Under the pieces are notes generated by a model, which saw nothing but the letters and a program-made list of their open reading frames with translations, was not told where the DNA came from and did not search any database. A program made the position numbers and the translations under genes. A DNA stretch of 64,000 nt from Monosiga brevicollis MX1 (lineage: Eukaryota; Opisthokonta; Choanoflagellata; Craspedida; Salpingoecidae), in the NCBI RefSeq assembly GCF_000002865.3, contig NW_001865050.1, forward strand, positions 146,536 to 210,535. The letters are read 5' to 3'. Below, in pieces: positions 1 through 64,000 of the stretch (position 1 is the stretch's first letter; the number at the start of each line of letters is the position of its first letter).

Positions 1-23
1 CACGCTCATGTTCGTCTGCACAG

Positions 24-919
24 TTTTTGGATGGTCGGCTGCTCGAGGAGTATCAGATTGGTGAACAACTGGGTTCAGGTGGCTTTGGCTTTGTCTGCCG
101 AGCAAAGTGCCGTGCCGATGGCAGCTATGCTGTGGTACGTCGTTTTAACACAAACAATCGGCTGTAAACGGACCCGGGCGTCGTTGTCGCGGATACTCTG
201 AGATGCGCTGTCTCATGTTGCAAGTGGTGCAGGTCAAATTCATCGTCAAGGATAAGGTGCCGGCTGACAATTGGATGGAACGCACCTCGGCCGTGCACAT
301 CATCGTGCCCGAAGAGGGAGATGCTTTCGACAACGATGGTAGGGCGACTTGTCCCAAGGCTTTGGATGTAGCATTTGCGATTGTCGTGCACATGCACCCG
401 CGCCCTGACCGTGCTGGGTATAACTGCGTGCATTTATTGTCTGCAGGGCCAGTTCCGGCCGAGATTGCCATCCTATGCCAACTGCAACACCCTAACATCA
501 TTCACGTCGATGCAGTCTACGAGAACGACAGCTTTTATCAGGTCGGCTAGTCGACGCCTTGTACCAGACTGCAAGCGTGCTGCATTCTTTCCTAATTTTG
601 CAATTTTGCCCCCCGTTGCAGATGGTCTTTCCGGAAACCTGCCCGGGCTTTGATCTCAGCGAATTTATCGACTCTAATGGTGGTCTTGAGGAACCGCTGT
701 GCAGCTATCTCTTTCGACAGGTGTGTGCTTGGTGGCATATCCCAGAATTGTGGGTTCGATGTGGCAACCGGCAGCAGCTCGCTCAACTTACATTGCATCC
801 CGTTGACAGCTGGCTGAGGCAGTGGCGTACCTACACGATCATGGCATTTGCCATCGCGACATCAAATGCGAGAATGTACTGGTGGTATGTGGCTTTGAAA
901 GACTAGCTCTGCGGGCCTC

Positions 920-966
<47 letters not shown>

Positions 967-2218
967 GTTGTTGCAGCTATTCCAATGACCCTGTATGCGT
1001 GCTCACCGCCGGGCTGCTCCCCGTGGCATGCGATCAGAACTTTGATTTGCGTGTTCAGCTGATTGATTTTGGAAGTGCCACTCATTTTACGGAAGACACA
1101 CGATTCAGCGTGTTTCCGGGCACCATCGAGTACTGCTGCCCCCGCATTCTCTGCGGCGAAAAGTAAGCACCATGCCCATGATGTCATCTCCAGACACATG
1201 ATATATTGAGTGGTTGAGAGTTTGCCCAGAGCTTTCAAGCCACGTGCGGTTGACTTGATTCCAAGCCCCGTCGATGTCTATTTGTGCTTGCTTGTATTCT
1301 TCTTCACTTTCAAGAAGTGGGAGCTCACGGCCTTGACCTGTGTTCATAGCTACTATGGACCGGATTTGGACGTTTATGCACTGGGCTTTACCCTCTACAT
1401 GCTTGTCTTCTCTGAGCAGCCTTTCTTCGACGTGGAGGAAAAACTTCAAGGCATTCTCTTGCCACCTCGCGTCATCTCAAAGACCTTGCTGAGGTTCGTT
1501 GGTCGCTCGTGGTCCAAACTCTGGCTTTTGGGTGGGAAAAAGTGCGCTATTCAGGTGCAACCAGTTCATAAGATATGAAGGGGGGCATCCTTCACTTGGC
1601 TGTAGCCCTCACCACACTCTCCTGTTCGGCACCTTGCATCAAGCTTGCTGCGTCTCATGCTGAATCCCGATCCACACACTCGTGTAACCATGGCCGAAGT
1701 CCGCCAGGACCCGTGGTGTCAAACGGTATGTGATATGGTCACGTCTTGATCGCGACTGTTCTGCTTCCAAGACTGACTCGATGATGTGCGGCAACCCCTA
1801 TCAGGACGTGTCAGAGAATGTGCTGGCAATTGCTGAAAGTGAGCAATGGCAGGCCTCTCGGATGGATATGGAGGCTGAAGTAAGTCATCACTGTACATTT
1901 TGTGTTTGTGTGGATGGTCCTGCTGTGGTTTATCGCCACCGGCAACAACAGGCCTGACAAGAGCTCGCTCGTCCATTCCGACGACTGAAGTGAATCCTCA
2001 CCGATGTACCGATCATTCCGCAGCGGCATGAGGCGTTTGAAGTGCGCAGCGTCCCGACGTCACCACGTCGTCAATCCAGCTTGACCATCTTGTCGGGCAT
2101 TGTGTCTCGCCGTGACTCCACTGAGGATGCCGAAGAGGCAGCGCGCCAGAGCGTGATCAAAACCTTGATGGCGTCAGGGGTAGACATCAAGTCTTTGCAA
2201 GGCCACGTGAGTATCTAG
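24..2218 (+). CDS. PASK: PAS-domain kinase (PASK-type) catalytic domain, 5' partial
   Basis: Serine/threonine kinase. Ten exons are visible: 24-134, 233-338, 447-541, 622-720, 810-884, 1038-1162, 1350-1493, 1644-1725, 1805-1879, 2024-2218 (368 residues). The first begins behind a CAG acceptor, so the N-terminus, where PAS domains would lie, is outside the window. Motifs in order: glycine loop GSGGFG, VKF lysine, helix-C glutamate in EIAIL, CHRDIKCEN catalytic loop, IDFGSA, then GTIEY. Order and wording follow PASK closely (VPADNWMER, LSEFIDSNGG, YMLVFSEQPF). PASK senses metabolic state and phosphorylates glycogen- and translation-related targets. Oddity: the APE position reads CPR, so the conserved glutamate is arginine. 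A Ser/Arg-rich tail of about 90 residues follows the domain. PASK identity is firm for the catalytic half; the PAS domain is untested. Confidence 0.85.
922..962 (+). repeat. poly-T run inside kinase intron 5
   Basis: About 41 consecutive T in the intron between exons 810-884 and 1038-1162, on the transcribed-sense strand. Similar sense-strand T runs occur in introns of the phosphatase (about 8692), ZRANB3 (about 52365) and cyclin genes. Length may be affected by assembly. Confidence 0.9.
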
Positions 2219-2677
2219 CATGCCATGGGACAGCCAGCTGCTGGCATGCGTGTGGGCAAGGATCAGCATGAGTCCTTCAAGTCCTGTTTTGTTTCCTTTT
2301 GCTTCCGCTCGTGAGCTTTTGAAGCGAAGCATGTGAGTGTATTCAGAGGGTAAGATCTCTGCAAATAAATGATGATTGTGACGGCTGAGCCGATTCCAAC
2401 TAATGAAGCGAATTGTGGCACCCGAGCCTCTTCTTCTCTCTTCTTTGTTTTTTTTTTTTTTTTATGCAAATTTTCCTCTTTCCTTGTTCTTTTTGTTTGT
2501 TCTCTATTCTTCCTCGAGAGTTCCGATGTCGAGTGTTTGTTTGCTTCCTAATTGACAGCGTGTGAATTCTTCTTTGAGGAGACAATGATACCAGTTCTCG
2601 AATGAAACGACTGACTGGAAACCAGAAGGGCGCAGGCGCGCTGGCATAGAAAACTATCATGAGGCACAGCCATCTGC
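2219..2677. other. convergent intergenic spacer
   Basis: Lies between the stop codons of two convergent genes. It holds T-rich stretches (for example 2449-2463) that probably belong to 3' UTRs. I see no gene in it. Confidence 0.6.
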
Positions 2678-5590
2678 TCAAGCCAGCTTGACACACACAT
2701 CACGCACGACCTGCAGACAACGGTAAATCTGATCTTCCTCAATGCACAATGGGGGCTTGAAACTGCGCGCCGGTGCAGGCCCGGAATGAGGATTGAGGAT
2801 GGCCATGAAAGAAAGGATATGCCTCCCGCACGGTGCGCACATTGCTCGTTTAGCCACATCCCATGGAATAGTACATACCGGAGGACATGTGAATGAATGC
2901 CACCCTTGCCAAGAACAATACCATGATCCAGACACTCTTGCAGAATGGCCGGCATGTGCGGGTGTTTCTTGGCAGCTGACGGCACGCGCAGGTGGAGGCC
3001 TGCCGACATTGGGATCATGGGACGCGTGACACCACCACAGTTGCAAATACAACGCTTGGCCTTTGGCAAGGAGAAAAGACGACGAGTCGAGCGAATCGGG
3101 CAAAGGCCAATGCCTTGATCCTCTGCAAGCTAGAGCAACGCACCGAGGAACAGGCCACGACCCGTCACGCGCTCAAAGACGTGTGGGTGCTCGTCACAAA
3201 GCGATTCGAGACCGCTGCGCAAGAAGGCGCCCATACTGGCGGCGCGAGCAACGAGATTATCTTCTTCAATCGCAGCCATCACGGCCAGGCCTGATGGAGT
3301 TGAGAGGCGTGCACACAAGAGCAAAGGAGCGCTGGTTAATGGAACGCAAAAGGGACAGGCGTGGGGCTCCATCACACGGCATGGCAGCAACACACAACAA
3401 AACGGAACAAAATGAATGGACTTGTTGCCTGCCATTCATCAAGTGCTCACCAGCGGCAGCAGCGGGGGGGTTGCCACCGAAGGTGGAAAAGAGCTTGGCA
3501 TCTTCGATAGCCTCGGCCAATTCAGTACGACAAACTACCGCGCCCAGGGGAAAACCATTGCCGATCGGCTTGCCTGCATGTGCAGAAACGATTTGGCAGG
3601 CCAATGGTCAGCTATCTACTTTCAAATCGCTCAAGCTCACTGTTTGAACCCCTGTTGGAGAATACCAACCCATTGTCACGATATCCGGGATGACGCCATC
3701 CCGTTCAAAGCCCCAAAAGGTGCCGCAGCGTCCAAAGCCCGTTTGCACCTGAACCCCAGGAGTGCGAGGAGGAGAACGATGGTAAATTTGAAACTGATTC
3801 CGCCCATTGCCCTCAAATTTTGACATTTCGCCTCTGGGCACAAACCTCATCGGCAATGGTGATGCCCCCCAATTGCTGCACATGGTCAAACACCTCCTTC
3901 AAGTACTCGTCGGGCCAGTCGACGTTGCCGCCGACCCCCTGGACAGTCTCGGCGATGAAGGCTGCGGGAGCGCTGCACGTGGGATGATATCAGGCAGGCA
4001 AAGGGTGAAGGAAGATCTGATGGGACAAAAAAAAAAAGTTGCGACTGTAAAGCACGTGGCAATCGGCTCAGATATCATCGGATCGTACGATTCTGCCGTG
4101 CCATCACCGTCCAGTACCGCCTTGCTGCTCGCCACGCCCTCTTCCAAAGTCTACTCATGAAGCATGGATATGAGCCCAGCTGACAGCGAGAGCTCTTGAT
4201 GAAGTTGATACTCATGTTGCACGTTTCTTACCCAGGGCATTGGAACCACAGCTGTACGAGAAAACTGGACCCCGTCGCCGCGAACACAGGAGCACAATGG
4301 AAATGCAGCAAAGCATGAGCAGTGTCAGGGCGCCGCCACTACGCACACCTGGCTACCGCGTTTGATGGTGGCCTGGCATTTCAATCCACAAGCTTCTTGA
4401 TTGGGGTCCATACCGCAGACGCGTCGCTGCCCTTGCTAGCGCTGATGCCGGTGGAGGAGGATGAGTTGATCTCGTTGATGGCAGAGGTGATGCCATGATA
4501 GCAGTTCTGGTGTTTGCACGAGAAGGTCCGTGAGAAACAGGCACTCGAGCCCACACTCATACACTCTTACATGGCTACTCAAGCGACTGCGATGCTGACC
4601 TCGATGGCTACGATTCGCTGGCGACCCGTGTAGTCACGGGCAATTTGCATGGCCAAGTCGTTGGCTTCAGAGCCACTGTTGACCAGGAAAACTGACCAGC
4701 CCTGACCGGACGGGATTCAAGCGAGCCGATCATCGACACGCGACAACAAGATGACTTGAAAGCGTCACAAAAGGCACAAATACAGCGTGCAAGCACACGA
4801 CTCGTTGCCCCGAGAATGGAGAAGAGGTGCGCGACGCAAGGAGGCCAACCTTGCCAGTGGGTGATTCGGGCATCTTGCTGATGAGTGCGTCGATATAACT
4901 AAAGGCCAGACAGGAAAGAGGCTCAGAAACGCAGTAGCGCATGCACCTAGGGCGAGCCTGACAAACCCAAAGGAGCCTGGGGAACACGAGGCGCGAGCTC
5001 AATATGCAATGTACCGGGGCGTAACCTCGGATAGAAAGCGAGTCGAGAGTGAGCTCTTGAGCATCTGAGCATAGACGGCCTCTGCCACGCGCGCATCACT
5101 GTGGCCGATCTAGAAAAGGCACCATCAGGAAACATGGTCAGGAATCGCAGAGTGCAAACCGGAGCAACTGAGGTGCACCCTTTTGATTCATCGCGATCCC
5201 ACCCACCTGATGGACGTTGTTATAAAAGTCAATGTATTCCCGGCCTTGGTAATCGGTAAGGACGGCTCGGCGCGCCTCGACAATCAAGAGGGGCTACATG
5301 TTACACAGACCCGGGCCGGGCCGAGCCGAGCAGGCGCCATGTTGGAGCTGTGAGGCAAACGCGTGTGGCACGCACGTGCAGAACTAGGCAGGGGGAAATC
5401 ATACCTCATCGAAAAAGGTATACAAGGATCGGGTATGATTCTCCCATGTCTGGCGGAGCTTGTCGTATGAAAGAGGCGGCGCCGCGGTAGCACCGAACCG
5501 CAGCTGCAGACGCAGCGGGGCATGGCTCACCGGCCGTGCAGACCGCATCAGGCTGCCCAGCACTCGAGCCCCATGTTGACGAATCGCCAT
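2678..5590 (-). CDS. mitochondrial class III aminotransferase (AGXT2/ETNPPL-like)
   Basis: PLP enzyme of fold type I, class III, 453 residues. Exons, 5' to 3': 5590-5405, 5293-5207, 5109-5015, 4898-4850, 4701-4600, 4506-4414, 4372-4357, 4251-4232, 4150-4108, 3961-3846, 3748-3670, 3573-3451, 3290-3144, 2999-2879, 2762-2678. The 16 and 20 nt microexons are inferred from phase and fit the family. Visible motifs: NSGSEAND (phosphate binding), AYHG-like [17 protein letters not shown] with the cofactor aspartate, [12 protein letters not shown] with the PLP lysine, TFGGNP, and VLRFKPPLCI near the end. The N-terminus [20 protein letters not shown] is basic and amphipathic, typical of a mitochondrial presequence. 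The family includes alanine-glyoxylate aminotransferase 2 and the phospho-lyases ETNPPL and PHYKPL. VQGV favours AGXT2 and the KPP motif the phospho-lyases, so the substrate is open. Confidence 0.85.
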
Positions 5591-5620
5591 TATTACGGTC
5601 TCCGTACCCCCACGATCCTA

Positions 5621-5621
<1 letters not shown>

Positions 5622-5654
<33 letters not shown>
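5622..5654. repeat. (CA)n microsatellite
   Basis: Pure CA dinucleotides about 30 bp upstream of the aminotransferase start. A shorter CA run occurs near 5750. Confidence 0.95.
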
Positions 5655-5660
<6 letters not shown>

Positions 5661-5989
5661 CACGTCAGCATCCAGATCCGCGTCCACATGCACCTCCGCG
5701 CACCACCCAGGGAAGGACGGAAGAGCAGGAGCCGTCTCGCTCCCCCGCACACACACACACACACTGAATGCGCTCTTACCGCAAAAAAAAAAATCAAAAT
5801 CAAATCAACTTGTAGGTATTGGGACTTTATGTAGATGAACATGAGGTTATTGCGGTTATGTTAATATGCAATGTTCAAGTTATTGTATTGTATTCTGATG
5901 ATAGTGCGCAGTGTGGATGTGACACTAGATTTGTCAGATGATTCGGTGTGACTGTATCTCACTGTGTTCGCTATCTGTGATTTCTTCTG

Positions 5990-5994
<5 letters not shown>

Positions 5995-6052
<58 letters not shown>
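5995..6052 (+). repeat. (CT)n tract upstream of phosphatase start
   Basis: About 29 CT units on the coding strand of the downstream gene, ending 40 bp before its ATG. One of several such coding-strand pyrimidine tracts in the window. Confidence 0.95.
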
Positions 6053-6057
<5 letters not shown>

Positions 6058-6091
6058 TCCATTTTATCTCTCAGAGTTGAAACGACCAAGA

Positions 6092-8906
6092 ATGGCAGCG
6101 GGGATGACCCGGTTGGGCGTGCTGCTGCTTGTGGGCTTGGCCCTGGCTCACAATGTGGTTGCTGTGACCGTTGAGCCGTCAACCTGTCGATCGTGCGAGG
6201 TAAAGGGTGTACTGTGGACGCTTTGGCGCCTCGGAGGGCCTGGATGAACCGCGCGCACCTGCCATGACTTGACGCTCTCTGGCTTTGCGCCTGAATGGCT
6301 GGCATGTTAGATTGTCATCTCGGATATTGAAGCCGCTTTGGAGGCAAACTCGACCCAAGAGGTGCGTAGCGCGTGGCCCGTGTCAGTTCGTCAGCCACCC
6401 CGCCTCCCCACGTTGTGGTTGATGCGTTTTGACCTCCTCATGGTCATGTGTTGGTGTTTCAGGCCATCATCTCCAAGCTCGAGGAAATTTGCAACTTGCT
6501 GCCCGCCAGCGATCGCTATCAGGTCGATAAGCAGCGCCTGCCCACCATGCTCTGCTTCCACTCCGTTGGGACGCGTAGCATGAGTTTCCAGATCTTGCGC
6601 CCCACTTCATCCTTGCACTCATGACCCCCTCCCCGCCTCGCACTTCCGATTTCCCGTCTGCCCCCCGCTCCTGATGAAATTTCTGAATCACTCTTTCGGG
6701 CTTGATGCAGTGCCGCAATCAAGTTGTGCGCCTGCTGCCCCAGCTGAATCAATCTCTGGACTCGATTGTCACCAAGGTACGTACACCCGCCGCGTGGCCA
6801 ATTCCCAGCAGCCGTGGCCCGCCGTACCCACTCAACTCGTGCATGTGGCCGGTCGCACTGCAGTACTCGCCCCGAGCCCTCTGCTCAATGCTAGGAACGT
6901 GTCAAGTCGATTGCTGTGCAACCCCGTATCTGCCGGAACAAATTCACATTGCCCTCACCACGGACCCCTCGGAAATGGTTGTCATGTGGACCACCTTGGA
7001 CGTACGTGCCTGGCCTGAACAGCAGCCAGTCGCCCCGAGCCATCCATCGCCTTTACCTGCTGTGGCCTGTAAAGGCTGTACTCACCCCATCTGCCTCATG
7101 TTTAGGCCACGCCCACCCCCACGGTCATCTTTGGCACATCATCGACAGACCTGAACCGCAACGTGTCGGCTACGCAAACGTCCTATTCCTATGGTGGTTG
7201 GAATGGTCACATCAATACGGCCAAATTGACTGGTCTTGCTCACAACACCACGTACTACTACCGCGTCGGGGATGCCAGCGTGGCACCCGACTACTGGATG
7301 AAGCCCGCTTGGAGCCAGCCTCGCGAGCTTGCCTTTACCACCCCACTCCCAGCTGGCCCCACCCAGTCCACTCGCATCGCTGTCATCGGCGATGCCGGCG
7401 CAACTGACGCCAGCCTGCTAACGTGCGCCCCTGTTTCTGTGTTCCCCCGTACCCCCTTCTTTGAAGCCAAACATGTGGCCCGTTCTCACCACCACCGACC
7501 CATGTCCTTTAGGTTTTCTCGTCTCCTCATTGAGCGAGACAGCGCATATCAGTTGTTGCTGCACGACGGTGATATTGGGTGCGACTCGACTCGTCCGGCA
7601 ACACAATTTCGCTTCAGATCTCATCTGTGAGTCCCTTGCTCTTTTGTCGGTATAGCTATGCAGATGGCTACCAAGCCATCTGGGATGAGCACATGCGCAA
7701 AATGGAGAGCATTGCGGCCTACGTGCCCATGATGACCTCGCCAGGCAATCACGAGGGCTTTTACAACTTCCACCCCTACAAATACCGCTTCACCATGCCG
7801 GCCAACGAAAGCGGCTCTTCGGATCCTCTGTACTACAGCTTCAACTACGGCAACATGCATATTGTCTCGCTCAACTCGGAAGGCTTCATGGGTCTCTCCG
7901 CCCAAGCCATCACACCGACCTCGCCCATGTACACGTGGCTGGCCAAGGTCAGAGCGCCTACCCATTGCTTGCGCAAGGCCCTGGCTTCTTCGACACATGC
8001 TCACGTGCTTGAGGCCTCTTTCGCTGCCCAGGACCTTGCTGCCGTCAACCGCAGCGTCACCCCCTGGCTCGTGGTGATGCTCCACCGCCCTCTGTACTGC
8101 AGCGAGCACGTATGTGTGGACACCTCCACCTGCCTTCCCTTGCATTCGCGCATGAGACGCCACAGGCTTGGCTGACCCTACCCCACGCTTTTCCAGGATC
8201 ATGATTGTGAGGCGGAAGCCACGGTGCTCCGCGACGGCCTTGAGGCACTCTTTGTGAACAACTCGGTGGATCTGGTTATCCAGGCGCATCGCCACAACTA
8301 CCAAGTGACCTGGCCCACGGCATTCGGAACCAACACCAGCCTTGACTACGTGGCCCCGACCGCCCCGGTTTACATTGTCAACGGTGCCGCAGGGGTACGT
8401 ATTCTGCTGCGTCCCTCGGTGCTGAGCGCATGGAGTTGTTGCCCTGGGCAAAGTGGCGACCGTCTCGGTTCTCGACCCTGTGTGCAATCAAGCTAACCTG
8501 TGAGTGTTCAATCTCTCTCACTCTCTTTCTCCTCTGACCTTGGCTCTGTAGAACAAGGAGCATACCATGGGACCGGGCTCTTGTGAGCAATCTTGGTGCC
8601 GCATTGGGCTCGAAGAATATGGCTACGGTTGGTATCGAGCGGGCAATTTGAGTGTGCGGCGTGTGCATGTTCAGACTTGTTATCCCATCTTTTTTTTTTT
8701 TTTTTTTTTTTTGTTTGTTTGTTTGTTTGTTTGCTTTGTTGTTTTGTTTTTCTAATTGGGACACGCTGGGTGCCATGCACGGACCAATAGCCATTATGAC
8801 AAGCAGTGACCCCACCAAGCTGCAATGGACTTATTACGCCTCGGCTGATGGCAGTGTGCTGGACGAGTTTACGATTACCCGACCCTCGCACCCCATCGAA
8901 GCCTAG
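6092..8906 (+). CDS. secreted saposin-B / purple acid phosphatase fusion
   Basis: Metallophosphoesterase of 529 residues in 12 exons: 6092-6199, 6311-6361, 6463-6522, 6711-6776, 6864-7001, 7106-7422, 7513-7578, 7656-7947, 8032-8109, 8197-8394, 8552-8651, 8791-8906. Residues 1-25 form a signal peptide (LGVLLLVGLALA). Residues 30-110 form a saposin-B-like helical domain with cysteines in the expected order (CRSCE, EEICNLL, CRNQ, ALCSMLGTC, CC). Next come the N-terminal beta domain of purple acid phosphatases (PEQIHIAL, TTYYYRVGD) and the catalytic domain. All seven metal ligands are present: GDAG, GDIGYADGY, GNHE, HRP and AHRH. The usual GHxH glycine is alanine. Saposin modules bind lipid, so a lipid-associated or lysosomal phosphatase is likely (inference). 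Acid sphingomyelinase has a comparable saposin-metallophosphatase layout but a different catalytic family. Confidence 0.88.
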
Positions 8907-9116
8907 GAGACATTTGTTGTGGTCGCTGACGACAACATCATCGTACACTTGATATCAATTCAGGATTTCCAAAATCTTCTCTGACCAGCTTTGTAGCCTG
9001 ATGGCGCTTGTTTTCCAGCTTTTTGTTCTATCCACGATGCTCGCACACCAATTGGGCCACTCCGGGCCTGGACTTGATCGCGGCGAGAAGGAGCGGCCCG
9101 CCTTTGGATTGACCCA
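8907..9116. other. convergent spacer, phosphatase / Hikeshi
   Basis: 210 bp between two convergent stop codons. Only 3' UTR sequence is expected and no ORF is supported. Confidence 0.6.
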
Positions 9117-10256
9117 TCATCTCCAAAAGGTGGGGTCGTGTGCCAGCTTGCTCTTGAAGGTTTCATACCACTTGTTGATACAACCAATGGGAAACCAGCT
9201 ATCACCACCCTGTGCTGCGCGAGCGGCTGCCTCTTGCTGCGTGACGGCAAAGCTACCCACAAAATCCACGAGGTTTTGCGCAGTGTAGTCGATAAAGGCA
9301 GAAAAGTCTGACGCGTTGGACACGCTGCGGAAATAGAGCGATGGAGCGATGGGAACGTCGGTCAAAAGCCAAAACGAGAACGAGAAGGAGATGAAATAAG
9401 CGCAGATAGGAGGCACCGATAACGGTAATCGACCATCTCTGAAACTGGCCGGCGGTAGCTCGGGAGCATGCACGCACCTAGACTTGTAAGCCGCAGTCTT
9501 GCCCATCAGCTCCTGCAAGGGCTCCAAGGAAACGCCAATCTGAGCAATGTCTAATGAAGGCTGCTGGCTCATGGCCCCAAACGGCATGTCCGTGGCTGCA
9601 TGTGGCTTGACCTGGCCCAGAGAGCAAGTCCGAAAGAACAACGGAGTGGATGGGTCATGAGACACTGGCGGTAGGCATATCCTCCCCGTCGTGGTGCAAG
9701 CGCAGAAGGCATCATCGCATGGGGCGAGTGCAAAGACCAGGAGAGCTTTGTACCTTGACAATGCGAAAAAGCGCCGAAGGCTTCTCGTTGCAGATATAAC
9801 CGAGGTAGTGCCAACCTTGCTCCGACCCGGGCCAACAGATGTAGATGCCAGCTCCAGCCCCATCAGGCAAGGGTGCTTGTGTGAAGACCTGAACGAGCAC
9901 GACATGGACATGACCAGCACCAGGCCGCATGGCGCATGGGCGCAAATGAGTACAACCCCAAGATGATGAGCGACATGAAGCAAGCCAGGGACTTGGCCGC
10001 ATGATGTGAACCATGCATATCAAAAGATACGATGAAGCCGCGAGATAGCCACGTACGGAAATGTGGTTGACTGACTCGGGAGCGGGCAATGGGAAGACAA
10101 ATTGCGTCCCTTCCGGATTGACCTGGGGTCGCCAAAGCATCAGAGCGTAAGGATGGCACGTGAAGGGAGCGGAGCAATGTCTTCAGCACGTCAAAGCGGG
10201 TGTACCTGTTCCGGGTTGAAGTCGACCAGGCGGCCTGGTACGAGCAGACCCAGCAT
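9117..10256 (-). CDS. HIKESHI: Hikeshi (Hsp70 nuclear import carrier)
   Basis: Carrier that binds ATP-form Hsp70 and takes it through nuclear pores during heat stress by contacting FG repeats. Five exons: 10256-10206, 10122-10057, 9888-9754, 9611-9478, 9324-9117, encoding 197 residues, the same length as the human protein. The start MLGLLVPGRLV matches the conserved N-terminus. Further landmarks are QFVFPLPAPESVNHI, LGYICNEKPSALFRI (the Hsp70/nucleoporin-contacting region), PFGAM, AQIGVSLEPL, NLVDFVGSFAV, and KWYETFKSKLAHDPTFW at the C-terminus. All junctions are GT-AG and in phase. It is divergent with TOM22, with 854 bp between the two starts. Identity is very likely. Confidence 0.95.
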
Positions 10257-10410
10257 GTCGACGGCTAAACGGCCGAAAAGTCACGCGCACCCAGCACCAC
10301 TCGTTTCAAACCCTAGCTCAAATCAGCCACGGCTCAGGAACCAAAAGCCGCGTCCATCCGCCACTGATAGGCAATCAATCCAGCGGAAACCAGCACGAGG
10401 CGGCGAGCGG

Positions 10411-10438
10411 GTGTGTGTGTGTGTGTGTGTGTGTGTGT
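10411..10438. repeat. (GT)n microsatellite
   Basis: Fourteen GT units followed by a short GA stretch, about 155 bp upstream of the Hikeshi start. Confidence 0.95.
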
Positions 10439-10580
10439 CTGCGCGCGCGAGAGAGAGAATCTCAAAAAAATGTGAAAATTTGAGGAAAAATTTTGATTAA
10501 AAGAGGGATGACAATAATCTCAACAGATACTGCATCTTCTCACAGAAGCCGCCACACCACTATACCTATATATCACATCA

Positions 10581-10630
10581 NNNNNNNNNNNNNNNNNNNN
10601 NNNNNNNNNNNNNNNNNNNNNNNNNNNNNN
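10581..10630. other. assembly gap (50 N)
   Basis: Exactly 50 undetermined bases abutting a pure CT repeat. This looks like a placeholder where assembly or sequencing failed in the microsatellite; the real size is unknown. Confidence 0.98.
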
Positions 10631-10890
<260 letters not shown>

Positions 10891-11110
10891 TTTTCTTCAT
10901 TCACACACACGCTTGACGGCAGCCCAAACGTGCGTGAGAGTGTGTGTGTGTGGCCGCACTGCTCTGTTCCTCCTTGGCTCGGCTCGCACCTGGCTCCTGC
11001 TGCGGTCTGACCCACACTTTGCTCTGGCTCTTCGCTCTCACACTCTCTCTCTGTATCCCTCTTTGAAACGCAACAGCCAGTAGCAGTAGTTTTTCATATC
11101 ACCTGTCATC

Positions 11111-12105
11111 ATGTCGGTCGTTCAAGGCAACCCCGCAAAGGAAGAGGTGCGTGTCCTGTTGCTTGCCCATGAGTCCTGGCCCCACAGGACCGGCAGCCCT
11201 GAGCTGCTCTGCCCAGCCCTGTTGTTGTTGATGATGATTCAAGAGGCGTCAATTTGCTCCTATTCTACTCCCTGAGCAGCATGCCACTTGCCGCTTCATG
11301 CCCTCTGGCACGGGGCCCCGACTATCTGCGCTTCCTCATGCACATGCACGCTGCTCCGGCTTGCCACAGCTCTTCGAAACCGTGTTTGAGAGGATAGCCG
11401 GTCTCTCTGAGATGTTCCCCGAGAGCGTGCGCAACGCCGCTGATCGCGTGTCCTCCCTCGCCACCACCGCGGTAAGCGCTCGCCCTCCCCTGCGTCTCAC
11501 TGGATGACTTCAAACGCACGGTGTGAACGTGATACCTGTGGTTCCACCCACTGACAGCTCATGGCCCGGAATCTCCCCTCGTTCTGCAGGTTGGCACGAC
11601 CTTCAACTTGGGTGGCAAGTTTGTCTGGGTGGTGGCCACTTCGGCCCTCGTCATGTTTGTCCCCGTGGTGTACGAGGCGGATCAGGCACGTTGGACTTAC
11701 CTGCCGATGCTGAACCCCTGTGTTGACCATGCGCGCACGTCGCCTCGTAGCCCTGCGTTCCAAATCAAATCAGGGCTCACCATGTGTCATGACGCTACAG
11801 GACCAATACCAGGAGCAGATGCGTCAACAGCAGCAACAGATTGTGCGTTGACGCTCGCATCGTTTGCCGCCTTGAACGCCTGCCCCCACCAGTGTTGGGT
11901 TTTCTCACCGTGCCATGCTTGGCTTGCATAGATGATGGGCAAGGCCCCCATGGGTGGTCCCAACTACCAAGGCCCTGCCGTACCCGGTCCGTGCCTATCC
12001 TCTGCTTCTCGCTCTGCCCCACCCCGCAGATATCGTCCCAATACAAATTACTTACGTGGCCCGTTATTCGTCGTAGGCATGGCGCCCGCTCCTCAGCTTG
12101 CCTAA
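11111..12105 (+). CDS. TOMM22: TOM22, central receptor of the mitochondrial import complex
   Basis: Tail-anchored outer-membrane receptor that organises the TOM complex and hands preproteins to TOM40. Exons 11111-11146, 11370-11471, 11590-11685, 11801-11842, 11932-11986, 12077-12105 encode 119 residues. Diagnostic region: ERIAGLSEMFPESVR, matching the conserved LxEMFPxxxR segment before the membrane span. One transmembrane helix follows (FVWVVATSALVMFVPVVY, about residues 58-75), then a Gln-rich intermembrane tail (MRQQQQQ) ending in Met/Pro/Gly. The acidic cytosolic arm is unusually short, with about 12 residues in exon 1. Intron 3 needs a GC donor (CAG|GCACGT) to stay in frame with the conserved tail. 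The alternative GT donor at VPV|GTGTAC would remove several residues. Confidence 0.9.
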
Positions 12106-13136
12106 AGAAATCGCCTTTGAGAAAGAAATGTCATTCTCTTCTTTCCAGTGCCCCCTTTTCTTTTCTTTTTTGCTCTCCACAGGCCACTTGTTCCCCTAGC
12201 CCTGCCTGTGTTTTGTCGGGAGTGAGGCAAGGCTAGGGTAGGGCGAGGCCACTATATCTTCCCTTCTTCCTTTTTTTTTTTTCTTCTTTGCTCCCTTCAT
12301 TCCTTCATTTTGTTGCGCCTTGCTTGGCGACTTGAGTCGTAGCCCGTGTCAAAGTGCACAACCGGCTAACCTTGTCATGGCACGGCCTCGTTGTGTCCTG
12401 TCCCTTGACTTTTGAATTGACTTTGGACCGGCGTGTTGATCAAGTCCGCCTTTCACCGACATTGATATACATCTGAGCGTCATTATTGACCATTGTCATA
12501 ATGATGCGAGGATTTCTGCTTTTCAGATCGCGAGTTGACCCAGGCAAGATTCACACAAACGAGCTTAATGGCCAGCGACCACATTGAAAGCGGGACCGTT
12601 GGCATTCTTTGAATTTTATGGCCTTTTCCTTCTCTTTTTTTTTTTTCTTTTTTCTTCAAGGCTCGACTCAAAAAAGCAGTTTGAGTGCTCGAATGGGTGG
12701 AAGCACGGATTTGACGCTAACACTCTCTTGCACGGGTTGACCCTCAACCTTGTAAAATTTCCACGCACAATGCCAAAACAGGCAAAGCAGCGATGGTATG
12801 ATCATAGCCGACACGACACAGTCAAATTCTGTAACAACTGATTTGGAGCGTAGAACTGCGACACTGATGGTGGTTGAATTTCGGAAGTGTCTGAAGATGT
12901 GCTTTTTGTGATTTGACTTCGAATGGGCGGAGCGGTATCGCGGCCTCGATACTCGCAGAGTATACAAGAGCCCGGTACAGCACGCGCTGTCTCAATTACA
13001 TCAGGGTGTAAGTACAAAGTGAACCTCAAAGAGTTGTGTCAAAATGAGGCCAATAGATAGTTGGGTGGCTCTCGAACAGAAAAAAAAGGAAAAGACTACG
13101 CATGTTGCCTCAAGTCGGGGGCACAGCGGCTCGAAA
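12106..13136. other. convergent intergenic spacer without a recognised gene
   Basis: About 1 kb between TOM22 and the ACID-like gene, both ending here. It has T-rich stretches near 12271 and 12638 and no ORF with coding character or family match. Confidence 0.55.
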
Positions 13137-14925
13137 TTAGGCCGAAGATGTCGTTGCCACTGTTTCACTGCTACTAGTGGAAGTGCACGACGAGGTCCGT
13201 TTGCGCGACGGTAGTTGATCGGCCAGGAAGCGGCGAAATGAGTCCATCATGTAGCGGTGCGGTCCGGGCAGGCAGGCAAACTCAACACTGTTATCCACGT
13301 CTGCACGATTCAACTCCACCGCCGTCAGCGGTCGATCTGAGGTTTCATTCCCTCCATCGTGACCGTCGTGTGTGGCAGAAACCAGGGTGATGTGTGCCAC
13401 GCGCTTGGGGTCGGGTTGGCCGTTGTCATCTGTTCGGTCAGACTGCCTGAGCAGATTCGAATCCAGCGAGTTCATGATGGCGTGCCACGGTTCATCAGTC
13501 GGGCTGGCGGCGCGCTTGGCTGTCAGACGGGCCACATCCGTCAAAGCTGCGTGAAAGCGAGCAGCTATGGGGTTTGCTTGGCAAGTGTCCGATGGCAGAT
13601 CAGACTCTGGCGTCACCGGTTTGATAGGTGGAACCGTCAAGTTCAGACCCGGACAGCGTTGAGGTAGGAGGTGAATCATCTGGTAGTACTCCTGGGGCAA
13701 GAGCTTCATGCAGCGGCCTTGGGGCCAGATGCGTACGCAGCGGTCTGCCGGCACGGCATTGTTGGCCATGATGGCCAACTGCATCCACTTGTTGACTAGA
13801 TAACCCGGAAACTCCTGCGCAAACCAGCCCAGCATGCCCGTGTTTTGGTGTGCTTTGAGCATGGCCAAGTAGTGGTCGCGGGTGACAAAAATCACGTGTA
13901 AAGGGGTTCGTTTCGGTTGATGGGCTGGTTGATCATCTTCCTTGCGGGCTGGTTGGGGCATGGCCTTTGTGGGTGAGGTGTGAAGGGTCAGAACGAAGCA
14001 GACGCGGTCTTGGGCCTGGGAATAAGCCGCTATGGACACGGTAACATTTAAGGCAAGAAGGTGAGCTTTTGTGCAGTTTGCGCATCACAGCTGCATTGGC
14101 GTGGACGCACCCTGCTTGGGCTGCTGGCTCTTGTGGTCATGATCCATATCTGTCGTGAAGGTCCGCGCGTCTTGGCGGGAGGGAAGGATACCAGCTATGT
14201 TGGCAAGCCCTGGCGTAAGCAATTGGGGTAGACTGGCATGTCGCGTCGTTGAGGAGACTGCTTGGTGGATTCAAAACTTACGAGCAGCGACAAAGTCATG
14301 AATGGTGATGCAGCGTTGCACCTCCAGCTGAGCTGGAGGTAAGGGTTGCAGGAGCACCTCGCGACTCCAGGCCAGACCAAGGCCCAAGCCTCTCGTCAAG
14401 CGCTCATGCTCCAGGAACGCGGCTACGCTTGTCACATTGACAACAGTTTGATGCGTGCCAACATCCCTTGGCGCACGAGCCCGTCCGGTGGCTCGAGTCG
14501 TCAAGCCATGACGATCTGTTGCGCGAGCGGTGGCGGGGCGGGTGGGAAGCGCCAATCCAGCAGCCGGCGCCACTGCTGTCTCGTGTTTCGTCGGGGTGGG
14601 CAGGGTGGAGGGCAAGGCATTTCCCAGCTCGCCAGGCTGCCCAGCAGAGATGAGTTGTTGTGCTGGTCGGGAGCGGTGGCTCTTGCGTGAGGAAGGGGTC
14701 AAGTCTATTATAAACATCATTCATGACGGCGGGGCGACGAGCACATTTGTTGAGTCAAAGAGGCACAACGGAAGGTCGGCTGGCATTGGCTGAGATACAC
14801 AGGGGAGGTCATGACGTACCAGACCGATATAATCGTCTTCTCGTGGCCGCGGTGGAAGGGTGTGAGGATCGATGGAGCGAGTGGTGAAAAGCCATTGGTC
14901 TCGCTTGCAGCTCGAACTGTTGCAT
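13137..14925 (-). CDS. uncharacterised protein, possible MED25/PTOV-type ACID domain
   Basis: Exons 14925-14820, 14704-14282, 14194-14111, 14029-13137 give 501 residues. The start is uncertain: the frame stays open to 15048. The first 130 residues are Ser/Arg/Pro-rich and unlikely to fold. From about residue 125 the protein has a globular pattern: VVNVTSVAAF, then SREVLLQPLPP, a spacer, then LHVIFVTRDHYLAMLKAH, GMLGWFAQEF, WMQLAIMANN and MKLLPQEYYQMI. This reproduces the order of landmarks in the MED25 ACID beta-barrel: a WPQKLIMQLIP-like strand, an FTNKDLESL-like helix, a GFAGCVHFP-like strand, then an MGLIP-like strand. ACID domains are activator-binding surfaces of Mediator. The resemblance is remote and seen by eye. 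No VWA domain was found upstream, unlike animal MED25. The C-terminus is Ser/Thr-rich. Confidence 0.45.
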
Positions 14926-18388
<3,463 letters not shown>

Positions 18389-19408
18389 TTAGACGTAGAG
18401 GTTGCCGCCCAGAGACTCGTAGCTCTCGTGGAAGTTGAGGCAGCATGAAGAGATAAAGGTGGCAAAGGACAGGACGGCACCAGTGCAAGCCACGAAAAAG
18501 CCATCCGTGTACTTGTACTTGTGATCATCGCCCAGGCTCTTGTCCAGGCTGTCGGTCTTGTATTCGTACATGCAAATGGCCGTGGCCACAATGCATGCGG
18601 TGGCCAGAAACTGCAGAATGATGACGGGGCCCTTGCTCTTGCAGCACATGGGCAAATAGCTGAGCACGGCAAAGAGACCGCCGAGAATCAAGCCAGCCAC
18701 AGCACCATCACGCTCAGCACCCTTGGGAGTCTTGATGTCGTTCGTAATGTTGGAAAGCTTCATGTCCTTGCCCAGCTCCGTGCAGCCCTCGGGCGTGCAG
18801 ATTTGCCACAGGCTCACTTGCAGCGTCTTGCCCTCATACTTGGCCTCGGCCCTATCCCCGTGTTCCAGCGCATCAGAGATGCAGCACACATGTGTGAGAA
18901 AGACGAATCGCGCAAGTGTATTGCTTCTTGCGAGAAAATCACAAAGTTACAAAAGCAGCAGGAATTTAAAAAACAAACAAACACGTCCTTCAACGAGTCA
19001 GCACACGACAAGTCTACACTCTTGTAAGGAACAAAGAGGCAGCACTGACAAAACCCAAAACTGGTGCGAGACGTCTGGAGCCATCGGCCCCGCCATTATG
19101 GCGGTCGCAGCTTGACGACCATCACATTATTTCTTTGTTCAACCCAACTGCACTACGACAACGACAAAAGAAGAAAAAAACTTGCAGCGATCAACTCACC
19201 ACTTGATGGAGGGAATAAGAGGCACCACGCAGGCACCAATGACCAACAAGGTCAGGATGGAGACGAGCCTGTTCGTACGGAAGACGTTTCAATGAGGCGC
19301 TGCCTTCGGAGCAAGCAAAAAAAAAAAAAAAAAGCCTTGGAGTTCAAATGACACGCGCAGAGGGCATCTCGAGTCCGACACTTACACGCCGTTGCGAACA
19401 CAGCCCAT
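18389..19408 (-). CDS. claudin/PMP22-like four-transmembrane protein
   Basis: 184 residues from exons 19408-19386, 19268-19200, 18851-18389. It has four predicted membrane helices: about 9-30 (VSILTLLVIGACVVPLI), 75-92 (GLILGGLFAVLSYL), 100-121 (VIILQFLATACIVATAICMY) and 143-165 (GFFVACTGAVLSFATFISSC). The first extracellular loop begins with W31 and carries LWQIC and a second cysteine five residues on. This is the W-LWxxC-C signature of the claudin/PMP22/EMP superfamily, although the two cysteines are closer than in animal claudins (about ten residues). A CCKSKG cluster follows helix 2. The C-terminus GGNLYV ends in a valine, as many claudin PDZ ligands do. Relatives act as membrane tetraspans or paracellular barrier proteins; the function here is unknown. 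Confidence 0.7.
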
Positions 19409-19593
19409 GATGTCGATGACACGGTACAGAGAGGACCGAAAGGATCAAGTTGAAGCTGTGCTAAGAAGGTACCTTGGTACAAACCCCAAGACAAGAGAAC
19501 AGGCGATCAACCAAATGCAACCAAAAGCCGCTGCCGTCGATCACGTCAGCAATAAAAATGCAGGTGCTTGTGCCGCTTTACCTTTACCTTATT

Positions 19594-19674
<81 letters not shown>

Positions 19675-20118
19675 CTTACATGTGCGCAGCCGTACGGAGA
19701 CTGAGAGACTAGAGGAAGACTCGAGAAGATTGGAGGAGATTAAAGACGCATGTACCTGATATTAGAGGAGACTGGGAGACTGAGAGTCCAGGAAGAGACT
19801 GGGAGACTGCAGGAACCGAAACGCCATCGGCACAAGACCTATGGGAAGGCACAGAGCAGTCAACGTGGGGTGCCGTCGAGTCGCTTGGCCATTGGGCTGC
19901 TCATGAATGGTGGCCAAGTTGAGACAATGCTCGCATTAGTTGCATTAGCTGCCCACTTTGCATCCAGCCCAAGGGTTATGGGTAGATGATTTTCAGCTAC
20001 GGGTGGGTGGCCCTGGGGTGTTTTGTTGAGGGTGGGTGACCACTGGCAGGAGCTGGGTCTGGTGAGGATGGGAGATTGCCGAGGTCATTTTCAAGTCAAT
20101 TGCACACAGTTTGGACGG
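19409..20118. other. intergenic spacer with GT and AGACT-rich repeats
   Basis: Upstream of the tetraspan and downstream of the photolyase stop. It contains (GT)n at 19597-19673, then imperfect AGAGACTGGGAGACT-like repeats from 19695 to 19815. No gene recognised. Confidence 0.55.
19597..19673. repeat. (GT)n microsatellite
   Basis: About 38 GT units, roughly 190 bp upstream of the tetraspan start codon. Confidence 0.96.
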
Positions 20119-22633
20119 CTACTTGGCCTTGCCCGACCCCTTCTTGCCCTTGCTTTTGCCGTCATCGATACTGCGGTTGCCCGCAGCTAGCACCGCGCGG
20201 AGCACGCCACAAACAACGCGTGAGCAAAAGATACAAAGGTACGCCACACCTGGATCATGCTGCAACATGTCAACGGCCGTCCTTACCTCTGGCTGCATTC
20301 TTGGCGGCAGGCGGATAACGCTTGACAAAGGCAGCAATGTCAAATTTGCGCTTGCACCCCTTGTAATTCATGTATCTGTTTGCAGCCATCCAGCATGGGG
20401 TGGATACAACACATGAGCTCTGCATCTGCAGCGCCATCGGGCTAGCGCCAGGCACAATCTTCCTCGAGTACCCAACATCCCCTCCAACCCCTGCTTCTGC
20501 GGCCACCCGCTGAGCTAGCCAGACCGAATTTTGCCGAAAACGGGGCGCTCGCCCCAGCCCTGGTCATGAATGCCACAAATGGACCACATGCATCCAACAT
20601 AGCCTACACGCAGAGTCAGAGGGTGAGAAGGCTGCTAAAATTGCCAACAGGGCCGCTCGCACAGGCGCCCACGCTCCACAGGTGTCAGAGCCCGCAATTA
20701 TCCACCATTGCCCAGTCCCAAACACGGGCCGATGGTCGCGGCGAGACTACCATCGCCTTGGCATCAAAACGTACCGTTGGGATCACGCCCATCCAGCTCG
20801 TATTTGTCGTTCAGGTAGATGGCATCTTCTAGGGCCTTTTCTGGGGACTCAGTCCACTCGAGGATCTTCTTGGCCCAGTACATGCGCAAAAACCCGTGCA
20901 TCTTGCCCTCCTGCACCAGTTGCAGTTGCGAAGCATTCCACAAGTCGTCGGCCGTTTCCGCGTTTTCCAACTGCTTGCGCGTGTACAGATGCTCCCTGCC
21001 AATGCGGCGGCGCGGATGAGAACCAGCAGGCCCGTGAACGGCCGAGCGCGAGGCTTGCCAGCTTCCCGGAAGCCGTGCACGCGTTGACGCAGCTCACCGT
21101 TTGTCCTTGCTATGTACATCCAGAGTCTCCTGTGCCCACGCCGAGGCGCCTTCCACCGAGTCGTAGCGGTGGTTGTAAAAGCAAAAATTGTCACTCAACT
21201 CCCGACGCACCACCGCCTCCTCAATGTAGGCCTTGACTCCTTCGGCGTATTTGCCCCGCTGCTTGCTGCGCAGCTCCAAGACCACCCGCTGCACAGAGAT
21301 CTATCACGAACAGATCAGAACTAAAAGTAAGCTTGGGCGCGCGAGGGCAGCCAGGTTTGACTTGTGACCAATAATAATGCCAGCCGACCTGTCCAAAGTG
21401 GTAATAGGGGGAGAGATTGGACAGGGCGTCCAGATTGGGATCGTTACGATCATCGGCATAGCGATGTAGGCGCTCATTGATAAATTCCTCAAGCATCTTC
21501 ATGCCACCCTCGTAGCCCGGTTTGAGCCAGTCCACCTCCTTGACGTCCCAGTTGATCTCAAGGCTCTCGCGGGCCTTTTTCCAGTCCACCGTGTCTGGTA
21601 GTTGAACACTGTTCGAGTTGCTCTCCAACTCGGGAAAGGGTTGCAGGCACGTGTCCAGCTTTTGATGAATTTTGTTGCGGATGGTTCGTGCCGCATATTC
21701 TTGCTTTGGTGATGCGTGCCACACGGGCACAATGTTATGTGCGTCAACCTGAGCACAAGAGCCCATCCAGAGTTTTGATCCACGAAGCAGTGCACAAGAG
21801 CGGTGTGCACAAGCATCGGACATAAAACAGGGCAGAGCAGATGAGTTGCCGCCAGTACAATGCACCATGCACGAGAGAGGGGGACGGTCACACCTGATAT
21901 AGGGGCACGTTCATGTCCTTGAGCTTGGAGCCTGTTTCCTTGACCCAGGCCATGGGAACGCGGAGCGGGCTCATGTCACAGACCACGGCACATGCTTCCT
22001 GCTCCTCGGCAAACTTTGGCAGCACGTCCTTGGCGTAGCCGGTCAGCAGATGGAAAGGTATGTGTTTTTTGCGCAAGTGTGTTTCGACGACCTGGTTGTA
22101 GGCAGATGCCGCCGTGGTGTGAGCTCTGCAGCTGGAAGGGCGTTGTCTGGGAGGAGGATCAGAACTGTCTGGGGGGGGACGGGGCGGGCGCTGACCTGGA
22201 GACCGTCCAACATGAAGCCAAACTGACGGATGGTGGCCTCGAGAAACTTGGGCACGAGGCAGAATACCACTCGCAAGGGCACGTCCCTCTCCTGAGCCAG
22301 GTGGCGAGCGTAGAGCAGCGCCCAATTGTCCGTGGGACGCTGATCTCGAGACATCCAATAGAGCTAAGGATGATTCACGCACACAAGGCGGGTTGACGCT
22401 TGCCAACCAAAGCAGGCCCACGGGTAGAGTCTGTCTCAGACGGGAACAGGACTGGGACATACCACGCACTGGCCCTCTTTTGGGTCAACCCCGGGCGTCA
22501 CAGCCCGGACGCGCTCCATGAGAAAGTCCTTGGGCCCAGGTGGGATGCCCTGACTGCCATTTTGCTGCGCATGACCCGCATCATCATCGTCGGCCGATGT
22601 GTTGACCTTGGCCTTCTTGGCTGCCTTGGCCAT
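20119..22633 (-). CDS. PHR: class II CPD photolyase
   Basis: Flavoprotein that uses light to split cyclobutane pyrimidine dimers. Exons 22633-22463, 22363-22196, 22091-21894, 21748-21389, 21300-21098, 20995-20775, 20603-20525, 20375-20287, 20186-20119 encode 518 residues. Class II signatures: [20 protein letters not shown] near the start, [13 protein letters not shown], the DNFCFYNH segment, [17 protein letters not shown] in the FAD-binding region, and [17 protein letters not shown] then [20 protein letters not shown] near the end. The C-terminus is a short Lys/Gly-rich tail ([12 protein letters not shown]) that could aid nuclear entry. The frame stays open about 260 nt upstream of the chosen ATG and encodes an Arg/Ala-rich stretch (ALRRLALGSCFVARPALRYW) resembling a mitochondrial presequence, so a longer isoform is possible. 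Confidence 0.95.
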
Positions 22634-23632
<999 letters not shown>

Positions 23633-26600
23633 CTATTGAGGCGTGTCTGTAAACGTCGTGTAGGCACGACTCAGCCGCATAAAGATTTCGCGCGCCAGCT
23701 GCTCGTGCGGTTCATCCTTGCACTAAAGCCAACCGGCACATCGAGCAAGTGAGGGTCATTGACACAGGCCAACGAGGCCGCTCAACCCGCGCCTGGCCCA
23801 CACAGGCTAACCTTGTCTGGGTGCACCACCAGGCAGGCCCGCTGATAGGCCTTGCGCACTTGATTGTTGTCCGTCAGCTATAAAACGATACCCCAAGGAA
23901 GCCACGTCAAGCCAAGACGCTGCGCTGATTCGCAAGAGCTGCCTATGCCCTCGCCTTTGACAATCAAGCATGTTCCCCCGCACGCCTTCTCGCAGCCCAC
24001 TGGGTCGCGGGTATCGTACCACGCCAATGTTGATGGGCTTCCAGCGCGCGCCCTCCCACAAAATGATGTCAAGCGAACCCAGCAGGGCGCGGATATTGTT
24101 GTCTTTGCCCTCGCACCAAGCTTCAACCTGGCGTCGCCACATGGTCAGTCCAAGAGAGCGCCGCGAACAAGGCCCCCAAAGCTCCAGCAAGCAATGCATA
24201 CAGAGCAGCAGTACCAACCTCAACGACGATCGGGTCCTCGTTGGCCATGCGGGTCGTCTTGAGCATGGCCCCGAGCGACGAGGGCTAAAGATAGGCTCAG
24301 CAGGAGAAACGTGAGGTACATCGCCACGCGCAGGGAAAATGCATGTTCAGGACGCAGCCGGCCGGGCTGTTTGCAAGACAAACCTTTTCATTGCGCTTGG
24401 CAAAACGGCTGTCCGAGAGCAAGTCGTCAAACATGCCATCCTGGACAAGAGCACGCACAAAGGATAAGAAGCATGCGGATGGAGCCGAGCACAGCGACCA
24501 ATCCCATCCAAACGAACCGATGCGCCAGCGCCCTTGCCGGACGTCTTGCCGGACGCCTTGCCGCCAAAGACGTCCCCGCGTGGTGGTGGTGCCTGCTGGC
24601 TGGATGGGGCCGCTTGGCGTGGTGCTTGGTGAGACGCCGCACCCGTGCCCGTATTCGTGCCCACACCGGAACTGGCACCAGGCGCAGCTGTGGTGGTTGG
24701 CTTTGTAGCGGCTGGCGTTGAAAAGTCTAAGCGGGGTGGATGCATGCCGGCCGGCCCCAAGGGTTCGCAGCGGTTCGTCAATGCAAAGCGATCATTTTGC
24801 TATCGTCTTTGATCACTGACCAACAACACTCTGGCTCGCACTGAAATAAGAATTCGTACCAAAGCCGGCAAAGGGGTCGAAAGCACCGCCGGTGGTCGTG
24901 GAATTTGAAGCACTCGGACCAGATGCGGTCGTCGTGGCTGCAGATGGGGCTGGAGTGGGGTTGATTGGCGTGGAATCACCCATAAAAAAAGCAAAGGGAT
25001 CCGCATCCTGTTCACGTCACCCACCCAAATCAGGTCAGCCTGCGTTCGCTACCAAGACATTCACCCTCATGGAAAGCACTTACAGCTGCCGCCGGCGGGG
25101 CCGCGCTCGGGGCGGGCTCTGACCCCAAGCCAAAGTCGAGCAGGTCTGCAGCCACCGAGTCGACTGAAGACGTTGGTGCTGACTGTGCGGGTGCTGCCGT
25201 GGGCGCCTCCATATCAAAGTCAAGTAGATTGCCGACGGATGACGACTCTGCCGCCATTGGTTCAGCCGGTGCCGCAGAGGCCGAGCTCGCGCCATCGTCC
25301 CCCTGAGCAAAACATGTTCATATACACCTTGAGAATAAATCGCAGGCTTCTTGACGGCAGTTGGGGCAAAGCAGAAACGAAGAAAACCAACAAAATCAAG
25401 TAGGTTGGCAGGCGCGGGCGTTTCAGACGGTGTCTGCGAGGGCTTGCCCGTGCTATTGTGCTCTGAGCCCATTGGGGGCCGTAACTGCGCATCATCTGCA
25501 AACAAGTCTTTTGCATACAATCGCGTGAGACCCCAGTACATCCTTTCACGCTTCTGCTCGTTTGCCGTTCTCCTTGCAAAGTTGACACAAACCTTCTTCG
25601 TCATCAGACACGGGGGCCAGGGAAGCGGGTGGCCGTTGATCATTGGATTCACGGCTGCGGCGGCCCCCCTCACTGCTGTTCCCGGCGCTGTCATCTAGCA
25701 GCATACTGTCATCATCTTCATCGTCATCGTCCTTGAACGTTGCCACCGCCACCTGCTGGAAAGACCTGCGCATCAGTTCCACATCTGCAGCAAACTCCTG
25801 CCGCTCCGCAGGCGTGCTAAATAGGAGAGCCGAGGTAAAGTCCCGCGCCTCATCCTCGATCCACGCTAAGCGATCCGGGTGGTTAGGCCCCATCTGATAC
25901 GCGGGCGTGGGTGCATATGGGCCAGATGAGGCACTGCGACCCGGGCAGCGCAATCACGGTTCGAGGCACAGCACGAGGAGCTTGCACGTGGCAGCGAGAG
26001 GGGTCGGGGAAGAGAGAGAGCATACATCTGCCAGCAAACATCTGCCAAAGTCGAGTGTCAAGTCGTGTTTCCATACCTCGCAGTCAATGCGTAGCCCAAA
26101 GCCTTCCAAAGTCTCGCAGCGTCGATCCACACGATCAAGGTCCATGCTGCAGCGTCACAGCAAGGGGCATGAGGATGATGCCAAAGCTCCGGGTCTTCCG
26201 TGGCTCAGGAAGCGACGAGATGTACCGCTGAAAAATGCTCGTGGGACGAGTGATGTAGCCCGTATGAAATTTGCAGGTGCAGATGAGCCGACTGTTGTCG
26301 GCTGTGACAGGCATGCGATATGCAAGGTATCCATTCCCAACAGATCATCAGCGCATGGCCCGGGAATCGGAAAGCAACTGCAAAGGGGATGACCTTTGCG
26401 TACCTGACATGACGGTGGAATAGTGCCAGAGTTCAATGGTGACATCACCAAGGAGGTGCACGTCAATGCCCAGCTCAATGTAGTCATCCCGCGTATAAGT
26501 TCTAAGGGGGCATGCATCATGGCCGCATGAGTTTGTGGTGTGGAGGCTCGGCAGCTAGCTGCGCTGGGCACGGGTTAGAGGTCCAGACATACTGAGCATC

Positions 26601-28116
26601 ACTTGGGTCGGCGGGCCGCGTTGACAGAACCTGTTTTTCTCCCACCTGCACCACGACAAATGGCCGACACGCCCCTGTGCACCAGTCGAGGTCAGATAGC
26701 CGGGACGATGCATCAGTTTTGGCATGGACCAAGACGAGCCAGAATGGGTGCGTGGTACCTTGAGCCGAGGAGCTCATGGGCGGGGTGGCGAGGATGTGGA
26801 GTTTGTGGATATGAAGTTCGTGCGGTTTGGGGCGCTCGCCCCGGTAGGTACGCTCAACATATTGCACATAGCTATGACGGCAAGAGGAACAGGATGGGGC
26901 TGTTCTTGAGAAGAGAGGCGCGGGTTGTGACCTATCAGGTCAAAGAGAGGGGGGGGAGGGGGAGGGGCGGATTGACGCACCGTAGCTGGTACGGGTTGAG
27001 CACCGGGGTAGCGCCAACGACGCGTTTGCCGGTGAAGATGCGCACGGCCTCCAAAGCATTGGTGGCCACGTTGGATAGGACTAGGCAAGCGGCAATCACG
27101 GTCCCCGTGGCCGCCAGACCATCCTATCCCAAAGTCGGGGTGTTTCGAGGAAGCGATTGAAACACGTGAAACGAACGAGGGCGTGCGCTTGTGGGATGCA
27201 GGTGTTTGTAGTGACCCAGGTGTAAAATAACCGGCGGGGGTTGAACAAAGCGGGGGTTGTAGGAATGGAAGGATGCAGGGGCAAGAGGATGGGAGCGGCC
27301 TTACGCCGCAGGAAACGACGGCAACGTTGTTCTCTTCTTGTCGGAGCCACTGCAGGATGGCGACGGCAGCGCGGTAGAGACGTTTGAAACTGCGAACGCT
27401 GCCGGCACCAACGTGTTTGTTGTCAATGGAGACTTGGAGGCTCGCCTCACAGGGCTTGGCTCCGACGATGAAGATGCGGCAGGCCGTAGGGGCGTGAGCT
27501 TTGGTAAGATAGGCATCCACGTCGGCTGCCAGGTTGCCACCATTGCGGCTCAAGAGACCCTATGCGCGCGATCCATCTGAGATTGAGTCGAACGGAGAGC
27601 GCATGTGTGCATGCGTGCATGTGTGTGTGTGGGGGGGGGAAGGTGCGAGGGAGGAGGGAGAAGGGAGAAGAGAGAAGGGGTTTAAGGCTGGGTACTGGCG
27701 CACCGAGTAGATGCCGGACATGGCCACCAGGCGGGGCGTAATGTATGTCAAGTCCAATGAGCCTGCTGCACCACCATGACGATGCGTGTCAACGCTCCTG
27801 GCCAAGGGCGATGCGACAGTGCGACAGTGCGGCATGGGGCGTGAGCGTCACGGCCAGCGGTTGGAGGAGAGGCACGAGATTTGAGCTCCAGGTAGAAAAA
27901 GACGACACGATCGCACTTGTTAATGGCGCGGGCAGCCTTCCGCAAGGTGTTGGTCTTGATGGACTAGCGGACGGCGCGCAGCATGGCGGAGCGTGCGGTG
28001 AGGCAAAGTCGCTGTCGAATGCTCGACCAAAACGCGGCACGTACATTCCAGGCCTGGCCCATGGAGGACATGAGGCCGCCACCACCGCTCTTGCCGTTTC
28101 CGGTCGGCGCAGCCAT
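23633..28116 (-). CDS. DNAJC6: auxilin (PTEN-like, C2 and J domains)
   Basis: Clathrin-uncoating cofactor that recruits Hsc70 to coated vesicles. Twenty exons, 795 residues: 28116-28045, 27963-27909, 27762-27704, 27559-27305, 27123-26981, 26871-26759, 26674-26593, 26501-26404, 26301-26226, 26146-26077, 25893-25593, 25495-25392, 25302-25084, 25007-24860, 24726-24518, 24440-24384, 24284-24219, 24127-24023, 23877-23812, 23722-23633. PTEN-like domain: SLDLTYITPRLVAM, degenerate P-loop SCGDGLAATG, TGKRVVG, RYVQYVER. C2 domain: ACRPFVVVQVGE, LGDVTIELWHYSTVMS, KFHTGY. The acidic/Ser linker has LLDF boxes (clathrin-box-like) and DPF motifs (AP-2 binding). The J domain has WCEGKDNNIRALL, ILWEGARWKPI and HPDK. 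There is no kinase domain, so this is auxilin rather than GAK. The P-loop arginine is missing, so the phosphatase domain is probably a lipid-binding module. Confidence 0.93.
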
Positions 28117-28316
28117 GTGGGCGGTCGAGGCACTCTGCGCCACACCCAGAACCAATCGCTGCCACCAACAAACCCCCTCCCGCTTATTCCCATCAACCGG
28201 TCGATACCGCCCCCTGCGATGCTGCGATGCTGCGAGGCTGCGATGCTGCGATGCTGCGAGGCCCTCCTGTCCCTCCTGATGCACTCAGGCTCTTTGAGTA
28301 AGATGCGTGTGTATGT

Positions 28317-28320
<4 letters not shown>

Positions 28321-28366
<46 letters not shown>

Positions 28367-28402
28367 TGAGAGAGAGAGACAGAGAGAGGGAGAGAGAGAC
28401 AA

Positions 28403-28477
<75 letters not shown>

Positions 28478-28640
28478 GACAAGAGACAGAGACAGAGACA
28501 GAGACAGAGACAGAGACAGAGACAGAGACAGAGACAGAGACAGAGACAGAGACAGAGACAGAGACAGAGACAGAGAGAGACAGAGGGGGACAGAGAGCCA
28601 GAGAGAGACAGAGAGACAGATTGAGACAGAGCACAGAGAC
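28321..28640 (-). repeat. (GA)n and (GAGACA)n tract
   Basis: Starts as GA, passes through GACA around 28456-28475, then becomes a regular GAGACA hexanucleotide array (about 28484-28572). It is CT-rich on the auxilin coding strand, about 200 bp upstream of its ATG. Confidence 0.95.
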
Positions 28641-28749
28641 AGTGACACACAACCTTCCGAGCTTCACCGTCCAACAGCAAGTTCACAACATCAGTTTACC
28701 ACAATTTACATCATCCCTGTCATAGCCTAGTACGAGTGGATCTCTTCTT

Positions 28750-28754
<5 letters not shown>

Positions 28755-28838
<84 letters not shown>
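28755..28838. repeat. (GT)n microsatellite
   Basis: About 42 GT units in the auxilin/vanin-like intergenic region. Confidence 0.96.
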
Positions 28839-28840
<2 letters not shown>

Positions 28841-28927
28841 TCCTAGGTCTGAAGCGCGCACGCACGCACGCACAGAGGGAGGAGAGGAGGAGGCGATCTC
28901 ATGTTTCGGTGGCAGGGGGTGGCAGCG

Positions 28928-28960
<33 letters not shown>

Positions 28961-29235
28961 CTGCTGGTTGATGTGATAAGGGGGGAGGAGAGGGGTGGGC
29001 TGGGTCGTTTGGGCGTTGGCTGCGGGGATTTGCCGGTGATGATGATGATGATGATCGCAACATCGGAATTGCTTGTTTTGTTGGCGCTCACTTGGGGGTG
29101 TGCGCTCGCCCATAGATTAAAGTGGTTCGGCGATCGCGTTCTCGCACACACGGCGCGCTTTCAGATTGGCCCTCTTGTCCATCTTGCGATCCTCTTGTGG
29201 TGGCGCCTCTTTGTTCATAAGGGCTGACTGGCGTG

Positions 29236-31680
29236 ATGGCTGCCAAACTGTTGGCCATGGCTGGCCTGGTTGGCGCGCTGAGCATGCTGGTGGCCGCTGC
29301 CGATGATGCCACCTACACGGCTGCCGTCTATCAGCACACACGTATCAAGATCAAGGGCAATGCCACCGCCACCAAGCTGGCCAATGTGGGCACATATGCC
29401 CCAGCTGCTGCGGCCGCACGCCAAGCGGGTGCTGACATCATTGTCTTTCCCGAAGTTGGCATTGGTAGCAACGAGATCAGCCGGGCCGAGAACGTGGCTT
29501 TTTGCGAAGACATCCCCGATCCCTCGGCCAACATCACTCCTTGTCTCGAAAACGCGAGCTACTGCGCTGCCCGGTACATCGCCGTTGCTGCATCACCTTG
29601 CGCTCCCCGCGTTCCCATACTTGTTCTGCACACCGTCACACACCGTTCGTGTCCGTAGCCCGGCACTCTGCGAGTTGAGCTGCATTGCCCGCCGAAACCA
29701 GCTGTACATGGTTGTGGGCATGAACGACATCAAGCCCTGCCCCAGCAATGCAACACACTGTCCCAATGACGGCTTGCTGCTCTTCAATACGGCCGTCGTG
29801 TTGGATCGCAACGGTTGGTGCCAGTCGATGCACGGTTCCCCGTGACCCGTGTCACCAGATTGGCTGCCGATGGTGCTGCCAATTTCTGCCAGCCCGCTCA
29901 CACCCGCGCAAGCTGTACAGAGCGCTGGGCTTGAAAACTCGTGGTTTGATTGCTTTTTTTTTTTCTTGACCCCCTTTTCCTACCAAACGCCATCTTAGGT
30001 ACCGTGGTCCAGCGCTACCACAAAAAGCACATCTTCTCGCCCTTCCCCGTCTTTGACGTGCCCACACCGGCCGAGGTCAAGAGCTTCACAACCGAGTACG
30101 TAGCACTGCCCAGGTCATGATGCGCCCATGTGCTGGATTGGACCGCCCTTCTTTATTCTCCCATGCGGACCCCACTACAGCTTTGGCATTACCTTTGGCA
30201 TCTTCATCTGCTTCGACTCGCTCTATCCGGATCCGCCGCTCGAGCTCTACAAGCTGGGCCTCGAACACTTTGTCTTCCCAACATCCTGGGTCAATGTCGC
30301 ACCCCTCCTCACCGCAACACAAATGCAGCAGGTTGGTTTGGACCGCTTGCTGCCAACGACCTGGTGTTCTTTCCCAAATCCCTCTCACCGCCGCCACTGA
30401 AACGGCCCACTAGAGTTGGAGCCGTGCCTTCAACGCCACCCTTCTGGCCAGCAACACGGGAGCTATCAGCACCAGTGGCAGTGGTATCTACCAGTGGTAT
30501 GTGTGGTGTCTTTGGATCGCGCTCGACTGGATGACCCCAGCTCCTTCTCACCCGGATGTTTGCACTACCCCAGCGGCAACCCGCTAGTAACCTACTTCAA
30601 CGCCTCTGGCTCAGATGCTTCCGACAGCCGCCTGCTCGTGGCACAAGTGCCCAAGCAGGGCTGCCGTGGTAACAACGTGAGCCCGTCATCCTTTGCACCA
30701 CAGCCCGTGCCACGCCTCGCAGCGAATGCGGTCAACGACCAAGTCAACGACCAAGCCAACGACCAAGCCAACGATAATTGCGGGCGTGTCGGAGTCGACA
30801 AGTGCAGCTGCGATCTCGTCACCATGCAGCCCGGCGCCAAGTGAGCCTACGCGTGCGACGGGATCCAATGCTACCATCCTTGTCATGCCTGCCTTTCACA
30901 AGAGGTTGCTCATCGTTGGGGAATTTCCCCTGGATTCGATAGGGGACACCTCTCGGCCACGTTCGGTAACCTGCACTGCGAGGCAACATATGAGTTTGCC
31001 GAGAACCAGACCGCCAGGTGAGTGGGCAGTTTGCACGCGTTCCTTGTCAGAAATGGCCGCTGTATTTCGAGATTTCATGAATTGCTCGTCAAACTGATTT
31101 TTTAGTGGGGAATTGTTTGGCTTGCTGGTCTACTCGGGCACCGAGTGGTTCATCGAAGCCCTTCCGGTTCAGTACTGTGCCTTTGTCAAGTGTGCCAGTC
31201 CAACGGCCTGCGCCATCGCTGACGTGAACGACAACCCGGTGCTATACTTTTCAGACAGCTGGGTTCAGTCCGTCAGCATTTCTGGTGCGTCTTGTACCCA
31301 TTCTCCACCTTCTTACGCTTTGACCTCGCTCCAGCTTTGAAGCTTCGCCTGCCTGGCCAAAGGCATCGTTGACTTTACACGTTGCTCGTTCGGCTGTGCA
31401 GGCAACTTTACCTCAAACATAGAGCAGCAGTTTCCGCTCCTCATTCAAACGGGGGCCCAGGTGATGGCCCGCGATGCGGCATACCAGAGTGGGAACACGC
31501 TGGCCTCAGAACCCGCCTCGAGTCAGTCCCCTTTCCGCTGTTGCGTTTCAATGTTCGGCCTTTTGCTATCTATGCTGCTTTTCCTAACGGCGAGATGCGC
31601 GGCGTCTAGGTGCCTGGCCGGCGCAGCTCTTGCATGCCGCAATCCTGGGTCGGGTCTGGAATCAAACATCGACAGCTTAA
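29236..31680 (+). CDS. secreted vanin/biotinidase-type amidohydrolase
   Basis: Nitrilase-superfamily member of 522 residues in ten exons: 29236-29573, 29659-29813, 29999-30095, 30181-30331, 30414-30496, 30541-30840, 30943-31017, 31106-31284, 31402-31521, 31610-31680. Residues 1-21 are a signal peptide (LLAMAGLVGALSMLVAAA). The catalytic triad is complete: Glu in IIVFPEVG, Lys in RYHKKHIF, Cys in GIFICFD. Flanking motifs IARRNQLYMVV, FPTSWVNVAP and GSGIYQ are vanin-like. A Cys-rich beta-type C-terminal domain follows (CGRVGVDKCSCDL, YCAFVKCASPTAC), as in vanins and biotinidase. Those enzymes cleave pantetheine or biocytin; the substrate here is not decidable. Exon 6 carries a 12-bp tandem repeat at 30731-30778 encoding [VA]NDQ. 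No C-terminal GPI signal was seen. Confidence 0.9.
30731..30778 (+). repeat. 12-bp tandem repeat within coding sequence
   Basis: Four near-identical 12-mers encoding VNDQ/ANDQ units just before the Cys-rich domain of the vanin-like enzyme. Copy number can change without breaking frame. Confidence 0.9.
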
Positions 31681-31862
31681 TGCCTACTGCTGTCATTCGT
31701 GTGCCCATCCCGTTGTGATCCACTGATACTCTTGTCTCGTGCGGGCTTGGTGCGCCGTTGTCTTCCTTTTCTGCAATTTGATTTTCAATTTGTCGTCTTT
31801 GATCATGCGTGCGGAGTGCGCAGCATGCCGGCGTCACATGTCCACGGCCGTGGGGCCGAGTG

Positions 31863-32909
31863 TCAAGGAGCCAAACTACGAGGCAGGGAGAAAGGCAGCC
31901 AGGTGATCGCAAAAGGCAGAGGGGCCTCAAACTCTGGGTAATGACCACATCCAGCTCGAGGCGCACAGCTCATGGCTAGACGCTGGTTCGCTGCTTTGGT
32001 GACTGGGTCGGCAAGGCCCCAGAGAATGAGGACGGGAAGCGTCTTGGGGAAGGGTGGCGGTGGCTTCGCCGCTAGACTGGCAGCAAATTGTTGCAGATGG
32101 CTGGCGAGGCAATAACAGCCGCGTTCCTGGAGTCGGAAATCCGCGCGTAGCGTAAGGCGCTTGCGCAGCATGTCATCAACGACGGTGTGATGAAACCAGA
32201 GATCCAAGAGGGCATGTCGATTGGTGTAGTTGAGGATTTGTCCAACGATGGGCTGGCGCAGCCAGTTGTGCTTATCGCGGGCGGCCAACCAAGCGAGGTG
32301 CTGTTTGAGATTGGGGGCTTGCCATGCAATGACCCGGGCGATAATGTCGGGTTGCAGGGCGACGACTTGCTGGGCCACAAAAACGTGGCAACCACCAAAG
32401 GCAAGGACAAACTGGTCATGGCCATCCGTGTTGCTAATGTGCTCAAGCATGGCCAGGCAGTCCTCGGCTCTGGCGCGCAGCGTAAAGTCAAAGGCCTGGC
32501 CGGGGGCGGCCAGGCCCACGCCACGTGGCTCAAAAGCAATGACATCTCGACCCAGCGTGGTGAGCGGTGGCGCGGGAAGACCCTGCTGGGGCGTCAAAAG
32601 TTCTTGAACAAAGTTTTCTAGAACGTTGGGGCCGTCCATGCAAAACACGAGGGGTGGCAGCGTCAAGTCGACGACGCCGGTGTCTGGTAGCTGAGAGAGC
32701 TGCACATAGCGGAGCTGGCCGCCCTTTGGGCGTGGCAGGAGGGTGCCGATGTTGTCCGAGGGTGTTTGTTTGGGCTGACCCATGAACCAGCCATCGAGGC
32801 GGGTGGCCCAGCGGCGGCGCCCCTTGCGTCCGGCGTACAAAAGAACGGAGAGGACGATTATAAAGGCGGTGAGCGCCAGCAAGAAGACGAGAACATCAGT
32901 CGAGATCAT
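31863..32909 (-). CDS. membrane-anchored alpha/beta-hydrolase, nucleophile apparently lost
   Basis: Intronless ORF of 348 residues. Residues 4-25 form an N-terminal membrane anchor (VLVFLLALTAFIIVLSVLLY) followed by RKGRRR. An alpha/beta-hydrolase fold follows: oxyanion/strand-3 region PLVFCMDGPNVLENF, DVIAFEPRGVG, an elbow reading LAFGGCHVF, acid residue in ILWGLADPVTK, and histidine in CGHYPEFEAP. In active relatives the elbow is GxSxG; here the serine position is glycine, unless the nearby cysteine serves. The acid and histidine are kept, so it may be a pseudoenzyme or use a shifted Cys. Its ATG overlaps the stop of the small ORF upstream (ATGA). The substrate cannot be inferred. Confidence 0.8.
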   Translation of the reverse strand: MISTDVLVFLLALTAFIIVLSVLLYAGRKGRRRWATRLDGWFMGQPKQTPSDNIGTLLPRPKGGQLRYVQLSQLPDTGVVDLTLPPLVFCMDGPNVLENFVQELLTPQQGLPAPPLTTLGRDVIAFEPRGVGLAAPGQAFDFTLRARAEDCLAMLEHISNTDGHDQFVLAFGGCHVFVAQQVVALQPDIIARVIAWQAPNLKQHLAWLAARDKHNWLRQPIVGQILNYTNRHALLDLWFHHTVVDDMLRKRLTLRADFRLQERGCYCLASHLQQFAASLAAKPPPPFPKTLPVLILWGLADPVTKAANQRLAMSCAPRAGCGHYPEFEAPLPFAITWLPFSLPRSLAP

Positions 32910-33318
32910 GCTGCTTGGTGGTCGCGGGTATCACTGGGCGGTGCAAGAAAGGGTTGGTTGGAAGTTGCAGCGCTGTGAAGCGCCAGCAGCTGTTGTTCCT
33001 CGCGCTATAGGAGCAAAAAGGAGGTGTGGGGGGTGGGTTGGTTTTGAAATCCCAGAGCGTGAGGCGGGCAGCTGGGTGCTCGTGCTCGTGGAGGCGAGGG
33101 CGAGGGCGAGGGTGAGGAGGTACCTGGAGGATCTCGAGCTGATCAAGGACCTGTTTTTGGAGTGCCTTGAGAACAAAGGTTTCTTGCTGAATCTCAGACT
33201 TGAGGGCCGAGGCACTGCCAGTGGCCAGGCTCAAGCTAGAAAGCCAAAATAAGTAGGAGGCAGAAGCCGAGGAGGAGGAGGAGGAGGACGAAGGGCGTAG
33301 CGCATGAGCGGCGCGTCT
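32906..33318 (-). CDS. small coiled-coil ORF overlapping the hydrolase start, 5' end unresolved
   Basis: Two exons are visible: one ending at 33124 (5' limit uncertain, about 33318) and 33004-32906. The reading gives a Ser-rich segment, a hydrophobic stretch (YLFWLSSLSLATGSASA), then a heptad-like helix (EIQQETFVLKALQKQVLDQL joined to REEQQLLALHS) and a Pro-rich end. No in-frame ATG occurs in the first exon, so an upstream exon or another start must exist. The 33124/33004 junction is GT-AG and in phase. It is the shape of a small mitochondrial or membrane-anchored peptide, but no family is recognised. Its TGA at 32908-32906 overlaps the hydrolase ATG. Confidence 0.45.
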
Positions 33319-33559
33319 CAAAGCTCTGGCTGGAACCTTCAGGGGTCAAGCAGCAATAGCAAGATACGAACATGTTTTGCTCTTCCTCAGGTAGAAGATT
33401 GGCCATCGAGCCGAAGCCGCTGCCAACGTGACCCCCGACACACGATCTATCCCCGCGCAACTTGCCTTGCTCCCTGTAAGCACCCCCAGAGAAGAAGAAG
33501 GAGGAGGAGGAGGAGGAGGGAGCGCTTCCGTCAACAATTTTTGAGAAATACGCAAAAGG

Positions 33560-33756
<197 letters not shown>

Positions 33757-33802
33757 CTTTGATTTTCCAGTCTCTCTTGGGTCTGTTCATCTCATCTTGA
33801 CC

Positions 33803-33914
33803 TGCCCGCCTGCCTGCCTGTCTGCCTGCCTGCCTGCCTGCCTGTGCCTGGCTGTGTGCGTGCGTGTGGCGTGCATATGTGCCTGCCTGCCTGGCTGTGT
33901 GCGTGCGTGTGGCG
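33803..33914. repeat. CCTG tetranucleotide repeat with a 26-bp direct duplication
   Basis: Imperfect CCTG units from 33803. The 26-bp stretch at 33846-33871 recurs exactly at 33889-33914, 43 bp apart, a recent local duplication. Confidence 0.85.
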
Positions 33915-34023
33915 CTCTCGCTTACTCTCAGTTTGTCGCTCATGTGTGTGTACCTGCTCGGTCTCGCCGTGTGTCAGGAGCAGCAGGATGGGCGGGGGTG
34001 AAGCAGGCGGGGCGGGGGCGGGG

Positions 34024-34932
34024 ATGGTGCCGGTGTATCGGAATGGATGGATGCAGCATTTGCGGTTAATGTCACGGTTCAAGTTGGCGCAGGTGGCGGC
34101 GATGGCGGTGTGTGTGCCGGCGTTGCCCCACGCGTTGCAGGAGGGCTTGATGAGCACGGGCGAGGCGACTTTGGCGCTTGGGGGCTTGGGCGGGTCCTCG
34201 GCCATTCTCGTGGCTGCCAGCCTCTTTGCCCAGCGTATCATTGGCCAGTTGGCCGTCAACCCCACGACGCAAACGGTACGGTACGGCGCTCTGACGAAGA
34301 TTGTCCCAATGCGCAGACGTTTCTGGTCCCCCATCGTGCCTTGTGTGAGCACCCAGTTGGACTTGGGGCAAGGGAGGGGGGTGGGGGGGGGACATGAATG
34401 TGATTTAGCGTCTCAATTGCTGGGGCAGAAGGAATTCCCGCTTGGCATGCTCAATGAGGAGGGCATCACGCGGGCAGCGCAGAAAGGGCGAGCGATATGC
34501 ACAAAGGCCTGTGTACCCGAGGTGGTCGAGACGGGAGCAAAAGGGCTGTTTGTCCTTTCAAGCTCTGATGTATTTTATTTATAAACTGTTTTTTTTTTTG
34601 TTTTTTTTTCCAACCGAAGCCTTGGTGCCCGCTCATGGGACGACCGTGCCCGCGCCTATCCTCGGCAGGTGCGGATATCGCGACTCTCGTTCTGGGGTCG
34701 ACGAGTTGATGAGGAGCTACCAGTGAGTGCAATTTTGCCGCCCTTCCGCCAGCTCACGGCCCCCGAGGAGGCAAGCTTGCGTGACCGGGCGTTGCTTGAG
34801 GTGCCCGTCTACAGGCCCAAGGGCAAGGGCCAGCAGGTTGACGTGCTTCTCCTGAGCCTCCGCTATGGAGCCCAGGTTCAGGACTCGGTCCGGCTCGAGG
34901 CGCTTCTGCGAGGCTCTCCCTTGCCTCAATGA
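34024..34932 (+). CDS. TMEM186: TMEM186-like inner-membrane complex I assembly factor
   Basis: Two exons, 34024-34275 and 34669-34932 (171 residues; an in-frame ATG at 33988 would add 12). TMEM186 belongs to the mitochondrial complex I assembly (MCIA) group. Matching landmarks: PVYRNGWMQHLRLMSRFKLAQ at the start of the core (related proteins have a VLSRIK-like segment), two membrane helices (about 22-38 and 50-66), FAQRIIGQLAVN, and after the intron VRISRLSFWGRRVDEELPVS, the most diagnostic stretch. VDVLLLSLRYG near the end matches the YLTLRYG-like element. The donor is ACG|GTACGG. N-terminal targeting sequence may lie in an unseen upstream exon. It converges with the PET117-like gene. Confidence 0.85.
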
Positions 34933-35047
34933 TATAGAATGATGATAATTGATCTAGCAAGCCGGGCTGCATGTGGTTGGGAAGTGTTTTTTGCACCGTC
35001 AAGGCTTGGACGCCGTTGCCGGCTGGACGCCGTTGCCGGCTGAACGC
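34933..35047. other. very short convergent spacer
   Basis: Only 115 bp between two convergent stops; it contains a duplicated GGACGCCGTTGCCGGCT element (35009-35042). 3' UTRs of the two genes almost certainly overlap. Confidence 0.6.
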
Positions 35048-35375
35048 TTAGGACTGGCGACGCTCGCCTATGATGAATGAAAGGGGCGGGGAGGGTGGGG
35101 CGCAGGCCAGGCCCGAGGGGTGAGCTAGAGGGCGAAGAAGCAGTGGCAAGGCTTTGAAGAATGCATCGCCAAAGCGCAGCCGAGTCCGTACCGATAGGAG
35201 GCAGTGTTCCAGTCGATGCCTGAGGGTGTTGCTCCTGCATCTCGTCCCGAATCGCGCGCAGGTCGCTGACGCGTTGGGAAAAGTGTGTGACAGCATGGGT
35301 GATCACCCCCGCCGCAAACAGGGCCGTCAATACCCATGCCGCCGCTGGCGGTTTGGGCCGTGGTCCCCGCTCCAT
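35048..35375 (-). CDS. small single-span protein, possibly PET117-like
   Basis: Two exons, 35375-35192 and 35067-35048, give 67 residues. After a basic Pro-rich start come one membrane helix (AAAWVLTALFAAGVITHAV), then HFSQRVSDLRAIRDEMQEQH, a short charged helix, and a flexible tail. PET117, a cytochrome c oxidase assembly factor, has the same plan: one N-terminal span ending in a VH-like motif, a Gln-containing linker, then an R-D-x-E/R helix. The match rests on short motifs only. Another tiny inner-membrane protein is possible. The second exon is only 20 nt (GERRQS and stop). Confidence 0.4.
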
Positions 35376-35808
<433 letters not shown>

Positions 35809-38233
35809 ATGGACTCGGAGGAGTCTGACCGGTGCGTCGCTCGGTCCTGTATTGTAATGCTTTGAATCACACACACTCTCTCTCTTTCGCTTGTCTGTGT
35901 CGTGCCGGGTGTCGCTGATGGGCTCGCGGCTCTCACTCAACGACTTGCGATAGCTACGACTCTGATGCCATTGGTTCGGAAGAGGAAGCCGAAGCGTTTA
36001 GTGCACTGCACCATGCCCCCTCGGCCCCCAACAGCCCGGCCACCCCGGCCTTTTCCCGGCCCCGCAGTGCGCCAGCCAGCCTAAGAAACGCAGCCTCCCC
36101 TTTCATGGGCTCCCTCGTGTACGTGTCCGGTTGGACTTTGTTCTCAGGCTCGAGCCTGCTCACATGAGCATGCCCCACCCACATTCCCACATTCTTTTGA
36201 CCCCCTTTGCCAGCCGCATCTCCTTCTTCCCATCTTTTGCGCTCAGTTACCGCTTTGCCATGGATTTCCAGATTGCCCAATGCTGAATTGGATGGCGGCG
36301 AGCTGATGGGCGGAGCCCACCTACTGACCCCAGACAATGACGATCCTGCACACCCGCCCTGGTCCTCTGATGAGGCACCGACCTCAAAACACAACGTCCT
36401 CGAGCAAGAAGACGACAACGAAGTATGTCTGGCACATGGCGCTGGCCTCGGCTCGAGCTTGGCAGCCCGCGAATTCAATTTTATCCAGCCGATAGAGAGC
36501 TCCACTCGCCGTTTTTCCCCCACCGTGGCACCGTCTCCCTCACAGTGTGCCAATTTGATTCGCTGGTAGGATGCCCACATTTTTACCTCCAACGTCAAAC
36601 CCTCTCGATATTACGGAGCCAAGAGCATGGACAGCGTGCGCTGTTACGCTTGCCAGGCCACGGGCCATCTTGTTCGCGATTGCCCCAAGAAGCTCGATGT
36701 ACGGCCTCACACACCAACCAAGCCTCACACCACGTAGCGCTTACTCCGCCTCATTTCCTGCCTCGTCTTTTGAACAGAGCATGGGTTGTCGCCAGTGTGG
36801 TTACTACGACCATCTGCGTGCCGATTGTCCCCAAATTCTCTGCAACCGCTGCTTGCTCGTGGGCCACACACAAAAAGTACGTCCTTCCCATTCAGCCCCG
36901 GGATGTCTTTGTTTTGTTTTGCTTTTTTTTCCTGCTCGGCGCTTGCTCCAACGATACGTCACTCGTGAAAGCTCGCCAAACCACTTGACCACACATACCT
37001 CACTCCCCCACTTGCTTTCGTAGAATTGCCACGTTCGGCTAGAGCGTAGCATCCGTGAAACTTGTGACCGCTGCCACACCCCTGGACATACCGTTGTTGT
37101 ATGTGTCCAATGCCTGTGCAAGGTGATCTTTCTTGTCAAAGTGGCAGGCCCTCACGCGGATGGCACCTCTTCTGGCACAGGTCTGCTCCGATCTCTGGCG
37201 CCAGTACGCCAATGTCACGGTAGGAGCTAGCAAGCCGGGCGTGCTGCCAAATACTTTTCTTTCACTCCCTCTCATGTCCCGCTGTTCATTCTTCCTCGTG
37301 TCGGTGCTCTTATGCAGTCCGACGAGGTGGCGCCCCGGGCACAGCGTCCTCAGTTTAGAGACGGCGAGTCTTATTGTTGCAATTGTGGCCGCACCGGCCA
37401 TTGGCATCACGAATGTCCCAAGCACCGCTACCTTCACGATTGGCCCATGTCCCCGATTGTTGTCAACTTTGATCGCCTCCCCAGGTGGGTCCCAGGGTGC
37501 TGGCATCGAGGTTTCTAGGCATGCGATCCCCCCCCCCGCCATCCACCCGTTCCCGCTGACCATTGCAATCGGTTTATCATCTATTAGTAACCCCGGATCC
37601 GGCTCAGGCTATGCCCGTGACCCCAATCGTCACAGCAAGCCTAAAAAGCGACTGGCCCATGACAGTGAGCGCGAGGAACCGCACAGTCACAAGAGAGCCA
37701 AGCGTCAGACTGATGCGGCACCATTTCAGTCCGGACACGAGACACAGACCGTGCGCAACAGCACCAAAGAGCACAAAAAGTCACGCCATCATGACAAACC
37801 CGACAAGAAGCACAAGCACATCAAATCCGATAAGCCGCACAAGTCGCACAAATCTGACAAGACTGCCAAGACCCCCAAGGCCGAGAAATCAAGCAAACCA
37901 GGCAAACCCGACAAGAAATCAAGCAAACCAGGCAAACCCGACAAGAAATCAAGCAAACCAAGCAAACCCGACAAGAAACCTGGCAAACCGAGTAAACCTG
38001 AGAAGAAACCTGGCAAACCGAACAACAGGTCGAAGCACGACTCGCCAAAGACCAAGGCTTCTGCCTCAGCCCCGGCATCTCGCAAGCCATCGCCGAAACG
38101 CAATGGCGATTCGAACAAAGCTAAATTCCATGCCAAGCCCAAGAAAGGCTTCAAGCACGACAAGTCTAAAGCCAGGAAGAAAAACGGCGGCAAGGCCCAT
38201 CTTGGCGGTGGTGGTTTTAGCAAGGCTCAGTGA
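35809..38233 (+). CDS. ZCCHC7: ZCCHC7/AIR-type zinc-knuckle protein (TRAMP subunit)
   Basis: RNA-binding subunit of the TRAMP polyadenylation complex, which marks nuclear RNAs for exosome decay. Nine exons: 35809-35831, 35954-36118, 36272-36422, 36570-36698, 36778-36876, 37024-37098, 37181-37219, 37318-37484, 37588-38233 (497 residues). After an acidic, Ser/Pro-rich N-terminus come consecutive zinc knuckles: CYACQATGHLVRDC, CRQCGYYDHLRADC, CNRCLLVGH..NC, CDRCHTPGH..VC and CCNCGRTGHWHHEC. CSDLWRQY and DWPMSPIVVNFD after the last knuckles match the AIR/ZCCHC7 poly(A)-polymerase-binding region. The last 200 residues are Lys-rich with KSSKPGKPDK repeats, likely RNA-binding or nucleolar. Confidence 0.92.
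37886..38005 (+). repeat. 30-bp tandem repeat in the Lys-rich tail
   Basis: Three nearly perfect 30-bp units (37886-37975) and one diverged unit encode a ten-residue SKPGKPDKKS-type repeat in the ZCCHC7 homologue. Copy number should vary between strains. Confidence 0.9.
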
Positions 38234-38526
38234 GGCTTTCATGGTGGCCATGAGCAGACTTGATTTGTGCAGCTGGCATGTTTTGCATCTCGGCTACTCG
38301 ATTGAAGGCACAGCTTATTTCGACACCAGTGCCTCTCTTGCGCACTATCCGATTGTGGAGGCGGGCGCAGGTTTTCAGCCTTTGGGATTGCGAGTTTTCG
38401 TGTATTTCTTTGTGTGTCCTTGTTTTCTTTTTCATCTCTCATACATCAGAGGGCCTAGTCGGGTCCGGCCGGGGTGGCCGGCGGTTGGCAATCAGCAGCG
38501 GAATGGCTATGCGCCCTCATGCCCCC
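38234..38526. other. convergent spacer, ZCCHC7 / ALG9
   Basis: 293 bp between two convergent stops with a T-rich stretch at 38400-38440. No gene seen. Confidence 0.6.
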
Positions 38527-41500
38527 TTACTTTCTAGGGGGCATGTACAGGCAGTAGTCTGAAAAGGTGGCCATAGCTCCAAAGGCGTTTCCTGGCAGAA
38601 GCAATGCTCGGCCGAGCGCGTTGGAGTTGGCAGCGTCCAAAAATTTGGAGCAAAAGGCGCGCTATGTGCAAAGATGCGGCGACATCAAGAATGAGCAAGC
38701 CTCGAGAGTGCCACGGCGATGCATGCAACAGCATTTCGAACAGCCTACCTTCCATCCTAAGGCATCATAGTTAGGCTCTAGGCTGGTGATGTAGGAGCTA
38801 GCTCGATCCACCAATGCCGTGCACGAACTGAGTTCCACCTGCGGTATGCCACGACAGGCCAAACAAATGTCAACACAGCAAATTACCACCCTATGAGCAA
38901 ACGTGCACAATTTTGCCCTCTGCCATGGGCGCCGAGCGCCCAGACCCTCGTTGCTTAAATTGAATATGAATAGCCCAACTCTGCCTATGCCGTGGTGGCG
39001 TTGTAGCACTCTCGTTCCCTTGGGTGTCAAGCCTAGCACGTACGTAGCGGGAGGGCTCCTCGCGGTTCATATCGTTCATGTTTGGAGGGATGGCAAACGT
39101 GCCGTTTTCGGCAGCAAAGGGCTGGGGCAGCTGGCCCTTGAATTCGCTTTGCAGGAAACCCAATTGACTGCAAACGGCACGAGCATGAGTGGAGAAGATG
39201 ATCCTCGCAACTGGTAAGCAGCAAACGCAAGTCATGAAGCGTACCACGTGCCCGGCAGGAAGAAAGAGCTGGGATAGCGGTACCACTCTTTGCCTACACA
39301 AATCGTGCAGTTGGGGTCCTGGGCCTTGGCGACCACTTCCGGCACCCTGGCGTACACATCCAATGGAGCATGGTAGTCTGGATGCAGTCGTATGGGCCGA
39401 AGGAGCAATACAAATAAGATGATCAGAATGCGCGGGGCGGGGGGGAGAGAGAGAGAGAGAGGGCGAGGGCAGAGGAATCAAGCACATTGGCTCGGAAACT
39501 GTGGCAATACGTCTGCTCTCAGCGAGATGAGACTTACTGCGGTACAGGGCGCCCACACGAGATAGAGCCAGAATCACAAAAACGGCCAGAACCAAGGGTT
39601 GGAAACGCTTGATCAGCCCATGCTAGTGGTTGGCCATCCCACATCAAGATGAGTCAAAGAGGATTCGACGCTGACCAGGGGAGGGAGACTGACCAGGCTC
39701 GTGGGAAGGATGCGGCGGCAGATGTATTGCGCCTTGCTCAATCCGATGGCACCCGCCAGACAAATGAGGGGATAAACAGGAAACAGGAAGCTGAAAGGAG
39801 CAAGGGGAAGAGGCGGTGAGATGTGAGCGCGGAACGAATGATCTCGCGCTCTGTGAATGCAATTGGGCTGAAACGCGTCATGCTCACCGCTCCTCCTTGT
39901 GCGCTTGTGGTACGAAGATGGCGAGCCACACCCATAGGGGTGCTGGCAAAGGTGGAAACACGCACGCACACACGCACACACGCACACACACCAAGAGTCG
40001 GTGAACCAAGCTGTAGATTGACAAGAAAGCACACCCATGGCTGACAAGTCGGTACCTTGGATCAAGTAGAGCAGTCGCGGGCGCACGGGATCCTGAAGCC
40101 AGCCGGCCACAAGCTATAGCGACGGTGAACGCAGTGCCATCGATCAATTTGGCAGGCGTGTGCGGGAGCCTTCAACATTGGCCAGTTTTCTCGCCAGCGA
40201 CATGACAGACCGTCAAAACAGGGGCCAGCAGAGCCAGGATAAAGGCCACGTTGAAGTTGAGCAAGCTGTTGAAGATGTAAAAATGCCACGGCTCGGTACC
40301 TGACATCAATATCAGGCCGTAAGAGGACGTGAGACAAGGATGAGCGGGCTAGTTGGCTTCAGAATCAACTAACCATAGAGTTCTGAGCTGGTCTCTGATG
40401 ACAAAACATTGTACATGACAATATTCCAAGGTGCCACCACCAGCTTCTGATAGAGCATTGAGTCAAATCCAATCAACGGGATCTGAAAGTTTTTAAACAG
40501 ATTGCCGTGTCAGCGTCTTGCCAAAGATGCGCGTTGCGCCATCAAGAGGGAGGGAGAGGGAAGGGGGCCTTGTTTTACCAGGGCGCTAAGAGCCATGATG
40601 CCATACACGAGGCAGGCTGTGAGGCGGCGGCGAAGGAGGACGGCATCGACGGCAAATGGGATACTATTGGGGCCAGGTGCAGGCGTGAGTGCACACGACG
40701 CCTTGAAGGTCGGATGACGGTGAGGGTGTAGGTCATACCCAAGGGCGCCGCTGAAAGGCCAAACAAAAAGGGTGCTCAGGGCAATGCGATGAATGACGCT
40801 CTAGATGCCGGGAGAGCCGGTGGTGTGCGTTGGGGCACAGTGCAGTGCAGCGTGGTGAGCGTGACACGCAGGCGAGAGATCAGCGCATGCAGACAACAGG
40901 GAATGTTGCTTTGAAGCGTGGTCTGCAATGACGGCACTCAATGCAAGGGCTCAACACAACAGGAAAGGGAGGCAAAGAAATCTCTTTCAGAGCACCCAAC
41001 GGAGATCATACATTGTCACGGCCATTGATCCAGGCTGCAAAGGCCAAGGTGCACAGGACCATGGCAGCGCTCGAGGGGAGAAAGGCGGCGGACGAAATGA
41101 ACATGCCCGGGCTAAAGCCAAGGAAGAAGGCAAATGCTAGGGCAGTATCGGTACCAAAGCCACGTTTCTTGATGGCATGGTATAGGCTCAGTTCGGCAGC
41201 TGCAGAGGCCAAGGCCAGAACGGCACGAAGGCAGTAGAACTGGGTGATCTTATCGACACCCAGGGCCTGGAAGGGGCTCAGGAGAGCCGCGTGGATGGCA
41301 ATGTAGGCCCATGAACGCAGGGCATACACGGGCGAGTACTCCCAGGTCTGCATGCCAGACCCATGCAGAAGGTAGTGGGTCTATGCAACACAGAGACGCA
41401 AGCCTGGACCATGAGAAGAGCGTGGTGGCTCGGGGGTTCGACCTGGGGAGGTGCGGCTCATACTCACAGGCTCCCAGTAGTTGTAGACTTCATCGCAATC

Positions 41501-41644
41501 GGTGATATGGCTCAGGGTTGCAGCGATGGCACAACGACACATAATCAGCATATAAGCCATCATATCCACCGTGCTCCATCCCCCACCAGTAGCCTGGGCC
41601 TTGCCGTCAGCCCGCGCGCTGCCCTTTTTACTCTGTCCGCCCAT
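38527..41644 (-). CDS. ALG9: ALG9 alpha-1,2-mannosyltransferase (ER)
   Basis: GT22 enzyme that adds the seventh and ninth mannoses to the dolichol-linked N-glycan precursor in the ER lumen. Fourteen exons: 41644-41468, 41380-41012, 40800-40739, 40663-40579, 40482-40374, 40299-40211, 40113-40056, 39942-39888, 39790-39694, 39622-39538, 39377-39245, 39167-39044, 38838-38749, 38661-38527 (555 residues). Diagnostic: DCDEVYNYWEP (catalytic DE pair in the first lumenal loop), QTWEYSPVYALRSWAY, FLPSSAAM, the WPFSGALG segment, KLVVAPWNIVMYNV, GTEPWHFYIFNSLLNFN, HKEERFLFPVYPLIC, and a lumenal C-terminal part CVGKEWYRYPSSFFLP...FKGQLPQPF...NMND. Multiple membrane spans are evident. The C-terminal W of the LPxxW motif is Cys. 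Confidence 0.95.
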
Positions 41645-42507
41645 GACTTTCTCGCTGCGCCCGAAAAAAAAATGAAGAAAGACGTGTGTGTGATTGTCTG
41701 AAGAATGTTACACTTTTCATTAAAATTATTTCGATATACAATCATAGAGACCTCGAAGGTTAGACATTCATATCAGGAAGTATAATACTAATTTCGCTTG
41801 CTTATGCTCTTTCTTGTCTATGCTGTCTGTCTGTCTCTCTGTCTGTCTCTCTGTCTGTCTGTCTGTATCTCTCTGCTCTCGCTCTCTCTTTATCCCTCTC
41901 TCTCCCACACATACATTTTTACAGCCAATTCGGGGTTTCTTTGCCTCACTACCGCCCGTCCCTCTTGCTCTGTTTCTATCTTAACCTCCATCTCTGATCC
42001 TACTCTCTCTCCTCTCTCTCTCTCTTTCTCTCAACTATTTTCTCTCTCACACGCTCTCACACACACACACAGCAGAGCGTCTTCACGAGATTTTTTTTTT
42101 TTTTTTTTTTTTTTTGGCGTCTGGGGTGGCAGCGGCGGTGGGCGTTCGTCAGTTTCGGGTTGACTGCAACGCACAAGCCCAAGGGGCAAGGCGGTGTTGG
42201 GTCAGTTGGAAGCGGGTGTTTGACGTGGACGCCCATGCCCACAGGAGATCTCGATTGTGTCGCTGCGTGGGCGCGTTTCTAGGTGGCTAGAGCAACACTT
42301 TCTGGGTTCACTTCCATTGCCCCCTTGCCGCGCCCTTGCCGCGCCCTTGCCGCGCCCTTGCGTCATTGAGCTATTTGCCTGGCTCTTGGGGCGTTACCCT
42401 CGCCACATCTGGGCGCGGACCAGGCAGCCGCAAGCCAAGAGAAGGTGTCAAGCACCCAAGAAACTGCCAGCGGCGTTTGACGTCCGGTTGCGCCGGACGT
42501 AGCGAGA
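41645..42507. promoter_or_regulatory. divergent promoter, ALG9 / SDS3
   Basis: 863 bp between divergent starts. It contains a pyrimidine-rich zone, a T25 run (42091-42115) and three copies of CGCGCCCTTGC (about 42328-42361) near the SDS3 side. Confidence 0.55.
41822..42050 (+). repeat. CT/CTGT pyrimidine-rich tract
   Basis: CTGT units (41822-41870) and irregular CT stretches up to 42050, on the SDS3 coding strand. Confidence 0.85.
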
Positions 42508-44449
42508 ATGGGCGTCATGACGGAGGATGCCAACGTGGACGGCAACCTCGGAGATTTGCCCGGTAACAACTACTCGTCTGCCTTCTCTGCTCTCCCACGC
42601 CCCCTTTCTTGTCTCTCTTTTTTGCCCTGTTTCTCCCCATTCTTCCGCCATTCCTCTTGTCTGCATGCCCGGCTGGCTGCCATAATCCAAAGCTCATTCC
42701 TCCCTCATGGATGACCCCCATCGCTCCTAGACGAGGTGCTCAGCTCTTATCCCGCAGAAAGTCATGCCGCTGCCCTCGATGCCCTGCAATCCAAGTTCAA
42801 GGAACTCCAAGAACTGTAAGGCCCGACCCGGCCGTTTCCCACCTTGCCGCGGTGTCTCACTTGCTGCTTTCACATAGGCGCATCAAAGAGGCCCGCGATG
42901 TCTTTCAGACCCAGTTCGATGCGGTAAACTCCCGTTCCCTCAGCGCCTTGTCGATTTTACGTCTCCACACACCCCTCTCTCTATCTCTTGTCTTTTTTCC
43001 TCTTCGACCACTTTTTGGCCTGCTTGGACAGCTCTCCATACAGGCTTTCACATTCTCGAATCTCTGCTTCTCCTTCTGTTTGTTTCTCTGGCTGTCTCTC
43101 TACCCGTCTCTACCCGTCTCTACCCGTCTCTGCCTTTTGTGTTTGAGCCCACTTTGATCTTTCGACAGCTCAACCACAGATCTCTCTGGCCCTTGTAGAT
43201 ACAAGACGGTTCTCACGAAACCTTACAGTCACGCCTGAAGGACCACGTTGCGTCACTGCATGAGCAACTCGCTCTGCTCGGTAAGTTCACTCCCCGCCCG
43301 TGTGCCTTGCTGTGTGCATATCCAAATGAGATCCCGCTGACGCGTCGGGTTTCCGGTGCCGGTGCTCTATCATGCCTCAGAAAAACGTCGACAGCAAGCT
43401 GTACGTGTTTTTGGTTCTCGCACTCTCGAGCGTTCTGGCAGTTTTGGATCAATCTTGTGCAATCAAATCCGATTTGACCTCTTGGACTTGGACACTCATT
43501 TTATGTGCCCTGCACCTGGGGTCATTTGGCGAATGACTTTTCTTTTCCTGTTTATCTTTTCTATTTGTTTTTTTTTTCTTTTCAGGTGGCTCGGTTAGAC
43601 CAGGAGCAAGATGGTGAACACCAGGGCGTTCGTACCACCCTCAAGGTGAGGTCCACCCCCAGTCTTGGCTATCGGCATTGCCTGCTCTTGAGCGCCGCGC
43701 TCAACGGATCCCACTTGGCCCTATAGACAAACATCCTGCTGCTTCCAGGTCGACTTTTGGACCAGATTGACCAAGAGCGACATCTTGTTTATCTGGACTA
43801 CTTTAAGAGCAAACATGCTCAAGGTGTGCAACCCTGTTTTTTGTGACCTCCTTGCCCACGGCCACTAGGCTTTAATGATTGCTCGGTTCGCTCAGCTCAC
43901 ACATGGTCGCACATGCCCAAACCCGAGTTAGAATTTCGCCAACTACCCGACCCCAGCAATACCGACTTCCTGAAGGAGAAGCTCACAACCACTCGCAGCG
44001 GACGGACCACAACTACTCGGAACATTTTTGACGACACCTCTGATGTGCCGCTTTCCCAAGATGGCAAAACTTCCAAGAGTGCGCCAGCTTCGCAGGAGCA
44101 GGAGTCTCTGCGGCCCGATGTTGACCAAACAGAGCTCGAAGCCAATCGTGCCAAGGCCGCCACACCCCCGCTGCCGCATGGTACTGTCGGCTCAGATGGT
44201 CGCATGGTCTGGGAAGGCCCGTGCATCATCTACATGCTTACCCCTTCGGAAATCATGGAAGACATGCAACTCCTGGGCCTGCCCCTGACTGCCCCACCTG
44301 CGCCTGCACGCAAGGCAGCTCCCCCAGCGAAGCGTGCCAAGCGGCCCCGCCGACCTGACGCAGGCACAGGCGCCAACAGCAAATCACGAGCCGGTCCTGC
44401 TTCAACCACTGGGTCCACTGCTCCAACGCCGGTTTCGGCTACGGCCTAA
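42508..44449 (+). CDS. SUDS3: SDS3/BRMS1-family subunit of the Sin3-HDAC complex
   Basis: Nuclear scaffold protein that stabilises Sin3-histone-deacetylase complexes. Eight exons: 42508-42562, 42731-42815, 42878-42923, 43199-43280, 43381-43400, 43586-43645, 43727-43823, 43896-44449 (332 residues). The first half is the family's long coiled coil (ALQSKFKELQELRIKEARD, SRLKDHVASLHEQLALLE, LDQIDQERHLVYLDYFKSKH). The second half has a low-complexity linker and then CIIYMLTPSEIMEDMQLL, matching the conserved LxxLLTDEQIMEDL motif of SDS3 that follows the Sin3-interaction region. A basic patch KRAKRPRRP may be a nuclear signal. There is no clear capped-tudor-like C-terminal domain, so the protein ends earlier than human SUDS3. 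Confidence 0.8.
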
Positions 44450-44761
44450 CTTTCCAAGTCGACCACTTTGTGCCGTCTCGCGATGGTCACTGCTTGTATT
44501 CTTTTCCTGTGCCATTTTTTGAGCCTGCCGCGTTTGTGCCATACGAGGGACCCTCATTTTCCTCCTTTATCTTGCTTCAATTTCATGCACATTCATTCCC
44601 TTGCTGATACCACCAAGGCACGAGACAATCTGATGTCGGCGGTATCCAAGTCACGCCGATCCGCCCAGGGTAGCTCGCTTCGCCAAGCCAAATATCAACA
44701 AACCAGAGAAAAATAGAATGCGCCGCCATGTGGCCAGAGACCTGTTTCTGCCCTCGTCGTA
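44450..44761. other. convergent spacer, SDS3 / PACS
   Basis: 312 bp between two stops, presumably shared 3' UTR sequence. Nothing else seen. Confidence 0.6.
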
Positions 44762-47700
44762 TCAGACAATGCTTGCCTCGGCCTCGACGGGAGTGGTGGC
44801 CTCTACCGAAGCCCCCAAACCAAAGGCCTCCCCGGTGGCAACGACCGCCAACGGAAGCTGCTTCACAGGGGAAGGCCAATTAGGGGAGAGGTTGAAGAAC
44901 ACAACATCCCGTACCACGGCATCGTCAACGTTCAGGGTGAAGCTGGCTTTGTGGTCATTGGGGTGGCACATGAGAGCATCCAGCTCCTGTTCAATCAGGT
45001 TGTCGCGCCCGTGCTTGTCGCGCCGCAGTTTGAGAAAGTTGTGCTTATTCTGCACGGCGTGCATCGTAAAGCGTGCGCCCGCCTGCTCAGATGCATTGCG
45101 CGTAATTGTCACCTGTTTAAAGGCCCCCTTGATAGTTTGTCCCTGCCGCGCAAAATAAGGAGATACCTCAGAGCGCGTAGCAAAATACGCCCCCGCCCAC
45201 ACGCACACATACACACACGCGCGCAAGCATGCACAATTACCTTATCTTTTGCAGTTGTCGAGGTGGGCTTGACGTCCAGGACAAGGTCCATGTCATCCGA
45301 TTCACTCTCGCCGGGCATGATGTGCGTGGAGCCAACGACAACGCTTCGTAGAAAGGGGTAAAGCTTTTGTTCTGACCCCTGAGACGCGTCCGTGGTGATG
45401 AGCAGCTCGTTAATGCTCAGATTGGTGTGTGTGAATGATGCGTGCGTCAAATAATGCACCACATGCTTGGCCAACTCGCTCAGCTGCTCTCCATTCTCTA
45501 CCACGCTGCCAACCTGTACCGCCGTCACAAAATTACAGGGATTGGGCATGGGACATACCACACCGTGAGTGAGCAACGCTCCGGGGCGGTTCTCAAAGCA
45601 TTGGCAGGCACGTTACGCACCAAATCAAACCATGTTGGCGTATTGAAGTGGGTGGCATAGTGGTCGTCGATGTGAGCCAGATACTGGATCAAGGGTGTCT
45701 CATTTGCTTCCAATGGTAATGGTAAGAAGGCATGGTAGCGCTGACGACCCCTGAAGGCAGCCTCCACGTAGGCTTGCAAGAGCTGCCACTGAAAGGTGGC
45801 GCTTCCCAAGATCGCAATGGTGAACAAACTAGCTCGTGAATCGGCATATTGGACAAGCGCACGGACATGGGCCTGCAGCTCTCCGGCCGCGCAAGGAAGC
45901 ACTTGCGTCGCCAACAACCGAACGCCCGCATCCTCCTCCGCGCCAGCGGCGATTTCGCTCGCAATCTCTTGTGCCTTATCGTGCTCAAGATCAACCAAAA
46001 TGGCAAAAGGCAGATCGACATCAAGCCTGGCTGTCAACTGCGACAAAACCTAGGTCCAAGTCAAATTGCCCGGGATGAAAAAAAGAGTCAACTCAAAGTC
46101 AGCAAGCCATCAAGCATCAAGAGCATACAAGCAAGCCGTGGGACTTGCGCAGCCCTTATGGAACAGGCGAGACTAGAGGTGGCGCGTGGGGGCAAGCACA
46201 TACCGAAGAAGCCGAGCGGGGCCGATTAGGTACGCCAAGGTCAGAGAAGGAAGGCATCTTGGGAATGCGGCTCGTGCTGCTGTTGGTACCACCACCGTTG
46301 CCATTGCTGGCCGAAGATGTTGACGCTGTGCCCCGCTCCTTTTTGCGACCACCAGGCAAGATGTTTTGTAAGCGAACCGCCAGCTTGTTGGAGCGGCTTC
46401 CAGCACTGGGAAGGCGGTGGAGTGGCTGCGACGAGGACGACACGGAACCGCTGCGTTCGCGCGGTTCGGATGGGCGGATCACGCCTGGAGACGGTGGTTG
46501 AGCCGGGGAGCTCGTGCTTCGGCGCAGTGCTAGGCCACGCGTGTCTGGTGATGCTGGAGAAGTGAGTAGTGAAAGACCGGTGTAGCCATGTGGAGACATG
46601 CCTGGTGTCGGCGTGAGCACGGGCTGCAGCAGCATTTCACTGTTGGCCACAGATTAATGCACCGTGCGGAACATATTGATCGTGAGAAGAAGTCAGGTTC
46701 ACACCCGTGCCCGTGCTCGGGTTGATCTGGTTTGGTGTCAATGAAGTGGTTCGACTGTAGCCAAAACGCTGACGAGGAACGAGGAGAAGAGTGTTTCAAG
46801 TGTTTCAAGTGTTTCAAGCCAGCCGCATGCATACCTGCTGTTGTTGTGACGGACGGCAAGGTCGTCGTCATCGTTATCTGAATTGTCACTATACTGCGAC
46901 ACGGCCGACGAGCCCATGCGTAACACCTCCAACAAACTGATACCATCCAGGTCTAAACGTACACCCCGGCCGTGCATCAGGTTTGCCGCGGTGCTGCACA
47001 CGACGGCAAGGAAGTAGTATCATGACACGAGAGTGTGCGATTCGCGCTCAACTGACCCTCAACGTCAATCTCAGCTTCTTCTTCCTCCTTGCGCTTGCGA
47101 CCTGAGGCCAGCCCAAGAGCTCTTGCCGTGAGAAATGCCTCTGTTTGAGACGCTTGACGTAGCAGAGGTACTTTTGGGGGATGCCGGGACTGACCCATCT
47201 GCGGAATGTTTTTTATGCCCTTCATCAACTTGCGAAGTTTCATCTTTTTCGGCTTGCGACGTCGGCTGCAATCACCACATGCAAGATTAGCAAACAACGG
47301 GCCAGGCGGATCAAAATGCCGCTCTGTAGAGTTCTGACCTGGCACCACGGGTAGACATGCCATCATCGTCCACGTCGCTCAACTATGGAACAAATTGTAA
47401 TGTAAAACGCATTTTCAAAAAGGAGGTTCATGTTATATAGCGAGCTTTGCTGAAACATCACGGGTCGCGGTGTCCAAAGCGATCAATCACATGGCAGGAT
47501 CACGCACTGCATCGGCTTCAGACCAGCCATCAGATTCCTCCTCAACGTCATCTGCGACAAAGAAAGGAGCCAAGGGTGAGCCATGCATGATTTGGGGCCT
47601 TGCACATGAGACCAGCTGTCCGCCTGGCAGAGAATGCTGTCTCGGGAAGCACGCCGAAGAAATAGGATCAGACCGGCCGTTATTTGCAAAGGCTGAGTGA

Positions 47701-49019
47701 TGATGGAGTCAATCTCGACACGCGCGGTGATTTGCCCGTGTCGGTCCACCAAAGACAGCGTGCCGGTCAGCGATGATTGCAGCACCTTGATGGAATGTCC
47801 ACGTGATAACAAGGGAGCCGAGTGAGCCGAGTGAGCCTTATTGGTTGGACGAGCGGGCCAGGCGATATGATACAAGCAAGCGTGGGGCTCCACAATCGGT
47901 GTGGCCGGATTATATGGAACAGACCTCGTCCATGGAAATGGCCGCGGAGCAGAGGAGCTTGTAGCCCTTGATGGGGCGATGTTTGTAGCGTTTTCTTCGC
48001 TCAAGGCTGATGATAAGAATGTTTTCGTCAGGCATCTTCCAGTTGTGGGAATACTGAGGGAGGGGCAAACGGGGAGTTCAGACTGATCAGCTTGCAATGG
48101 CCGAGAACCATCACCCGGGCTGGTGAAAAGCCAGCAGGCGAAGCACTCCCGACGACTAAGGCGCGCACCTGAAGGTTGTACGTCAACTGTAGGGGGGCGT
48201 CCACCTTGAGCTCAGCATTGAGGGGGATATTCGGTGATCGCAATGTCTTGCGTGTGTTCTGCACGAGTGATGCAAAGATATACAAAAGCAGGTTGTGAGG
48301 ATGGGTGCACAGCGTCCCCGTCCAAGGGCAGCAAGGTGAATGACGGAGGCGCCGCTTGAATGAAGTTGGCAGAGGCCCCGACCTGCATTGAGACGGCAAG
48401 GTTAACGGAATCGACTGTTGTTTTCAACAGCTCCTGCTTCATTTGATCCACGTCGACGGGAACCAGCATTTGAATGTGTCGGATGTTAAGCTGACAGATG
48501 CTATTCAAGCAAAAGTTAAGAAGGATAAGTTGAAGGAACGGCTATGCGTCTTTGAAGGCCCTGGCTCCAGCCACCTTGAGTCGACTCTCACCGTGGAGTA
48601 CACGCGGCGTCCAGACGGCGGCCCAGCTCCCACTACCACGCACAAGGTGATCGAGGACGAGAAGGACAAGGAGCAGGAAGAGTTGGAGAACATGAGCGCG
48701 CGAGTTTCAAGGGAACAATGTACACCCACATGGACGTACGCGCGCGCGCGCGCGCGTGCATGAGTGGTTTAGGCCCTGCTGTACTTACCGAAGAGTTGAT
48801 CATGACGGCAGCCATGGAAGGGCTGGGGGAGGTCGTCTCATCATCACCGTCGCCTGAGCCTCGGGTTTCCGTGTGTTGCAGGGTTGTGTTTGCTGCTCCG
48901 GAGCCAGGCATGGCTGCACTCCCCATGCCAACGCTTATGGGCAGCGCCTGGACATTGGAACCCATTGGCGCGGCGCTGCTGCCGCTGGCGGCGGGGCCAT
49001 CAGACGGCAGGGCCGACAT
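44762..49019 (-). CDS. PACS: PACS (phosphofurin acidic cluster sorting protein)
   Basis: Adaptor that sorts acidic-cluster cargo such as furin between TGN, endosomes and ER-mitochondria contacts. Fifteen exons, 915 residues: 49019-48789, 48632-48592, 48500-48383, 48258-48169, 48053-47925, 47785-47674, 47551-47508, 47382-47339, 47265-47057, 46952-46835, 46754-46705, 46601-46204, 46049-45564, 45513-45241, 45166-44762. The cargo-binding FBR domain is visible: WELGRRLDAACTPRICQLNI, QLTYNLQ, then LERRKRYKHRPIKGYKLL, the clearest PACS match. An acidic stretch (DDVEEESDGWSEAD) and a Ser-rich middle follow. The C-terminal PACS domain has FTIAILGSATFQWQLLQAYV, FLPLPLEANETPLIQYLAHI, DLVRNV, GSVVENGE and VVFFNLSPNWPSPVKQLPLA, ending beyond the animal terminus. 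The first exon is low-complexity Ser/Gly/Ala. Confidence 0.9.
48739..48756. repeat. alternating CG run in PACS intron 1
   Basis: Eighteen bases of strict CG alternation, the type of sequence able to adopt Z-DNA. It lies between exons 1 and 2. Confidence 0.9.
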
Positions 49020-49469
49020 GGTATCAAAAACCGCAAGTATACTCAAATCGGATGGGATGGAACAATCGAGTGCCTAATCACCCTGGAGCGCGATCGTTTC
49101 CAGGGCTTGACCAGATGCGTGCAAATCGAGATGGCACAGGCGCAGTGCACTCCGAGTTTCAGGGCAGGCTGTTGTTGTTCGCTCAAGGTCCACTCAACTC
49201 GATCCCTTTTTGGCTCCCTCTCAGCATCAGCAAATAGCACACGCAAGCCCAGCTCAGCGCCAAACGTGAAACGCGAGATCAGGAAGCCACCAGCACCACC
49301 AGGCACCCGCGCACGAGTAACTGCACTGGCCAACCGAGCAACAACGATGCCGTCCGCAATCTCTTGAAAAAAAAATAAAAAATGAAGCGGCCGCGGTTTA
49401 AAATAAAAAGATGCTTTGGAAAATGAAATTCACTTCTTGTGAATTGTCAGCTTTTTTAACCGTTGAATT

Positions 49470-49502
<33 letters not shown>

Positions 49503-49683
49503 ATTTTTTTTTTCCGGCGGCGTTGGTGGACTCGGTGCGCGGCGAGTCATTCTGCAAATGCAGGGCATTGGTGGGGAAGAGTTGTGAGGCAGGTTGATTG
49601 GCATTGGGCTGTGGGCTGTGGGCTGGGAAGGCGGACCGATGCAAAGTGCGGCGTAACGGTCGTGCATTTGGCACAACAGACCC
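49020..49683. promoter_or_regulatory. divergent promoter, PACS / ZRANB3
   Basis: 664 bp between divergent starts, with an A-rich stretch near 49364-49382 and (CT)n at 49471-49497, 187 bp before the ZRANB3 ATG and on its coding strand. Confidence 0.55.
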
Positions 49684-52600
49684 ATGGCTGGCCGTGCGCG
49701 GCCATCTTTGCCCCGGTCGCTGGCGACCGCTAAGCGCCGATCATCCAGTTCCATCCGGTCCCTCGCCGACCAGCCATATACCGTGGATGGCCTTGAGTCT
49801 GATCATGGCACGCATGCTGTTATAAGCATGGATGATGATCCAGGTCCAGACCCGGAGATCGCGCGCCACAATTCGGCACACTTTTTGAATCGACTCAAGC
49901 CGTTGACAGCCCTTGGCCCACCCTCAGGGGCGCCGGCTGGTGCTCTCGCTCCTACCACGGAGGCAAGCACGACTGGCACCATTGCCCGTGATCTTGCAGA
50001 TCGGCTGCCCGTTCGACTATGGCAAGGACTGCTGCCCTTTCAACGCGAGGCCGTGGTGTTTGGAGTGGCACGAAACGGACGCATTCTCATTGGCGACCAA
50101 ATGGGTTGTGGCAAGACCATCAGTGCCATTGCCCTGGCGTGTGCCTTTCGCCAGGAATGGCCCGTGTTGATCGTGGCCCCAACCTCCGTGCGCGGCTCCT
50201 GGGTGGATGAATTAGAGGAGTGGCTTCGCTTTTTGACCCCCAATGACATTTGCGTCGTTCGCAGCGGCAAAGACGTGGCTCGTCTCGATGCCGCCGTTGT
50301 CGTAGTCACCTATGGCCTCCTGAACCAGAGTACCATGATGGATGCCCTTGCTGCTCAGCGCTTCAAGGTCAGGCAGTGATGCGCGTCCTTTTCCCCGCCT
50401 CACCTTGCCTCTGATGTGCTTATTCTGGCGTCGATTCTTGGCCATCTATTGCGCCTGCGATAGGTTGTCATCATCGACGAGTCTCATTATCTGAAAAATT
50501 CCCGAGCCAAACGGACACAGTCGTAAGCACCGCTTGGTGTCAGCTTGCCCGTCGTTGGTGACTGTCCCTCTTTGCTGACCGATAACGCACGTGGTCTAGA
50601 CTGCTGCCGATTCTGCGCCGCGCTCGCCGTGTCATCATGTTAAGCGGCACTCCGGCCCTGGCCCGTCCAGAGGTAGGTTTCTGCCCCCGTCTGTCGATTG
50701 CAATATCCCCCGCCACCACCACCATCACCACAACTCCCTAGAAACAAGAGGAACGGGCTCGAGAGTCCAGGCTGGCTTCTGCTCACTTCCCCCAAATGCG
50801 CGCTCAGGAGCTTTATACACAGGTTGATGCGCTCAAGCCTGGCTACCTTGGTAGCTGGACCTCCTATGCACAGCGATATTGCGACCGCAAGCGTAACTAT
50901 TTTGGTGGCTGGGATACCAAGGTGCAACTCAAAGCTCGGTCAAGGCACTAATAAGCTCTCGACCTCGCGTCAATGAGCATGGCACCCGTCCCCACTGCCC
51001 TACTGCCTTGCACGTGTCACCACTCATGTGCTTTCTCGCGGTGCCTCTGAAGGGCGCCTCCAACCTGCCAGAACTGCATGACAAGCTGCGAGCCATCATG
51101 ATCCGCCGGCTGAAGAAAGATGTGCTGAGCCAGCTACCCCCCAAACGAAGGCAGCGAGTGTTGCTGGATGTTGGCGAGGCCGATTTGAAACGGGTGCAGC
51201 AAATCAAACAGCAATTGGACAAGCTTGACCCAGTTGATGCTGAGAGCAAGATGCAATCGTTCGTTCCAATTCCTGGCACAACCGATCCGACAACTCTGAT
51301 TTGCAGCCGGGCGCTCACGTTGGATTTGGCTGTCTAGACATGCCCTGCTACAGTCACTTTACAAGGAGACGGGAGCAGCCAAGATTCCAGCGGTGCGCGA
51401 GTACATTCGCGGGCTGTGTCAAACCGGCGACAAATTTCTAGTCTTTGCATATCACCTCGATGTCCTCGACGCCGTTCATGTGGAGGTCGTCGCTGCCAAG
51501 GTAAGACTATCCAGGACCCCACAAGCTTGGTTTACCAGCACTGACGGTCATACGATAAGCTAACCCAACCTTTAATGTAGCTGGACTATATTATGATTCG
51601 CGGAGACACGCCCGTGAGCGAGCGGCAAGCAGGCGTCCGCAAGTTTCAGGGCAACGACTCGTGGTTCGTGCGCGTCATTCCATCTTCGGCTCGCCACGAA
51701 AAGGCTGACAAAAGTCAAGTCGTTGCCCTCCCTCATCTCGCTTTGTCGGCTCGTGTGTTGCCAAGCAGCCGAGTAGCCATCCTGTCCATGACAGCTGCTG
51801 GACAAGGATTGACATTGACAGCTGCCTCCACCGTCATCTTTGCCGAACTTCATTGGACGCCCGGCATCATCGAGCAAGCTGAGGTATGCAGCACTCCAAT
51901 GGAAGGGAACAACACCCACAGGACAGCCTGTGTTTTGGAGCAGAGTTACGACGCTGCGCCTGGCCAGGGCTACGAATGACCCACGCTTTGGGACTTTCTG
52001 AATAGGACCGAGTGCATCGTATTGGCCAGGGCGACCCTGTCAATGTTCAATATCTTGTGGCCCGCCGTACTTTGGACGATACCATGTGGAATATTGTTGA
52101 TCGCAAGGTATGGCCAGCTTGGCTCTGGCAAAGCGATTGGTGCGGTTGGCCTGTGTGAGGAGAAGCCATTCTGAGTCCTTTCTTTGTGATGCCAGGTGGG
52201 TGTCGTGTCGTCAGCCCTCGATGGCCAGCGTGAGCGGTTGCGCGCCAAGAACTCGACGGCCCAGCGCGAAATGGGAGGTCAGATTTCGCTTTGCCCGCCC
52301 TAACCAATCGCGAGGGTCTTCTATGTTGTTTTGATGTCTCGTCACTCCTTTCCACGCTTTCTTTTTTTTTTTTTTTTTTAAAAACCCTTTCGATGAACCT
52401 ACCATAGATCTTCGCCAACGCAACTCCTTGGTCGATTCTGAGGATGTGCGTGAGGGCGCTGCCCAAGTGACAGACATGCTGCGCGAGCACCGAAGCGAGC
52501 TGATCGACGCAACCATCACATCCAAATCTGGTTTGTGGACGAACGCTTTCAAGAATGGCGACCCAAACCGTCGACATCATGATTGAGGTGGTTTTGGACT

Positions 52601-55005
52601 GATGCTCCGACTGTGCTAGATTTGCGCAACTTTTGGAAATCACCGAATGCGCGCTCGCGACCCCACCCCAAGGTCATCGTCGAGCCGTGGTCATGTCCGG
52701 CCTGTACTTTTTTGAACGGTGCTGACGGACAGAGTCCAGGATCGACAAATAAAATTCCCAAGCAGTGTCAGATGTGTGGTACCCCTCGACCCAAGCGCCA
52801 ATCCTCGACCGGATCTCAATCCGAGGTGGACGAGCGACAGGCGCCCATCATGTCAACGGCTACCGAGACCACCCAGAACGACAGCGACGACTTGGTGAAC
52901 ATGGACGGTCAGTTGCATTTGAGCCCAGGAAGCGGTTTCAACATGGATGGCCCGTCTGGCTTGCACAGCTTCGATCCAAGATCCTCATTTTCGCGCACCC
53001 TCTTCCACGCACGCACGGATGACACAGAGATTGAAGCAGATGCCGTCGCGCCAAAGTTTAAGTAAGTTGTCAAAAAATGTTGGAATCCACTGCATCGTCT
53101 CCACCTCGACCCCTGCCCCCCGCTCTTCCCCTGATCAAGCATCAATATACCGCACCATGGGCCGTAGGTTTTGCGTATCACGGCACACGGGGCGCCTTCA
53201 TTTGTTTGACCTCGAGGATCGGCCACTCATGATCAACTTTCACATGGATGACTTTCAGCATGGTGAGCTCAGCTTGATGTGCAGCCATGTTAACTTTTGG
53301 GGAGGAGCGGGACTGGGTATCTTGATGAGGTATCAAGAACCAGCACAAGCTCGATGTGAGGTACACTCACGTTGCAAGGCGTGCTGCGGATGCCGTCCAC
53401 GTAGATCGTCTGAAGACTGTACCTACACACCTTCAAGCACCGGCAGCCCGGCGCGAGGTCTTGCGCTTCATTGCCACCTTCAACCGGCTCAAGGCCGCAG
53501 AGCAGCATGCGCTTGGCAACCTGGTATCCCCCTGCAGCCATTGATTCGCCGGTCACGGCGCCAAGATGGTGCCTGAATAGACCCCAGCCGTGACTTGATG
53601 GATATCCTTTGCTTTGCACCTTGCCTGCTAGATCATGGCCAACGTCCAGGATGGTCAGCGCTTGCTCCGAAAAGCCAAGGAGGAGCGCAAGTCGGGCAGC
53701 GCCCGTAAGGCAAGTGGTTACGGCCTATGTGCCTATCGTCCCACCGCCCTCGTGGTGGTCTCTTAGCGTAGCTCCGGTGCCGCTCGATCATCGACACCCT
53801 GATTTTACACAGGCGCCCTCGACGCGGAGATACATGGAGCGCACAAGCAGTGTACCGAGTGGAGAGTCCGCGGCCGCCAGCACGAATACCACGCCAGTGC
53901 GCAGCTTGGCAGCGTCGCGCCGAGGAGGCCGAGCTGGTCGAACATCGACAACTGCTGTGGATGCGCCCTTCAATTCGCCTTTTGATCGAGCTCCAACAGC
54001 GCAAGGAAAGCAGCACTCGCCGGACCCCGTCGAGGCAAAGTGCCTTGAATGTGGACAAACCTTGCAGCACAAGTATCAAGAGCGTTTTTGCTCGCACGAG
54101 TGCTATGAATCCTATTCAATCAAGGTGTGTGTGTGTAGCAGCTGAAGCAGGTGACAGAGCAGAGGGGTCGAAGGGTTGGGGAAGCCATGGCCCTGGCCTT
54201 CCGCCATTGCTTTGTGATTGGATGTCAGAACGCGTGCAATGTGTTTGTGATTGCGGGATGGCAGACGGGAACTGGAGGATCCATCCGTCGTCGACTGGCA
54301 GAGCTTGAGCAGGGCGTGTGCCAGCTGTGCCACCTCGATTGCCAGACGTTGCTCTATAACCTCAAGGGGGCGAGCACGACGAGCGAGCGGCTCCGTCTCC
54401 TGGCCCAAACCACGCTGCACAAGCTGCCTTTGGAGCGGTATGATCAGTGCAAAAGGATGCGGCCAGCGTAATCATAACTCTTACCGTATTCTTGCACCCA
54501 TGATGCCGGCTTGTGCTTTAGGCGAGAACGGATTGCGCGAGCGCCCAAGGCAGCTGACTTGTGGCAAGCCGACCACATTGTACCTGTCTGCGAGGGCGGT
54601 GGGGAGGCCGAAATTGAGGAATTTCGCACCCTTTGCACCGTGTGTCACCAAGGCGAAACCCAACGCTTGGTGCTTGGTGGTACGTGGTCTTGCGTTGGCC
54701 CCGGCCCTGCGCATGCAGACGCGGCCCGAGACTTTGTCGCCCTCTTCGGTTCTTACTCGTCTCGTTTCTTCCTCTACCTTTGCTTGTGGACCTTGTTTTA
54801 TTTTTTGTTCTTTCACTACTTCATGTATTCATGTTTGAAACGGTGCGGGTCGGCTGTGACGTGGTTGGCTTGAATAGGGCGTGCGGCGCGTCAGTTGCGC
54901 CACGCTGCCAAGGGCTCAGGAAATCTGCTGCACATGTGGCAAACCACGTCAACCTCTTCCAGTCATTCGGATCGAGCTCCGACCGTTATAGAGCTGGACG
55001 ACTAA
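49684..55005 (+). CDS. ZRANB3: ZRANB3 annealing helicase / HNH endonuclease
   Basis: SNF2-family fork-remodelling enzyme with structure-specific nuclease activity. Nineteen exons, 1132 residues: 49684-50367, 50464-50522, 50600-50672, 50808-50921, 51053-51262, 51354-51500, 51581-51660, 51769-51883, 52006-52107, 52196-52277, 52408-52530, 52620-53061, 53168-53262, 53330-53523, 53632-53709, 53813-54124, 54265-54467, 54522-54679, 54878-55005. Helicase: DQMGCGKT (usual DExGxGKT), IIDESHYLKN, LSGTPALARPE, GASNLPELHDKL, MIRRLKKDVLSQLPPK, TAAGQGLTLTAAS, DRVHRIGQ. A RanBP2-type zinc finger is WSCPACTFLN..CQMC. The substrate-recognition region is FCVSRHTGRLHLFD. The C-terminus has GVCQLC, LHKLPLERY and an HNH motif, WQADHIVPVCEGGG..LCTVCH. 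Intron 15 uses a GC donor (AAG|GCAAGT). The exon 5/6 junction (51262/51354) is the weakest. Confidence 0.95.
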
Positions 55006-56137
55006 AAGCAATCTTTACAGTATCGCGCCTCTTCTTCACAGGACCCGTTTAAAATTAATACATGCACGTTTTTTTCGCAGTCAAATCCACTGTACACTCA
55101 CACATGAAGAGGGGTGCAGTGACCGTTGCTGGTTTGTTCCCCCTAACAAGCGTGCCTAGCTCACACATGCTATCAAAGCCCATGTGTCAATGCTGCACTG
55201 CCAACCTGTTGAGAAACGTTTGCGCACCACCAGATACGCGTCACTCGCAAATGCGCTCGTCGTGCTTTTGGCATGTTCTTTTATGACCCCGTAAAGGAGC
55301 ATGATTTCGCGTTTTTTACGCTATTTTACGCCCTTTTTTTTTTTCCCTTTGTTCTTTTGAAAAAGCCATGTGGCAGGCTGCGAATCTGTTGCCATGCCTT
55401 TGGACTCTGAGCATTGTTGGAAAGAGCTGCCCTTCGACCTGCATCACGCGTGTAATACATTTTCACTTCCAGGCAGGCAATGCCAAGTACCCGTCAATTG
55501 GTTTCAAGCTAGACAAAGTCTTGCGTTGTTTTGTTTTGTTTTGTTACACTTGAATCGAATGCCCCGGGGTAAGTTTTGAAAGCAGTCTTGGTGCTATCTA
55601 CCTGCCTCGCGCGCCTCAATGCACCCCTCCAAGTTCTTGGCTTTACACGTCAAAGCAGCTGGTCAGGAGCGTGGAGTTTACACACAGCAGAACGCAAGAG
55701 ACCATGCCATCAGAGAGGCAGATGCATCATCGTGAGAGCAAGTCAAGTCGAGGCAATTGCGGGAGAAGCGGGAGACGGAAGCGTGCATGCTTGCAAGTTC
55801 TCAGGTCAGTGGACTGTTGAGAACTTTTTTTTTTTTTTGTTTTCCTCTGCAAATTAATCTTGTGACCTGCTGAACGCTGTACTTTCTCCTTCCGCCCACC
55901 CAGACGCCCTCGTTTGAAAGTTTGCCTTGCAGACTGTGGTGGACCGCCCCCTTTTGATTTTCTGCCGGTCGTCGTCGTACTTTTGAGTATCACTGATCGC
56001 GATGGGGCAAGCCGGAAGCAGCGCACTGAGTACGTCGTGAGGCGGTGGATGTGGCCACTGATTGACCGTGCCCCGAGTCCTGACCACCCACTCACCAAGG
56101 CTGTTGGGCGCAATGTCTCGTAGGCGGCAAGCGCGTC
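55006..56137. other. intergenic spacer upstream of the tyrosine phosphatase
   Basis: About 1.1 kb between two same-strand genes. T runs occur at 55328-55343 and 55826-55838. No ORF with coding character; it should hold the phosphatase promoter and possibly a 5' UTR exon. Confidence 0.5.
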
Positions 56138-59100
56138 ATGACGCACGACGAGTTGGAAAACGTCGTCAGCTACCTCGGTGCGTGCCCACCACATCCACTC
56201 CGCCACGGTTTCGTCTCTCGAAAGCCGCTTTTTTTTCTTTTGAAAGTCCTCCAGTGCCGTTGACATCTTTGCCCTGTTGCCAAAACGCCTGCTTTGTGGC
56301 TCATGTAGATCAGCAAATGACGGCCTTGTTCCGACATGCGGAGCGGCTGTCCACCAATCAGAATCGGGGCTGGATCGAAGAGTATAGCAAGTTTGCCGCC
56401 ATCCAGGGTGTGGCCCATGCTTCCTTCACCGAGGAAAATGTGAACAAAAACCGCTACCGCAACATCTCTGCCTACGACCACACGCGCGTCAAGATCACAC
56501 CAAACCCGGTTGGTGGAGCGCTTGGTTTGCTCACGCAGGTCGGCCTTGCGCTTGGCTCACTCGGCACCTCCTCTCGTGTCATCACGGTACAGCACAATGG
56601 CATGTCCGACTACGTGAATGCCAATTACATTCCAGGCGAAACCAAGTACATTGCGGCCCAAGGGCCGGTGCCCGAGTCCTTCTACGCCTTTTGGTGCGCG
56701 GCATCCTCAAGGAATGTGCCCCACTTTTTTGCCGACTGGCTGACCCCTCGTGCAATGCTGCCCTGCCCCCGTGTCATCTTAGGCAAATGGTTTGGGAAAC
56801 CAAGGTTGATGTCATCGCCATGGTGACCAACGAAATTGAAGGCGGCAAGCTCAAGTGCCACCGCTATTGGCCCGAAGAGCAGAACAGCGAGGTTTGTTTG
56901 CGTGGTCTAGACCATAAACAAGACATGAAGAGGGGGGCTTTTTCTTCGTGACGGCACCTGTCACACCCGGCTCGTGCCCGACTCATCCACGGGCAGCACC
57001 TTGCATCCACATGCAAGCACCGTTCTCATGTAATTTGCACCTGTTATCCCGTTAGCTCAAGCTAGGCAATCTGCGCATCATCTCCGGGCCCGCGCGCGAC
57101 ACCGCGACGCATATTTGCAAGCATTTTATGCTGCAAAACATGGACACCAATGAAGTCAGCACCCTATGCTGCCACCGCTCGTGTGCTTTTTTTTGTTATT
57201 GTTTCCAGCCTTACCTTGGCCTCATCGTGTCTTGCCCCTCCGTGTCTTTTCAAGTCCCGCGAGATTGTGCATCTGCGCTACACGGCGTGGCCTGACCATG
57301 GTGTACCCGAGTCAGCCTCGGCCATGCTCTCATTTCGGTCAGTCACTCATGACCTGCAGCATGGCTTTTGAAAATTTATCAGCAGAGTTCAAGCCATCGG
57401 TCGCGCGGCGCGGTCTCATCCCGCGTGTCTGCATCCTCATAGCAAAGCCATCCTCAAGCTCCAAAAGTCCGACACGCTGCTCATCCATTGCAGTGCAGGC
57501 GTGGGCCGGACTGGAACCTATATCGCCATCGACACGTGCGTACAGCCCCAGTTGGCATATTGGTGGCTTATCGCATAGCCTTTGGGTTGTGGCGGCGATA
57601 GATCTCGGCACGCGCTTGGCGCCGGGTAGCTAGACAAACACTCAAGACATCATTTATTGCCACCGTGCATGTAGGCTGGTGCGCCGTCTTGAGGCTGGTG
57701 CCCCCAACCTCGACCCTTGCGCCGTCGTGACGGAAATGCGCCGCGCGCGCAATTTCATGGTCAGTTGCTTGACATTCAAGTCTGCTCATCAGGATCTTCA
57801 TTTCCAAGTTTACCAGCTCACGTGTGCGTATCTATGGCGGGGAGATCTCAGGTTCAAACTTTGGTCCAGTATCAGTTTGTATTCAAAGCATTGCTGGAAG
57901 TCATAAACAAGTATTTGCTGCGCGCTAAGAAAGCGCTTGCCGAAGTCAAGGGCCGCGCTGACGAGGCGGCTCGAGAAGCCGAACGGGCTTTGGAACTCAA
58001 GGATATCGAAGGTGGGCAGCGATGCACGCTAGCTCAGCCTAAGGGGCTTGAATTGAATAGCCATAAGCAGGCCTCACCTTCGTTGCCGTGCCCTGCTTCC
58101 TTTGACGCGCAGCCGAGCTACAGGAGGCCGAAGACAACTTTGCCAATTTGACCGGCATTGACGAGCAAGTGGAGCAGCTTGTCAACGAATCTTTGGCAAA
58201 GCAAGGCACAGGCGTTGCTGCTTCCTCTTCAGCGGACTTTCGACATGCCTATAAACAAGGCAGTGACAAGGTGAACCCGGGCCGAGTTCTGAGTTCCCAC
58301 GAGTGATCTGTGGTGCCTGGCATGCCACTCACGATGTGCACCCTCGTCCTGGCCTGGCGGCTCGTGTAGGAGGTGGCTTCGAAGATCACACAGAAGCAGC
58401 GTTTGGAGAGTTTGATGGATTACATCACATCTGATGAATGGCGCAGTACGTGGCTCTACTTGGCTCGGTATTACGTGCAGCTCGGTCGCTCACATGGTAC
58501 TTGGTACCACGGGTTTGGGTGACTCGTGTAACAGAGACCGTTGAGGCGCCAACCATTGATGCCAATGCACCCCTGTCCGCGCGCGTGCACTCACTTCAGC
58601 GTGAGGTGAGCTGCTTTTCGACGTCGTTTAATCGTGTGTTGGTCCAGCCTTGTTGTATCGGGTTTGATTCTTACGTGTTTTTTGCGGACGCGATCAGGTG
58701 AAAAACGCTCAAGAAACCTGGAGGAAAGATTATGCCAACCAAGAGCAAGACTTCTCAGCCAAGCAGGTTTGTGCTCGTGTTGTGGCGTGGGCTACGTCTT
58801 CTCGTAGGGCAAGGTCGAGCGACGCAATGGTGTTTTCATATTGTGCGACGCAATGGTGTTTTAATTTCACTTGGCACACAGGCACACGGGGGTGAGGAGT
58901 ACGACGTGTCTCAATCCTTCACTCCACTCGAGTCGCGCATCCTGGCCCTGGCTCAACAGCGCGAGGTAACATGTCACCCCAACACGACACACACACCCTC
59001 TTGAGGGGGCTCTTCAGTTTTTACAGAACAGTCAACTTTATTGGCCGCCCGGACATACTCATACTGTCGTCATGCATGGGCTCTAGGTGATGGCGCTCAA

Positions 59101-60145
59101 GAGCGATGACGTGCGACGTAAAATGGAAGAGGAGGAGTTTGCTCGCATCACCTCCCTGACTCATCGCATCAAGGTCTGTAGCACATGCTTTCATGTCTTT
59201 CTGTTCATCGCGCCACGCTTCATTCTCCGCATGCCGGTCGAGCTGGCTTCAAATCCTCTTATCATTTTGATGCGATTGGTTGATGCCTGGGTGGCTGCTG
59301 GTCCCTGTTAGTCACTGGCCTCTGAGCGTCTGGAGGACCGGACCAAGTGGGCTGATCGTCCGCGCAAGTCTGGTACCACGGCAGACTTGGCCGATGGATC
59401 TGCCGGCGTGCAGATTGAATCGTTGCGCGAACGCCTGCTCCGTATGGCCATGGCTCGTGATGACTGGAAATCCAAGTACGGCTTTTGGGTCGTGCCCACA
59501 TTCTCCTCTTCTGCAGTGGTGACCACATACCGCCGTGCATGCCAACGGAACACGGTCTGTGCGATGATTAGGGGCGATTCTTTTGGGCGTGTCGTCGCCA
59601 ATCCTGTGCAACCGGCTCCACCGGGTCCGAGCTTTGAAGAGATGGAGGCTCAGCTCAAGGCCGAGGAGGAAGCGGCTGAAGCAGCTCACCAGGCAGAGCT
59701 GGAGCGCATGCGCCAGGCTGAGGTCAGCTTTTGTGGTCGTGTGTGCGTGTCAAACCTTCTTCTTGACAGAGCGCTTGGCTAATTCACTTTGCTTCCGGGG
59801 GGCATAGGAGGAAAGGCGCCGTAACGAGAAGCCTGTGCAGAGTGCCGTGTACGAGCGCAAGGATGCGGTGGTGACACCGCAGGTTCAGTTGCGGGCGGCG
59901 CAGAATGGTGCCCAAAAGGGTGGCGCGGAACATCCCATGGTTGGTCAACTGCCGCTGCTCCATTGGACAAAAACCGCGCTGGACTCATGAGCGCCCTGCC
60001 CCTTCTCGTAGATTGCAGCAGCAAAAGCAGCCCAAGCGCGCCACCCTCATGCCCGCTCGTAAGTCTTGGGGGAGTTTCGAAAGCTTGAAGCCCTTTCTTT
60101 CTGTTCTTGAATGCCCTGCTTAGAGGCGACGAGCGCGTCGTTTGA
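56138..60145 (+). CDS. classical protein tyrosine phosphatase with coiled-coil C-terminus
   Basis: 704 residues in nineteen exons: 56138-56177, 56309-56693, 56783-56891, 57056-57154, 57255-57337, 57443-57535, 57675-57759, 57852-58011, 58113-58270, 58370-58445, 58535-58605, 58698-58766, 58882-58965, 59087-59173, 59312-59475, 59572-59722, 59808-59939, 60012-60058, 60124-60145. The PTP domain (about residues 20-310) is complete: KNRYRNISAYDHTRVKI, DYVNANYI, KYIAAQGPVPES, HLRYTAWPDHGVP with the general acid, HCSAGVGRTGTY with the nucleophile, and QTLVQYQFVF. The rest is charged helical sequence (LRAKKALAEVKGRADEAARE, VRRKMEEEEFARI, EAQLKAEEEAAEAAHQAEL), probably coiled coil. There is no signal peptide or membrane span. 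No FERM, PDZ or SH2 domain is seen, so the orthologue in animals is unclear. The last two small exons are uncertain. Confidence 0.85.
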
Positions 60146-60865
60146 TTTCGAATTGAATTGTAGTGGTTTGCTCCATCCACAACAATCACAAAAGCGCACG
60201 GCACTTCTTCAACCCATCCATCCTCAAAGGGTACACCAATCGCCGGGAAAGGGCACTCACTTGTCCAGACAACAAATGAGAAATCGAGAAAGCAACGAAC
60301 ATGAGGTGCGCTGTAGGGCGTCAAGGGGAGTGCCGTGCATTCCTCTTGTCACGCGACCAGGCAGACCAGGCATGACTCAAAAATAGGGTGAGGCAAAAGC
60401 AGAGCCTCTTCACCAAAAACAGAATTACAATCATAATGACGTTGGAGCCAAGACCCTCACCGGGCGCGCAGCTCTGGCACGTATATGATATTAACACGAC
60501 AGGATGTGGAAACACCCTCCAAGGGAACTCGTTTAAAAAGGGGGGAATGTACAACAAACTTCAGCCGCTCAAGGGGCAATAGGAAACACAAGACAGTTGG
60601 CCAACTCGGGAATAGCCATCACTGAAACAGATAACGAAATGCTTTGCATAATAGCACTCATCCGGTCGAATGACACACTCGACCAGCAGGCAAGCACCTG
60701 ATGTGATAGCCCGTCCAGAAAGATTAATGATAAGGGGAACTAGAAAAACAGCCGAGAAGAGACGGTGGGCATCTCGCCCAGGTGGGGAGCCCAGTAGTCC
60801 ACATGGCTGAGTTCAGGCCTGTCGGGGGTAAGCCCCGTCAAAAGATCGGATCATTGCGAGTGGCC
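60146..60865. other. convergent spacer, phosphatase / cyclin
   Basis: 720 bp between convergent stops. No gene or RNA recognised. Confidence 0.55.
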
Positions 60866-63625
60866 TCATGGGCGCAAAAGACGAAAATAGGCTTGGTGGT
60901 GTTTTCGCGCAATCGGATGATCACCGTGCATGTTGCGCAATTCCTCACGAATTTCCGTCACGGTATACTGGATCTGGTAATTCAAACGGGAATACATCCA
61001 TTTGTGTGAGGGTGCTGCCGTACCTTCTTTCAAGGACGCGTCAGCCGGTGAGAGACAGGGCAGTTGAAACATACCGAACGCTCTGGAATGCGAAAGTGCG
61101 AAGCGTAGGTACCCACAGCGTTGATCTAGTAGTCAAGTGCCAACAAATCGAGCAACAAGTCAGGCAAAGAAAGGGTCGGGCTGTGCAAAGGTGAAAGCAG
61201 TAAGTCCGGTACAGGCCAAACGCACCAGTTCGCTCTGGGAATACTCGTCTCGTTGATTGGGTCGAAGGGCATCAAGGGCCAGACAGACGGCTGCCGCAGC
61301 CACGGAGGCCCTGGAGCGGAAGGAAAACTCGGGGGACAGCATAGCGACGTGGAAATAGAACTGTGTGCAAGCGAGGTCCGAACATAGGTTATGAGATTTG
61401 CGCCAGGGGCGGGCCGGTGGACTGTCGGGAACCAAAGCATATGGCATGGCAGCACATCAGCGCTCAATGCTTACTTGGGCAATTTCCTCAGCCACGGGGC
61501 TCATTCGCAGCACATTGGCAAACATTTTGACAAAAGTCAAGCCAAAGGGAGCCAGAAGCTATAGGTAATGAGGATAACCGTCGGCGTATATGAGACATGC
61601 AAAAGGTGCAGGCATGACTCGGGCGAGCGAGACGGAACGAGCGAGCAAGAGGGGACATACATCTGGAAACTGGCCAATGAGAGAGATTTCGACCATGCGG
61701 AATTGATCAGGGTTGTACTGGTCCTCGCACGCGTTGAGGAAGTCGCTCATGGCTGGTACCGATAGCTAGAAACATGACCAACAAGTCACACCCGTCAGCA
61801 TGGTCAACCACCACAGGTGGGCAAAGGAGAAGAGGATAAAGAAAGTAAAAAGGACGGCATCAAAAGGGCTGGGCATTACCTCTTCCAGCTTGGAGGCGGT
61901 CCAACATGCAGCGGCAGCCACCAGTTGCAGTTCGTTGGTCTCAATGTAAATTTCCGAAGCAAATCTGATGGATGTGAGGGGTTTTGGAGTCATGTCGTTA
62001 AGCCACTGTTGCGGGGATATCACACATTCTCTCAAGCAGACAAGGGGGTTGCTATTGCAAAGGGTTTGCGCACCGGTCGAATATGTTGATAGCGATATGA
62101 ATCGTCTCATTTTCGAGGCGAAGGCTTGCCTGCAGACAGAGCACGGGGTGATGATGAGGTGGAATTGCGGCAGAAATACACGAGAGGCCTGAGCAGCGAC
62201 TTTTGTTGCGGCGAATCATTTAAAAAAAAAAAAAAAAACACACACAACAAAACAAAAAACAACAACAACAACAAAAACACACATTTATTCAAAGATCCAG
62301 GAGACAAAGGCAATGGACCACAGACCTGAAGCTCAAACAGCCAGCTGATAATGATGCGACGCTGGTGTGAAGTCATGTCACCAACGACGGCACCACGGGG
62401 ACGAAATGTGGGCTGGAAACATAACGGGAGAGGGGGAAGGATGGCATAGGTGAGTGGCGAGATCTCAAGGTGCGTCACAGATACGCAGGTGGGCAAAGGG
62501 TGTGCATGTGTGTGAGCGTGTGTGAAAAAGAGAGAAGGGGAGAGAGTGTATGAGAGAAAGAGAGAGGGGAGGGCACACCTCTTCTCCGAGCAGGGCGGTA
62601 AAGATTTGTGTTTGGTTGACGCCATTGAGGGTGGCACGACCGGCATCATGGATCCAGTGGCGCACGGGGGGTTCGTTGGCCGCTTCGGGCGCGGGGGCCA
62701 CGAGGCGCGGGGTAAAGTGTGGGGCGTTGTTGTTGCCCTCGGCGGGGGGTTGGCGGTTGATGGCATTTGAATCTGGTGTCAGCTGCTGGGAAGCAGAGAG
62801 TTGAGCCGTTTGGGTGACGGCGGGGACTTGAATGTTGGCCACCATCTTGGCCAAGAGTCGGGCCCGGTCATCAAGTCGTGAGTCTTGAACCTCTGTCACA
62901 GCCACGGCCACGGAGTCGCTGGTCGTCGCGACGGGAGCGTCCTGCGCAGCGGTTGGGGTAGCGGTAACGTGTTGGTGCTGTGAGGAGGGCTTGGCTGTAG
63001 TTTCATCTGTACCGTGACTTGAGCCAAAGGAAGCATGACGGCGATCCAAGGGGACAGCACGGCTGCAGAGGGGGGTGCGGTCGGCCGTGGGGCGTGAAGC
63101 AGTTTGATGTGAGCTGGCCTGGTTGTTTGTAGGTTGACTGACGGCACCAGCATCGGGATCAATCTCTTGCTCGGCGACCCTCTGTGGGGAGGGCGCGGTG
63201 ATTGGGGCAGTTTTGGCGCGCTTGGCTCGTGGGGTGCCATTGCAGGTGACGTGATCAGTGTCAGACCCGTTTTGTGCCGGGTTTGAAGATGACGAGGCAC
63301 TTTGTCGGCGATGAGGCTCGTTGGTTTTGTCAGCGAGGGGCTGGGCAGCGCCGGGGGTAGACGATGCCAAGTTGGTGTGACGGCTGGTGGAGGCAGAAGG
63401 GTGGGTCGTTTTCAGGTCCAAAGATCGGGCAGCAGTTGCATCGGGGTGACGGGGGACGAGGCGCGCTTCATTCATTTCGGGACTGGCGTTGGATTCTGTG
63501 CTTAGGATGGCCTCATCCTCGTCGTGAGGTCGAGGGGAAGGGCCAAGGTCATCAGTCGAGTCGGGCGATGAGCTGAGACTGCGTTCGACGTAGGGAACAA
63601 AGGAAGAAGAGGCACTGGTCTCCAT
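60866..63625 (-). CDS. A/B-type cyclin with long low-complexity N-terminus
   Basis: Regulatory subunit of a cyclin-dependent kinase. Nine exons: 63625-62579, 62412-62326, 62129-62074, 61964-61880, 61765-61661, 61558-61475, 61360-61226, 61125-61075, 60973-60866 (585 residues). The first 340 residues are Ser/Thr/Pro/Gln-rich, with a basic cluster PRAKRAKTAP. The cyclin box starts at about residue 340: TQIFTALLGEEPTFRPR, SHQRRIIISWLFELQ (equivalent of the MRAILVDWL helix), LRLENETIHIAINIFDR, and NELQLVAAAACWTASKLEE with the CDK-contact Lys-Glu pair. The second cyclin fold follows: AMSDFLNACEDQYNPDQF, VEISLIGQF, FVKMFANVLRMSP, RASVAAAAVCLAL. RATLNGVN just before the box matches a destruction-box pattern (RxxL..N). 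The fold assignment is firm; A or B subtype is not. Confidence 0.88.
62220..62236 (-). repeat. poly-A (sense poly-T) run in cyclin intron 2
   Basis: About 17 A on the plus strand, T on the transcribed-sense strand, followed by CA- and CAA-rich sequence. It is another sense-strand T run within an intron. Confidence 0.85.
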
Positions 63626-64000
63626 GATGATGGGGCGGGGCGAGAGCTTTTGTGCCAAATGTGGTCACCAGCTCGCGCGCACACACACACACACACTGGC
63701 TGGAATGAGACGGGGGTTGAACTGGCGTCAGCGCAGCATGCATGGGGGGGCAGCGGCAAGCTTGGTGATCAAGGCGGCAACTCAAGCACCAAGCCAAACG
63801 TCTAAACGTGCGCAGGCATCGGGTGAATCAAAGGCAGCAGCACGATCAAACGACACCACCACCAGCTGCACAGACAAAGAGACAGAGAGAGAGTGAGAGA
63901 GAGAGAGATTTAGAGAGAGATTTAGAGAGAGAAAAGAGAGAAGGAGAGTGAGTGTGGCAAGGAGAGAGAGAGAGAGGGAGAGAGAGAGAGAGAGAGAGAG
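63626..64000 (-). promoter_or_regulatory. cyclin upstream region with GA tract
   Basis: Upstream of the cyclin ATG to the window edge. It has CA at 63679-63696 and GA-rich sequence from about 63880 to 64000, CT-rich on the cyclin coding strand. Confidence 0.5.

Follow-up and report, generated by a model that had tools for sequence, protein, structure and literature searches.

Acid sphingomyelinase is composed of an N-terminal saposin followed by a two-metal phosphatase, as described in the accessible part of PMC5062611. According to the same text, its saposin supports the hydrolysis of sphingomyelin without added saposins, and in the human enzyme the hydrophobic face of the saposin is directed at the zinc site. 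In acyloxyacyl hydrolase, which acts on a bacterial lipid, a saposin-like subunit is the likely LPS recognition part (PMC1483240, accessible part). Saposin-enzyme fusions are already known as a kind. For a fusion of a saposin with a purple acid phosphatase (PAP), no description was found among the literature matches listed, the coverage of which is partial; in its accessible text PMC4046809 mentions neither "phosphatase" nor "saposin". That of PMC3716720 places choanoflagellate PAPs in a tree.

Here we describe such a fusion from Monosiga brevicollis, a bacterivorous choanoflagellate close to the origin of animals. PAPs are usually regarded as enzymes for soluble phosphate esters, and a PAP that carries a saposin of its own would suggest lipid substrates; if true, this would make the combination of saposin and metallophosphatase a repeated evolutionary route, reached here from a different branch of the fold. 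The gene lies in a stretch of 64,000 nucleotides, referred to as the window (G000:C45:146536-210535), and the scans took in the Monosiga brevicollis genome (39.5 Mb, 57 contigs).

Gene model and the saposin-phosphatase join

The gene was rebuilt on the forward strand at window positions 6092-8906 as 12 exons with 1590 nt and 529 residues, and the start, end and 529-residue length given in the initial annotation are the same in this rebuilt exon chain. The 11 introns are 77-188 nt long and all have GT-AG ends. Six of them contain one or two in-frame stops each, and splicing is therefore required for the whole protein; the other five (introns 2, 4, 5, 6, and 8) have no in-frame stop, and three of these (introns 4, 6, and 8) are also a multiple of three in length. 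The features of the gene, in window coordinates, are:

6092-6199, 6311-6361, 6463-6522, 6711-6776, and 6864-7001, + strand: exons 1-5 of the rebuilt model
6092-6163, + strand: start codon and hydrophobic, signal-peptide-like N-terminus (residues 1 to ~24), in exon 1, read from the sequence
6182-6905, + strand: saposin B domain (residues 31-109), exons 1-5, from the SapB_1 match, the saposin D alignment and the cysteine gaps
6864-7001, + strand: exon 5, one unbroken exon with the last two saposin cysteines, the linker and the start of the PAP N-domain
6933-7318, + strand: PAP N-terminal domain (residues 119-212), PF16656 (Pur_ac_phosph_N), 83 bits, E 2.3e-23
7373-8301, + strand: Metallophos catalytic domain (residues 231-427), PF00149, 68.7 bits
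8362-8867, + strand: PAP C-terminal region (residues 448-517), PF14008 (Metallophos_C), 48.7 bits
8904-8906, + strand: stop codon TAG of the rebuilt model

By reading of the sequence, the signal-like N-terminus is MAAGMTRLGVLLLVGLALAHNVVA, and the 529-residue protein has nine sequons. A CT dinucleotide run is found at about 5996-6052, just 5′ of the start codon, and a similar run also occurs shortly 5′ of the start of another PAP gene of the genome (L023).

A close examination of the region between the two halves shows that exon 5 alone reads YSPRALCSMLGTCQVDCCATPYLPEQIHIALTTDPSEMVVMWTTLD, that is, the end of the saposin and then the start of the PAP, the former closing with ALCSMLGTC and the latter opening with YLPEQIHIALTTDPSEMVVMWTT. 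The linker from the saposin to the PAP N-domain has only ~10 residues and includes a CC pair (C112, C113). An open frame of 155 codons at 6687-7154 spans exon 4, intron 4, and exon 5 with no stop, and within it exon 4 supplies a further saposin cysteine. Since exon 5 and this open frame each hold both parts, the join is independent of any predicted intron. The order of saposin and then PAP in one protein, as first annotated, is thus upheld by the Pfam matches as well as by the content of exon 5. Third-position GC is alike in the first 330 nt (0.691) and in the rest of the coding sequence (0.707). We also counted the in-frame open chains from the ATG to exon 5: six cysteines in saposin spacing are present in 3 of the 45, all of them variants of the model, although the count used nine hand-chosen donor words including the model's own and is therefore a plausibility check and no test. 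Taken at the level of the DNA, the saposin-PAP fusion is confirmed as one real gene.

On both sides of the gene, frames are found on the opposite strand:

4579-5617 (4579-4716, 5138-5293, and 5399-5617), - strand: class III aminotransferase-like pieces, upstream, reading away from the PAP gene
9117-10182, - strand: Hikeshi-like gene, downstream, reading towards the PAP gene

When joined, the aminotransferase-like pieces match PF00202 with 30.4 bits, just under the cut-off of 30.5, and pieces of the frame at 9117-10019 (- strand) match the Hikeshi C-terminal domain (PF21057) with 50.7 bits. The saposin-PAP gene therefore seems to be flanked by oppositely read genes.

The saposin and phosphatase domains

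The six cysteines of the saposin domain (residues 32, 35, 63, 74, 102, and 108) have gaps of 2-27-10-27-5 and follow saposin B-type spacing over ~80 residues. A saposin had been annotated at about residues 30-110, with both SapB families named for its verification. SapB_1 (PF05184) matches residues 31-67 of the whole protein with 40.2 bits (cut-off 25.2, E 3.4e-10) and a 96-residue piece with 43.2 bits (E 3.7e-11), which substantiates the domain, whereas SapB_2 (PF03489) gives no match to the whole protein at E up to 1, which counts against a textbook member of the family. Unlike the Pfam match, the phmmer alignment with saposin D spans the SapB_2 half too. Saposin D (5u85), the best solved match of this part, aligns over 79 residues (31-109) with 35.4 bits and E 1.2e-7 when the 96-residue piece is used, and with 30.5 bits and E 1.5e-6 when the whole protein is used. 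Its cysteine gaps are 2-27-10-24-5, differing from those found here at one position, and in the printed alignment the NST sequon at N49 is in line with an NST of saposin D. Saposin D itself is a free activator cut from a multi-saposin precursor and is not fused to an enzyme. Chains of saposin C, SP-B, saposin A, and saposin B rank below it as solved matches, and prophytepsin (1qdm), which has a saposin-like insert, matches the saposin piece in part.

In the phosphatase half, PF16656, PF00149, and PF14008 are each above their own cut-off in the 529-residue model, as expected by the initial annotation, and follow the order of high-molecular-weight PAPs. The fifth Pfam match of the protein, PhoD_N (19.4 bits, cut-off 30), overlaps the PAP N-domain stretch and is below threshold. 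Among solved proteins, kidney bean PAP (1kbp/4dhl) matches best, with 128.5 bits over residues 118-460; its chains align with the PAP part only, from residue 118 onward. The PAP fold is common to both proteins, as are seven positions (D237, D267, Y270, N300, H384, H423, and H425) that align with the kidney bean PAP motifs and that we take to be the PAP metal ligands (D, D, Y, N, H, H, H). Together, the Pfam domains and this alignment bear out the proposal of a complete PAP with all seven metal-ligand positions. Two local differences from the plant enzyme are seen: kidney bean PAP has GHVH where AHRH is found here, and the first histidine of the plant NHH stretch is an aspartate, the other histidine being kept. 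Domain order, the one-exon fusion, the ligand set, and the cysteine pattern can all be read directly from the gene.

Other phosphatase and saposin loci

An exon scan of the genome with PF16656 gave 17 places at E up to 10, some of them within one gene, and 10 with E below 1e-3, the window's own included. The replacement of G by A in the GHxH motif had been regarded as unusual in the initial annotation, which does not hold within this genome: among the nine PAP loci in which the motif was found by a regex scan of 20 fetched loci and window positions 6001-9000, three have AHxH, namely AHRH in the window, AHEH in L027, and AHHH in L031. We consequently reject AHRH as a special feature. Outside these nine are L024, which PF16656 identifies as a PAP locus although the pattern did not match it, and four weaker places below the PF16656 cut-off that likewise lack a pattern match (L028, L029, L030, and L034); five further regex matches (one each in L032, L035, and L041, two in L038) were discarded by eye as not PAP.

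When the window saposin was compared by tblastn with the 20 loci (L022-L041), a single match with E below 1e-3 was obtained, in L035. This locus was considered as a second saposin-PAP and rejected, being instead a homologue of acyloxyacyl hydrolase. The loci with features of their own are:

L035:3878-4843 (G000:C54, about 1,087,900-1,088,850): homologue of acyloxyacyl hydrolase, matching 5w7d with 168.9 bits
L033:2778-4523 (G000:C55, about 245,800-247,500), - strand: PAP encoded in a single long open frame of 581 codons from stop to stop
L036:3415-4735 (G000:C30, about 137,400-138,750), - strand: weak saposin domain, with both SapB_1 (16.2 bits) and SapB_2 (18.9 bits) below cut-off

The L035 homologue has a signal-like start, a saposin (PF20825, 79.1 bits) with cysteine gaps of 2-25-10-24-5 and the start of the large subunit, and it represents a family of LPS-deacylating enzymes in the genome of this protist. 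In L022 and L023 the signal-like stretch abuts the PAP N-domain directly, and the cysteine-rich N-terminus of L033 matches no Pfam family, saposin included, at E up to 0.1. In L027 (about 3375-6550; G000:C44, about 274,400-277,550) the AHEH PAP has, by eye, cysteine-rich stretches of CGWC type upstream of its N-domain, and it may be a further PAP to which a cysteine-rich head has been added. Frames near the L036 domain contain a proline tail rich in repeats as well as, by eye, more saposin-like pieces, and the locus is perhaps a multi-saposin precursor.

A saposin head was seen in one PAP gene, that of the window. For the remaining PAP loci the search is weak, since it overlooks saposins interrupted by introns, and the genome Pfam exon scans missed even the window's own saposin. 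Among viral contigs the search for relatives with the same domain order gave one pattern match and among prokaryotic genome contigs six, none of them confirmed, with a single-protein query that reaches close relatives only. NCBIfam, a prokaryote library, gave no family for the protein.

Proposed function and comparison with known systems

As to location, membrane binding, and substrate, we infer that the protein would enter the secretory pathway and be secreted or delivered to a lysosomal or phagosomal compartment, that it would be N-glycosylated, and that its saposin would fold with three disulphides. At acid pH the saposin may open and bind an anionic membrane, and it could then either anchor the PAP at this membrane or raise lipid phosphomonoesters towards the two-metal site, where the phosphate would be taken off the lipid or off esters near the membrane. 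Candidate substrates are phosphatidate, ceramide phosphate, and the lipid A phosphates of eaten bacteria. The reading that we tentatively prefer, at close to an even chance, is a secreted or lysosomal/phagosomal PAP whose own saposin would tether it to a membrane or present lipid phosphomonoesters to it. We counted in favor of this reading that both halves are above Pfam cut-offs, that the cysteines have saposin spacing, that the ligands are intact, that one exon and one open frame hold both parts and that third-position GC is alike in the two stretches. Presentation of the enzyme to lipid or membrane substrates, as in acid sphingomyelinase and acyloxyacyl hydrolase, is plausible by analogy. 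In a study of marine stramenopiles, saposin B families, labelled as digestive enzymes, are among the groups picked out for phagotrophs (PMC8163842, accessible part). Counted against lipid presentation is the PAP N-domain, which lies between the saposin and the catalytic domain, unlike the arrangement in acid sphingomyelinase, and the saposin may therefore not reach the active site. The absence of a SapB_2 match, the weak-looking donor of intron 3 and the lack of a confirmed relative in the viral and prokaryotic searches also speak against the preferred reading.

The same intervening N-domain favors the main rival, in which the saposin is a mere membrane or vesicle tether or a signal for lysosomal sorting, with the PAP acting as a conventional, broad-range phosphomonoesterase on soluble phosphate esters derived from food. 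The saposin-like insert of plant aspartic proteases acts in vacuolar sorting, and the insert-bearing prophytepsin is the partial match to the saposin piece mentioned above. Phosphate esters and anhydrides are, moreover, substrates that PAPs cleave under acid conditions (PMC3716720, accessible part). Six in-register saposin cysteines are not obviously needed for sorting alone, an argument that falls short of exclusion, and we regard this rival as quite possible, if somewhat doubtful.

A further alternative is that the saposin is cleaved off after secretion and functions separately from the PAP, as a peptide with antimicrobial or membrane-loosening activity. There are precedents in the accessible parts of two sources: Dictyostelium has a free, pore-forming saposin-like protein that is involved in antibacterial defence (PMC5890168), and other saposin-like proteins are cut, or thought to be cut, from precursors (PMC11542183). 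The short linker of ~10 residues that follows the last saposin cysteine, however, argues against a cleavage here, which we consider improbable. An artefact of the gene model or assembly, with two genes in place of one or saposin exons from another mRNA, would draw on the weak-looking donor of intron 3 (gtcgat) and on the derivation of the model from DNA alone, but is hardly credible given that exon 5 and the open frame at 6687-7154 contain both parts and that the neighboring aminotransferase-like and Hikeshi-like frames are on the other strand.

Within the preferred reading of a membrane-directed PAP, a more specific version can be formulated, which we judge rather unlikely as it stands: the protein would be a second, independent saposin-guided two-metal lipid phosphoesterase, phagosomal and built from a PAP rather than from a sphingomyelinase, that could remove phosphate from the lipid A or phosphatidate of ingested bacteria and work next to the acyloxyacyl hydrolase homologue of L035, which also bears a saposin.

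We also considered whether the protein might itself be an acid sphingomyelinase. No such enzyme is present among the 34 solved-sequence matches of the whole protein (E up to 1) or the 26 of the saposin piece (E up to 10), and ASMase_C (PF19272) is not among the five Pfam matches of the protein at E up to 1, PF14008 being present instead. This identity is ruled out by the PAP N- and C-regions together with the lack of a solved match of that kind, in agreement with the initial annotation, which had set the catalytic part apart from the sphingomyelinase family. In the genome exon scan no ASMase_C exon was found, a weak negative because intron-cut genes can be missed, and three Metallophos loci inspected for sphingomyelinase (L006, L037, and L039) are by eye PPP-type phosphatases.

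The gene shares with acid sphingomyelinase the plan of an N-terminal saposin before a two-metal phosphatase. The two differ in the linker, which has 30 proline-rich residues in acid sphingomyelinase (PMC5062611, accessible part) as against the ~10 residues with a CC pair found here, and in the PAP N-domain, which is present here and is not among the domains described for acid sphingomyelinase in the accessible text of that source. Acyloxyacyl hydrolase likewise joins a saposin to an enzyme, for a bacterial lipid, but its catalytic part has a GDSL lipase motif (PMC1483240, accessible part) where a phosphatase is found here. With no acid sphingomyelinase among the solved matches, the saposin-PAP therefore looks, from its sequence, like an assembly separate from acid sphingomyelinase, similar in plan and made of different parts.
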